The notes under the pieces are model-generated. The model worked only from the letters and a program-made list of their open reading frames with translations. It had not been told where the DNA came from and made no database searches. Shown piece after piece: positions 1 through 64,000 of a DNA stretch of 64,000 bases. Origin of the DNA: Eudromia elegans (taxonomy: Eukaryota; Chordata; Aves; Tinamiformes; Tinamidae); assembly GCA_003342815.1 (NCBI GenBank), contig PTEX01000024.1:4663517-4727516 (forward strand), given 5' to 3'. Positions within the stretch are counted from its first letter, which is position 1, and every line of letters begins with the position of its first letter. The translations under genes were made by a program, and so were the position numbers.

Positions 1-1091
1 AGACTGGACCATTCATTACTCATCCCATGCCTAAATTGTTTGGCTTCTCTCTCGTGAGTGCTAATTGGGTTGCTGAACCTTAGGCTAGCCTTTTGAGAAT
101 GACACGTTTAATAGTACGCGATTCACCGTGACACTGTGATTTCCTGAAAAATGCTGCAAATCTCTCTCTTCCTTTTCGGTCGTTAGAAATGCTACCATAC
201 TTTGGCCTTTGGAGTCTGTGGGGAGGGACACAGTGTGGGAATCTCAAATAGACACCCTCTTTTTTCCTGCTGGTGTGGCAAGGCTGTCTGGAAGCTTCTG
301 CCCAAAGACACTATGTCAGTGGCACTAGGCTCTATAGAATATACAAACTGTGTTTGCTTTGTCTAAGCAAACACTTGTTTGCATTTGTATAAATGAGATT
401 TTAATGGTGTCTGAAAAAAATTCAAAGATTTCTGGTATAAAATCAAATGTGTGGTTTTTGGGGTTTTTTTTTCTGTTTTTCTGAATCCCCAGCTCAGTGT
501 AAATCCAATGTCATCAGAGCAAATTTGGCCCCAAAAGGCTAAAATAATACCAAACCTTCTCACTAACGTTATATGTAGTTGGCCCACTGAGGTTAATGTT
601 AGACAAAGGATGCAATCAGAAGTGCAGTTTGCAGATTTGAAGATTCAGTAGTTGTGAAATATGCTTATTTTTTGTGGAGGAGAAAGCTTTAGGTGCAGTC
701 CACAGACTGGCTTTGCGAAGGGCATTTGTATGTGAGTCAAAAGCATGTAGCATCGTTCTGAAAGGCATAAACATCTCTTCACCCTGCAGGGGAAAATGGA
801 GCTTGCTAATGGCCAGAGATGAATATATGTTGATTTAAATACCTGTGTAAGTGGCAGGCAGCAGTATTTCCTATATCAGTTTAGCAGCTGGTCTTGTTTT
901 ATTGATATTGACATATTGTAAAGCAGTTCCAGTTTCCAAAATTTGTGAAGTGAGAAGCTGCTGAATTAGATACAAACTAAATATAAAAATGGAGCATCCA
1001 ATAATTCTTAGACTGGAGGCGGAACAGAAGTTTTTCTAATTTCAGTGGAAGAAAGGTTTGCCTACAGTGTATGGAATTAAAATTGGAGGCA

Positions 1092-1108
1092 TTTTTTTTT
1101 TTTTTTTT
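1092..1108. repeat. Poly-T homopolymer (17 T)
   Basis: An uninterrupted run of 17 thymines. It could be a simple slippage tract or the poly(A) tail remnant of a minus-strand retrocopy, but nothing recognisable adjoins it. Confidence 0.9.
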
Positions 1109-1866
1109 GGAGGCTATTGCAAAACAAAAATCATACTCGCAAAGGAAACTTTATCAAGAAATTCTTTTTTTAATTACATCTTTGTTACCTATATATGCCG
1201 TATTACTTCTACTATCTCTACGTACGCCACAGAGCATGTTATTAAAGGTTTTCCTCCTCTTCCCCCACGCCCTTAACAGAGTTTAGGCAAAAGATATTTC
1301 CCTAAAACTGAGACCATCAGTGCTAAGAGAATTTATAAGTCTCAAATGTTGTTATTCAGATACGTGCATCAGTAACTATTCAGCTTTTAGCAGGCTGGAT
1401 TGATGTGTCAAAAGTAGTGTCTTCCCACCCCGGAGAAGACGGATGTTAAAATACAGCAGTTATTATGCACTGTAAGTGTTATGGCCTTTTGTAAAGGAAT
1501 GAGATTTTTTTCAAAGAACATTTTATGGTTTTGAGATGCAAAGTTAAGGCACTATTCTTTCTTTCTTTGCTTCTGTGAAATCCTATAGACCACATTTTTC
1601 TCTGCTGTATTCCCTTAAGCATATACAGAATGTACCAGAAACTGAAAGAAATGTATATGGGAGGAGACTGTGCCACTTATATCAGGATAGTTTCTTATGC
1701 AAGAGAAATTCTCCAGTGGCCATTAGCAGTCAAACAGATTACTTTAGGTCACCTGAGTACTTCTAGATGATGCTGTAGCAAAATCAAGATTGCACTTTCA
1801 GAGATATGGGGGTAGTTAACTAGAAAATCCCTTATCCCAGGCATTTTAATATCCCAAGTGAAAGGT

Positions 1867-1914
1867 GGGGGGGAGGAAAGAAAAGAAAAGCAAGAAAAAA
1901 GGTGGTGGGAGGGA
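1867..1914 (+). repeat. Purine-rich G/A tract
   Basis: A run of seven G is followed by GGAAAG/AAAAG-type repeats and then by GGTGGTGGGAGGG. Only one C and two T interrupt it. Homopurine tracts with G clusters like this can form triplex or quadruplex structures. That behaviour is inferred from composition only. Confidence 0.75.
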
Positions 1915-3592
1915 ATTGTCTCCATGATTCTTAACCTAGATTTAGTGTGCTGCAGAGATATTTCTCTGACATGTTCAATGATAGCAGAAAAATATGTGGT
2001 GGTGCATTAAAAGCTGTAGAGCAAAGGAAGTTTGGGAACTTAATCAGAGCCTTAGGCAAGAAAAGGATGTGTAGCACTGATACGTACATTTTGCTTTTGC
2101 TGTAGTTAATGAAAAATGTTATGCCAACACTGGTTTTTGTCCCTTATGGTTTAGCAATGCAGAACCAATCCCTTTTATTCTTTGTGTTTTGTGTTTTTCT
2201 TCTCTTAATGTTACTTAATCTGGAAATAAAAATGTTTGATTTCTGTCATTCCCCTTGGCTACTTTGCTTAAAATGGCGCTTAATTGTTTTCACTATAAAG
2301 AAATAGTGCCAGGTTCTGGTGGGTTTATTATATTTTCATGGATTTTGCTTCAAGAATGCCTTTTTTTGCATGTTTCTTGACTTCTGCCATAACATTAGGC
2401 TTTTTGCATGTAGCCACCATCAGTCTTGGAGGAATTCTGGAAAACTGGTGGTCATTGGACCGATCACCTTCCTTCTACCCCCATGGCCCCCACCATCATA
2501 TTCGGCCTCAACAGGGGCATTAAACATTTTCTCTTAGCACTCGGGGCTTCCAAAAGACCCCAACTGTGCTGATTTTGGTGCAAGATGCAGATACGGAAGT
2601 TTCTAATTTTCCGTGAGTAACTGCCAGCTTCCTTTCTCTGTGCAATTTTGAGAAGGGCAACTTAGAGGACAATTTCTGCTCGCTGGTACTCTCTGGTTAA
2701 GGAGCTCTCTGCTACTTAACTTGACTGTTTTTTGTCTCTCTTCTTTGAGCACGGTAGATATTGTTTGTGCTCCAGATACTGGTACATTATTGATCAAAGT
2801 ATAGGGAATGCATGAGTAACATCTGAACTGAGATTGTGCAGATGAGAGAAATTAGCTCTTGTCAGATGCTTCCTGTTTTCTATTTTCATTTCAAAATATG
2901 TCACCTTCTTAAAATTCCGTCAGTCCCCATTCATCTAAGGGGTGATTTATTCTTAAAATTACTCAGCTCTCAGTTTTTAATTTTCTCTCTTTAATGTTTC
3001 TCTTCAAGTTCTCGTTACACACAGGCATACTCTCCATTTCCTGATTTGATTTCCCTTAAACATGTTAAACAACATTTTTTTTCCCCCTTATTCCCTGTTC
3101 CAGTAGGCTGCAGTTAAATTTGTTTACAGATAATTAGCGAGAACCTGTTTCAGCACTTTGAAGTATTGTCCTCTCCTCAACCGAGTAAACACTTCTAATT
3201 CCAAAGGCCACATTCACCTCTTGTGTGGAGAGCTACGACCGGGGAATTGACTGCTCCTGAGGTTATGGTTCCTGACCTGAATAAAAGAGCAATAAATCAA
3301 AGTATGTTCACTGACATTGAAGCAGGCTCCAACTGTGGGGAATCAACATGCCAGGCCCAAATTGTAATTTTGCTAAAAATAGCACGGTTTAACAAGTTGA
3401 CAGTTGCAGACTTGAAAGGTCTGGGCCCGCTGTCCGTCTTGCTGCGTCTCATGCATTCTGTCAACCGTGCGTCTTTGGAGAACCCAACCGGGAAATAGCT
3501 GAGCATCCTTGATTTGTTGCTAGGTGTGCCCGGCATTGCCCTCGGCGTCAGAAAGCTGGATTTAATAGTGATTTTATGAAAATGAAACACAT

Positions 3593-3629
3593 ACAAACAA
3601 AACAAACAAAACGCAATAAACAAAACCAA
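3593..3629. repeat. AAAC-rich simple repeat
   Basis: Imperfect (AAAC)n-type low-complexity sequence containing ACAAACAAAACAAACAAAAC and then a decayed continuation with AATAAAC and AAAACC. Confidence 0.8.
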
Positions 3630-4319
3630 AAATCTTCACCCTGGGAAGTGAGAAGAAGCAGTTGAATTTTGGGTTGATATATTCTCTTTGTCAGTCCCCT
3701 CTTCTGTCTCTTGGTATATTTTTTGAGAAGCAAAAAAACAGGTTAACAACTTGGGTATTTATGATGCCTTACACGGGATGCAATAGATTATTCCTGCTTC
3801 AATTTTTACTCCGGTTTTCTCCCTTCTAATGGTATCAGCAACAGTATTTCTTCAGGGTTCTGTTTAGTGAATACTTAAGCATGTGTTAAATATTGGGCAC
3901 AGTTCTTGTCCTTCAGCTTCAGGATTAGAGTCATAGTTAAATGCGTGAATGAATTGGGCAAGAAGAAAAGATAAGTAAAGCAACCTGGTAAATCTTTGGT
4001 TAAAATATGTTGGTAGCTCCAAACTTGACTATTTAGCTAGCGATTTCCCTGCCAGAAAAGTATGTGTTATCGTGTATTACTTTAGTGTCAATTAATTGCT
4101 TTCTGCCTCACAAAATGCCTGAGGTTGAACCACACTTTGCTTCATCGAAATTCAACACTGCTATTGGTCTGTGGGGAGGGAAAACAGGAATTAGAAGAGA
4201 CAAGAGCACTGGGGAGCAGTAATCTTTTATTTATATGTAATGCTGTACATTTCCTAACTGTGCCGTGAGTTTTCCTTCTGACTCTCGCTAATTATGGTGG
4301 CTGGCATGTGGCATGTGAT

Positions 4320-4510
4320 GGAGCCTCGGGAGAGGTGGGATACATACAGCTGTTGGGAGCTGGCGCGTTGCGTTTGCTGGCAGGGCAGGCTCGCTTTCTG
4401 CGCGAGGAGCGGGGCTGTTGTTGCGCCTTGCTTTGAGTTTTGTGCCTGTTGCACCAGAGGTTGTGTTACAGGGAGCGGAATTACCTCCTCATTTACCCGG
4501 AGGACTTGTA
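4320..4510. other. Small GC/CpG-rich island
   Basis: A short segment with several CpGs (GGCGCGTTGCG, CTGCGCGAGGAGCGGGG) stands out from AT-rich flanks. Frames stay open on both strands here, as expected from GC content. No TATA box or convincing exon boundary is visible. It could be a minor CpG island or an old GC-rich repeat remnant. Confidence 0.4.
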
Positions 4511-5285
4511 CACACACAAGGAGTGAAAATGCGGCTCCAGTAAACTGGTTCCACTGAAATCTCCAAGGTTACGAGAAATCTCTCTCTATATATCTCTCTT
4601 CCAGCTCGAAATTGCCCACGTATTGCTTGTCCTGCATTGTAGCTTTTGGAAAGGAAAGAAAAATGCTTGGCCAGAAAGATGATGTCTGCAGTTGGCATGA
4701 ACTGCTGGAAATATATACATTTACTTAGTGCTGTTTTCTAATTTTTGTCTTCCTCCTTTGTTCAGAAAAAGGCAAGGAAGAAAATCATTTTCACAGCATT
4801 AGTGTTATCTTTTTTCAAGGTGCTGAAATGTTTCACTCATTTTGCAAAATAGATGTTTACCTGCAGTCATATTTGCTTCATCTTTAGTAATTGACTGAGC
4901 TCAGAAAGAAGCTTTCTGGTCCTTTCCATGAGGGTACTTGCAGGAAGAGGGGATGTTGTATCCTCCTTGTGCTCCAGAGGCTAGATTTGTGCCGCTGTCA
5001 TGCAGACAAAGTAAGCCAAATAAATTCCTTCCTACTCCCAAGGAATATGTGTTATCCTAAGTGCAAGACTGTGAGAAATGTGTTAATTGTTTGACACTTC
5101 AGCATTCACAATGCTCATTAGAGGAGATAATAGCAATGCCACAAATTTGACCTGACAGAATTTGGTGGATCTCTAAGGTGACCACTGCACAGCTGGGCAG
5201 GATTTTTAAGAAGATCTTTTTCAGGTTGTAAACCTCCATTGATTTTGTAAGGATATAGTCTATACATCCCTAGTGCAAGTAAACC

Positions 5286-5300
5286 TTTTTTTTTTTTTTT
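5286..5300. repeat. Poly-T homopolymer (15 T)
   Basis: Uninterrupted run of 15 thymines followed by a pyrimidine-rich shoulder. Confidence 0.85.
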
Positions 5301-5512
5301 CTTCTCCCATCAACATTAAGGTCATATTTAAGTTTTCAGAGATAAAACCGTGGCTGCAGCGGCTCTGTAATGTTACTACTGTTGAATACAGTCAAATATT
5401 CTATAGTGGTGTACCATTGCTTTGCAATTGTAATTTTGCCACTACAAAAAAATATTTTAAATAAAGCAAAAATACATATATTCTTTCTCTTTTTCCATAG
5501 GCATTAAGGAAG

Positions 5513-5551
5513 AAAAAAAAAAGTGCAATCTTATTAGATTTTTTTTTTTTT
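5513..5551. repeat. A-run/T-run inverted pair
   Basis: Ten A (5,513-5,522) and thirteen T (5,539-5,551) are separated by 16 bases, so one strand could fold into an A:T hairpin. It may simply be two independent slippage tracts. Confidence 0.7.
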
Positions 5552-7149
5552 CTGGGAAGCCTTTCTTTAACTGTTCTTTCAGCTGGAGCACAGGGATATC
5601 CTCCATCATTTCCATTGGTTTCTCCTCAGTGTAAACTTAATGGAAGCATTCAGGCTTGCAGTGAAGAGGAAACCCACAGGCAAGTGACAGAAGCATCATA
5701 AGCTTCAGGGAGCTACTTGAACATGGTTAATTAAAGGGGTGATCAGTTCAGGGCAGCACCAAGTGTGAACAATTGACGGACAAATCTCTGTAGTCGGTCT
5801 CTAGATGAATGCTCTAGATACGGGGAAAGGCTTATGAACTTGGTGGGGTCTGTGCTCTCTGACTGGGAACAGAAACCGCAGCAGCAACTGCAAATTAGTG
5901 TACGGAGCAAACCCATGGGTTTACAGGTTCCTCCCTTACATGCTTGAAGTACAAGAGCTTTGCACAGTTTGTCTGGACGGGTCATTTTTGCTTTGATAGG
6001 TTTGGTTTAGCCCCAGGTTTCAGATCCAGAACACTGAGAACGTTGCAGCTGGAATGCTCACCTGCACTGACTTATTTGATCATGTTTAATGTTTTCACTA
6101 GTCAACTTTGTGAAAAAATGTAAGTGTGGCATTATACAAATTATACCAATTTTAGAGGTCATAGACTATAAAGGAGAAGATTAGAGTGTTATGAGAGAAG
6201 AGTTTAATGTCTTTGAGGTGTAAGGTAATAAAATTAGGATACAATTCATCTATATAAAATGTTCATGCACTCAAAGAACAGTAAAAGAATTCGACTCTAA
6301 AGGGGTGGTGCTGATCAGTCCCTTGAATTTAGATTGAGCTCTGCTTGGCACATCCACGCCGGTAAGATGTGCTGCTATTACAAATACACGAGTGGGCTAT
6401 TTGGGGGGAGATACGTTTGTCTGTGGTGGTTGCCTTTATGTATTTATTTTTTATATGGTTCAGATTATGACCACATTCCTAGGATGTGGTTTTGGTCAGG
6501 TTGGTGTTTTTCTTTGGTGAACTTTGCTGAGTGTTGCTTTAAAAAAGAGCAATGGGATTCTCCCTGTGGTTCTGTGCAGTGGTGCATGACCAGGTCACTA
6601 GGTTAAAACTACTGTTGTTTTGCATTTATGCTGATTCAATCATGAATATTAAAACCCAAAAGTGCTATGACCTAAAATCACCCTTAGAATTGCCTGACTT
6701 GAAATGTTTTATCCGTTTACTTGTCAAGTTCCTAACTATAATTGGAAAGTTTACTTAATTCTATATGCTAACTATTTTTAAGTTCTTTTTGTTTTGATGT
6801 TAAAATATTAAGGGTAATTTTTTGAAAGGGCATAGTACTGTTTGTCTTCAGTTATTCATAAGCTATACATTTCTGTGCTAATAGATAAACAAAAAGTATT
6901 TACACATGCAAAATTCTGCCTAGGTTGTACAGCTATAGTTGCTGCATATGCAGATATGCTTGAAGTCAGGTGCTTAATTCATAGGTCTTTTTTTGTAGTC
7001 GATGTCACTATTTATGTGCATAATTTATGTTGAGTGGGAGTGTGTATTTTTTGCCTTATTATAGAATATGTAATGTAATTTTAGTCCTATAAAGCTTCCA
7101 GATGAGAATTTAATTGTTTGTGTAGATACCAGCTTTTATTTTATTGGAC

Positions 7150-7370
7150 TTTTGAATGTTATTGTACCCAGGAGCTAAGATCCTGCTGCCTGACCTGCCC
7201 TTGGTAGGAGAAGGAGGAGGAGGAGGGGGAGGACACACAGGGGCTGTGCCCAGGCTGCAGTTTGGCCGGGACAGCAGCTTCAGCACCCGAGTGTGTGTAG
7301 GACCTCGTAATTCCCTCAAAGGGAAGGTGGATCTTCCTGGGTTTAGGTCTCACCTGAAAGACTGAGTGTC
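7150..7370. other. GC-rich segment with GGA repeat
   Basis: A GC-richer stretch bounded by AT-rich DNA. Its core is an imperfect (GGA)n tract at about 7,207-7,233. Frames are open on both strands, but the predicted peptides are low-complexity (glycine-rich on plus, proline/serine-rich on minus), typical of a translated microsatellite and not of a gene. Confidence 0.5.
7207..7233 (+). repeat. (GGA)n microsatellite
   Basis: An imperfect GGA triplet repeat interrupted by one GGGGG run. GGA repeats can form G-quadruplex-like folds. Formation here is inferred. Confidence 0.85.
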
Positions 7371-9680
7371 AGCACCACTTTTATTAACACCACGTGGGAC
7401 TATCACTACGAACTCCGAAGGAAGAACATCACCAACGGGATCACCGTCACTTACTAAGTACTTCATGGAAGAGCCTCAGGGAGTTGAGAAGATGAGAATT
7501 TAGTAGTATCAAACTGGTGATAGCTGTGAAATACTGCACCCAAAATGGCAAGGAGGGACGATTTCCACCTTTCAGAATACCCTCAAAGTGTAGTGCAACT
7601 TGTGGGAAAGGAGGACAGCACGATTAGACATTTCATTATCCTTGAATGAACACCCCAAGTTCTCTTATTCAAAGCAAACATGCCTAGAATATAAGAGACG
7701 TGTAATTTCTTAGGCTATGTTTCGTTATAACACAAAATAACAAATCGACACTTAGAAAGGGGAAAACAAATTCCTTGAGTGACAGGAGATAAACCAAAGG
7801 CTTAAAAGCAGACGTGTTCCTTATGTACTGTGTCTATTAGGACAGGCGCTTTCCTGTCTTGAAAAGCAAGTCCCTCCAGGGTCCTTGCAGGAGGGGACAC
7901 CTTGATGACCCTCCAAGCATCTGCTCCCTGCGGTCTGGAGCATCCTGGGGATTAAGTGCCAGGAGCGATGCCCACATGGGGGGTGAGCAGCACCTTCCCA
8001 GCCCCGCTCCTCCGGGCACGTGGATGGCTCCGAGCACAGCACTTGCCACCCCAAGGGCAGATCCAGCGTGACAAAGAATCATTAGAAATGCAGAGATTCG
8101 GTTCCCTGTCTGATTCTCAAAAGGGTCTTGCTCAACTGGCCGGAAGGATGGTGAGAGTAATGAAAAGGTGAGGATGTCTGCAGAAGTCATTTCTGCTTAA
8201 CATTTTTAACAGTTTTTCAGACTTTAAAAATATATATATCTACTGGGAGAAATTCTGTGACCTCTGAGAAAATATTTTTAAACTGGGAAGGAGAAACACT
8301 TGCATTTCTCTGTACCAAAAGGGCTTTTACTGTGCAGACCAGGGTGCTTTTTACATTCCTTGCTCTTTGGAGTCTGTAAGCTCAAATGCAGAAGTCTTCT
8401 GCTCCACTGCTGCACGGAGCTTGCATTCCCAAGCCAAAATGTTAAGGCTTTAATAAGCATTGGTAAAGCTCAAAAGCACATTTGCTATCGCTGGAGATAA
8501 GTACACTTCTGGAATATCTTGAAAATTATTGACCTGATGTTTGACCTGAAGGAACTCTGGGTCTGGAAGCCTGTCTGCTTTTCCTAGCTGCATCGTTTGG
8601 TTTAATGAAGTGCATTGCCTCTCCTCACACACCCTGCTTCCTCAAAACCGTCTGGGCAAAAAAAACCCAACCAAAGGCAAGTAAATCCTAGATTTCTTTG
8701 GGACTATTGCTCTTTTGCCAGTAGTTCATGGCCTTTGGGATGAAATTTAGTGTATTTTTAAATGATAAGAAATTAAGCTTTTTAACTGTCATTAAAACAA
8801 TTATAGTAAAACAGCTTGACAAGCTAGTTAAAATTGTGATGTTTAGAAGAGCAAATTCCCAGAAAAAGGCAGTGGAGATTCTGCCTTGAGTAAGAACAGA
8901 CCGGAGGATGAAGGTTCCTCCCAGGTCCTTGCATTGGAAAGGTGCAACTTCCGTGTGATGGGAAGGGAGCAGGAGGGCAGCTATGCCGCAGTGCTCGGCG
9001 TTTTGGTGCCAGTCCCTTTGGAAGATCTACCGGCGAGGGGCAGCCTCGGCGGTGTGTCCAGACGACTTTAAAATACAGCCAGACTTAAATCTGAGCTATG
9101 CTGAGGGTTATCAACCCTAAATGACTTGGAGTGGCTTTCAGCCGGACAGATTAAAAGTACATTTCCCAGAAAGCTGAGAGTGGTGAAATAGCCTGTTTTA
9201 TTTCGAGCCATGACTGTATGGTGCTGAATTTATGATTATGACTGGAAGTTACTGGACTTATATTGGCCTTATCATTACAGTCTGACCCCACAGTTGGAAT
9301 ATGGACTAATGAACTAAGTCCAGATTGCATTTAAGCTTCCTTCTTATGAGAAGAAATTCCTATTTCTTCTTCTCTAGTTGTTTTCTGGAGTTCAGAAGGG
9401 CGATGCTCTTGAGCAGGGGCAGGTTGGGCTTTGGGCACTTGGGAAGGAAGCGTGCAGCCCACAAATCCACTGGATTCGTGCTGATCCTTCCATCCAAGTA
9501 CAAATGTCTGAGTACAGACAGTTGTCTACAAATGTGTCTTCTCTCTAAAAAGATATATGCTACGTGATCGAAATTTCCCAGTTCTGTGTGACCTGGACGT
9601 TGGCAAGCGCTCTTGGAATAGAAAGAACCCAACTACTGTTTTGGGGAGGAAAAAAGAAAAAGAAGAAAAACGGTGCTTTG
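7370..9680. other. Gene-free region with a GC-rich block
   Basis: AT-rich DNA interrupted by a GC-richer block at about 7,860-8,070, where overlapping frames of 60-117 codons are open on both strands without recognisable motifs. A TA run (about 8,230-8,240) and otherwise unremarkable sequence follow. No exon is supported. Confidence 0.65.
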
Positions 9681-9685
9681 GGATT

Positions 9686-9698
9686 GTTAATTATTAAC
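9686..9698. promoter_or_regulatory. Perfect HNF1-type palindrome
   Basis: The 13-mer GTTAATTATTAAC matches the full palindromic HNF1A/HNF1B consensus GTTAATNATTAAC with no mismatch. The surrounding 60 bases are extremely AT-rich, which raises the chance of a coincidental match. Binding and function are inferred. Confidence 0.45.
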
Positions 9699-9911
9699 AT
9701 TTTTAATTATTATTTTAAATTATTTACTCCGCTCACTGGTTTAATTGTAGCAGTGTGACTGTAGGGGATTTAGAATGTGCTTGGTTTTGCTTTTGGGTTT
9801 GACAGTCATTTTTCACTTTCTGTAATAATGACAGTGAGCTAGGGAAAATGAGGAATATTAATAGATTTTTGAAGGCTGTGTGTCTAAAGTAAAGCTAGAA
9901 AAAGCTTTAGC

Positions 9912-9937
9912 AGGAGTAAAAAAAAAAAAAAGGAGTA
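9912..9937. repeat. Poly-A flanked by 7-bp direct repeats
   Basis: AGGAGTA occurs at 9,912-9,918 and again at 9,931-9,937, bracketing a run of A. This geometry resembles a target-site duplication around a bare poly(A) insertion. It could also be slippage in purine-rich DNA. Confidence 0.4.
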
Positions 9938-11544
9938 GAAGAAAGGATTATTCCCACTTCCTGTCTTCTGGTTTATTCTTGTTTGCAGTCTTTTATTTAT
10001 ACTGTTTTTCTAAAAGTAAATGTAATAAAAGAAAGTCTCCATCATGATTTATTTTTGCAATTTTCCTCAGCTTGTAGGATTACATCCTCCTCCTTCTCCT
10101 TGCAATAACCAGCTACTGTAAATCCAGCTATACAACCTTTAAAAATAAAGGGGTGTGTGGAGGGAAACTGAATCAACCCAAAACTTGCATGTTAAAAAAA
10201 AAAAATACAACAACAACTAACCCCTGAGAAGCAAGCACAGGGCTAGGGAAGCTCTGGGAGTGTTTGCAGAGCGTTATTGCTAGTCTAGTTCTCTCTGAAT
10301 GTATGACAAAATAGACACTGGTGCTTGGAGCTGATTGTTCTCTTCAGAAATCTGTGCATTTCCCTGAAAGGGTTTGGAGTTTGGGGATTTTTTTTTTTTT
10401 ACATTTTTGCTTTCATCTCTAGATCTCTGTTTTTAATGTTGAGCTTGTATCTGCACATCATCAGACAGACACGAGAGCAGAGCCCGTTTTCTGAAATGTG
10501 ATCGTATTTGCCACTACCCAAATACATCTTTGACAAGCCCGAGAGTTGTGTATTCATCTCATTTCTACTGCAGCACATAAATCCAGCGCTAATATTACAT
10601 TTATCTTTTCTTTCTTTGTTCTTTTTCTGGTTAAAGGGAAGAGTTGTTGTATAAAGGTACAGTACACACATTATAGATACTGTGATGTGGTGACACTTGT
10701 CACTTTTTCAGTGAATAGATAAGGGGAGTTAGAATGAAAAAAACCTAGGAACTTTTTTTTCACTCTTTCACATTCATTAGTTTTTGAAAAATGTTATTTT
10801 TTTCTGGAGTACCAAAAGGCATTTACTGAAATTCATTTTAATGAACAGACTTCTGATAGGGTAGCAACTGGTGCAGCCTACTGAATGGGCTCACAGCATG
10901 TGCTTTCTAAAAGGCTGGGGAAAGGGTTATTTTTTAACGCAGAAGGACTGTATTTTTACCAAAGTGGTCAGAATATATTTCCTCTTGCGGTATAAACTAG
11001 AGAGTTTCTTTTCAGTGGAGTTGGGCTGGTGTAAAACAGGTACAAACAAGCAGAAAATGAGAATCCTGACTGTTCCTCAGCAGAGCTCAGGAAATACATG
11101 GAGCCTGCTAATTTTTACTCAGATAAAGTCAATGCATGTGTTGGGTGAGAAAAGAAATATCAGAAAGTGGTTGACTAAAGGCTGTTAGTGAAGTTTGTAA
11201 CCTCTACAAAACCATTTTAAATTGTAGCAATGTTCACAGAAACTGAAATTATTTGACAGTAATTCAGCCCGAGGGGCAGGAAGTGATTCGTCTAATTCCT
11301 TTTAATAGAAAAGTGCCCCTACCAGAAAGCCACCAATTGACTAATGCTGTTTGACAGTGATGAAGAGCCAAGTGCACAGACTGTGTAGGATATACTTGTC
11401 ACTCAGCCCCAAAGATATACGTCTGAACAGGGGCAGGCCTGTCAGTGGGGAAGCAGCTCTGCTCTGTGCCCAACACATCACTGGTTCAGTGATGCCAGTC
11501 AGGAAATTTCGAGGCTATTAATTTGGCAAAACATTTATTTTTAT

Positions 11545-11568
11545 TATTATTTATCTTAATAAATAATA
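11545..11568. repeat. AT inverted repeat (9-bp arms)
   Basis: TATTATTTA and TAAATAATA are perfect reverse complements separated by TCTTAA. A small hairpin or cruciform is possible, but AT-only arms make chance likely. Confidence 0.5.
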
Positions 11569-11793
11569 TCTTAAAGTAAATGGTGCTAAAAAATATTCTG
11601 TTGAGGAACTGAGATTTCTAATACCATTCTGACTTCTTCTGTAAGTATTCTTTATAATTATTCCCCTTAAATACTCCTTTCAGAATTTTGTTCATTCTCC
11701 TGAATCAAAAGTAGGACTATTGGGTTAATGTTTTAGCAATAGCTGCTGATTTTTATTAAGATGCACTTTTTTTTTTTTACTGTTTTGGAGTTC

Positions 11794-11851
11794 TTTTCTA
11801 CTGGGCATAATGCAAGTACTCATTTTCTACTGGGCATAATGCAAGTACTCA
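11794..11851. repeat. Exact 29-bp tandem duplication
   Basis: Two identical 29-bp copies lie head to tail (11,794-11,822 and 11,823-11,851), each starting TTTTCTACTGGGCATAATGC. Perfect identity implies a recent duplication. It lies just downstream of a T run, and the unit itself is not low-complexity. Confidence 0.95.
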
Positions 11852-13240
11852 TTGAAAAATGGCGAAAAGCAAAAAGTATCAGATTTTCTGTAGCGCACAG
11901 AATGAATCAGGTGTGTTGGCAAGGTGGGGGGGAAAAAAAGCCTTTGTAACCTGCCATAGGTCTATTCTAGATTTTCTGCATAGTATTGATCTGTTACAGT
12001 TGTTGTGTTACTACACTAAAATTGGGTCTTTTGCTTAATAGTCAGAAGAGGAACACATGAGACTCGAAAGTACCTTCCAGTAGCTGATGTGGTGCATTTA
12101 GTAAGATGCTTTTAGTAAGATGCTTTTCAGCCTAGTAAGATAGCTGGTACCTACTCCTGCTTCCTGTGGCTGCCCATCAACCCCTTCCTCTCATGTACAG
12201 GTATATTTCTGAGGGGTATAAACATCAGATTATATCTTTGGGTCACTGCAGAGGACCTTTTGGGGGGTTGTTTTGACTGCATTGGGCTTTGTCTTATAGA
12301 TCAGGATTTTACAGTCTTGTATAATTCTTACTAGCAATGTCAAAAGAATTTTGTTCAGAGCCAGTAAACACATCTCTTGTCTTGCAGTACTGTATCACGT
12401 GTGACCCAAATGTGTTTATACCAAGGGAGAATGTCAGGAAAATTACAAGAAAACCTGTACCATTTCACCCCCACCAATCTGGAAGAAAGCAGTAGGAGCA
12501 TTTTTTTATTTAATTGCTGACATTTTTCTATCCATTTTTGCAAAAATAGTCTGTGTTCCACTGCAATATTATGAGGAACTTGGCACTTTGCTGGCTCCGG
12601 TTCCCACTTCAGATCTTCAGCCTTGTCTGGCATACCTTTATCTCAGCATGCACGATGTGTTTCTCTGCATTGTGCACTCATGTGTACTTGAGAGAAATAG
12701 GTTTTTCTTGATAAAATTTCGTGCTGTGGTCCAGTCAAAAAAATAGCACTGATACTATGTGCTGAGCAAGCCACAGTGTTTTCAGGATTCTCATTTTGGG
12801 AGAGCAAGTGTGGTGTTATTAGCCAGAAACACGTGGAGGGCAGTGGGTGAGGAGCCACACCAGCACTTGGTTGATGGCCTGGAAGAACAGTTTAGCTTAA
12901 ATTTGCCCTTAAGTCCTTCTTTTTCCAAGATGCTTTTCCTAACTCCTCACCTGCAACTGAAATGTTGAAGAAGTTACTGTGTCTTGGGGAAAACTTTGAT
13001 GGACTGCGCTGAGATTTATTACCATTAAAATGTGCTCCCGGTGCCTGTGCCGTTCTTCCCTGTTTTCTTTGGAAACACTTTTTCTGTTGGAGGTCTAAGT
13101 GCTGGAGTCAGTAGCAATTTACTGCTATTTGCAAATGCAAATTGGGCTGCAACTTGGTTTTACGCTGGCAGCCAGGAAAACAACACACTTGTCACTAAGG
13201 GATTCAGACAGCTTTTGGTTTCTATAATGACTGTTAATTT
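11852..13240. other. Gene-free AT-rich region
   Basis: Nothing coding is supported. A 14-bp direct duplication (TAGTAAGATGCTTT type) lies at 12,099-12,126, with a third partial TAGTAAGAT shortly after. Frames up to 92 codons show no recognisable motif. Confidence 0.65.
12099..12126. repeat. 14-bp tandem duplication
   Basis: Two adjacent copies of a 14-base word containing TAGTAAGATGCTTT, followed by a partial third copy (TAGTAAGATAG) near 12,133. A small local duplication. Confidence 0.8.
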
Positions 13241-13242
13241 AA

Positions 13243-13268
13243 AGAGAGAGAGAGAGAGAGAGAAAGAG
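13243..13268 (+). repeat. (GA)n microsatellite
   Basis: About ten AG dinucleotides, then an AAAGAGA tail. Likely length-polymorphic. Confidence 0.9.
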
Positions 13269-13269
13269 A

Positions 13270-15690
13270 TCTGCAGTTTTCATAGCTAAGTGATTTGAAA
13301 GGATAACAACAGAAATAGATCTGGCTGTCAGACCTGTTGTGTCTGAACTGCATGCAATTTGACCTGAGCTGAAATAGTTAGAAGTATTGGCTTAAAACAC
13401 TGTTTTCTTGACTGTGGCTGGGGAGGAGCTGTAGTTAGTGGCCGTGTAGCAGGAGCTATGCTTCCTGCCCTGGCCCCTGGGATGCAGTAGTGGGTGATGA
13501 GGTCCAGAACCTGGGAGCGTTTCAGGAATTCAGCCACTGGGCTGGTCCCCATGAGGAACCCCATGGGCATTAAGAAGTCCAGTGAATAATTTCTGCAAAG
13601 CCATGTGGTTTATTGTTGGACTGACTCAGTGTTTTGCTTCAAGAATATACCCCATTTTTGACCTAAGCTATTTAAAAATTAATGTTTCACAGTCTCTAAA
13701 TAATATATTTCAGAACATTGATCATGAAAAAGGCTCAAGACAACTACTGAAACTTTAGAATTTCTCACGGGATAAACATTCAGCTACTACCTTAATTCTG
13801 TTCCATATGCAGCTCATGCAATTAAGTTGTAAGGTATTCATTAGATTTTGAAGCATGTATTTGTGCCTACTATAAAGCATTAATATGAAATGACTAGCTT
13901 AGCATCTTGTAGCCTATCAGTCAGTGGCTGGGTTTTAGTGGTTGGAGGTAGCCAGTAAGGAGGACTTCCACACAGCAGGAAATTGTGCTCCTGCCTTGAG
14001 TGGTTGTTCCAGCTATAGGGTTGTGTGTGTGTGTATATATATAAAATACATATATATATACACACCTGATGTATGCAACCAAAGAGGTTTACATCCAAGC
14101 AGCATTCAAAGAAACACGCTGTCTCGATCCATGTACACAGTGCACGAGTAGACTACAAAACTGCACTCAGTTTTCTTTCCCTCTCATGGTTAAACCAGAT
14201 TCTTGGCAACTGAAGGATGTGTTGAGCAGCAAATAAACTCTGTAATTTCCCTTTTCTCCCACTTATCTGTGTTCTTTTCCTCCTATTTATCTGTTTTCTT
14301 TTCAGAATGCACTTATTTTTCCTCCGATTTCAGCCATTTGGAACTCCTTGGTAGTTTTTTGTTGCTGCTGTTGCATTTATGTAAGTGTATAATCTCTGGC
14401 AAGGTTGATTGCTGAGGTTCTCCTCTGGCAGCAGAGCCTTTATTGCTCGGGGCAGTAGCACATCCCTGTACACGGCCTCTGCAGGTGCCAGGAGAAGCTG
14501 CATCCATTGTCTCCTGGGAAGTCGTGAGCTCTCCTTCCTGCTGGGCTGCTCTGCCCTGCGTCCTAACCCTGGTATACGGCACTGCCCAAATTCCTTGGGG
14601 AAAGACAGACATCGGAGTTATAACGAGGTTTGAAAGGGTTGTCTCTGATCAGAATGTCCCTGAGAGGGAGGGTTTGGTCTCCGCTGCCTTGTACGTGGTG
14701 GGCTGATACCGCAGGCAAAAAGATTTACTGTACCCTTCCTCCCTGAGTCTGGTGTAATCTCATGTTTTGCTTTTGTTGGTTTGTTTTTGTTTTTTATTTC
14801 AATACCAGCCCTCACTTTGAATGTCTCCAGTGGAGTTTCTACTCTATTCTGAAGTCCTATGCGGGTTGGCAGAGGCAGTGTATTCTCAAAAAAGTGATTC
14901 TTATCCATCTATTCTTGCAATTTTATTGATCGAATCTGTCCTTGAACTAGTCTGGACGCTATAATTGTATTGTGTTTTCTGCATATTACTTCTTGTCAGA
15001 TTAATAGCAAGTAGGAATCTTGGTATCTTCTTTGCAGCTGTGCCTCGGATGTAGTGAGAATTATTGAACTTGAGATATTTTAGGGAAAACTATTTTCAGC
15101 ACTAATATAGTGATGTTTTGCAGTGGAACCTCAGAAGTTCTGCTATCCTTGGGCAGAAATAAACACAACCCTCATGGTGACTGAGAAGTAGTTTTGTTCT
15201 TTCTCTGTCATACCTAACCTATCCATCTGAAAACAAGCCTTACATGTGTATCGGGCATCCTTTCTGTATACAGGGCTTCAATCCATCCTTTACTCACATG
15301 AATCATGTTCATAATGTGCTGATGGGTCTCTGGAGCCATGAATGTGGTTGAGAACAGTATTTGCCCCCGAAGCAAGACATCTATTGAAAAACTGATTTAG
15401 GGCTTCAGGACTTGACCTAAGGTATATAGATCTTGCCTTGGCACTGTTAGCCTGGAACAACTGTGCCTGGGGTTTCAGAAGAACAAAACAAGGAACAATC
15501 CTTCATAATCCTGCAGTACGGGGGAATAAATAAGTGGATGTTTAAAGCTGCGATTTCTCTTACCAAGGCTTAATACCTAGAGGTTACTTTAGAGAATGTT
15601 TCTATTTTATTGCCTGAAATTTTTACTTTTCTTGTTCCTTTTCCCATTCCTTCCCTCTCCCTCCTCCCCACCTGAGGGACAGACATATAT
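13270..15690. other. Gene-free region
   Basis: AT-rich, with a mildly GC-rich patch at 13,400-13,570 and another at 14,400-14,700. Frames of 70-100 codons on both strands overlap and show no recognisable protein family. The TG/TA microsatellite at 14,021-14,065 is listed separately. Confidence 0.65.
14021..14065. repeat. (TG)n(TA)n inverted microsatellite
   Basis: TG repeats run into TA repeats, then a 7-base spacer, then TA and CA repeats. The arms 14,029-14,043 and 14,051-14,065 are perfect 15-bp reverse complements with loop 14,044-14,050, so the tract can extrude a cruciform. The alternating purine-pyrimidine parts also favour Z-DNA. Structure formation is inferred from composition. Confidence 0.9.
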
Positions 15691-15910
15691 GAATAGCATC
15701 ACTCGCAAGCGTTTCACCAGAATTCATTAGAGGGAGACTGAAGGTTTCATTATTCTTTAAGGGTGCATTAATAAAACTACTGTACGCTTGGGTTTTTTAA
15801 TACTATATGAATTATTCTGACAGTCGGTTTGCAAAGCCAACATATCAATCATTAAATTAAAAATGTAGTAATATGAATTAGTGTGATTCAAGAGCTGTAG
15901 AACATGCGGA
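15690..15910. promoter_or_regulatory. Candidate homeodomain-rich regulatory stretch
   Basis: AT-rich but not low-complexity. It contains ATCAATCA at 15,844-15,851, which is TGATTGAT on the minus strand and matches the PBX-HOX composite consensus. It is followed by ATTAAATTAA and preceded by CATTAATAAAAC near 15,767. The motif cluster suggests a conserved enhancer core, but conservation could not be tested. Confidence 0.25.
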
Positions 15911-16120
15911 ACAATATGCTCTCTGTTTGGAAACTAATACAGACCTGTCCTTCAAATGAGGAATGATAGCAAGCACAAAAATGCAAAGAAAAAAAATTAC
16001 AGTGAATTTGTCTAATATTCCATAAAAGCACCTCTTTTTCGTGTATCAGATGTTATTGCAGATGTTTTGTCCAGCAGTCTTTAAGGTTTCGACCCCAATG
16101 CCTCTGTGCGAGATGAGGTA

Positions 16121-16760
16121 TCACGGTGAACTGCTTGACACGGTGCCTCCATCTACAGAGGGAGGCGGCAGCAGCACAGAAACATCCACGGTCCCTGTTT
16201 TTGTTTGCGTGGCACAGAAGATACATGCAAAATACGTTGCCGAAAGGCGCCGCTGTGAGCTCGGTGCTTCCCGAGGCAATGCCTCGCGCGAGGTTGCATC
16301 AGGCCTCCTCTCGCCTGCCCCTGTGGCTCCCGGTGCCCTGGGGAGAGCCGCGCTGTGTCTGCTCTGTTTCTGGGAGGAGAGGGAAAGGGATTTGCCCTTA
16401 ATAAATGTGAGACACCGGCCAGAGTACGCGGGAGAGCTTGCTTTTCCACTTCCTTGATCAGAAAGTTGTTTCTGAGAAGTGCGTAACCATGAACAACGCA
16501 TTGGGTGTCTGAAATAGCCCAGTGGATGCGAGACGATGAAGCTATGGCCAAGGTGCAGGAGGTTTCCCTGTGCTGGGGCGGTTTTTTCCCTTCCAAAGGG
16601 CGTTTCAGCCAGGCTGCTCCCAACCAGCTCCCTATGGACAAGCCCTACTGCCCATGGCCGGCTCTGCCACGTCTGGTGGTGCCCATGGCCCGGAAGAGAC
16701 ACGAGCACTGATCACATGGAGCAGCAGAGCCCATATGGGTGCCCTCACGGTGCGGGAGAC
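16121..16760. other. CpG-rich segment, possible small CpG island
   Basis: The densest CpG stretch of the first half, including AAAGGCGCCGCTG and GCCTCGCGCGAGG. Several frames are open on both strands, the longest 195 codons on minus (16,121-16,708), with serine/arginine-rich compositions matching no family I recognise. Open frames on both strands at once are what high GC produces. It could be a CpG-island promoter of a non-coding RNA, or just a GC-rich island. A nested palindrome lies at 16,272-16,293. Confidence 0.4.
16272..16293. repeat. Overlapping CpG palindromes
   Basis: CGAGGCA-A-TGCCTCG (16,272-16,286) overlaps CCTCGCGCGAGG (16,282-16,293), so the middle CCTCG arm can pair with either neighbour. 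This is an unusual short structure in a CpG-rich island. Confidence 0.8.
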
Positions 16761-19700
16761 GGGCTCACCCCTTCTGCCATGCTTACCAGGTCTGGACACT
16801 TTGATACGCCTCATACAATCCATCCTCCTTAATTCATGCTCCACGGCAAATTCACGTCTTACATCTCAGGCAAGCCCAGGCAGCAGCCCCAGCAGAAGAA
16901 AAACCTTGTAAAAGTCTGTTGTGTTTCACAGCCGAGAAAACAGGTTAAAGAGCCACCCTTGACTCACTGCCCTGCGTGACATGGGGATTTGTGGTGTGTG
17001 GAGCTGACCCGTGAGGGTTCAACTGGGTATTAAAAATATCTTGTCTTTATCATAAGATGTAAGATGCAGCTTATTATTCAGGCGCCCTGCTAGCCACAGA
17101 TTGGAAATCTCTGGGTATTTCTCATGTCTCGTCCTCTCAGGGCTGTGATGTTGATGCTGCCAGGGAGGACTGCCGAGGTAAACGCTGTCTGCTCTTGTTT
17201 GCTCCTTATCTAGGCTGCGTAAGATGCATGAAGTAGCACAGTGGTGGAATAAAGGCAATAATCGTTTCTAATAATGAAATTATTTTGAAAGGGAAGACCT
17301 AGATTTCTTACCGAGATAGCGTGCTGAAATATTTGCATGGTAACTGGGCTATAATTACAGATTTGTCTCCTTTATGTCTCTTAGCTCTCGGCCTTAGGTT
17401 TAGCAGCTCTTTAGAGCAGCCTTGCTTTTCCCGGGGAGGCTGGGTGTCAGGCAGCATATGTTAAGGCTGCGCGCAGTGGTACAGTGACTGTGAGTAATGA
17501 GTGTTGATAAACTGTTTACTGAAGCTGGCTCAAGTTCAAGGGGGTGTTTGTTTGTTTGTTTGGTTTGTTTTTTCTCTCCGTTGTGGAGTTTTTTGAAAGT
17601 TCAGAAACATTTCCAATTTCAAACAGGGAAATATATCGTTGATGTTTCTCACAACTTGGAATATCTGGTGAAAAAACAACTCAGGTTTTGCTTCTTTATT
17701 TGTATACCTCTGCCTGTAAAATGTTTCTCTGTTTTCATACCTTATTAGTTTTATGAGGCAGCAGTAGTTGTTGATAATGACAGGGAATTGTAGTACAACA
17801 ATACAAGAGAGTGGAAACTGTTTTTATTTGAAAATCATTAATAGCCATTACTTAGACCTCTGAGGTAGATGCTCTCTTCTAGATTGAAGTCTGATGAAAG
17901 AGCTTGTCCCTCTGGTGCAAAGAGCTTGCCTAGAGGATGTAGTGTAGCACAGGACTGACACCTCTTCCACATGATAAAGAAGATATTGCCAAGCAAAAGT
18001 GTTGTTCAGAGAGTTTTAATTTTTTCTCATTGCTATGATAACAATTGTTCAGTCCTGCTAGGAAGCAGGAGCTCTCCTGCTTAACTTTGGTTACTCGGGG
18101 TTCCAGATAAAAGCAGTTAGGCAGAAGGGTGTTTTCCCTAACTGAGATTAAACTCTGCCTCTGGTCTGGAGTTGCTCCTTGAGAATTAAGTGCACTGAGC
18201 GTGAACCGCAAATCATCGCAGATGGGGCGGTTCGGGGGATTTGTGTGTGCAAAAGCATTAGCAGCCTCTCAGTCAATAGTGTTTTTTTCCCAGAGAGAGC
18301 AAACTGCAAAGCCCAGAGATCATTGCCACTCATCAGAGCAACTTCACAGGAAAGGGGACAGGAGTATGAACTGGAGAGGTTGAAATTCAGTTGCCTGGTG
18401 GCTGCAGGAGTAAAACCGTTCTTCCTTTTCAAATATGAGAGACCACAAATATCCTCTCTGGAGACACCAAGAGTCTTTCCTCCATATGGTCTGAAATCAT
18501 TTGTGCATCTTTAGCTGATAGAGAGCTTGGTAATAACAAGGACTCTTTGCCCTGTTTATCTTTTAAAATATTCCTCGATTTGTTTCTTTCATTAGTCTGA
18601 AAAGGTGGCATTTCTCTAGCTATAAAAGCTTGCTATTATCACTTATTATCACAGTCACTTCAAGGTAATATGCTTTTCTCCTTGAGAGGCGGAATTTTTG
18701 AAGGAGAACTCTGGGGTGGTGGATTCGATTCAACTCCAAAACTGAATTAATCTTTGCTGCATTTTTTTCACCGTAAGACTTGGTGGTACCAAATTTGATT
18801 CTACGTGTCATGAAATAATACTCACAGCTAGAAAATAATGAAATAGCTAGCCAGACCTTCTTTAAATTACCTGGCTTGAAATACAGATGATTGTCAGAAC
18901 ATCAAAAACAAGGGAAAATGAAAAAAGCTCGGGATGTCTGTTCAGTGTATGGCATGTGGATATCGTTGGAACAGACCATTTGCCAAGTGTAGCAAAGGAG
19001 AATGTGAAAACACATGGGATAAATCCAAGAACCTGTTGGGGAAAAAAAATAAAAGGTGAGAGATTTTCTGAATCACTAATTAAACAATCTTGGAAACCAA
19101 AGAAAGTCTCAGCCTTTGAGAAAATGCTGTATTGTTCTGTGTGTAAAAGAGGTAGAAAGGAACCACTGGGAAGCTGTTGGTATTGCTACTATGTAAAATA
19201 ACAAATCAGGGGATTTGGGAGTTCATCAGCAGGGAGGGGGTGACAATTAAAAGTTTAACACCAGCATACTTGGAAACATAGATCCTGTCAGGAAGGCACT
19301 TAGTCTCTTTTTAAGTGGATTATGGGTCAGGTTGATAAAGGCAAATTATCTGATATTGTCTGCTTGAACTTCTTCAGAAAATACTGCATGGCATCTTGGC
19401 TTAAACACTTAGATTTAACTTGGCAAATTTTTTAAAAAAAGAAAAAAAGATTCTGTGGAAGATTTCAAAAGGTAGTTTTAAAGGAAGAGAGATCAGGGAG
19501 GAAGAGAGAATGAGTGGTGCTTTTTTTGGAGGATTAGGAATGTACTGATTTGCAGTCCAAAATTTAGTATTACTATTGATTATTTTAATTGTCAAAGCTT
19601 TTCTAAGGCTTGCTGGTGGTGCAAATATTATTGGAGTAGTAAGAAAAGAGAAGACAAGCTGCTTTTATTGAGTTATGGAAATATCTTACTCATTTGATTA

Positions 19701-21000
19701 CAAAGGACTGTCTTTAATAAGGCAAAGTTATTTGTCTGGTAACACAGCTCTAGACTCCACAGATGTCAGGTTTTTGCTAGTATTCAGACAAGCCTGCTAA
19801 TGCTCTAATAAAGCCTCTAAACATGAGCTCTCTGTACAGCACTGAGGCTGGAAGGAAGCATGATCTTTTAGATATGAGAAAGGTGTTTCAAATATGTCTG
19901 GGAAAGTGATGTTGCTTCTGGGTGCAGTATTATCAAGATCATCACTAGAATTTTTGTGCCTTATTCTGGTGTCAGAGCTTCAAGCAGAAGCAGAAATACT
20001 GAGCAGAGTTTTTAAGTGGGCTGGGAATGTTCCTGGGATTGGAAGGAAAGCTTGCATTCCGTTCAGCTTTCAGTGAGACATCACGTGACCTTGGATAGAG
20101 TAATGGGATGAAGAGCTGGAGGTGGAATACCAGGTGGATGAGCTTGTGGCCTGCCATAGCAGCATGTCCCTGAGTAGATTTTCTGCACTGTAACATATTT
20201 ATATAGTTAATGTCAAGCTGACTGCCAGATTTGGATTAGACTGGATTTTTTTGTTGTTGCTTTCTGGTTGTGGGAACTTGTGGGGATTTTTGTCTTTCTC
20301 CGCTACTGACGCTTGGGCCTCATCCATCTGTTGGGACTACATCTGTCACGCTCAAGACTTTGTCTGTCCCTGCCCACATTTTAGTGTGTTTAAAAACAAA
20401 ATATTCTGCATTGTTGTTCAATTTTGTCAAGCCCAGTGTCTTCAATTTGTAATGTACAGAAGTGCAACCAAAACACATGATACTGCAAAGGTGCGATGCT
20501 GCAAAGGTGCAGTTTGTCAAATGCAGAAGGATCACCACTAGTTAAGGTACCACAGGGACCTGTATAATTATGTACAACTTAGATCACTCAGCAGAACTAA
20601 AAATGCACACATTTTTGTGCAGCTCAGACTGAATGTCTGGATCCATCCCTGTTGTAAATACATTAACATGAATGTCCTTGTGTTTTTGGTTTCCATGCCT
20701 GATGAAAGGTCAGAGCAAGCCTTCTCCACAGTCCCTTTGGCTGAATTCCTCTCTGAATTTGGCAAGCTTGTGGAATGCATGGTGATGTGGGAGTAACAAA
20801 ACATCTAATAGACACTGAACTGATTTCTTATTTACATAGCAAGGAATTCAGTATAAAAGAGAATAGGTTTGAACAGGATGAGGAAGAAAAAAAAAAAGAA
20901 AGAAAACTTCTTTTAATATACACCATATGTCTCAGTGCCATTTAGAACTCCTTCAGATTGCTTTGAAACAGCTTGTTTCTGGGAATATCTGCAGGGATAC
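16760..21000. other. Gene-free AT-rich region
   Basis: Nothing coding is supported. It holds the TTTG tract at 17,546-17,573, a short A-run near 20,888-20,897, and a 16-bp imperfect duplication (CTGCAAAGGTGC type) at about 20,483-20,512. Frames of 60-111 codons carry no recognisable motif. Confidence 0.65.
17546..17573. repeat. (GTTT)n microsatellite
   Basis: About six GTTT units with one GG interruption, ending in a T run. It may be a simple repeat or a decayed poly(A) region read from the other strand. Confidence 0.85.
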
Positions 21001-21120
21001 GAGCTCAGACCCCTCAGGCAACGTAGCCGCGTTAGCAGGGCCTCCGTCTGAGCTGCTCCACGTTCAGCTCCGGGCGCGCTTGCTGGGAGCCAGCCTGGGC
21101 ACCTGTGTTTAAGGCTGAGT
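21000..21120. other. Short GC/CpG-rich patch
   Basis: About 110 bases with several CpGs (GTAGCCGCG, CTCCGGGCGCGC) in AT-rich surroundings. It has no recognisable exon and is open on both strands for about 60-80 codons. Confidence 0.35.
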
Positions 21121-21589
21121 GGTGTGATGCTTCGGTGTCGAGAACCTTCCTCCTTCATTTGAGGACATCAAAGCGTCTAATTTATATGAATAGAGTCATC
21201 TTGATCTAATGAGAGAGGTGGAGGGGCAGCAGATAATAACATTTTAACATTAGATAACTGAGGCAAGACAAGGTTCACCAGACATTGAATATTTAATTTA
21301 TAAAGCATATTTTTGCTTATTTTTTGTTATTGTGGTAGAAACATGAGTGAAGGATGGATGTACTGTACCTTTAAACCATTCTTGTTGTGTTTTGTGTCAA
21401 AAATGCACTTTCAAAACACATCTCGGGAGGAATATAAGCAATGGGGAAGTACTGTGCATTTCCAAATTAGTACTCAGCCCAAATATTACCCATATTAATT
21501 GATAGACTACAATAGCTCCAGTGGATGAGCAAATTGTATGGAGGGGGACCCAGGAAGGGGGGGCACACAACCCAGAAACAAGCTAAATA

Positions 21590-21910
21590 TAGTTATGTAT
21601 ATTAATGACCAAACTTACTGGCGTGTGATTATTCAGTGCTATTAATGTGTCTAAATGCAAGTTTAATACTACAATAAAATGTTAATTCAGGCAAAACCCT
21701 AGGTTTAAACATTAAGGACAATGAATTAAAACCACAAAAGCAAGAGATTTCAGAGTGAAGGCAGGGAGCCTGTAATTAGCTGCATGTAAGCAGTGCCGAA
21801 AAACAACGTGCCGTAGGTAGCATTTTTCCTGGTTATCCTGCTCCCATCAAATTCATTAAAATTTTAGCAGTATTAGAGCAATGCAAATGAACTGGGACAT
21901 ACTTGAAACT
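21590..21910. promoter_or_regulatory. Candidate enhancer: homeodomain and octamer sites
   Basis: A 300-bp AT-rich but non-repetitive stretch with several homeodomain-type cores: ATTAATG at 21,601 and 21,641, TTAATT at 21,682, AATTAA at 21,724 and TAATTA at 21,773. A perfect POU octamer ATGCAAAT lies at 21,881-21,888. Such clusters are typical of conserved developmental enhancers. AT richness alone also generates TAAT words, so the call is tentative. Confidence 0.3.
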
Positions 21911-21972
21911 GTGAATTTGACTACTCATATTCAAAGTTTAAATCAGAACTGAAATCATCAAAGGATGGGATC

Positions 21973-21993
21973 TTTTTTTTTTTTTTTTTTTTT
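21973..21993. repeat. Poly-T homopolymer (21 T)
   Basis: The longest homopolymer seen in the window. No retrocopy is recognisable next to it. Confidence 0.95.
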
Positions 21994-21999
21994 ACAAGT

Positions 22000-24390
22000 A
22001 CAACGTTTCTCTCTATATTCTCTTTTATTATTTTATTTCCCCATTTGCCTTGCCCAGAAAAGATGATAAGGAGAAATTCCTCCCATTGAAAGGATTTAAT
22101 TGTTGCTTCCTTTTAACTGACCCCTTTGTGAAGGTTTTCTCAGCCAGAAAAATGCTTTCCCAGAGTGGGACATGCTGAAACTTCCGTCTCCGGAAGACGC
22201 AAGCAGATTAGGAGCAGCTCCCTGTGTAAACAGAGATCAAAAAAATTCTTGATGCACAGCCCAAATATTTGTCTCTAAGGTTAGTTCATGCGTTTTCCTT
22301 GGTGTCTCTGTAAAAGCGGGGAAGGGACCAGCAAATGCCAGTTGCTAGGATCTGTCAGATCTTGTGTCAACACCTGTTTTCTCAGGAGAAGAAACTCAGC
22401 CACTGTAATTAGAGGCTTGGAAATTAAATATTTGCAAAACAGTCCACTCTGTCTAATTGGGGAAAGAACTCGGATCTGCAGGAGAACACCAGTGCCCAGC
22501 TCATTTGGTTGCGAATCCTCACATGTGATACCTGCCTTGGTTGCTTCTTTATCTTCTCTGAAATATTTTTTTCTAAGTGAGATTTAGTGGCATCATCAGC
22601 TACTTTCATGATATGTTCTCATTTTTCATGGAAAGCAGCAAATATAATGATTGCTGAAGAAACAGGCAGAATATAAATTGTGTTCCTCTATGGCAGTTTA
22701 TAGTGGTTTTTAACCTAATGTTCACATAAGCAAACAGCTTAGTTCTTGAGGTCAGGAAACAGTAACTTTTATTACATTCCTGTTGGTATTTGTGTGGTTC
22801 CTTAAAGCATCTATTCATCTAAGCCTCTTTGTAAGGAGCTAATGTTCACTAAACATTCTTCCTGAAGTGGTTGTGTGCTGGTATAATGCTCTTCCTTCAC
22901 TTGAACTGTTCTTCTCTGGGCAGGTATGAGTTATTTATGTGTTTCTACAGATTCAAGCATCAACTGTTGTTGGCAGCTACACCCCAGTTTCTGCGGGCAG
23001 CTCTTGAGAACGTGGTGCCAGCTGCAGTCATTAAGAAGAGCAGTCAAAACGTGGACCTATTTCCTCTAGGAGAGGACTGAGCCCAATGAGGGCTCCAGAA
23101 AGGTGCTCAAAGCGGCCCACGTCAGGCCATGCAGACAGGCTCAAAGACAGACGTAGTGGAACCATCAGGTGCCGGTCGCTAGCTGTCCCACGCTAAGCAG
23201 CCAGCTGTACTGGCCAGTGCTGGCTGCTTCCAGCTCGGTGATAGCTGCTGCAGAGAGAACATCGCTGCTCAACCTGTTAACTGCTCCTCACCCTTCCAGC
23301 CTGCTAGCTTGGGTTAACGTCTCGATTTGCTTCTCCCTCCTTAGCTCTCCTTTTACGGGAGAGAACCTCAGTGTCGTCTTCCAGCGTAGCTTAGCAAATG
23401 AGACAGACACTGCATTCCTTCTCTCGGGTGCAAATCTCCGAGGTATCCGGTGCTGTAAACTCTGTGAATTAACAGCACTGACTTCTCAGAAGTAGTCAAT
23501 ATTTGTGTAGTTCTCATCCTGCTAAAGACAGTGAGACTTCCATGGACTGAGCATAATGGTAATCCTACTTGGGAGTATCACAGCTGTATTCTGAAATCTA
23601 TATATTTGGGGCACCTGTTTTCAGAACTTCTCAACTGCCTAGAACAGAATATGGAATCAATTGTGACATTTCAGTTTGCAAGCCTGTGGTGTATTTTTTA
23701 GCTTTGTCAAGATGGAGTAATAAGAATAATAATTGTTACTCTAGTAACTAACAAATTAAAATTACTCTCAATAAGTAATTATTGATTTGGGTTTTTTGCC
23801 CAGCAAATGAATCTTGCATTAAGAGACTGTCTACATGTATTGATTTGTGCACATCCCAGGGGCAGCACAGAGGGGCACTGTGATTTCCTGATTTTCTCCA
23901 GTTTGGGAAACGCTGCTTGCCGAGTGTATCAGCCCTTACACTGAGTGTCACGTTCTTTCCAGATAAGCTTGTGCAATTCTAACCAAACGGAGCATCAGCT
24001 TTTAACTTCTCTGGGAGTTTTGCACGGTGTCCCTGTTTAGCATTTAAAAAAAGCTTTCTTAGAATGTGCACCTGAGAAGAGCAAGATTTGATTTGAAGAC
24101 TGTTATGTTCAGGATAAATGGTGACTGGCTTTGATGAATGCAGCCAGCTCAGCCACTGTTGTGTTATGTTTCAGTTTTCACTTTCAAAAGGAAATAAGAC
24201 TATTTGAGTAGTTATGCTACCAACAGCTGCTGTATAAACTCTAGGATAGAATCTGCAAGGTCAACCTGGCTTCCTTGCTCAAAAGCTGTGGTCAACAGGG
24301 CAGACATTTCCTTGCTATACAGTGTGTGAAGATGCCGCAACAATGCCGTGCCGCCTGTGCCTAGCACCCTTGAAGTGCAGCTTATTTTGA
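22000..24390. other. Gene-free region
   Basis: AT-rich, with a GC-richer patch at about 22,990-23,460 where a 108-codon plus-strand frame is open (23,169-23,495). The peptide is serine/leucine-rich without recognisable domains. No exon is supported. Confidence 0.6.
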
Positions 24391-24395
24391 AATCC

Positions 24396-24426
24396 CTTTT
24401 TCTTTCTTTCTTTCTTTCTTTCTTTT
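24396..24426. repeat. (CTTT)n microsatellite
   Basis: Six perfect CTTT units (24,402-24,425) with T-rich shoulders. Likely length-polymorphic. Confidence 0.95.
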
Positions 24427-24429
24427 GAA

Positions 24430-27400
24430 AGGTAGATTAAGTTAGGAATTCTTTGCTCAATTTCTGTTTTTTAAAAAAGCCCAGCAAAGATAGCTGCTGT
24501 AATTTGTGATGCCTAGGTACCTTTGTATGTAGGTGATTTCTCACTGTCCTCTGGCAGAGGAGCCAGTTTTCATTAAGATGCAGGATTTTTAGACTCTTTT
24601 TTCATAGAATAGGGAGAAGCTGTTGGTTGCTTGGATGGGGAAATAGTTATTGTCCTCGTAGTAATACACCAGAAAAAATAACATGCTTAAAGATGCAAAG
24701 ATGTTGTACTCTGCAGTCCATGCCGACAGGAATAGCAGCAGTGTTTGTGTTGATGAACAGCATAATGTATTATAGGTAACACGGTGTGCAGCTTATTGGC
24801 CAATGGATGAGTCTACAACTCAAGCAAGTCACAATCCTCCATACGTTCTCATGGTCTTGTGGCTTGCCCTTGCTGCTGCTAGTTTGGCCTAATTCACGTG
24901 TTTTCTATTTCGGTTCATGTATTTTCTCTGAGCTGGTGATTATTGGATCTTTGAGTTACCGTCTCTAATTAACAGCACCATTTCTGAACTTTTGTGTGCG
25001 TGCATGGTTTACTAGCACAGCTTTGCGAAACCTCCGGTATCTTTGCTTTCCTTTTCCTTGAGGCCAGACCAGAGCCCAGTCACATCTCTATTTAGTGTGG
25101 AATTCCTCGCTTGTTTGCAGAAGGGTGTAATTCCATCGCCCCTGCTGTGGGGTACACGAGTAAGTCACTAAGCCATTACGCCAGCTGAATGCAAGTGCCT
25201 GAAAGTTAATGGCAAACTGAACCTCATCCAGTTCACATGCTTCTGATTATGACTGGCTGCTGTTTATAGGTCTAATGCCAATAAAGACATCCAAAAGCTA
25301 CAACTGTAACTGGATCAGAGAATGTTTGGCTTTAACTAGCTGTCAATTAGGAGGGGAATGATGGATTCCGGATACCTTCTTGTGCATGCAGGTACAAGTG
25401 GATGTTTGCTGCAGAGAGGATGTGTGGAGGAAAACAGGAGCAGAGCAGTAGGACGTGCTATGTCAGAGCTACCTTGAAAAGTCCCCTAGACATCTCCTTT
25501 TTGCTATGTACCATGTTCATAATGTTTGAGCTTAGATATTCTTTTCAATTGCAAATTAGTCTAGTTACCTCTCCCCTGAAGTAAAATTGATAAGACAGTG
25601 ATTTTAGGGGAATTATAAATGGCGGAAAAAAATGCCTAAATAAAGCAATTTAGCAATATAGCTATATTGGTGTAGCATTACTGCTACAATCCTGTGTATA
25701 ATTTCCCATGTGGATCCTCTTAATCAGGAATAAATGCGACCTAAATATGAAAGGGCTGTCTTACACCAAAATAAGTGTTTTAGCTATAGCGTTAAGGGTC
25801 CACTTTAATATTCGCTCTCAGCTGCAGCTTTTCTAGCTGAAGGAGTTCACAGCCTGTGTCTGCCCTCTGCTCCCCATTACTGCTCTGCTGGCGGAGGCCG
25901 CTGACCCCTCTGATCTATCTTCTCTACTGTTTATGAAACTATTTTCCAACTGATTTCATAAAAATAAATTAGGTTAGCACAAGCATTTTAAATTGTAATT
26001 TACTTTAAACTGGCAAATTGAGGGGGGGAAAAGGACTGGTAGAGGGGCAGGGCTGAGGGTTTAGGGGTGGTTACCAACTCACATATCAAGTGGCAGCTAG
26101 AAGTGGAGTTTTTCTTTGAGCTTTAGCTTGACAGTGCCCATAGTATAGCACTGAACTGTGCCTAAGCAGACAGGAAGAAGCACTAACTATCCTGACGTGT
26201 TAATCCAAGCCGATGGAATTAAGTGAACCCAAAAGAAATCTCGCTGTGCTCTCTCATGCAGCATTAGCTACTCAACGCTTAAAAGATCTCTTGAGATCTG
26301 TATATTGGAACCAAAAAAGTTTCGCAGACCATCCTGCTGAAAATGAAATGTCAAAATGAAATTCAACTTTAGCAATATTAATCTGAGGTTTAGAGCTGAA
26401 TGTGTAGTCTAAAATTTATTGGCAGATTTAGCCCCTTTCAGCTGGTGGGTAGAAGAGTGAGCGTTCACTTGCCAGAAGAGTGAGTGTTCACATTTGATTT
26501 CTCTGTGGATTTATTCAGCACCATTTGTCATGAATTAATGATCAATTGTTAATTCAATATTCACTTTTCCAGCTGCACTGATTGCAAGTAGAAATCTGAA
26601 ATAATAGGTCACGTGATGTTGTTGCTTCTGCCAATAAGATGAGTGTAACTTGAATAATATTTGACCAACTCAACTGTTTCAAATGAGCTCCTGGAAAAGG
26701 CATCTAAAATGCTTCCTGTGCATCTTCATATGTGCAAGATTAATAAGTTGTTTTTTGTTTTTCCCAAATCCTCATTTCTGTGTTAATGCACAGGAATAAT
26801 TGTATATGTAATGCAAGCTAATAATTGTTCCCCGTCTTTCCGATTTGTTCACCTCCCACTAAGGACTGTCATAGTTAAATATCATATCTGAAATCTCCCT
26901 CTAATCAGAGGGGGCTGGTCAAAACATTGCAGTGATATTTGTGACCAGCTTCTCACACCAGAATGAGCGGAACCAAGATCTGACTCCACAGTGTGGATCA
27001 GGATAACAAGACTGATGTTCTTTCTGTGTCCCAAAGATGATGTCCTGGATTTTACTTGGGAATGGAATTGGTATCTTCTCAAAGTTAACATGAGCAACTC
27101 TAGTTCTGAAGGTTTCTAGAAGCTGAGTGTTCAGGCCTTATCAGCTCCTGCATCGCTGTGGCTGCTAGTATCTACTCTTAGGTGGGAACTGTGCAAACCT
27201 TGCATCCAAAGTAAGTAATACAACTGGTGTTGATTCGGTTGAGTGCTGTTCTGCACTTGCTCTGTGTATAATCCTAGAGAGATCACTCAGTCATGACCAT
27301 TCAGAAGGAAACAGTGCTGGAAAGCCCCTGGAGTTTTTCATTTCAAGGAAATACTGAGAGAGGTTCTCGGGCTGTGTAAACCTCATTACTCAGCAGTGTG

Positions 27401-29880
27401 CAGCTGTCCTCTTTCCATCTGCCCGTGGCTCCATCTGATAATTTGAAGTAATGAGTTGTAAGGCAAATAGGTAGGTAACTGCACTTGCTGCCTTTGAGCG
27501 CTCTTAAAAATAGCTTCTTTGGACCGTAATCAACAGTAATGAAAACAAGCTGTGCATTAGTGCAAGTGGCAGTCCCAGGAGCGGGTGCTGGGATCTGCAG
27601 CCTCTGCTTCGGCTTCATCTTTGGTTCTATTGAGTTGTTTGCATAAAGCCAGCATAAAGCCGAAGCTTTATGGCAACTTTTCACTGATGGAGGGGTCGCT
27701 TATAGGGACTATGTATGTGGCAACAGTGAATCAAGCCCTCTGGGCAAAACTCTTGTTTGCCACCCTTGAGCTTCAGAGGCTTTCTGTGACATTTCTCCTA
27801 TGAGTTACTTGTGCTTGCTTGGGGTTTGGGTTGGCACCCACACGGCACAAACAGCTCTAATAACTAATAATCGTTCAGCAGGCTTATTCAGCTTGGAGGA
27901 AATGTTGATGCCTTGCTTACTGGGGAAAAACAGAGCTGCCATCCAGCCGAGAGCGAGTTACTCTCTGTAACAAATGAGTATAAATAATGTGTGGATTCTG
28001 CAGTTTTTATGGGGGATTGTAGCATTAGGCCTTCCCCTGTAGGCTTCTCTGTCTTATTTACTATATTTTGTCCTGTAATCTTGATCCAACGTGCTAATGC
28101 TGATGTAGAGCGCACACAAAAATGTCACTTTTTGTGACTTTAGCTGTCCTCTCTGAGGATGCATCTGCAGTTTCTGAGACCTGCTTTGGTAGAGCCACAC
28201 ATCAGCATTTGAAAGGAAGGGAGAAAGCTTGATTCAGCTGGGTGGAGCAGGATTATTTTGAATTGGCGTTTAAAAACCATTATCTGTTCATTTCAGGACT
28301 GTTCCCCCCTCCATTCCCCTCATACGGTGCTTGCAATTTTGAGACAATTTGCTAACATATGGCTCTGAAAAGAACTACTCACACAGTTCCAGCTCATGTT
28401 GTTATTAATGGCTGGATTCAGCAAATTACACAAACAAGTCTCGCAGACTATCAGTAAAAATGTTGGCCACTTAGGATTATTTTGTGTATTTGGATTCAGG
28501 TAATAGTTACTTTTTACTAGATGTTTCATACAAGCTCACAAGAGAACTAACCTCGGTGACATGAGAAACAGCAGTTTCCTGCTATTTTGGTCTAAAATAT
28601 TGGCAAAGGTAATGCAGTTGCATACACGAGGGCTTGCTGTAAGATATTGTGAATAGTGATATGTGATTATTGGCATTCTTTGTAGCAATCAGACTTAAAC
28701 TTCTTCCAGCGAAGAAAACAAAAAATAAGCTTAGTGAAAATGGAACGAGGGGCTGAAATATAAAGAGGAAAACATCTCTAAGGAAATAGACCTTTTAAAG
28801 ACCTTTCATGTTTACATTTCTTTCTTCTTCACTGTGAATAGAGCAGTGTGAATGCAGTAACAGCAGAGCTTGTTTGAAACTTGTCTAGGGGAGCTGTGCA
28901 TATGCAAGGCACAGAGAACTTACCTTCTAAAGAAGACTTGTTTCTTCAAGGTACCAAATGCCTTGCATTTTATTCAAAGTCATTCCTCACAGAAGCACTC
29001 CAAAATCGTTGGGATCCTGGCCGGAAAGTTGCATGTCTTTCCGAAGTCAAATGCTCCCCCCTGGTTTAGACTTGGTATGTGAGTACTGCAGAGAATTAAA
29101 TGGAGATTTTGGTCCAAAGGGATGCTGTGGCAGAGATGCTAGACAGTAACTGCCATGTGCTCTGTATGGTTATGATAATTAAGGGTATTTGCAACATAAC
29201 AAGCAACTGAGTTTCAGCTATTTGAAAAATAGCTGATACTCAGCTGAAAATTTTGTCTTCTCTTCCCATTCCCCCCTCCAAGCCTTTCAACTGATATAGG
29301 ATGATTGACTGTTCCTAGTTCAGTGCAGTATAGGCAATTTATTGTTCCAGAAATATTACACTTGGACTATCACAGTTTGAATGTGTATAATTTCTGTTTG
29401 ATATTCGCATTGTGATAAGTTTTCTAATCCTTATTTAGGGAAATATTTGACTTTTTGTTTCTTTAGAATTTTGTCTTCACTTTCTTGTAGCCTTTTTAGA
29501 CAACTTTTGCACACAGTTTGTTATACTGTGAGATTGGTTCCTCATTGAGTTACTTCAGTCCTGCATGAGTTTAATAGCTGGTATTTAATTGAATTAGCAT
29601 CAGCAAAGAAGTGAGCTATTAGACTCTGGATTTACTCTCATTTTAGAATATGCACATATCTGTATGTGAGTTTTTCTTTTCATCTCCTTTATATATATCT
29701 AGATGAAACTCATTATCAGTAATTCAAATTTAAATTCAATTTGTAGAATCACCTATTTAAGGTATTGCCAAGTTTGCTTGTTTTCTCAAATATCCAATTT
29801 AACCCTTTGTAGCCAAAATGTTATGAGACCTACCAGTTATTCAATGGCACCAATTTGGGGTCTGGTCTCCCTCAGACTGC
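24430..29880. other. Gene-free AT-rich region
   Basis: No coding exon is supported over about 5.4 kb. Open frames are below about 115 codons and lack recognisable motifs. It contains an imperfect 23-bp duplication (26,451-26,495) and a TAAT-rich patch (26,505-26,590). Otherwise there is no repeat or RNA gene I can name. Confidence 0.65.
26451..26495. repeat. Imperfect 23-bp tandem duplication
   Basis: AGAAGAGTGAGCGTTCAC and AGAAGAGTGAGTGTTCAC lie 23 bases apart with one mismatch in the shared word. A small, slightly diverged local duplication. Confidence 0.8.
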
Positions 29881-29884
29881 CCTC

Positions 29885-30628
29885 GGAGGGACCTAAGCAG
29901 GCTGGAGGAATGGGCAAACTGGAACCTTAGGCAATTCCAGAAAGAGCCATGCACAGCCCTGCGCTTGGGAAGGGTGAACTCCTTCCAGCAGTACAAGCTG
30001 AGGACGATCTGGCTGGGATCCGGGGGTCCTGGTTGGCAGCAAGTGGAGCATGAGCCAGCGGCCAAGGGCAGGCCGGGCTGTGGGAGCAGGAGCACAGCGA
30101 GTGCTCCGAGCACAGGGATGACCTGCTTTTTCCTCAACACTTGGGGGACCACATCTAGAGCACTGTGACCACTGTGGTCCCCCACCCCTAGTACAGGAAA
30201 GACACCAATGAAAAGGAGTGAACTCGTCAGAGAGCTACTAAGATGGGCAAGCCAGGAGAAGGGAAGGCTCAAGGACCCTAAGGGCAGTCCTTTGATGCCT
30301 CTAAGGAGATAATCAAGAACACTGACTCCATCTCCTTACAGTGTTATGTGTTGTGAGGATGCAAGAAAATGGGTATAAACGGAAAAACGAGGAGTTCTAA
30401 CTGGTTATAAGGACAAACTTTCTCACTTTTGGGACAATGATACACAGAAACAGACTGCCCAGCAGGACTGTGCAATCCCCATCCTGAGCAGTTTACAAGA
30501 TACAAGTAGGTTAATTCCCACGTCGTCTGATTTGATCCTATACCTGGTCCTGCTTTGAGCTGGAGTTTGGACCAGAGAGTAATAAGATCCGTTCCAGCCT
30601 GGATTTTCTTCTGATGCTGTGAAATGTG
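29885..30628 (+). mobile_element. CR1 LINE, 5'-truncated 3' fragment
   Basis: A non-LTR retrotransposon remnant covering the end of the reverse-transcriptase ORF and the 3' UTR. The plus strand at about 29,900-30,000 translates to RLEEWANWNL, then LRLGRVNSFQQYKL, matching the RLEEWANRNL and LHLGRNNP..QYRL blocks at the C-terminal side of CR1 ORF2. HLEYCV-like codons are decayed near 30,150. Next come the CR1-type downstream words ACAGACTGCCCAGC (30,450), CCTGCTTTGAGCTGGAG (30,549-30,565) and a decayed TTCCAGCCTGGATTTTCTTC end. The 8-bp ATTCTATGA-like terminal repeats are barely preserved. At about 740 bp against about 4.5 kb full length it is strongly 5'-truncated. The reading frame is not continuous, so it is an old, inactive copy. 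The exact left boundary is uncertain. Confidence 0.88.
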
Positions 30629-30629
30629 A

Positions 30630-33600
30630 TCATTTTTTAACAAAATATTTTTAATCCCTGTAAATACGTCTAGAAAACAAGAAATACAAAAATGTATATG
30701 CTTAGTGAGAACTTACTCTTCAGTTCTTTCAGCAGAAATGTATCACCTTGAGAAACATCAATAAAGACACCGCTTAAGTCCACTTAGGCTCTCAAAACAG
30801 AGCTAAGTTGCAGTTCAATGACTGATATGTGATGAGATAAAATGAATTATTTATACATTACATTTCTGTTACGTGTAAAAAAAAAATGTTGTTTCAGAAG
30901 AAAAAAAAGTGTTTTTAAAAAACAAAGTTGCTGAGCTTGCTATTACTTTTTTTTATTTAAAAATGGTACTTTGAAATCTTTAAAGGACTTTAGAAGTGCA
31001 GAGACTTCTAATAAATACATCTAATATAAGTACATCAAATAGTCTAGTACTCGAATGAAAGGCAGAATCAGCAATAAGAGAACCCTCCTGTGGACAGGGG
31101 GGTTGCTTGACATCAGGTGGTTGGGCAGGAGCCCAAATCATAAGCAGTTAATACAGCGTGCTTGTAAGAGGAGACGTGGGTGCTTTTCACAACAGGACGC
31201 TCTGCCCAGAAACATGACCGGTAACTGGGGTGAATTATTTGAGAGTGATTATACAAAGTGGGGAACTGTTGCATTCAGGTTTGTCTCCGTTTTTATAAGG
31301 TCTTGAGTTTCCACCAAGAGTCTTTCAACTAGTGTGCCTATTTACCATGTATGACTGCCAAAAGAGATATCAAAATCTCCCATTTTAGGGGAACAGTAAT
31401 TTACTGATGCAAACGATAACAAAATAAGGCATTGTTATGTCTGGAACAGAATGTACTGAGAATAATAAATCTCTTTTGTGGAGGATCTATTTCCCCTTCA
31501 TTTTACCTTTTGTGTAGGACCTGACTTGTATAAATATGAATATTTGGTTGCAATCGCGTTTCCAGGAATCATGTCATAATAAGCGGAAAAGCAATCCAGC
31601 TATATTTTGCAAGTTAGTCATTCTGACTCATGTGGATGGTATTCTCATTATTGAATATACATGTAAATATTTCCATTAACAGTAAGCTGTTGTGCCATGA
31701 TGCGTTCACGTAAAAAAGTGCATCAAGAAGATATACTCCGTGGTAATGTGGGTACCACTTGTTTCCAGCAGTAACAAGAACATAGTAAAAAATTTCACTT
31801 CATTTACTGTTTCTGTCCCTAAAATTTTAAGCCAGTCTTTCATCAGCCTCCTTTTATCCTTTATTGCAACTTGTAAATCTAAGATAGTTTCATCTTCAGT
31901 GCTCTGTTCTGTCTTAACAGGGGATGCTTAACCTTTGTTCCAGATGACTATTCAGTGTCTAATTAGCTTGGTCTTTAAAACCAAAAAAATGCTCTATCAA
32001 GCATGTTATAAAATCCCTCCTACTCCCTTATCATTCTTTCTCCCTGGCTTCCTCATTTTAGTGCCTGAAATTACACTCTATTACTCCCTCTTTTGTATTT
32101 CCCTTTGCAGAATCCATTCTGATCTTCTGGTTGCCACAATTTTCTTCATTATTTTATTAGACATCCACTTCCACAATTACGTTTTCTTGTAATTACGATA
32201 TTGGGGTTTTTTTTGTTGCTGACTTTTTGCGATGGAGCATCAGGCTTGTCATCTGTAAGCTTCTCTAATTACTAACCCTTCCCAAGTGCTTCATTTGCTC
32301 CCTAATTTTGTTGACTACCTTTTCAGCAACGCAGAAAGGTCCTACTTATTCCCACTTAATTTGTTCCAAAACCTTTTCACTTGGAAATCTATTATATGTG
32401 TTACGTGAAAGTTACCGTTACTCCCTGTGCTTAACCTCTTGCCTTGCACGTTCTGAGTGAGCAGCTTGTTTACTCGCTGCCATTCGTGTGACTTAATGGG
32501 GATCAGTTGTTCTAGTGGTCTCGAGGCAGCCACTGTTCCTTGGTGGTTATCCATCATTATCCATTAGTGCATTCCTCTTTTATTTCCTCCTTGTACTCTT
32601 GAGATCCTTGTGTTTGTGAGGTAGCAGCATTGCAGAACTCAGTCCAGTGATGGATCATAGCCTGATTCTCTGAATATTTTTCCAAAACCAAAGCCTCAAA
32701 CTAGCAAAACCCTAGTAGTTGCAGTCTGAAATTAGGTTTCATTTTCTTGACATGCCACGTGTCACATCGGAGTGTTTGGCTTTGTGCTGTTGCTGTGTTT
32801 ATAGAGGTTTTAGAAGGGAAGCATGGGATTGGGAAGCAAGATAATCCAAAGTTCAGGTCTTGCCAAAGGCACAGTGGGTTTTTTTTAAAGTGGACAAGGA
32901 GAGGTCATCCCTTTTCAGGTTCAAGAGCTGCTGTGACCAGCTTTATGCCTGTCATGGAAGTCTTGTGTGTATTTCAGGGATGAATCTGTTTAGAAGTGTT
33001 TTATTCTTGTGCGTATGCAGGAAGGAAAAAGGAAACTTGGGAGTCCTCGTCTGGCCTTGGTCTCTTCTCCATATACTTTGTTGTCCTCTCTTCAGCACAT
33101 ATATAAAATGCCTTTTCTGTTTGCTGGTGGCTTTTGTTTCTCTGCTCCCAAGAGATTTTTTCAGTGCCTCTCCCTTAATGATAAAGTCTCTTTTTAATAA
33201 GAAATGCATCAAAGGTTGGCTGCAGCAATCACCTGGGTTTGAAATTAAGAGGACAGTTGAATTCATCTTGCTTTACTCTTTGGCTCAGTTCATGGATACA
33301 TGGTGGTATCCACGGCCTTGATATATGTGCGTGCAAAAACCCTTTGCTCCAGCTGCTGTTCCAGAACCAGATTCACTCTGGAAGCACTTCTGAGGTGTTA
33401 GTTCTGTTGACTTTACACCATTTCTGTAGTCCTTTTAATGAGTCTGTAGTGCAGAAAAGCAAAATAACAAAACTTTGTGTCCAAAGAAAACTGTCCCACT
33501 CTTTAGATAATAATCTAAATGTGTTCTGTTCTGCTAGATCACCATTAGGGTTATTCGAATCCTATCTAAACAGTGCAATAATAACCGATGCCGTACCAGA

Positions 33601-35300
33601 AAAGCATGTCTCCCGTTGGATTTTCCTTTGATCACTCCCTCCTTTTGTGCTGTGGGACGAGACGTGTCATGCAGTTGTACCTGGGGAGTTGCTGTTTCTT
33701 GTATCCAGCGTATAGTTCAGCAAAGGTCACACGTGAAGAGATGTTGAATCACCTTCATTTGGGATTTGTGCCTACTTAACTTCTTTCTAGGTGCGTTTTC
33801 TGTGCTTACAGCAAACTTTTCTCAGTTTTTCCGTAGTCATAATCAAATTCTTGGTCAGTCCAAAGCTGTACTTTTTTCTACATTTTAACACAAAAACATC
33901 TGTAGTCCTCTGTAGTACATTTTTTATTTAGTTCATAACTGAATCTTGACAAAACCAGTAATTTTAGTAGCACGAACAATGATAAAGAAACCGTCAGAAA
34001 CTAGCGATGTGATAGTTATTTTGCATGAAAGAATTAGTGAGCACAGGAGCGAAAGAGAACACTCATCTAATATCTGCCTTGTGCTGCTGCAAGTCATCGT
34101 GGTTTGTACTGCGCCCACCTCCTGAAATATTGTTATTCTGCTGCTATCTTGTTTCCTCTGTTGTTTTTTTCCCTGTGCATAATTATCTCATCGCATCCTG
34201 GATCCCATCTCTGCTCTTTCTTGCATGCAGAACATGTTTCCCGCAATCTGTTCTCTTCTCCCCGAGTGTCTTTCTTAAAGGAATCAGTTTACATTGACAC
34301 TGAGTAGACAGTAGGAGAGTCCTGCTGGGTGCCCTCGCTATAACCTGATTTCCTCCCTATTTGTTCCATGGGAAATGGTTACCTGCAGCGTTTAAACACA
34401 CTTTCAGACTGCTGATTCAAAACTAAACAACCTAAAAAGCATACAGAAATGAGATCTGCAGGATCATTTGGAACATTAAGGCATTTGCTCAAAGCCTTTT
34501 CAGACAATGGTAGTCTTAGTTATTCGTACAGAGTGGCAGAAAGTTTGGAACAGAGAAATTAAATTCTTGATTTGCCCCTCGTCATGCCTTGGAGTTGCTT
34601 GTGCATGTGTATTAAAATCAAATTAATTATATCCCTGTCTCCTGCCAGTTCCGTTTTGTCAACCCTCAGTATATTGTGCTTGACCAGATGGTTTCAAATA
34701 TTAGCTTTGAATATATCTCGGGAGCTGGACATCTCAGTGGTTTTCACAGGAATTGTGGAGCTGTTGACAGTTTTGGGTCTAGCTCAGGTAGGCAAAAGTC
34801 AATTTTATATTAAAAAACTCCCACCACTAACTGGCATTTAGCAGCCTGTGTGAAATGATCCTGGGCTTTCATATGCGATCCTGACAGAGCTATTTACACA
34901 AGCCATTATTGTTGATATTCATCTGCATTTTCATTAACAGTCACTTTGGGAAGTTTTTTGCAAACATGAGTGTGTTGTCTTGTGGCCTTTGAAATAATGG
35001 TTAGTTCCTCTCCCAGAAGGATGGGGCTGTACTGCAGGGCTGGAATAAACTACCTGTATTCAGTTTATAATTTAGCTTTAGGTTTTAGAATACCTCAGGA
35101 TGAGAAGTATTTTATAAATATGAAATGCTATGTGCTGTTTGAGTCTTCCTGTAGCTAATATACCATGGAAACCTCTGGAAAATTAGTAGAATTGGGGTAG
35201 CCAGCTATAAAAGGCTTAGAAAGATGTCATTCATACCTGGATGAATAGATTGCATGTGCTAGCTCCAGAAGCAGTCAGCCCTTCTTGGGATTTGTATTAT
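30630..35300. other. Gene-free AT-rich region
   Basis: No exon is supported. It includes A-rich low complexity at about 30,877-30,925 and a T- and C-rich plus strand at about 31,790-32,190. The widest open frame is 153 codons (32,860-33,321), with a hydrophobic, cysteine-rich peptide I do not recognise. A TTCATATGCG...GCATTTTCATTAAC stretch at 34,868-34,940 looks like possible regulatory sequence but cannot be verified. Confidence 0.6.
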
Positions 35301-35329
35301 TGATATTTAATGAACTAATATATTTGCTT

Positions 35330-35640
35330 GATCAGTGTCATCAGGAGCATCGTCTTTGTGCCGGCTCTAAATACGAATCAGGGATGACCCCGGTTAAGAG
35401 CCTTGTTTTGAACCAGGGGTGCACGTGTTGCTGGGAGGTGGTGAAGCGGTGTTTGCAGCTCTGCTGCATCCCGTCTCCATCCTGCCGCATGCAGCGTGAG
35501 TCGCAGTGCTCCCCAAAGCCAGCTGCCCAGGGGAGGTGCGCCTGCAGCTTGCTGCAGTGCTGGAGCACGGGCATTTACCTGGATGAATGTTTGACCTGCT
35601 TGGTTAGGGGAGGAGAAAGCAGTGCTTTATCCAGCGGGTT
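35330..35640. other. GC-richer patch
   Basis: A moderately GC-rich segment with an open plus-strand frame (35,285-35,692, 135 codons, cysteine-rich) and a 77-codon frame opposite. Neither shows a recognisable family, and the cysteines arise from repeated TGC words. No supported exon. Confidence 0.4.
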
Positions 35641-37968
35641 GTTACTCCTTTCCTTTGAGAAAGGTATTAATCAAAACAGATGGTCCACCTGATTTTCAGC
35701 ACCCTGACGTTTCAGTACCTTGCGCTCATTCTCCATGCATATTCTTGCTGCTTGTTTGGTCCTGATCCTCATGCCCATCTGGCATCCAGCACTGAGCTGC
35801 TGCACCATTTGCATACGTGGCCCACCAAGATTTCTGTGCTCTTCGGAAACACTTTATCAAGTCAATGTGAAGCGTATTGGAACCAGCATAAAAGAGCTTG
35901 CCTACCTCTTGCTTTGCAGCAAATGCCTCCCAGCAGGTCTTATTAGCCTGAAGTCAGTTGCTGCCCACAAGAAGTGAGCTCTCCCCCCGCTGCAAAGGAC
36001 TGTGCAGACTCTTCTTCACTCTGGTTGTGTGTGGTGGGGGGTATTTAGGTGTAAAAACGTGGAACTCTGTGATGTTATTTGGCACAGCTCTTCATCCCCA
36101 TGAAGGCTTCCAACTCTAATTATACATACTCAGGCTCGAGACCGCTCAGCAAAATGAAAGAATAAGGAAAGAACACAAATGACAGGAAAAGAGTATTTCT
36201 GCTTTTCTCTCTCTTTTTACTGAATTTATTAAATTTTCAGATTTTTAAGAGCCTCCACCATATTTTGTTGCTCTGATGCCATCTTAAATTTTAGCCTTTG
36301 CTCTGCTTTTACAGTGAATAAAGTTTGTTCTTTCAGATAACTGAGTTCCTGGAAGGAATTTTTGTAGTGTTAGGAGAACCACAGAGGGAAGGGCTTTGTG
36401 CATCTGTTCTCTACCTTTCTTACACTGAAAGGCAGGCAAACCTTCACTGGCCAAAGCTGCCCTTTCAGGTAAACTTGCCAATAAACAGTACGTTTGGTAT
36501 AGTGAATGCTAGTGCAAATGCATGTCGAGAGTGTTCTGGGCAGACTTGCCATCTAAGACACTGGTGGAATATTTTGTATCTGCTGCCTTTGTCCTGAGTC
36601 TGGGAGGAACAGACTTATATCTGACATATGTTTGCTACCTAGCTCATAACAGAGAAATGTAGGACTTTTCTGATACATGTACTTTCAGAGGAAAAATATG
36701 TGGTTATTATAACGTGTAGCAGGAATAACTGCATTCTCAAGCTATCATTGCTTGCCTGTTACAAGGATTTGAAGGTTTGGGAATGAATTCCAAATATAAA
36801 GCAGCAGCTAAAGAATAATATTGGAACAAAATAAAAGTAAAGTAGAAACATTTTTTTCCTATTTCTTCTATTTAACAATTTCAATTAGGGATCTCCAATT
36901 CCAAATTACTGGAATAACCCTATAGAGAACATCACAGAAAGATTTGTAAGAATTATGCTGTTCAGAATAATTGTGCATCTAGACTGAGTTTTTCATATGT
37001 GCCTTGGATTTAATGGATATAATGGGCCCCACATATGTTGTTTACAGGATTGGGCTATTTGTGGCCTATTGCATTGGTTCGGGTGGATTCTTCCAAGTGA
37101 CACCAAAATTTGTCACTTGGACTTTGTAAAGCATTTGTGGTGGGATAATATACCGCTCAGATAAACAAATAAATAAATATGAATGTTGATTTTGGGTGAG
37201 AGACTGCCTGCCAAAAGAGACTGAGGATGAAGTAACTTGATTGGTGAAAAGGAGGATGTTCCAGAATTCTGCACGGTGGTTTTATTGCCTGTGACTTTTA
37301 TATGGGTATTCAAATGGATTCAGTTCCACCTGGGAAATTCTCTTTAAAGTCAAGCTGTATTTTTGCCTTGGGAAACTCGAACTGGCAGAACATTCTGCAG
37401 AGCAGAGGCATGCAAAGTGTAATAACTAATCAGATATTTATTAGATTTTAAAAATTCCTTATTGTTATCATTATTTCTATTTTCCTTGGACCCTTGAAGA
37501 CAAATAGTTTCTATATTGCTAAACTTCATTCTGTTTTGATACAGAGCAATTCATTCCTGAGGTGTTGATGCTCATTTATTTTACCTGGAAAAGTAATACG
37601 ATGTTTTACCGCAAAATAGGCTAGACATAAACAGGATTTAAAATAAACCTTATAAATAAAAAGATGTTTGAGTCAGACCTAGCAGAAATGAAAATGAATC
37701 TTTTATATCTGCAATATAAAAGGGAAAAAATTCCCTGATATTCCTGGCCTGGAAAATTACCATCCTTTAGAAGTCAGTCAGTGCTCATTTGACTCTGGCC
37801 CTTGCTCACCCTCAGACTATTACTCCATTTTACTCCACATCCTGCAGGATGCACGGGCTAGAGCAAAGTTTGCAGCATTCCAGTCTCAGTGGTTTCCCTT
37901 TGAGCGCATGCATAAAGTACACAGGATGCACAGATGAAACGCCAGGACTAAACTTTGAAAGTCACAAA

Positions 37969-38040
37969 TGGGAATAAATAAAAATAAAGCCTAGCATCAA
38001 ACATAAATAAAATAATAGACAAAAATAAGTAAAAATAGAC
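37969..38040 (+). repeat. A-rich low-complexity tract
   Basis: Repeated AAATAAA and AAAATA words with few C or G over about 70 bases. Probably a decayed A-rich simple repeat. Confidence 0.6.
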
Positions 38041-39950
38041 TTCAAAAATGTGTCAGCTAATACTCCAGTGTTATGCAGTTATCTAGGGATCTAACACATC
38101 TTGACAGAGTGTATCAGTCTATGTATACAAACACTCTATTAAAACAAAATATAGCACTTTTTAAAACATGCTATGCATTCTGTTCCCTGAAGAACCCTTT
38201 GAGAAAGATGTTCACCGAATTTCTGTGCAAGTTGATGAATGATTGGAGCTAACAAAGCAGAAAGATAATTTTCAACAGGTTAGGCTTAGTTTGATCAACA
38301 CTGCACTCCAGTACACTGCTTCGGTAACAATGCATCTATCTTCATATGTCAAGCACATGCATTTTTATATGTTATAAAGTAAAATGCCGGATGGTGGGTT
38401 TAATGAGGTGTTGTATTACTATTTCTATATGTTTTGGGGGGTTTTTTGGTTTGTTTGCTTTCTCTCTTGTGAAAATCACAGGGAAGAAACTTAGGAAATT
38501 GTCCATTGTGGAGACTGATTTTAGTCATTATAAACAGACCCCAAGGCACGTCTTAATGAAGGGAAAAGGTATCAGCTCTCAAGCAGGGGAATATCCTGCC
38601 TTGTCGGGCATTAGCAAGTAGAATAGCTGTTTCCCTATGTTTGTCTCAACAGGTTGCCACTATATATAATATATACACTTTTGCCACTGGTGTGAATAAA
38701 TCCCTGAAAGACAATATGAGAGCTTAAATGGTGTTCGCTGTCACGTGCTTTGTCTTCGAGTTCTCCAGGGCTATATGTACATCAGTTCTTGTGCCTTGTT
38801 GAGTCTGATCTCCCCCTGCAACACTACACAAAATCCTAGAACTCCTCCTAGTTTTCCCTTCCAAAAGTGCTGGTGGGAGCAGGACAGCCCTGGGGAGCCT
38901 CCCCGGTTGGTGGGGCTGGACCTCCGTGTCACTTGTCACATCAGGAACTAGGACTTGGGCAGTACTGAGGAATGGGATGTCAAATGGCCTTCAGTTCTAA
39001 CTGATCAAATACCCAGTCGTCTGCTATTTCACTACCGAAGCAATCCTAACAGTTGGTGGAAACAGTTTGATTTGGTGCAGGGACAACATACCTGAAAAAT
39101 AACCAATTCTCAGATGAGAAATAGCGACTGAGTGAGTTAAGGAAACACCCTGAGCCCATTCAGCTCTTCTGTTGCTGTAATCAGGGTACTGTGCTGTGCA
39201 GTGGAAACAAGCTTTTAGAGCAGAATTACCGCTGGATCGGTAATTCTAGTGATGAATCTGCTCAAGAGTCTTTATGCTGCCTGCAAAACACCAGCGATTG
39301 ATTGCGAGCGGACTGGGCTGAGAATGTTTCTCGTAAATACTAAAATACTGTCTGCTGAAGTTGAAGGTAGCGCAGGGCTGCTCGTATCGGTGTAGTTCTG
39401 ATTGCCCTTTTCCCTAAATAAATTGGTCCCTCTCTAAGCATTAAAAAAATGCAGTTTTGGGAGGAGATGTGCAGAGAGGCATTCAAAAACCTGAGTGCGT
39501 GTTTGACCTTTAGGACTTTCTCCTCCGTTTATATTGTGATCTGGGTGATTATCTCCTCAGACCTTGTTTAATATAATACTACGGTCTGTAGCAGCTGCTA
39601 TAGATGCATTTCCCCAGTGTTAATTTTATTGTATAAAATAAGCTCTGGCAATGTGGTGACTAGTTAATTGAACTATATAACCCTTTCTGGAATTTGTGAC
39701 TCCAAGCCACTGAGCAATATAATTCATCTCAGACTTTTTATTAAAGTCCTCAGTGAAATTGTACAGCTATAGTGGTGTATTAGAATGCAGAGAGAACTGC
39801 GTGCAACCAAGAAAGCCACCTCTCCTGTGGGCCTTTAATAAAATAAATGTTTTCTGATGGTGCAGTACTTATTTTTAACTTATTCTTGTTTCAGTTCAGA
39901 AATACTGCATCTAGAAGAAGTCAGAGAGCTATAAAATGTAGTCGGGCATA

Positions 39951-39968
39951 GGAGGAGGAGGAGGAGAA
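39951..39968 (+). repeat. (GGA)n microsatellite
   Basis: Five or so GGA units ending in GAAGGG. Short and imperfect at its right end. Confidence 0.85.
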
Positions 39969-40549
39969 GGGAAAACGTAGTGAAGAAATTTAAATGTTAA
40001 AGTAAAAAAAATGAAATCAGCATGATTGTTGCATAGCATGACTTTATGATCAGTAGAGTACAGTAGGAATACTGAATATAGAAAGAATAAACTACCTAAC
40101 AGCATGCTCCTGAACCATTTGTTATTTCCTCATTAAAGCTTGTGAAAGGCCAGTTTATAGACAATTATAATAAGCTCAGTGTGGGAGATGTCAGGGTGTA
40201 AATCAGGCTCTCAGCAGCAGCGGAGCTTTAAACATCTCTAATGGCAAGTGGTGGTAGGTAGATGATATAAAAAGACTGTTTTGACAACATGATTGATTGA
40301 GATCTTGAAATACATAAGCAAACAAAAAGTGTGAATTCAGCAGGAAACCAAAATTGCATACTGTACAGCATATAAAGTATGAAGAAGGGGAAGAGTGGTG
40401 GCAAAGAAGGATTAAAGCCTTATTGAAAAACAAAAAGTCTTATTTAAGCAAACAAGTTCCTACTACTGAGGTCAGGATTGTCTTAAAAATACAGAAGCAC
40501 CTGTATTAAATGGTACACCTTGCGTTTTGAGGTATTGTAGCATGTCTCC

Positions 40550-40800
40550 TGTGCTTGGTTATGAGTGCTCGCTCCTGGCGTGGAACTCGTCGGCTGTTCG
40601 GCAGCGCTCGCTTTGCTGCACGTGTTTTAACACACGTTTTATTTCCTCAGCTGTCTGTTTGCTCCGTGTGCATCCCCCTTCCCTGGTGCCAGCCCTCATC
40701 TCTGTCTCGTGCCGGGGCACGTGCGAACCGGAGGGCTCCTAGCGTGCGTCTCCTTCGGAAGAGCAGAGCCTAGGGAGGCCGGGCCAGGGTTACCAATATT
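40550..40800. other. CpG-rich patch
   Basis: Contains CTCGTCGGCTGTTCGGCAGCG, CACGTG and GTGCGAACCGGAG words with a CpG density well above its flanks. Two plus-strand frames of about 70 codons overlap, as expected of GC-rich DNA. Possible small CpG island; no exon boundary is convincing. Confidence 0.35.
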
Positions 40801-43800
40801 ACTTAGTCACATCTAACTCTTCAGAGCACGTCGTCTGCACGCAGGTAGGATTTTCAGATGCATCCGTTTTTGGCCAAGCTGTGTTTTCCAGTTGATTAAA
40901 ACAGTAGCACAAATAGGTCAATGTTAAGTGCTTTTCGCTCTACTCTGTGCTGTGGAGACATGTCCAGGTAATGCTGGGGCAGGCGGCTCGGTTCAGCTCG
41001 TAAATCCAGAGTCACGAGGGACACGGGTGAAAGCAGGACACCCAGGTTGCTTCCAGTTGCATTTGACCTTTGGAAGATTTAGGAGTGCACTCGACTGGAG
41101 TGACTGGGTGCTCTGCATCCTTCTCTCCTGTGGAAGTTCAGCAAAACACCTGCCTAAGCAGCAGGAGAAACACACAGCAGCTGAGGGTGGGGTGATGCTG
41201 TCCAGGCCACTCTGCTCCTTTGTTCCTGGCTGCAGCTTTAGTAGCTGTTTTTCCTTTATATTGCAAATAACCTTAACAGAGCCTGTCGTTCCTGCCTTTG
41301 CTCACCGGGTCACTGGAATACCTTAGGAAGGAAGGGCTTACCCCAGCGATGATAGATGAAACTGGGCACATACTTCTCACTGCACCTGCACGGGGCCTGG
41401 CAGGTAGAGTTTCAAGAAGTACCATTTCCATGGGCTGTGAAGGTGGATATATATTGCTGGTGGATGTCAGAGAGTTTTATCATCATCTCTGCTGTGTGAA
41501 GCACAAACCGCCACCAGGCTCCTTGTCAGATGCTTTGCTTGACACGGGATTTTGTGCGCTCTACTTTGCCCAAACCTTCCCCATCTCTTTGGCACCTCCT
41601 GGTAACATAGATCAAAATTTCAAAGATCAAAGGGGAGTTCATACCCTCCCACCCGTGGCAGTGCACTATGTAGCTTGCTCTGTTTGTGGTAGGTGTATGG
41701 GGGGTGAGTTGTTTTTGCCTTTCATGGTTGCATCTGCACATAAAAATTAATAAGCAGGTACTGCCTGTTGTGGCAGCCATGTGCTGGCTCCTGCAACCCA
41801 GTAGTCCAAGGCAGTGTAGCACATCACCAAGAACACCAAGAGAGAACATAGGAAATGAGTTTTTCTTTTTTCCTTTGTAGCTATTTTTCTGCCCTGTGTT
41901 TTCCTAGTGTACGCCCATACATCAAAGTGGCACAACCGTAGCACCTGAATCACCCACGGTACACCTGAGAGCCTTGCACAGTTTCCGTGGTGGTGAGCAG
42001 GGGTGGCAGGGACGTGCCAGGCTGCCGAGCAGCCAGGGGGACGGTGTCCAAGCAGAGCAGGATGGAGAGCATCCCAACCTGGCACCAGCCAGTGAAGTTC
42101 CACGCCCTGTAGCTCAACGAACTTGCTTGGTTTTTATTTCTAACTGTTAATCTCTTTTCCATTCTTTCTGTGCAAATCTCTCCACACCCTTGGCTGCATC
42201 TCTAGGTACTCTGGGAAAGCCGCTGGTCAAATGATTGATCTAAGATACAGGGACTCAGAAGTACAAAAGGGGGCTTTGGACTGTCTGGTTGCTTTGGAAG
42301 GGACTCGCTCAGTTCTAGATTAAAACCTGTCAAATGCTTCCCACTGTTTCACACACTGGCTGACACAGCTTTCTACATTCCTTTGGCTATCGTTGTTTTG
42401 GATCTGTGCTTGAATCTGTTAAGCTGCTGAACTTAGTAAAAGGAGGGAACTAGGTTGCTGAAAGCTGATAACTATTTAAACTCCTGTGAGTTAATGGCCA
42501 TGGGTGGCTTGAAGCAGCATGAAAGTCCTTCAGATATAGATAATAGAAGGAAAACAGGTTTTTCATTAAATACAGCAACCGACTTTTCCAGAGAGAGATC
42601 TTTTTCATGCTGTGTCATTGCTATTATTAAGGATTTGACTATCCTGCACAGTCTATGCAGGATATAATCTCTTGGTGGAGAAACAGTCTCTTTTGCTGCT
42701 TGCGATATCACAGTGTTCATCCAAGATTTTTTCTTTCTACCTCCTGTTCCTCTGCCGTCGCTTGCCAGCGTTTGTAAATACACATTATCAGCTGAACGTC
42801 TCCAAGTTTGCCTGGCAAAGCGTATCTTTCTTTTCCAAAGGTCTCTATTTAATATGAGTCGCACTCCAATCATTTCTAGCACCTGTTCGCTGGTTGCATG
42901 GTGCATCAACAGCAATTTCAGAGTTCTTCAGCAGCGTGACAGCCTGAAATTGGCGTTTCTTTATGAACACTAGGTGCACTGAAATCACGTTAGCATACTT
43001 GTCATTTTTCTTTGTACTCAGACATTAGATATATTTTTGTGAGCTGAGATGGGTGGTGAGCAGTTTTCCACAAAGCACCATGCTCCATTTCCAGGAAATG
43101 AGAAGAGGTCCTTTGCACAGGGCATGTGTGAAGGGGTATCCATAGCAAGGAGGATGCTTTTGAAGTGGTAGATCTTAGCACATAGATGATGCCACATGAA
43201 GGACTTTTTAAGGCACTTAACTTCATTATAAAAAGTGGTATAGCATTAACTTGACTAGAAGGGATTGAAAGCAAATAATGATTTTGGTTTAATATATATA
43301 GCACTAAGAGAGATTTTTTCACTCAAAACTGAAATGAAGGTATAAATATGTGATGTGCATCTACTCAGCAGAGACAGCACTCAAATGACTTAATTATTTT
43401 GACATGCCACATTAAAAGTATTTTAATACAATTAGATGAATGAAGTATAGTGTTGTGTGTGTGATTTCAGAGATGATTACCTACCAAAAACTCTGTGATT
43501 TAAACAGCTCAAAGCTTCAGGAAGTGGATTTTTATACCTAAATGTTCACTGGCACATTCTTGATAATTTTGGAAGGCTTTTTGTTTGTTTTCAAATGTTT
43601 GTATTTTAGTGATTTAAAGAAAGATATCCTAACAAACCTATGAGCATGTTGAGTTACTCTGCAATATCCCTGTCAAGCGTCCCAGGGATTTGCTCCCAGT
43701 GTAGGAGCTGGGATAACGAGTGAATTTGCAGTGATGGGGCAGGCACGAAAATGAGAAGGGCTGGGAGGACAGGCATTAGCTTCAGCCACCCACTTATCAG

Positions 43801-44880
43801 AATGGTGTAAGCTTTCCAATATGTATTTTGCAAACGGATTGCAGCTCTGCCCTGCAATGAAAGTGGGAATGCTGAGGAGTTGGTACCACGCTGTGGCTGC
43901 CCGTTCAGGGATGCCAAGTGAATGAGGGGCTTTGATGGAGAGGCTTAGTGTTGGTCTTACATTTACTGTCAGCAGCAAACCAGAAGTGGGGTGGCCTCCT
44001 TTCCTATTCGTAGGGTTAAAATTTGAACTATGCATATAGTAACTGTGGCAAATTTGGACTACTTTTAGACTTTGTGGTTTCACTTTTTGTACATAGGGAA
44101 TAATAAATTCTCACATTATACTTTCAACTCTTTACTGATTTTTAAAGTGATGACTAAAAATAAAAATCATAAATATTCTTCATAATACTGATATCGAATA
44201 ATTTCTTGCTTTCATTCTACAGAAGACATGATAAAGAATCAGAGAATGAATTGTGGGGGGAAAAAAAGGGCTTTTGAAGATTGGGTAAGTAATGAAAGAT
44301 TAATCAGTGTGGCTATAAAGAGATTAGGATGCATTATACAGTTTGAGTTTATTTTTTTGGAAAAGTTTTCAGACTTGAAATCTACTTGGACTAATACACT
44401 TATTTTCTACTTGGACTAGTGCAACAGTGCCCTGATCCGTAAATGGAATATAAAGTCCTATAGAAATAGTGCATACAGGTAATTTAAATTGACTTTTATT
44501 GTATACATTATCACACAACCAGTAGTTATTTTAGGATATGAGTTCAAGATCTCTTGTTTTCAGGTTTTTTCTAAAACAGTCATGCAGAGTCCAAAAATAA
44601 GACAGCAGTGCTTCATTTGTTCCATAACTGCCCCATTCAGGTCTTCATTAACCGACCCTTCTGCCAGAGCGCTGGCAACGGGAGAACAATTTCTGCTGTT
44701 TTGCTGTTGAATCTTGCTGCCTCCAGCTCTTGCTCGATTGCCGACATGGATGACGTAGCCAGACGCACATGCAGTTAAATCCTAAACAACCATCTCTTTC
44801 TTCCCCAGACCGTTTTCTTGAGCTATCCCTTTGAAAATGTCCGGTATGTTGCCACTGTGAACACTGGCATCCTTACAGCC
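40800..44880. other. Gene-free region
   Basis: Mixed composition. Open frames of 130-150 codons (40,928-41,326; 41,298-41,750; 42,472-42,915 minus; 43,673-44,083 minus) show no domain I recognise. A MEF2-consensus word CTAAAAATAA lies at 44,154-44,163. No RNA gene or clear transposon is seen. Confidence 0.6.
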
Positions 44881-46694
44881 GATCTTATCACCTACTTCCT
44901 CTGCCTTTATCTCGGCAGTGGTGACACAGTCCTTCCTTGCCGGGCTGTCTCTCTCCTGCAAATATTATGTTAACGTTGACATTTGCGATGGCTTGTTTTC
45001 CATTGCTGCCTTCCATGCGTATCTCCCACTGGGATCTCTGTGTTGACTGAGTTACCCTCCCGCTACGTGAGCCTCCTTTGTCACCCTGCGGATGTCCAGA
45101 AAATCCTCTCGTCTCTGTTGCCCTGGCTCTTTCCTGCTCTTTTCTCGCCGCTTCCACGGAGTCCCCGGCACTGTTTGGCAGTGAAAACTGCCCCTCGTTC
45201 TTCAACGCTTTTGTTGTCCTGCGGTATTTGAGCTGCTCCGCTCCGTTCCTGAGATGACCTTTATTTCTTTGTCTTGATCAGTCGCTGAGGTTAATTAGCT
45301 AAAGTCTGGAATGGTCCTTTTTTCTTGTCCACTGAATAACCTCTGTGCTTTTCATTACATTCTGCCATAAATTCTGCCTAGGAAATCCTGAGTCCTTTGA
45401 AGTCAATAAGGAAACTCAAGTGGCTGTAGGCTTTTACAGCAAGTCTCCCAACAGTCTCTCCTGCCTTTCCCTTATCAGTGGCCTAGATAGCATCACTGAA
45501 GCTCTTGTCCCTTACCTAATTGCACATTTTTTTTCTTTATGTGCAGTAATTCATAAAGACTTTGAGGAGGAGTTTCCATTGGGTAAATAGGCAGTGTTAA
45601 TTAAATTGTATTTCATCATGGAAATGAATTTTAAACACTAAGGAAAAAGTTGCTTAATTATGTTAGTTTAACTTTTAAATGGGCACAAACTGGAGAGAAT
45701 GAAAAATACAAGGAAAACATACATAATATAACATTAATATTTTACTGTAAGAGAAATAAATATCCTAAGGAAGTAATGAAAACAAGTTACTTCTTCCAGA
45801 TGATAGTTAAAGTTTGATGAAATAATAATAAAAATTTAATTTTGCAGTTGAATGAAAACACTCCACACATTGTTAAATATGCCTAAATTTAAATTCAGTT
45901 TGGTGGTTTCTGTCTCAACCAACTTCTGCTTTGTAGGGTTCTACATCTACAAATAAAAATCAAGATATCCCTATTTTGTGTGATGATATGCAATTTCTGT
46001 GATGCAATTTTTCTTTTCGATATTACTACTGTCCAAGCTCACTGAGGACAGACAATGCAGAAGTAGATGGCTAGGCAGTAAATTCACATGTTAGGAGCAT
46101 TTGTATGTAGAAAAAATAAGTTTTATTTAAATATTTAGAGATGCAATGCTGATTACTTTGGAGAGCTAACTGGTGCGTTTAGGACCATCATGAGCATGGA
46201 GCAGAAGCCTTCTGGATCTTAGAGTACTGTTTTGTATTTTTGTCTTATTTGCATTTTTCCATCTGCTGGTGCAGCTGACAGTGGAGCTGAATGACACTCC
46301 TGCACTTTGTGTTCTGCATCTGCTCCAAAACTCTGTTTATCTCTAAACCTTTTTGTTCTGCGCCATTCCTCACTGTGTCTGGTCTGCACACTCCTGATCT
46401 TTCCTCTGTTTATCATTCCTTGCACTCCATCCTATATTATCATGTATAGTATAATTCCCAAGTTCACTCTTCACGTGTGCTGAGATTTTTACAACTGTCT
46501 TTTTGCAGTCTTTTGGAACAGACTCACTTCATGCCCTGGACCTTTTATTAAAACTTATCTTTTATTTCTATTTCCTTGAAGCCATCAGTATTCCTTCTGA
46601 AAAGCTCATTTCTGTAGCAAGTGCCATTTGTTTTTGTCTAGCACCCAGGTCCTCCTCTCTCTGTCCAGCGTCATCATCTCTCTCTGTCAGTACT

Positions 46695-46716
46695 CATGAT
46701 AAATTCATGATAAATG
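46695..46716. repeat. 11-bp tandem duplication
   Basis: CATGATAAATT is followed directly by CATGATAAATG (one terminal mismatch). Confidence 0.85.
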
Positions 46717-46757
46717 CTCCTTTTGATAAATTTCTCATCTGCCTACCCTTTTGTTTT

Positions 46758-46775
46758 GCATATCATGCATATCAT
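46758..46775. repeat. 9-bp tandem duplication
   Basis: Two perfect head-to-tail copies of GCATATCAT, 50 bases downstream of another small duplication. Confidence 0.85.
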
Positions 46776-46859
46776 TTCATTTTATGTGCCTTTGCTACAA
46801 GATCTACCGATTTCTGTAATGTTGCTGCAAATCTCTGATGTGCTGACTTTGTGCCATAA

Positions 46860-48230
46860 CTCCTGGTGCCGCAGATATTGATGTTTGTTGTAATGCCCGG
46901 CATGCTCTTGCCCTCTTCCTCGGTGAGCAATGCAGCTGTTGCGTAACTGGGCAGTTCCCATCTCTGGCTGTGCTCTTTTCAGGTTCTGGGATCAGATCTT
47001 TGCCTAAAAATAATTCCTTGTCTTTGTGGGTGTCCCATGTAGGTCATTGGATCTATCCAAGAGGTTGTACTAGTGGTGTTCTGGAACAATGTTTTTCATT
47101 TGGTGGTAGATTAAACATAGGGAAGTTCATGCACTTGAAGGGCAAACTTGATCCTCTGCTGAGATTCACAGCAGGTTGGTAAACCAGCACCATCACAGGA
47201 CCCAACCTTGCATGGCCAACCAAGCCCCTCAGAGCTGTTCATGACAGTTGCAAGCTGCAGGATCAACAGCTCCTAACGTAACTCACCCAGGTCTGTGTCT
47301 TGAGCGTTACCATGTGCCCATCCTGAAGATAAGGGCAACTTTGCCCCATACATTATGCTTCAAAGCATGGTGTCTCTGAAAGCCCATGGTGGTCGTTGTG
47401 CCTTGCAACCGATGGGGACCCCCAGATACCTCCAAGCACCGTTTGAGGGACTGAGACTTCCAAGGACAGCGCTGAAGATCTAGGGCATTCAAGCATCTGA
47501 GCAGGAGCTGAGGCTTTCAAGGCTATGGAGAGAAAAGCAGCTCCTAAGCGTTCCCTGCAAAGACAGGCAGAGCGTGTGATCACTTTATACTCATTTATGC
47601 ATGATGTATCTCTGTACATCTTTGTAAAGAAATCTTCTAAGAAAATAATGCATGTGGCAAAAAGCCAGCCAGGGGAGCAGCCAGAGGAAAAGCAACTGAA
47701 GTGCTTTGATTCCTCGGCATGAATATTCTAAGCAGACAGATACATGTTAACTTTACCTGCCACCTTTAGCACGCGTATTTTGTTTAAACTTGGTACTGTG
47801 CAGAAAACATTAGATGCTTTTGACATTCCCGCTGCCCACATTACTTTTAACAACTCAGCTGTGGATGCTTTCTCGTAGCCTTGGGGTGTTGTACTTGACT
47901 ATGTTCCTTCTTCTCAAGTTTTTCTTCATTTAAACAGGTTTAATGAAACATGTATTTAATTAGCAGCATACTAATGAATAAATACCAGCAGATATGCCCC
48001 TGTACACAGCCCCAGTGAAGAGGAGTATCAGTGTGAATATTAAAAATTAAAGCTAACTTTACAAAAGGCAAATATGTTGAATAAATAATACTGCTAGTAT
48101 TTACGAAGTACACAAAACAAAAAGGGAACCTCCCTTTTAAACATTAAAGAAATAGAAGGGGGGGAAAAAAACAGAAAAGCTGGAAGCATCCGCAGTGGAA
48201 TTTTATTGTTCACATTTTTTCTCGCTTTCA
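46860..48230. other. Gene-free region
   Basis: Nothing coding is supported. A stretch at 47,935-48,010 has homeodomain-type words (TTTAATTAGC, ACTAATGAATAAAT) in non-repetitive AT-rich sequence. A G-run/A-run (about 48,158-48,170) precedes the next GC island. Confidence 0.6.
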
Positions 48231-48234
48231 TTCC

Positions 48235-48490
48235 ATGAATTCGGGGAAACGGTCTGGTCCTTTTGATGACACTCTTGAGTTTGTCGAGCAACACGTGACA
48301 CAATCGGGTGGCGGCTTCGGGGCCGGGTGGCAGCGAATGCCAAGGCAGAAGCGCTCCCAGCGCCCGGCACTGCCGCGGGACCAGCCCCGGGCCGTGGCTC
48401 GGAGCTTGCTGCTGGCTCGGCCCTTGTTTCGGCTCTTATTGGGACGCTCGAGAGTCCTTGACACTTTACTTGGGCAAAGTAAAGGCCTGA
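48235..48490. other. GC/CpG-rich island
   Basis: A dense CpG segment (CGGGTGGCGGCTTCGG, GCGCCCGGCACTGCCGCGGG) in AT-rich flanks. Frames of 60-114 codons are open on both strands, with no protein family recognised. Candidate small CpG island or promoter of a non-coding transcript. No TATA box or splice structure is convincing. Confidence 0.4.
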
Positions 48491-48891
48491 GCGGTTTTGG
48501 TTTTTTTTTTTTCAAATCGCATTCATCGCCTCGTTCCTGCAGTTTCAGCTATTTTCAGCACTTTCAATTCCTGCCCTAAACAGCGTGTGGTGACACTGTG
48601 CCCAGAGGGATACTTGATATTGTGTGGGTTTTCAGTACAGCTTAATTTTGGTGGTGGATCGATTGATTTCTTCATTGGGCAAATTCTGATGCTTTTGTCA
48701 GGTAAAATCCCTCCTGCAATCTCAATACAGATAAAATAATTACCATTCTGCAGCATTTAGACTACAATTTCAGAAGTATTTTAGAGCACTCCAGAGGGAA
48801 ATAGCAATAGAAATATCAGCTGTTTGGTAGGATTTATGGGAGTAATATCTTATCACGTGTATTGGATGCTGAGGTCAAGAGTAATGATAAA

Positions 48892-48919
48892 TGCATAATG
48901 CAAGGCTTTGCATTATGCA
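48892..48919. repeat. Perfect inverted repeat, 12-bp arms
   Basis: TGCATAATGCAA (48,892-48,903) and TTGCATTATGCA (48,908-48,919) are exact reverse complements around the 4-base loop GGCT. The arms hold octamer-like TGCATAAT/ATTATGCA words reminiscent of paired POU sites. Alternative reading: a chance hairpin in AT-rich DNA, though 12 perfect pairs with a 4-base loop is unusual. Confidence 0.9.
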
Positions 48920-50769
48920 CCCTTAAGTATTTAAAGATATTCCTATGGGATCCTACCCATGCATTTCTAAGTTCATATTCCAAGTGTGTATTTTGTATCA
49001 CCTTTTTATCTTGAATTTTTAAAAAACCTTGCCTTTCAGTGTAATTATGATCTGTATTCTGGCAGCTTGTGTCTAACTGTCTGCCTTGGGGATTTGGGGA
49101 TATTGAATGAGTAGTGCTGTGGAGCAACAACACATTTTCTCTTAAGATTCAAACATAAAAATAATACAGAAAAAGCTAGTGATGAAGAGGTAGTCTCACA
49201 TAAACCTTAAGTATACAGTAATTAGAAACAGAAATATTCCTGCTTTCTAAAACAGAAATATAGTCAGCACTGAACCTGGCGCTCCTCTGTTAAAAATGCT
49301 GTTTGTTGCTCGTCGTTAACAGATAAATGAAAATCCGTGTTTATGGTAGTTACTCATAACTCTTACATGCAAGCACATACCCTTTCCGCATATATTCCCT
49401 CACTCTTTATTCCAGCCGCCCCCTTTCATCCGTCTCAATGCAAGGATGATAAACCGTTCACGACAGGGATATGGATCAACAAGAGCTAACAGAGGTTGCT
49501 CCTACAGTAGTATGGGAAGGCAATCGAAGTGCCTCGCACTCGGGGCAGAGCCGTTTACTGCCGTCGCTGCACACATACGTAATGAGCTCCAAACTGCAGC
49601 TCACTTAGATATCTATTTATATACATGTATAGTGCAGGGCCTGGGCTTTTCTGGCTGCTGCTGTTGTCTGTGGGTGCCATGCGGGTGGTGTTCTGGAAAA
49701 TGGGAGTTGCGGGAATGCGTACAGGTTGCCTTTGGAGGTGGGATGCTCTCCGTAGCGCAAGGGCAAGGGGATGGATGTGCCAACATATGGCATGGCTTGA
49801 GTTGCTGGAGAGGCCAGGGCTGGCTCTGCCCTGATCTAGGCCACAGGCCCGGAGTGGGGTCTTTTGACCCTTCCATATGAGGTTTTCTCTGCTTTTTGCT
49901 GTTTTTTCTTGGAATTTTCCTTGAAAGGTTGTTAGAAAGTCTTGTAATAGCTGTCCAGAACATTGTGTTATTGATAGTTTCCAGCAGCAGTAGGGTTAGA
50001 TCACAGCTGAAGACATGCGACTCCAGGCTGGTCCTTTCCTAATGCAACGTGCTGCTGCTGTAACCTTACCCGGCCACGTGGGAGGGGAGATGGTCCTCAG
50101 ACCCTCGGGATCGGGAGAAACCTTCCCTGAGATTGCATCTTGACTAAGCTACGTCTGCACGATTAAAAATTCTTGAGATTACCCGTCCTCTTAATGGACT
50201 GAAAAGTAATTCCATCTTTGAAATGGCACCGAGAAATGATTCAAAGCATGTCAGCCCTCAAGACGGAAATTCTTATCCGTGTACTTACCAAAGTGGTCAG
50301 GCTGCCATGTGAAAAAAGAAAGGGGAATATTTCTTTATTTCCTAGATGTGGTATAGTTGAAGAGTATTCACATAAAAATATATAGGCTGAAAAAAGATAT
50401 GACAGCAATATTATTCTAAAAGCTCCTTAAAGAATACTGGATGAATCCACTGATTCAAATGAGAGCAACGTTTTTGCATTGGTTGTCCATTAGTCCATCT
50501 TTTTCAATGAACCTGAAGATAAGACATAGCAATGCAGTCTGGACACGCTTTCCCCTCATCCTCCGTTACTAAGCAACTCCAGTGAAATGGAAAGATGAAC
50601 TCACTGGTATTGATGTGGTGGGTAGGAACAGAGCTGCACACCAGCCTGTTGCCTGTGGAAGAGAGAAAAATGATCATTTGGAATAACATAAAAAAATTTT
50701 AAAAGCGCCCCCAATCCACCCAAGCTGCCTGGGATGTGCATTTCCTTGCTGTTTCTCTTAGTTATTATT

Positions 50770-50787
50770 AAAAAAAAAAAAAAAAAA
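50770..50787. repeat. Poly-A homopolymer (18 A)
   Basis: Uninterrupted run of 18 A followed by CAAACCC. No recognisable retrocopy precedes it. Confidence 0.9.
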
Positions 50788-52360
50788 CAAACCCAAGGAG
50801 AATTATCCCCTATTGGTACTCCAGTTTCCAAGCCACCTCAGACAGAGGGAGGGTGACAAATTGCCACTTAATGTGTGCTCTGAAAAACGCCCCGGGTAGC
50901 AGCCTCCCTCCTCCGGCAGCGGTTGCGCTTCCAGTGCATAGAGACGCTCGCTCCAAATTGTGCCGGCTCTTCAGCTTATCTGGTGATCAGAAAAGGGCTT
51001 TAGCAGCAGCAAATCACAATTCTAAAAGACCACAATGTGTGGGGAAAGTAATGGCTATTGCTATCACTGGAGGAGAATGGGAAGGGAAGAATAAAACGGC
51101 TCAGTGCAGGATTGGAAACTTTTAAGATGTGGTAGTATACAGCTCACAAGTCAGCCAGAAAGCCTGGCTAAGAGAATTGGGAGGTAAATACAAGCATTCC
51201 CTGCAGTGCTTTATAGTTTCACTTTAGAAGGACTGGGGAGAAACAGAAAGATACTAAATGAATTGAGAACTTTAATCAAAAGGAGTAAAAAAGAGATAAG
51301 CTGACTAGAGGAAAAAAAATGCAGGTTAGCAAACAAAGAACAAAGAGAGTGTTTGAATACAATTACCAAGGAATAGAAATAGGGCACTGATGCAGACAGA
51401 GAACGGGGAGGGAAGGTTGAGCAACAAGACAGGGTTTTTTGAAGATCCATATGGAGTCATACAGAAGGTATCAGAGGGAAAAAGGCTGCAGAAGATCAGC
51501 TGTCCCTGGGAACCTAATTGAAGTGATAGATGGAAATTAGGTCAGGAAAAATAACAAACCCCTCCTTTCCTTCCTCCCAATTTTCCTTTACTTTCTTTAA
51601 TATTTATGTGTGTTATTAAAGAAACATTTCCAGAAGGCTCTAAGAGCAGCTCTAAGCTGTAAGTATCCCTGTCGACACTACCTTCCTATAACAAAACATT
51701 CAACGTTTGAGATTGGCTTGTTCCAAATGCAGAAAAAGTGACTGTAAGCTGCAAATGACAGTTGGAAGATGGGTCAGAAGAAACAAGCTCAGGTGAACGC
51801 CCATGTACCTGGAATAATACAAGAGAAGTCTGGCAAGGATAGTTATCAGAGAGCATGCAAAACAGCAGTGTCTGCCTGACTGGGTAGGAGGCAGAGGAAG
51901 ATGCTGTAACCTGCAGCCCACCACAGTCAGGGCTCGGCATCACCAGCAAAGGAGCATGAGAGTCTCCAAGTCTGGTGGACAGGTCTTGGTAGCTCGGGCT
52001 GACCCCCTGGGGACACTGCAACAGGATCTTGGCTTAACATGCCAGGGCAGGCAAAGCTGAATGCTGAAGTGTAAGGAGGGTAGTGACAGTCTGTTGTTAG
52101 AGAAAACATCCTCCGGTGTCACAGTCAAAAGCCGCTCCCTGGAATGGGTTTGTACCTAGAGCTGTGGTTTGGCAAACGTTTCTTTTGGTGGCAGTACTGG
52201 CTTTAGCAGTTTGTCTCCATCTGCGTGCTGTTCTGGCCGTAATGATGCTTAACCACTCATGTCTCCAGGTAGAGAACCAAATTGGTGAAATGATACAAGT
52301 CCTAAGTAAGGCAGGGAAGCTTTAATCCAGATCCATTTCTTGATCCGGTTCAGCATGTGG

Positions 52361-52380
52361 CAGTACAAACAATTGTACTG
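52361..52380. repeat. Inverted repeat, 8-bp arms
   Basis: CAGTACAA and TTGTACTG are perfect reverse complements with loop ACAA. A small stem-loop; could be chance. Confidence 0.7.
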
Positions 52381-53499
52381 GTCTAGTGTGTACTGGGAAC
52401 AGCGAAAGGTTAGAAACCACAAGGAAAGGGTCTGCTTAAGCTCGCGGTGTCACCAAACACCAAGAAAAGCCTGTTATGTGCATCCTTGGTCTTTGGTTTG
52501 GAAACAAATGAAATTTAATTTGTTTAATTTGCAAACAGCGGATGGACACAGGTGCTCCAGTTTATCTACTGAAGTGGAATAGAGTTGTGTTCTAGTATTA
52601 GTACCCTGCCTAGGAATAGAGATAGCTAGCTTGAAAATCTGAACTCAGGACTTCAGAATTGTGTAAGTCTTTCCATTGCCACTAGACTTTCAGCCATTCA
52701 TGGAATGGGATGCTTTTTGGAAAATGGAATTTCTCTCTACAGCGATGCTGCTGGAAGTGGAGGAGTTAAAAATACATATTTTACTGCAGACCTCAAGGAA
52801 GAAGGTCAAATTACCAGCTGTCATTCGTTCGTATATATAGGAGAGCAGTTACAAATGTACATGCTTTTGTACATATGTCACGTTCAGGCACTGGCTGTAG
52901 ATGCAGGTCTAGGGTGCTGAGTGGAAGAGCTTTGTGTCTGAATTCAGAAGTCGTGGTACAAGTGCTGCTCTAAAGGCAGGCTTGAGAATCCTTTCCTTTG
53001 ACACAGGATTTGAATGGTTTCTGAACAAGAAACTCTTGATCACTTTTAGATTTTTTTTTCTGGGTAGATTTACAGAAAAAAAGGTTTTGTGTATGTATTT
53101 TTTCTGCCTAACTGACCTCTTCCAAATATACCTGGTTCACACAGATGACTCTGCTACACAATAGCAACAACTCAGTGAAGCCCAAAAATACTGGGTACCT
53201 TCTAGGATTGGTACTTTATAATGTGCTTATCGACATACTTTGAGAAGCAAGAATGTTTTCTTGCTCGCCAGGGATAAGTGCATCCTTGACACAATGGGGA
53301 GTTCTCAATTGTGCTTCCTTCTCAGCAAAAACTCTTACGATAGTGATACTTCAGTATTCAGAATCACAGTCCTAAAATGCTGCAGAATGATTTCTTCACG
53401 CCGTGTTTAGGGGATGGGCACAGTGTCTTACAGCAAGTGGCTTTCTGGCAGGTGACACTGATTTAGCTTTTGATCCCCTGAGCTTGATTGATTCATGAA

Positions 53500-53660
53500 C
53501 GCAAGCTCATAAGAGCAGAAGGCCCCAAGCGTTCAATCTCCCGCTCACAGGTAGGCTTCATTCGCATGGACGCTTTCCGTTGGCACTTAGAGTTACAGCT
53601 CGGCTCTAACTCAGCCGGTTTTCACTCGGCCATCTTCGATCATCCAGGTAAACTAGTGCT
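53500..53660 (+). other. CpG-bearing exon-like segment
   Basis: An island of less AT-rich sequence (TTCGCATGGACGC, CAGCTCGGCTC, CACTCGGCCATCTTCGATC) with two good splice-donor shapes, ACAG|GTAGGC near 53,550 and CCAG|GTAAAC near 53,648. A plus-strand frame is open over 53,488-53,814 (108 codons) but the peptide is not recognised. Could be an exon of an uncharacterised or non-coding transcript, or chance. Confidence 0.2.
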
Positions 53661-56150
53661 AACAGACCAACCAAAAAACAACAACAAAAAAACCCATGCG
53701 TTTCTGGCAAAACAGAAATTCACAGTAATTCCAAAACTAACAACACGTAAGAGAGTATATAAAACAACAATGTATAACAGCTACAACAGTCCCCTGAGGC
53801 TACTTGGTTTCTAGCATGGAAAAGAAAAATAGTTAAGATCTGGTAAATACCAGATTATGCAATTCGTTAGAGGCAGTGGGATTGCATTAATCAGGAGAGG
53901 AAGCTGTTGTGAAACGTCCTCGTTTCAGTGAGAGGGTGTGTGGCTGCTTGTTTGTTTGCTTTTGTTTTTAATCAAACATGTGAAGGTGGGTGAAGAAAAC
54001 AGATTAAGAGGCAAGAAACGAACAATGCAGTTATTAATAGGCGAGCAGCAGGCCCGCTCCTCTGGACGAGTTGCAGCCATTCTCTGCAGGTGTCAGATGA
54101 TCTGATTTAGGCATCCAGTACATGATCCTTCATTACCACTCTAAATCACCAACCTGCTGAAACAATTAGCTCACTCATTAGTGGTTTTACCATCATATTC
54201 ATCTCTCAAAGAGGCTGTATTGCCATTGCAGCTCTTTTTAAGGGATATTTATTGTGTTTCCCCCAGCATTCGTGCTCAGTCCTTTCTGCACTAGATGGAA
54301 AGTGGTAGGAGGCTCTTGCTGTCCATGGTGGGACTCCCCAGCGTGCCCGACTTGCTGTCAAGGGAGCAGGAGGAAAAGTTATTCTGTATAATATACACCT
54401 GAATTACAAAAAGGTGAGTTTTCCGTGTTGCATAGAACCATCTTCTGCTAGTCACTCTCCTGAAACTCCAAGAATTTGTAACTTGGTTTTATTTGGAGAA
54501 TGGCAAATTAAAAATCTAGCACGATGTTCTTGAAACTGGTAATGAGACTTGGACTTGAAGGGGAGAATGGTGTTTGAAAATCTTACCCAGATTTCACCAA
54601 CCAGAAGCGAGAACAAAATTGTCCCCAGTAACAGAGAGGTGGCCAGAAGAGGCTGGATGAGCTTGGCCACCGACTGCTCTGAGATTGGTTTGGGATGAGA
54701 AGAGCATCCTTTGGAGGGCTGTGGCCACTCAAGGTGGGAGCAAAGCTGGCTGAGTGCCAGTCAACTGTGCTCTGGAACCTGCTTAGACACTTCAGCGTGT
54801 GCCCTCTGTGTATAAGCCCTGCTTTGCAGATGAATTTTTTCAGTTGGTTCAGTCACTAGTGCTGCACGTGTCTTGCCAGAGCAGAGCTGCCCAATGTCTA
54901 CTGCCTTGGACCCATGCAAGTCTAATGTTATTGCCTTCACCTGGCCAAAAGAGAGGGGGTGTTGGTCAGCTTTACAAGCTCGGTAGTAGCTCTGCATTCA
55001 CCATCAGCACTGTTTCTGCCACTTACACACATCTTTTGAGTAATTTTACTTCAATCTGTGACCTTATGATGACAGCGGGGAAGCAGGAGGCCCGTGACCC
55101 CCAGTGAAGCTGGTCTCGTCCTATCTACCGAGAGAGTGTTCCCGAACGTGCGAGAGAGAGTGCCTTCACTGGGCGCTGTGCCTGAGTGAACAGGACAGAA
55201 TTGGGCCACCATTTGTAAACAGGAGAAAAATTCAAGGAAACACCTCTCTCAGCTTTCGGAGAGAGATTAGTGTTTGTGATGGACAGGCTTTTGCAAGGTT
55301 AGTCTGGCACGTCTCTGCAGACAGCACCAGCTTCTGTCCTTTGCATTTTCCGTAAGTATTTCAAATGAGTTTGAATGTCTCAGAGGAGCTGAACGGGAGC
55401 AAAAAAAAAAAAACATTCTCCTGCAGATCGGTAATGACTAAAATAACTTAGATCTGAGAATAAAGAGCAGCCTGTAGTCTGTAACCAGGACTAGCTGACT
55501 GCTGCTGGAGCTGGAGTTGGAGCCAGGGTAACAAGTATAGCTGGTCATTGCAGAGGGAGCAAGAAATCACAATGCACCAATACGTATTTTCAAGCCCTAT
55601 TTCAGGATTGTCAAGAGTTTTGCTCTTAGCAGCCTAGGCATGTCTATTGATTTGCATGCTGTGGTTTCTGCTTGACAGATATGCCGTAGATTTTGGAATA
55701 CTTGCAGCTTAAAAGAGAGCTCGTTGCAGCCGAGGAAGGCAATTCAAGAGTGCTGGTCTCGCTTTAAGTCTTCTCAGGCACAGTTAGTATCGCAAGCGGA
55801 AGAAGGAGAATTAACGATATCAGAGCGAAAGGAAAAGGAAGAGTCAAATGGAGGAGGATATAGGAGAAAGGAAAATAAAACTGGGAAATGTGCTGCTGCC
55901 GGGAAATGGTTTGAACCTTATTCTCATGCTTTTTGATTGGATATGAAGACAGGCAGGATTTGGCCCTTGATTTTTAATTCACTCTTCTCGGCAATTTACT
56001 GAAGCTTTCAATGAAATTATTTTTCAAAAATAAAGATGTGTGTGTCAGTGTAAACACTGTGATCAGTTAAATGCTAACTAGCATAGGTTTGTGAAGTCTC
56101 ATTCGTTCATCTTTCAGGCTGTGAGAGGCAGCTTTTGAAGTGCAAAGTGT
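53660..56150. other. Gene-free region
   Basis: Mostly AT-rich. 54,110-54,250 is a non-repetitive stretch with CAATTAG (54,163-54,169) and CATTA words. 55,110-55,360 keeps an 83-codon plus-strand frame ending near a donor-like CCGTAAGTA, unrecognised. 55,724-55,936 has a lysine/glutamate-rich 70-codon frame of low complexity. No gene is supported. Confidence 0.55.
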
Positions 56151-57310
56151 TCTCCTCATCACTGCGCGCTCAGGAATCGGGTTTTGTGCCTCGTTCCAAC
56201 GTGGGAGCGTCGCAGTCGCACTCCAGCACCGTGTCAGCTCCCCGGCTCTGCTGCCCGCCTGGCCCGCGTGGAGGGGCTCCCGGGATCCCCACGGGAATGC
56301 CTTCGGATTCCCTCTGCAGCTCTCTGCTTGAGCCCCTGTTGTGTCTGCTCTGTTGGGTTCTGCTTTTGGTGTCTTCTAGGCTGTGTCTGTTTTTTTTGAG
56401 GGATGCTCAGCAGAAACCTCTCTGGCTGTTCTGCATGACGTTATATGGAGATGTTTTACCAGGATCTCCTCCATCCAGGGTGTTTGTACGTGAACAAACA
56501 GGCAGTAATGCTTGTCAGATCCATAGAAAGTCACACCAAGTCGTGCGGTCCCCTGGGCTCCTCCAGCCCGCCCCAGCAGCCAGGCAGCGAGCCTGAGCTC
56601 CTCAGCCCTGCCGAGAGCTGGGCGATATTGACCCGGGCTCAGCGGTGGGCCCCATAAACACACCTCGTCCTGGGCATCGCCACTTGCTCTTGGGCGATTC
56701 AGAGGTGTCTTCCATTACCATTTACTTCTGTACAGTAGGCCCACCCCCAAGTCAAAAAGCGACTACAGTGTCCCCAGTTTGCCCAGGTCACCCGTCCTGG
56801 CAGGTAGGAACAGTCTCCTCCTGCTGTGACAAGGCTCTGGAAGGTGCGTTGACAAGGAGCTTTACAGTCCAGCCAGAGAAGGGTAGGGACAGCATGGCTT
56901 GTAATGCCATGGATGGCTCGGGGGGACGTGCAGGCTCGTGTGCTTGGGCCTCCGCAGCGCTGCGAAACCCCTGGGTCTGGTGGGTGCAGAGAACTGCCTG
57001 TTGCTGTTGAAACCACTGCACCTCTGGCACCCGAAATCCCTGGGAGTCCTTTATCTTCTTCCCTCCAGCAGCAGTAGCCGCCTTTTGAAAACAGTACATC
57101 AGAGCACGGTGCAGCTCCCGGGAAGGCAGCGATACATCAGAGCACCATACTGTGGTTTTTGCCCCTCGTTTTTCTTCTCGTCTTCAGATAAAATCAGGAT
57201 ATGTCGGGAATAAAGCGGGAGCGCCGGAGGAGGTGGAGGACAGTGCAGCAGCCCAGCACCAACACAGCCATCTCGCCCCCGCTGTTCCGGAGCGAGGTGA
57301 TGGGAAAAAG
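56150..57310. other. Longest GC-rich block of the window
   Basis: About 1.1 kb of GC-rich sequence with scattered CpGs, most dense at 56,190-56,300 (GTGGGAGCGTCGCAG, CGCGTGGAGGGG) and 57,215-57,300. Overlapping frames up to 153 codons are open on both strands (56,135-56,596 plus; 56,788-57,099 minus) and none resembles a known protein. Possible CpG-island promoter, exon of a non-coding transcript, or old GC-rich repeat. Confidence 0.4.
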
Positions 57311-57319
57311 CTCCTATGA

Positions 57320-59930
57320 GTAAACTCAATTATCAATAAATAAGTGGGAATTGATGCTTGGCCCTGGAGTTCAGTACCTGAAAAACGCCAATGAAGTAAA
57401 TGGGGCTATAAAATCACTGACTTCAGCATCTGTCATACTAAAGAATCTGTAAAGCAGCGTGGCATAGGCACAAGGCAGCCTTATCTCCAGGGACAAGGCT
57501 CATGCTCAGTAGAGCCGGCTAGAAATGAGAGTTTTCCCCTGGGAGTTTTCAGAGAAAACCTCACTGAAAATATTCTCTTGAGAAGGAACTTCTTCCCCTG
57601 TGCGAGAATTAAAAAGAGCAGCGGGGAGACTGGGGAAGGGGAAAACTTTTTCTCATTTCTATTATTTTCTTCCCTCTGCTAGAAACCTATGCATAATTAC
57701 AAAGCTACGATTTCTTCAGCTTTCTTGCACTTTCTAGACAGAAGATTAGTGAAAAAAAATGGAAAAAGTGCAGCAAAACGTGCTCTCAACTATTTTCTGT
57801 GTAGCTAAAGATAGAAGCCATACACAGGCAGCACTGAAAGTTTTCTGAAAATACTTTTGTTTTTAAAATTAACTTAGGCAAAATTTGTTACCTGTCTATG
57901 AAAGAAAAGCTTCTCTTACAAAAGTGTTGTTGTTGAAAAGCATTCAACCAGTTAAAGCCCTCAGGAATGTATTTGTCATCCCTTTAGCTTTTTATTTTAT
58001 TTGGATCTTTACAATCTCCTTTTTTTCCTTTGTCTCACCTCAATTTTAAGGTTTGCTTTTCTTGAGCAAATTAATTGCATGGTTTGCTTTGTACCATTCT
58101 GCTGAGCTTCTTAGTTATCAAGAAAACCCTTATGTAACCAAAAGAGACAAGTGAATAAGTAGCAAAGCTGAATATTTTGAAAATATGTGAGACCTAGAGA
58201 CAGTAAACCAAAACGTTTCACTCTAATGATGAGTGAGTTGTGTATGGCATCTGGGGCTGACAGATCTCCAGGATAAGATGTGCTTTGCGTCCTTCAGCGC
58301 TGTAAGCTACAAAAACTTAACTTAAAAATCTCACTATAACTGCTGGAAACTTTAAAAAATATTTTTTCAAAGAATCTACCTAGTCTGGGAAAATCGCTGA
58401 CATCTCTGCCATTGACTCTAACCTATTCTGCATAGCTGTCAAGAACTGATTCTTGATTTATGGGTGCTACTCAACTTAAAAATATTTACTTTTATGTGCT
58501 TAGCATGTAAATACTGACAATTTAGAATTTTCTCTAGAAATGTTCAAAAGTTTTAAAATAATACCAAGTTCATTGATTTGGAACCCTGGGATACTTTTCA
58601 CAAACTTCCTTTCCTGTGTCCTCATACAGATAAACTTATAAAAACCACATTTTTCTCCAAGTAAAGAACCATACTTTTGATTTCAGATGTGTATGATAGT
58701 CTGCAAGAAAGAATAATTGATAACTAAGTAATAATTAATTTGTAATGCACCTGGTGATAATAAAAATCTGCTTGTATAGTACCTTTTATCTGATAATCTG
58801 AAAGTCAGGCATAACCTGAGCTGATCAACACCTCAGCCACATAGGTAAGTTATGTTTTCAGTTTTATTCAATTAATTGTGCATATCTTGGTGAGTTAAGT
58901 ATTCTGAGACCATAAATGAGTGCACAGGCAGTCCAGGTCTTTGTCCTTCAGCTTTAAACATTGTCACTCAATACTCTTTACCAAAAATATTGAACTATCA
59001 GACGTCGTAAGCACCGCAAATCTCCCCTGTTAGTGTGACATTTTGGCTGATTGCTTTCTTATTCCCTTATTAAATTCAACTGGATGGGTGCGTGCAAGTG
59101 CTTTTGTTTGTCTTCTGAGAGACCTTGGAGGATGGCGTGTGGAGAGCCTCATGGTTTACCCGGCCATCAATCGACTCAAAAATCATTAGCTTGAAATTCC
59201 AAGCTAATGTTAAGATAAAACCAGTAAAGCTGATCTGATGGGTCTCTGTGGACCACTGTGCCGGTGGGTTTGGGGTGACTTGTTTATTGCTTTCATTGTA
59301 TTTACTCACACTTCTTATTTTTCATGTTGAAGGTAGGTTATAATAGCAAATAAGGAGGGTTTCAGAAACTTACAAGGCAAAAATCCCGAATTTTTCATAG
59401 ATTGGGGTGAGTGCCTGTCTGTGCAGCATGCGAATGCAAGCTGGGAAGGTGGCAGGCCACAGTGCGTCACCAAAGCTCCCTTGTGTATTTGGTGCCCTCA
59501 CACCCTACCCATGTCTTTGGCAAGAGGTAGGGAAGGGCCGTCAGCAAGTAGGTTCAAAGCGGAAGGTTTCATGAAGAGGAGCCAATGCGACTAAGCTCAC
59601 TTAAACTGTTTGCAGATTGTCTGAGGAGATCAAGATTGTTATAGATGTGTTTGTTCAAACTTGCTCAATTAATAGTTTTTATTTGATCTGGTGGATAAAC
59701 TGTTTGCAGAGCAGTTCACTGTGAGTGTTTCATTGATTATTTGATATTCTGTGTTTATCATTAGATTTACATCCCTTGTGTTATATATGAGATGTGAGAT
59801 TATTTAAGAAATACCTCGTCTATAACATGTTGTAGATCCTTCATCAGGATAGCGAGCAGCAGCCCCGGAATTCAGTAAGAGGAATAGTTAACGTGTTCAC
59901 GATCCCATAAAACTGTGCAGTAACTTTGTG
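57320..59930. other. Gene-free AT-rich region
   Basis: Few frames exceed 75 codons. It contains the homeodomain palindrome CAATTAATTG at 58,869-58,878 and a perfect 10-bp-arm hairpin at 59,184-59,209. Otherwise nothing is recognised. Confidence 0.7.
59184..59209. repeat. Perfect inverted repeat, 10-bp arms
   Basis: CATTAGCTTG and CAAGCTAATG are exact reverse complements with loop AAATTC. A clean short stem-loop in mixed-composition sequence. Confidence 0.85.
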
Positions 59931-60005
59931 ATTTAAGTGAGTCTCCGCAAACGGATTGGGGAACACTCATCATTTTGTCCTCAGGACATAGACTGCATCA
60001 TAAAC

Positions 60006-60037
60006 TGTACATGCATGCACATGTACACATGCACACA
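60006..60037. repeat. Alternating purine-pyrimidine tract
   Basis: A 32-base stretch alternates pyrimidine and purine throughout (TGTACATGCATGCACATGTA and onward). It includes perfect 8-bp arms TGTACATG/CATGTACA around CATGCA (60,006-60,027). Such tracts favour Z-DNA or cruciform forms. It lies just left of the diverged tandem array. Confidence 0.75.
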
Positions 60038-60129
60038 GTCACCTATGTGCAATGCTGTGCTGAGTAGGGACTGGATTCTGCCCAGCCTTGTGCAAATGAG
60101 TTTTAAGTTAGAACTGGGCGCCAGACTGG

Positions 60130-63100
60130 GTTTAGGAAAAGGAAGATTTATGAATTCGATTTGTCATTGCAGTCTGCATAGCCCAGAAATGTGAGATGAA
60201 TGCAAGTATTGGCAAGGATTTATGACAGGCATTGGTTTTAATCTATGTTCTTGCTGTGATTAAGTATCTAGTGAAGATCAGGGTTAAAGTTTTGGAAAAG
60301 TAGCAAGCATTAAATTATTGAGTCCCTTCCTGCGCTGCGTTCTGTGTAACCTCACTATTTAAGTTGGGTACGAGTGACTGCAAGGGCTGCAAGTTGGATA
60401 CTGGTCAGAAGAAGTCTAACCCTAGCACAGAGCAGCTTGCACCTAGGGGAGGGTTGCAGCTAAAGGTGTAAGAATATACATATGTGCATTGCATTTATGT
60501 TTCATTGAGCAAGAGTCAGGAATGAGCAGGGCACACAGCAGGGACAAAAGGCTGATGTGTAATGTTGGTGCATTAACCAGCTGAGGCTGCAGGTACGTTT
60601 AGGATTGTTGTTAGAGCTAACACTGCAGGAGCAGCTGGGCTGAAGCTGCATGCTCAAAGATGAGGGAACTGGAGAGGATCCTATAATGCTGGCAGAGAGG
60701 GCTGAGTCTTGGTCCAGCTCCCAGTATCATGGGTGCAGTACCGGCTGCCGTTACAGCTCGGTTCGGAGTAAAAGGCTGTGATTAAGGTTGGTGTTTGGTG
60801 AGGAGTCGGTTATGAATTGTTTGCAATACTGCATTGTGTATGGACTGGAAATGTAAGAGAAGCTGTTAGCAGTAGGAATGATTGCTATTTCTTTTTTTCC
60901 TTCAAAGCACAGAACCATATATCATTTACAGGAGATTTTCAGATCTTTTGTCAAGCAAAATGAATGGCTGGTATGTCTTCCTCTGCCTTGATCACACAGA
61001 CGCGGTTAAATGTTTAGCTAAGGTTGGGATTAGGGTCCAGATTTGTGAGAGGAGGGAAAGTATTTACGGTTTAGGCTTTCCTTTTTTTCTTGGAAAATCA
61101 AGAATTAGCTCAATAATTGCTACTAGTCACCTGGAAGTGACAAGGAATGGGTCACCTGTGTTTTTGGAGCCTTGGAAATGCAGGATTAACTGCAAGTCTC
61201 ATTGGGAACGAGTGCCTGATGCTTAGTATTATGCTTAGTGTTTGGCTAACTAATAGTCCCTTAGTTGCACGTAGGCTAGGTTTAGGGAAAGTCTGGGGAA
61301 TCGAACATTTCCAAGTTGAATTTATTTCTGTATTCTCTTGGGCAGAGAAATTCAGGATGAGTCTCCAATCATCCTATATGTATGATATTTGAGTTGATAT
61401 CATCCTCTCTGTAGGTTTTGGGCCTCTGTGCTGGGTTAAGGATTAAGAATTACGGTTAGAGTTAGGAATTTGGAAAAATAAATACTTCTGAGTTAGGCTG
61501 AATGCTGCATTGTACACGGAGCAGAACTGTGGGGTAAGCGAGCTTGTCAGCAGTGATGCATGACAAGTGTTTGTGTTTCTTCTGGATTCTGCTCTACTGG
61601 ATGTTATTAAGGCTAGTGATGGGATTAGAGAGAAGAGAAAGAAGAATTTGTGAATCAGATTTATTGCTGCAGTTTGCTGGGCTTCAGAATCTGGTATAAA
61701 TGTGCATATCAGTGTGGATGAATAGGTGATGTTTGGTTTTCATCAAGGACAATTCATCTGGATTCAGATGAGGGAAGTGGTTAGAGTTTGAATAAGAATT
61801 TCAGAATTAGGCTTTTTGCAGCGTTCTGCAAATCCCCTGAATCTTGGATGAGGGCTGATGTCAGCAGGGAGAAGTGGCTTATGTTTATTTTTAATCTAGA
61901 TTGTCGCTTATAGTGATGGCTAGGGTTAGTTCAGGCTAGTTGGAGTAAGTGAAACATTTATATGCTGATGCTGTAAGGGCAGGTTAGTTCTGTGTAACTG
62001 ATATTGTCAGCAAAGATGAACAATAAATGACTGTTTTGGGGGGGTGGTTTATACTGTGGTTCTCTGTAGGGAGGGTCAGGCTAATGAAAGGATTAAGATT
62101 TAGGGGGAAAGATTCTTTCTCACTGAGATTTGTTGCAGCAGCCTTCTGGATCCACATGTTAAAATTTGGCATAGGGTCTGAGGTTTTGGTGTGATGCAGG
62201 ATTGCAGTTACAGCAACAACTAGGGTTATTGACAGGGTAGGATTCTGGAAGGGAAAAGTCAAGTTTATTTGTGATTCCTGTAAAACTGAGAGATCCGAGT
62301 GTGAGAGCTGGCAAGAATTATTGTAACGGCAGCTACCCGGGGTAAGCTTAATGCCACGGTTGGAGGTTACAGACTGGAGGCAGGCAGAGCTCTTCAGAGA
62401 GCTTGGCTTATTGGTTGGTTTTGGAAGTGTCAGTGGAGTAAGTGCAGGCAATGTGGCTCCAGGCATTTCTTGGTGATTTTTAGGGCCCAACCAAATAGGA
62501 ACATGAAGATTTTTATTTCTCCATACGGGAGAAATCAACCCTCCCCTCTATGAGAGTTGAGTTGTTGAAGGCAAGACAGGAGCTTTTTGCATCATCCTGC
62601 AAGTGTCCATGAATTACTAAGCTCCTATTAAATCATCTCTGCTCTGAGTGTTGATCTGAAATCAGTCCTCCTTTGAAACCGTATTCAAATTATAGGTTAT
62701 GAAGGGACGAGAATCCTGGAAACCCAAGAGGTAGGATTCTGGCAATAGTCTGCAAAGCTGAACACATCATAGCTTGCAGATTCACATCTGAAGTTCTGCT
62801 CCTAGTTATCTTTATTTTCTTTGTTTTAACTGGAGAAGAGATAGTCTCTTGCAGTTGATGTATTTCAATAAGTATAAAGGTAGATTTAGGACAGGGTCTA
62901 AGGGTGGGGGAGCATTTGAGTTAGGTTTTTAGCTGTATTCCACAGTTCTCCAATCCAAGATCTAAGCCAGTTTGAGGGGAGGCAAATGACACCAAAATTA
63001 TTTGCTTTAGTGTTTGTATTGCTCACCTAGACATAGTGAGAGCTGGTGTAAGGATTCAGGTAGAGTAGGATTTTTGGTACACATATTTCTAGGTCTTATT

Positions 63101-63620
63101 GGTAGATCTTGCAGTTTGCTGAGGGCTGATATGAGTCAGGTTGGCCAGGGTCAACAGCTACCTGACTTCAGTGTGAGTGTAGCTCAGCTACCAAAACATA
63201 AGCACAGCTGGAATTAAGATTCCAGATTAACTGGAATGTTTGAGTGTAGGTGATTGTTGTGTTCTGCATAGTCTGAAAATAGACAAGAGGAATGGTTGAT
63301 ATGCAGCTCTGGTCCATATTTAATTTTGGTGGACGTCATCTATGTGACCTTAAGGCTAAATCAGAGTTTAGTTTGGGTTAGAAGATGTGAAAGGAAGGCT
63401 TTCCAGTCACAGTATCCTGCTGCGTTCTGCATGGCCAGCATCCTGGGGGGGGGTGTGCAAGTGTCAATAGGGAGGATAGTGTAAACCCTAACTTTGGGTT
63501 TGAGTAAAAGTGAAAATATGGTTAGGGTTGCACAGATGATTAGATTTTAAGGAAGGAAAAATAAGGGATCTTTATTTATTGATAGATTTTCCAGATCCCA
63601 AAAAGTCAGAGAACAGTTTT
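60130..63620 (+). repeat. Diverged tandem array, about 160-bp unit
   Basis: About 22 head-to-tail, heavily diverged units. Each carries a GCAG/CTGC-type core: near 60,167, 60,335, 60,486, 60,645, 60,829, 60,984, 61,185, 61,330, 61,505, 61,663, 61,815, 61,965, 62,132, 62,275, 62,445, 62,587, 62,746, 62,935, 63,110, 63,262, 63,420 and 63,590. Spacing is mostly 145-180 bases. The clearest pair is 60,142-60,190 and 61,641-61,690 (GAAGATTTATGAATTCGATT versus GAAGAATTTGTGAATCAGAT, then TTGCAGTCTGC versus CTGCAGTTTGC, then CAGAA in both). Units often begin with GGCTAGGGTTAG- or GATTAAG-like words. The minus strand stays open for 184 codons (61,984-62,538), a by-product of the repeated stop-poor sequence. 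Not recognised as a named satellite. Period and copy number are by-eye estimates. Confidence 0.72.
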
Positions 63621-63624
63621 GATA

Positions 63625-63632
63625 ATGCAAAT
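63625..63632 (+). promoter_or_regulatory. POU octamer motif
   Basis: Exact ATGCAAAT at 63,625-63,632, directly before a triplicated GTGCA...ATCTGCA word. Function unproven. Confidence 0.3.
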
Positions 63633-63650
63633 ACCTCACGTTCAATTTTG

Positions 63651-63755
63651 GTGCAGAAATCTGCATTGTTCATTTGAATTTTTTTGTGCAAAGATCTGCA
63701 CTCCACATTTAACCAAGTAAACTCTCTTCTTGTGTCAATATCTGCAGATGAAAAG
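63651..63755 (+). repeat. Triplicated GTGCA-n-ATCTGCA word
   Basis: GTGCAGAAATCTGCA (63,651), GTGCAAAGATCTGCA (63,686) and a weaker GTGTCAATATCTGCA (63,732). The first two copies also share a following ATTT. Spacing is 35 and 46 bases. A short diverged tandem element immediately right of the 160-bp array. Confidence 0.7.
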
Positions 63756-64000
63756 CACTGAAAAAGAACTTACTATTAACACTGCTTGTTTTTCTTGACC
63801 TTTGCTTTCTGTTATTAGTTGAAAACAATTGCTCTTGTACCTGAAAATGCAGATTTGAGGGATGGATAGGACTGATTTCAATTCATGCCCAGCTGCTGAA
63901 ATTTCTCAGAAATCTTTTCAGAGATTTCAGTATTTATTCCTTTCCTCATTCTGTGGTTTAAAAGATAGGTAAGTAGCTAAATGCAATATATTTAGTTTTG
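63756..64000. other. Gene-free right edge
   Basis: AT-rich sequence without any open frame, repeat or motif I can support. Confidence 0.7.

What the first reader, a model, noticed from the sequence alone, without database searches (positions are those of the whole stretch)
60130..63620. Old, diverged tandem array of about 160-bp units
The right end of the window is built from roughly 22 head-to-tail units that share a core word and spacing but have diverged strongly. Ordinary single-copy DNA should not show the same GCAG/CTGC landmark every 145-180 bases for 3.5 kb. I do not recognise it as a named avian satellite. It could be a fossil satellite, a decayed centromere- or subtelomere-type repeat, or a lineage-specific minisatellite.
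Basis: seen in the sequence. Interest (0 to 1): 0.75.

Follow-up and report, generated by a model that had tools for sequence, protein, structure and literature searches.

The report
Decayed satellite carrying telomere-like words
The right end of this window, probably from a bird, holds the worn remains of a satellite whose roughly 163-base units carried a stretch resembling chromosome-tip (telomere) sequence, and better-kept arrays built the same way lie elsewhere in the genome, two of them arranged head to head as joined chromosome ends would be.

Summary
Window 60130-63620 is a very old head-to-tail array of about 163-bp units, all on +. A profile trained on one half recognises the other (z 7.0-9.9, 8 of 8 runs), also with telomere-like words masked at period 164 (z 10.1, 7.0). 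Fourteen units form block 1, four plus a fragment block 2; a gap of exactly three unit lengths between them is unreadable.

A second, worse-decayed locus of this module lies on contig C445.

Genome-wide, telomere-word pairs about 160 bp apart occur 358 times against 1 for the reversed pattern. Many belong to composite arrays, (TTAGGG)n plus a module of about 140 bp (families A and B). The window's module is not detectably homologous to either: it shares architecture only. Arrays at C92 (12+, 13-) and C158 (8+, 17-) switch strand once, head to head, as fused telomeres would.

Best reading: a fossil telomere-associated satellite, now inert. Chromosome-end origin is inferred, not shown.

The parts
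60130..62374 (+). Block 1: 14 head-to-tail units of about 163 bp
   Evidence: 14 of the 18 unit matches of profile R1, 60134 to 62368 (these units were in its training set); half-against-half cross-validation of the whole array
62375..62901 (+). Room for three units, no recognisable sequence; probably decayed in place
   Evidence: Held out of R1 and not recovered (best 1.8 bits); start-to-start distance 653 = 4 x 163
62902..63548 (+). Block 2: four units
   Evidence: R1 matches 62902, 63075, 63229, 63389 (in its training set)
63549..63658 (+). Possible terminal fragment of a unit
   Evidence: R1 match 63551-63658, 8.8 bits, E 0.18, not in the training set
61450..61467 (+). One of the clearest telomere-like words, TTACGGTTAGAGTTAGGA
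   Evidence: Within 2 mismatches of (TTAGGG)n, offset 164 in its unit
61916..61930 (+). Telomere-like word ATGGCTAGGGTTAGT
   Evidence: Offset 129 in its unit
63516..63531 (+). Telomere-like word ATATGGTTAGGGTTGC
   Evidence: Offset 135 in its unit
61658..61678 (+). Core of a well-kept unit, GATTTATTGCTGCAGTTTGCT (consensus TTTATTGCTGCATTCTGCA)
   Evidence: Unit 61630-61794, 76% identical to the in-sample consensus; the best-kept 20-column stretches include this core

Best explanation
A dead telomere-associated satellite. Its ancestral unit was a module of about 130 bp followed by a short run of telomere-type hexamers. Inferred: such a unit arose at or near a chromosome end and was multiplied and kept alike by unequal exchange, the telomere words offering pairing sites; it was later carried into a chromosome arm by rearrangement or fusion. 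Cut off from homogenisation it has decayed by point changes and indels, and probably does nothing today. Shown: the array, its single orientation, the telomere-like words, a second locus with the same module, and many better-kept arrays of the same architecture with other modules. Not shown: birth at a chromosome end, how it became interior, or common descent with the other families.
For: Array real by shuffles, other blocks and cross-validation. 28 12-mers within two mismatches of (TTAGGG)2 on +, 6 on -; shuffles on + mean 2.4, maximum 10 of 200. 7 of 8 clusters at offset 129-164 of the unit. Profile fits the telomere hexamer best of 10 hexamer classes of that composition, 11.6 against 7.8. 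Second locus at C445 with core and telomere word in the same relation. Same architecture at many loci: 358 places against 1, families A and B. Head-to-head arrays at C92 and C158.
Against: The window module is not detectably homologous to A or B. Exact TTAGGG is not in excess: 5 against shuffle mean 2.0, maximum 5. With three mismatches allowed only 14 of 29 word clusters fall at offset 122-164. The window lies 4.7 Mb and 1.9 Mb from the ends of its contig. Family B at contig ends points outward in only 7 of 11 clusters, so a terminal position is not shown. Chicken centromere cores also contain (TTAGGG)n (PMC9974502, passages), so telomere words do not prove a chromosome-end origin. The profile fit is in-sample.
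Confidence: 0.58

Rival explanations
1. The window module is a very decayed member of the same superfamily as modules A and B. All these arrays then descend from one telomere-composite satellite and the window holds its oldest readable relic.
For: Same unit length, same layout (telomere words, then a purine-rich start, then the module). Weak best scores to C92b and C158 (z up to 2.1, up to 2.4).
Against: 9 of 9 comparisons at z -0.8 to 2.1 and 42 of 42 at -1.4 to 2.4, whereas A and B match each other at 6.8 to 10.3; no nhmmer match of A or B modules in the window or C445 at E up to 0.01.
Confidence: 0.25
2. A decayed centromeric or pericentromeric satellite that happened to include telomere-type words, never at a chromosome end.
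For: Chicken centromere cores can contain (TTAGGG)n within 41-bp repeat arrays (PMC9974502, passages). Unit length is near that of one nucleosome. Family B breaks contigs, as large heterochromatic arrays do.
Against: No centromere mark could be tested; head-to-head A arrays suit chromosome ends better.
Confidence: 0.2
3. Telomere hexamers were inserted at a double-strand break and the insert with its flank was then tandemly multiplied in place (an interstitial telomeric sequence plus local amplification).
For: Insertion of telomeric repeats at breaks is a described route (PMC7215372 and PMC8537989, listings with start of abstract).
Against: The same module occurs at a second locus, C445, and many other arrays repeat the architecture.
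Confidence: 0.08
4. A tandem-repeat transcript or protein-binding array kept by selection for its cores.
For: Conservation along the unit is uneven (20-column means 0.50 to 0.65) and the + strand is G-rich (GC skew 0.29 and 0.22 against at most 0.17 elsewhere).
Against: No Rfam match in the window at gathering score; no Pfam match above its cut-off in the two array ORFs tested; the unevenness is modest and in-sample.
Confidence: 0.04

Closest known systems
Families A and B of this genome (names mine): composite satellites of (TTAGGG)n plus a module of about 140 bp
   Same: Head-to-tail units of about 160-195 bp, telomere words once per unit on one strand
   Different: Other module sequence; A and B are far better kept
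Interstitial telomeric sequences, including fusion-type (human 2q13) (PMC6410037, passages)
   Same: Telomere-type hexamers inside a chromosome arm; C92 and C158 have the head-to-head order
   Different: Here a few degenerate hexamers recur once per about 163 bp within a satellite; the window array does not switch strand
mTALT telomeres of telomerase-less mouse cells (PMC7889907, abstract and passages)
   Same: A unique subtelomeric segment multiplied in tandem in one orientation together with telomere repeats
   Different: Experimental, recent, at live telomeres; here interior and decayed, mechanism untested
Muntjac fusion sites (PMC2760882, passages)
   Same: Satellite and telomere repeats together at old fusion points
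   Different: There telomere blocks lie beside satellite I and no head-to-head order was met; here hexamers lie inside each unit
PO41 and CNM, 41-bp repeats of galliform birds (PMC4301066, passages; PMC9974502, passages)
   Same: Avian tandem repeats of chromosome ends or centromeres; 164 is 4 x 41
   Different: No 41-bp period inside the unit; sequences were not compared

Membership tests
Satellite DNA (general) | Head-to-tail array of a unit | tested here: met
Satellite DNA (general) | Same unit at more than one locus | tested here: met
   C445; one further locus only
Satellite DNA (general) | Units homogenised | tested here: not met
   Pairwise identity 0.42, near the shuffle level; hence 'fossil'
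Satellite DNA (general) | Match to a catalogued consensus (Repbase/Dfam) | not testable with these tools
   Neither library is available here
Telomere-associated satellite | Telomere-type words once per unit, one strand, constant phase | tested here: met
   28 against 6 between strands; 7 of 8 clusters in phase, but 14 of 29 at the looser threshold
Telomere-associated satellite | Lies at, or once lay at, a chromosome end | not testable with these tools
   Interior of a 6.67-Mb contig now; no orthologs or cytogenetics
Families A and B of this genome | Homologous non-telomeric module | tested here: not met
Interstitial telomeric sequence | Run of telomere hexamers, little else between | tested here: not met
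   About 130 bp of other sequence per unit
Fusion-type ITS | Head-to-head switch from TTAGGG to CCCTAA strand | tested here: not met
   All 19 window matches on +; met at C92 and C158
PO41 / CNM | 41-bp period | tested here: not met
   Lag 41 scores -64.0 against mean -62.8
TALT / ALT-type telomere | Composite units built at telomeres by recombination | not testable with these tools
   History not observable in one genome

The most novel reading that the evidence does not exclude
The window array, C445 and families A and B record several separate episodes in which chromosome ends of this lineage were rebuilt from composite units, a local unique module plus a few telomere hexamers, copied from end to end by recombination as in TALT-type survivors. 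Each episode left its own module. C92 and C158 would be scars where two such ends fused, and the window the oldest readable relic.
Probability: 0.1. Interest if true: 0.85.

Novelty: new variant of a known kind. Interest (0 to 1): 0.52.

Why it matters
If right, interior relics of telomere-composite satellites mark where old chromosome ends went and could help date fusions and rearrangements. The head-to-head arrays at C92 and C158 give two concrete places to test for fusion by synteny. It also shows that a satellite too decayed for Tandem Repeats Finder can be recognised with a cross-validated cyclic profile.

Tried and rejected
Tandem Repeats Finder at its lowest threshold misses the array; 7-mer autocorrelation is only suggestive. 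Long DNA queries of the genome returned only the query's own place, and the typed consensus only the window array; that search did not even find C445, so rarity is not proved. Core patterns with up to 3 mismatches gave 6 places against 0 for the reversed pattern, 4 against 0, one of them the window, 10 against 0, two of them already and one nearby the same core (three of the ten, C445, C27 and C469, were known), and for a 30-mer 1 against 0, C445. The 16 distinct places outside the window were all scanned with R1: only C445 has repeated units. L011, L061 and L062 gave single weak matches at the searched core; L061 and L062 were also read. The gap pattern gave 3 against 0: C445 and two that were not opened and are near the chance expectation.

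Outward orientation of family B was tested and did not hold: 7 of 11 clusters outward, 4 inward (positions; lengths). The 81 matches of R1 on A and B arrays lie nearly all in the telomere-like columns and are no evidence for a shared module. A coding origin: ten ORFs, two of them in the array, gave no Pfam match above its cut-off (two sub-threshold matches in the ORF at 60882). Most of the window was not scanned for genes, so whether the array lies in an intron is unknown. Rfam gave nothing at gathering score. The 41-bp idea was rejected on period; a half-unit peak at 83 in the same call (52) was not followed. Dating by divergence was dropped, because units may already have differed when homogenisation stopped. 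Direct insertion of C151 in family A rests on reading only: nhmmer found nothing there.

Literature: nine searches listed no paper that I recognised as describing a ~163-bp avian satellite with telomere words. I saw the listings, not the texts, and the library lacks most subscription papers.

Full report
What was checked. The window is contig C147:4663517-4727516 of a 944-Mb assembly in 723 contigs; the contig is 6,674,171 bases long. An avian source fits a repeat at L028:2640-2950 that I recall as the 3' end of a CR1 element (read; related copies at C445, none in the 124 kb around the window). The species is unknown. A cyclic profile HMM with re-estimation scores 658 on 60130-63620, against 385-428 for 12 dinucleotide shuffles and 358-442 for 12 other blocks of the window. 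Profiles trained on one half and applied to the other exceed all 40 shuffles in 8 of 8 runs. With telomere-like words masked this stands in both directions at period 164 (z 10.1, 7.0) and in one direction only at 160 and 168.

Anatomy. Profile R1, made from 18 units, finds those 18 and one fragment, all on +, and nothing else with E up to 10 in 124 kb of the contig. The 17 ordinary spacings are 145-179 bp, mean 162.6. There are 14 units at 60134-62368 and four at 62902-63548; between them lies the length of exactly three units without recognisable sequence. Unit-to-consensus identity is 49-76%, in-sample. Mean pairwise identity, 0.42, is barely above that of six shuffles trained the same way, 0.395-0.413: the array is very old or was never well homogenised.

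The telomere-like part. 12-mers within two mismatches of (TTAGGG)2 number 28 on + and 6 on -; 200 dinucleotide shuffles, which keep the G-richness, give a mean of 2.4 and a maximum of 10 on +. Exact TTAGGG, by contrast, is not in clear excess (5; shuffle mean 2.0, maximum 5). The 28 form 8 clusters, 7 of them at offset 129-164 of the unit and one at 50; allowing three mismatches gives 29 clusters, 14 of them at offset 122-164. Columns 137-168 of the profile fit the telomere hexamer better than the other nine hexamer classes of the same composition (11.6 against 7.8 for the next), and the unit's self-similarity is strongest at a 6-bp shift. So the ancestral unit was most likely a module of about 130 bp plus a few telomere-type hexamers.

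A second locus. A 23-base core pattern with up to 3 mismatches has 6 places in the genome against 0 for the reversed pattern. One, C445 near 90 kb, has further R1 matches on both strands, an independent alignment to the window array at C445:92904-93003 (E 8e-6; the best for reversed C445 is 0.91), and telomere-like words at the same distance from the core. It is more decayed and mixed in orientation.

The same architecture genome-wide. Two telomere words 138-168 bp apart occur 170 + 188 times, against 1 + 0 for the reversed pattern. Overlapping places count apart, plain telomere-like runs are included, and only the first places, up to contig C180, are listed, so what follows is partial. Modelling and reading show composite satellites. 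Family A: C9 (10 units), C16 (2), C36 (5), C77 (12), C92 (25), C158 (25), weakly C8 (2), and C151 by reading only, nhmmer finding nothing there; a single A-type core also lies near the right end of C65. Family B: C38 (3), C80 (8) and C109 (17) by nhmmer, and C209, C300, C325, C389, C435, C465 and C701 by a 34-base pattern alone, 41 places against 0, C38 and C80 included. In both a unit is a run of TTAGGG-type repeats plus about 140 bp. A and B are related (z 6.8 to 10.3 in four comparisons, 60 column permutations each; A with A 16.9 to 34.7). The window module is not detectably related to them: z -0.8 to 2.1 in 9 comparisons, -1.4 to 2.4 in 42, and no nhmmer match. It shares their architecture but fails that membership test; descent too old to see is not excluded.

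Head-to-head arrays. At C92 25 module matches fall into 12 on + followed by 13 on -, and at C158 25 into 8 on + followed by 17 on -, one switch each (close neighbours may be pieces of one unit). That is TTAGGG then CCCTAA, the order expected where two chromosome ends join; an inverted duplication would look the same. All 11 clusters of family B (10 contigs) lie within 21 kb of a contig end, but 7 point outward and 4 inward, so their place shows arrays large enough to break the assembly, not that they are telomeric.

How it most likely works. A satellite with telomere hexamers in each unit can pair and exchange with other ends or arrays that carry them, which would spread and homogenise it; once stranded in an arm it decays. 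The window array is at the far end of that path. This is inferred from anatomy. Comparable known cases are mTALT telomeres in mouse cells (PMC7889907: abstract and passages), muntjac fusion sites (PMC2760882: passages) and telomere repeats within centromeric arrays of chicken (PMC9974502: passages); none is the same thing.

Limits. One genome, no orthologs, no Repbase/Dfam. Genome searches used short patterns or DNA words, so other loci of the window module may be missed and family counts are lower bounds. The window's genes were not annotated.

Noticed in passing
L053 (C92:1505501-1510500) and L065+L056 (C158:6530001-6536500): Composite (TTAGGG)n + module arrays with one strand switch each (12+/13-, 8+/17-), in the head-to-head order of a telomere fusion.
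   Followed up: partly
Family B: L041, L052, L054 and places on C209, C300, C325, C389, C435, C465, C701: A better-kept telomere-composite satellite, all 11 clusters within 21 kb of a contig end, 7 pointing outward and 4 inward.
   Followed up: partly
L057 (C147:14501-17500): Near the left end of the window's own contig, a degenerate TTAGGG-rich stretch on + (912-1630) is followed by a GC-rich array with periods 56 and 111.
   Followed up: no
L042 (C65:1-1659): Telomere-like run at the very start of the contig (1-409, CCCTAA strand) followed by a tandem repeat of about 146-166 bp that looks unrelated.
   Followed up: no
window 61984-62547, strand -: A stop-free stretch of 187 codons inside the array; no Pfam match, probably chance on the C-rich strand.
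   Followed up: partly
window 11794-11853: Two perfect copies of a 29-bp unit, a young local duplication.
   Followed up: no
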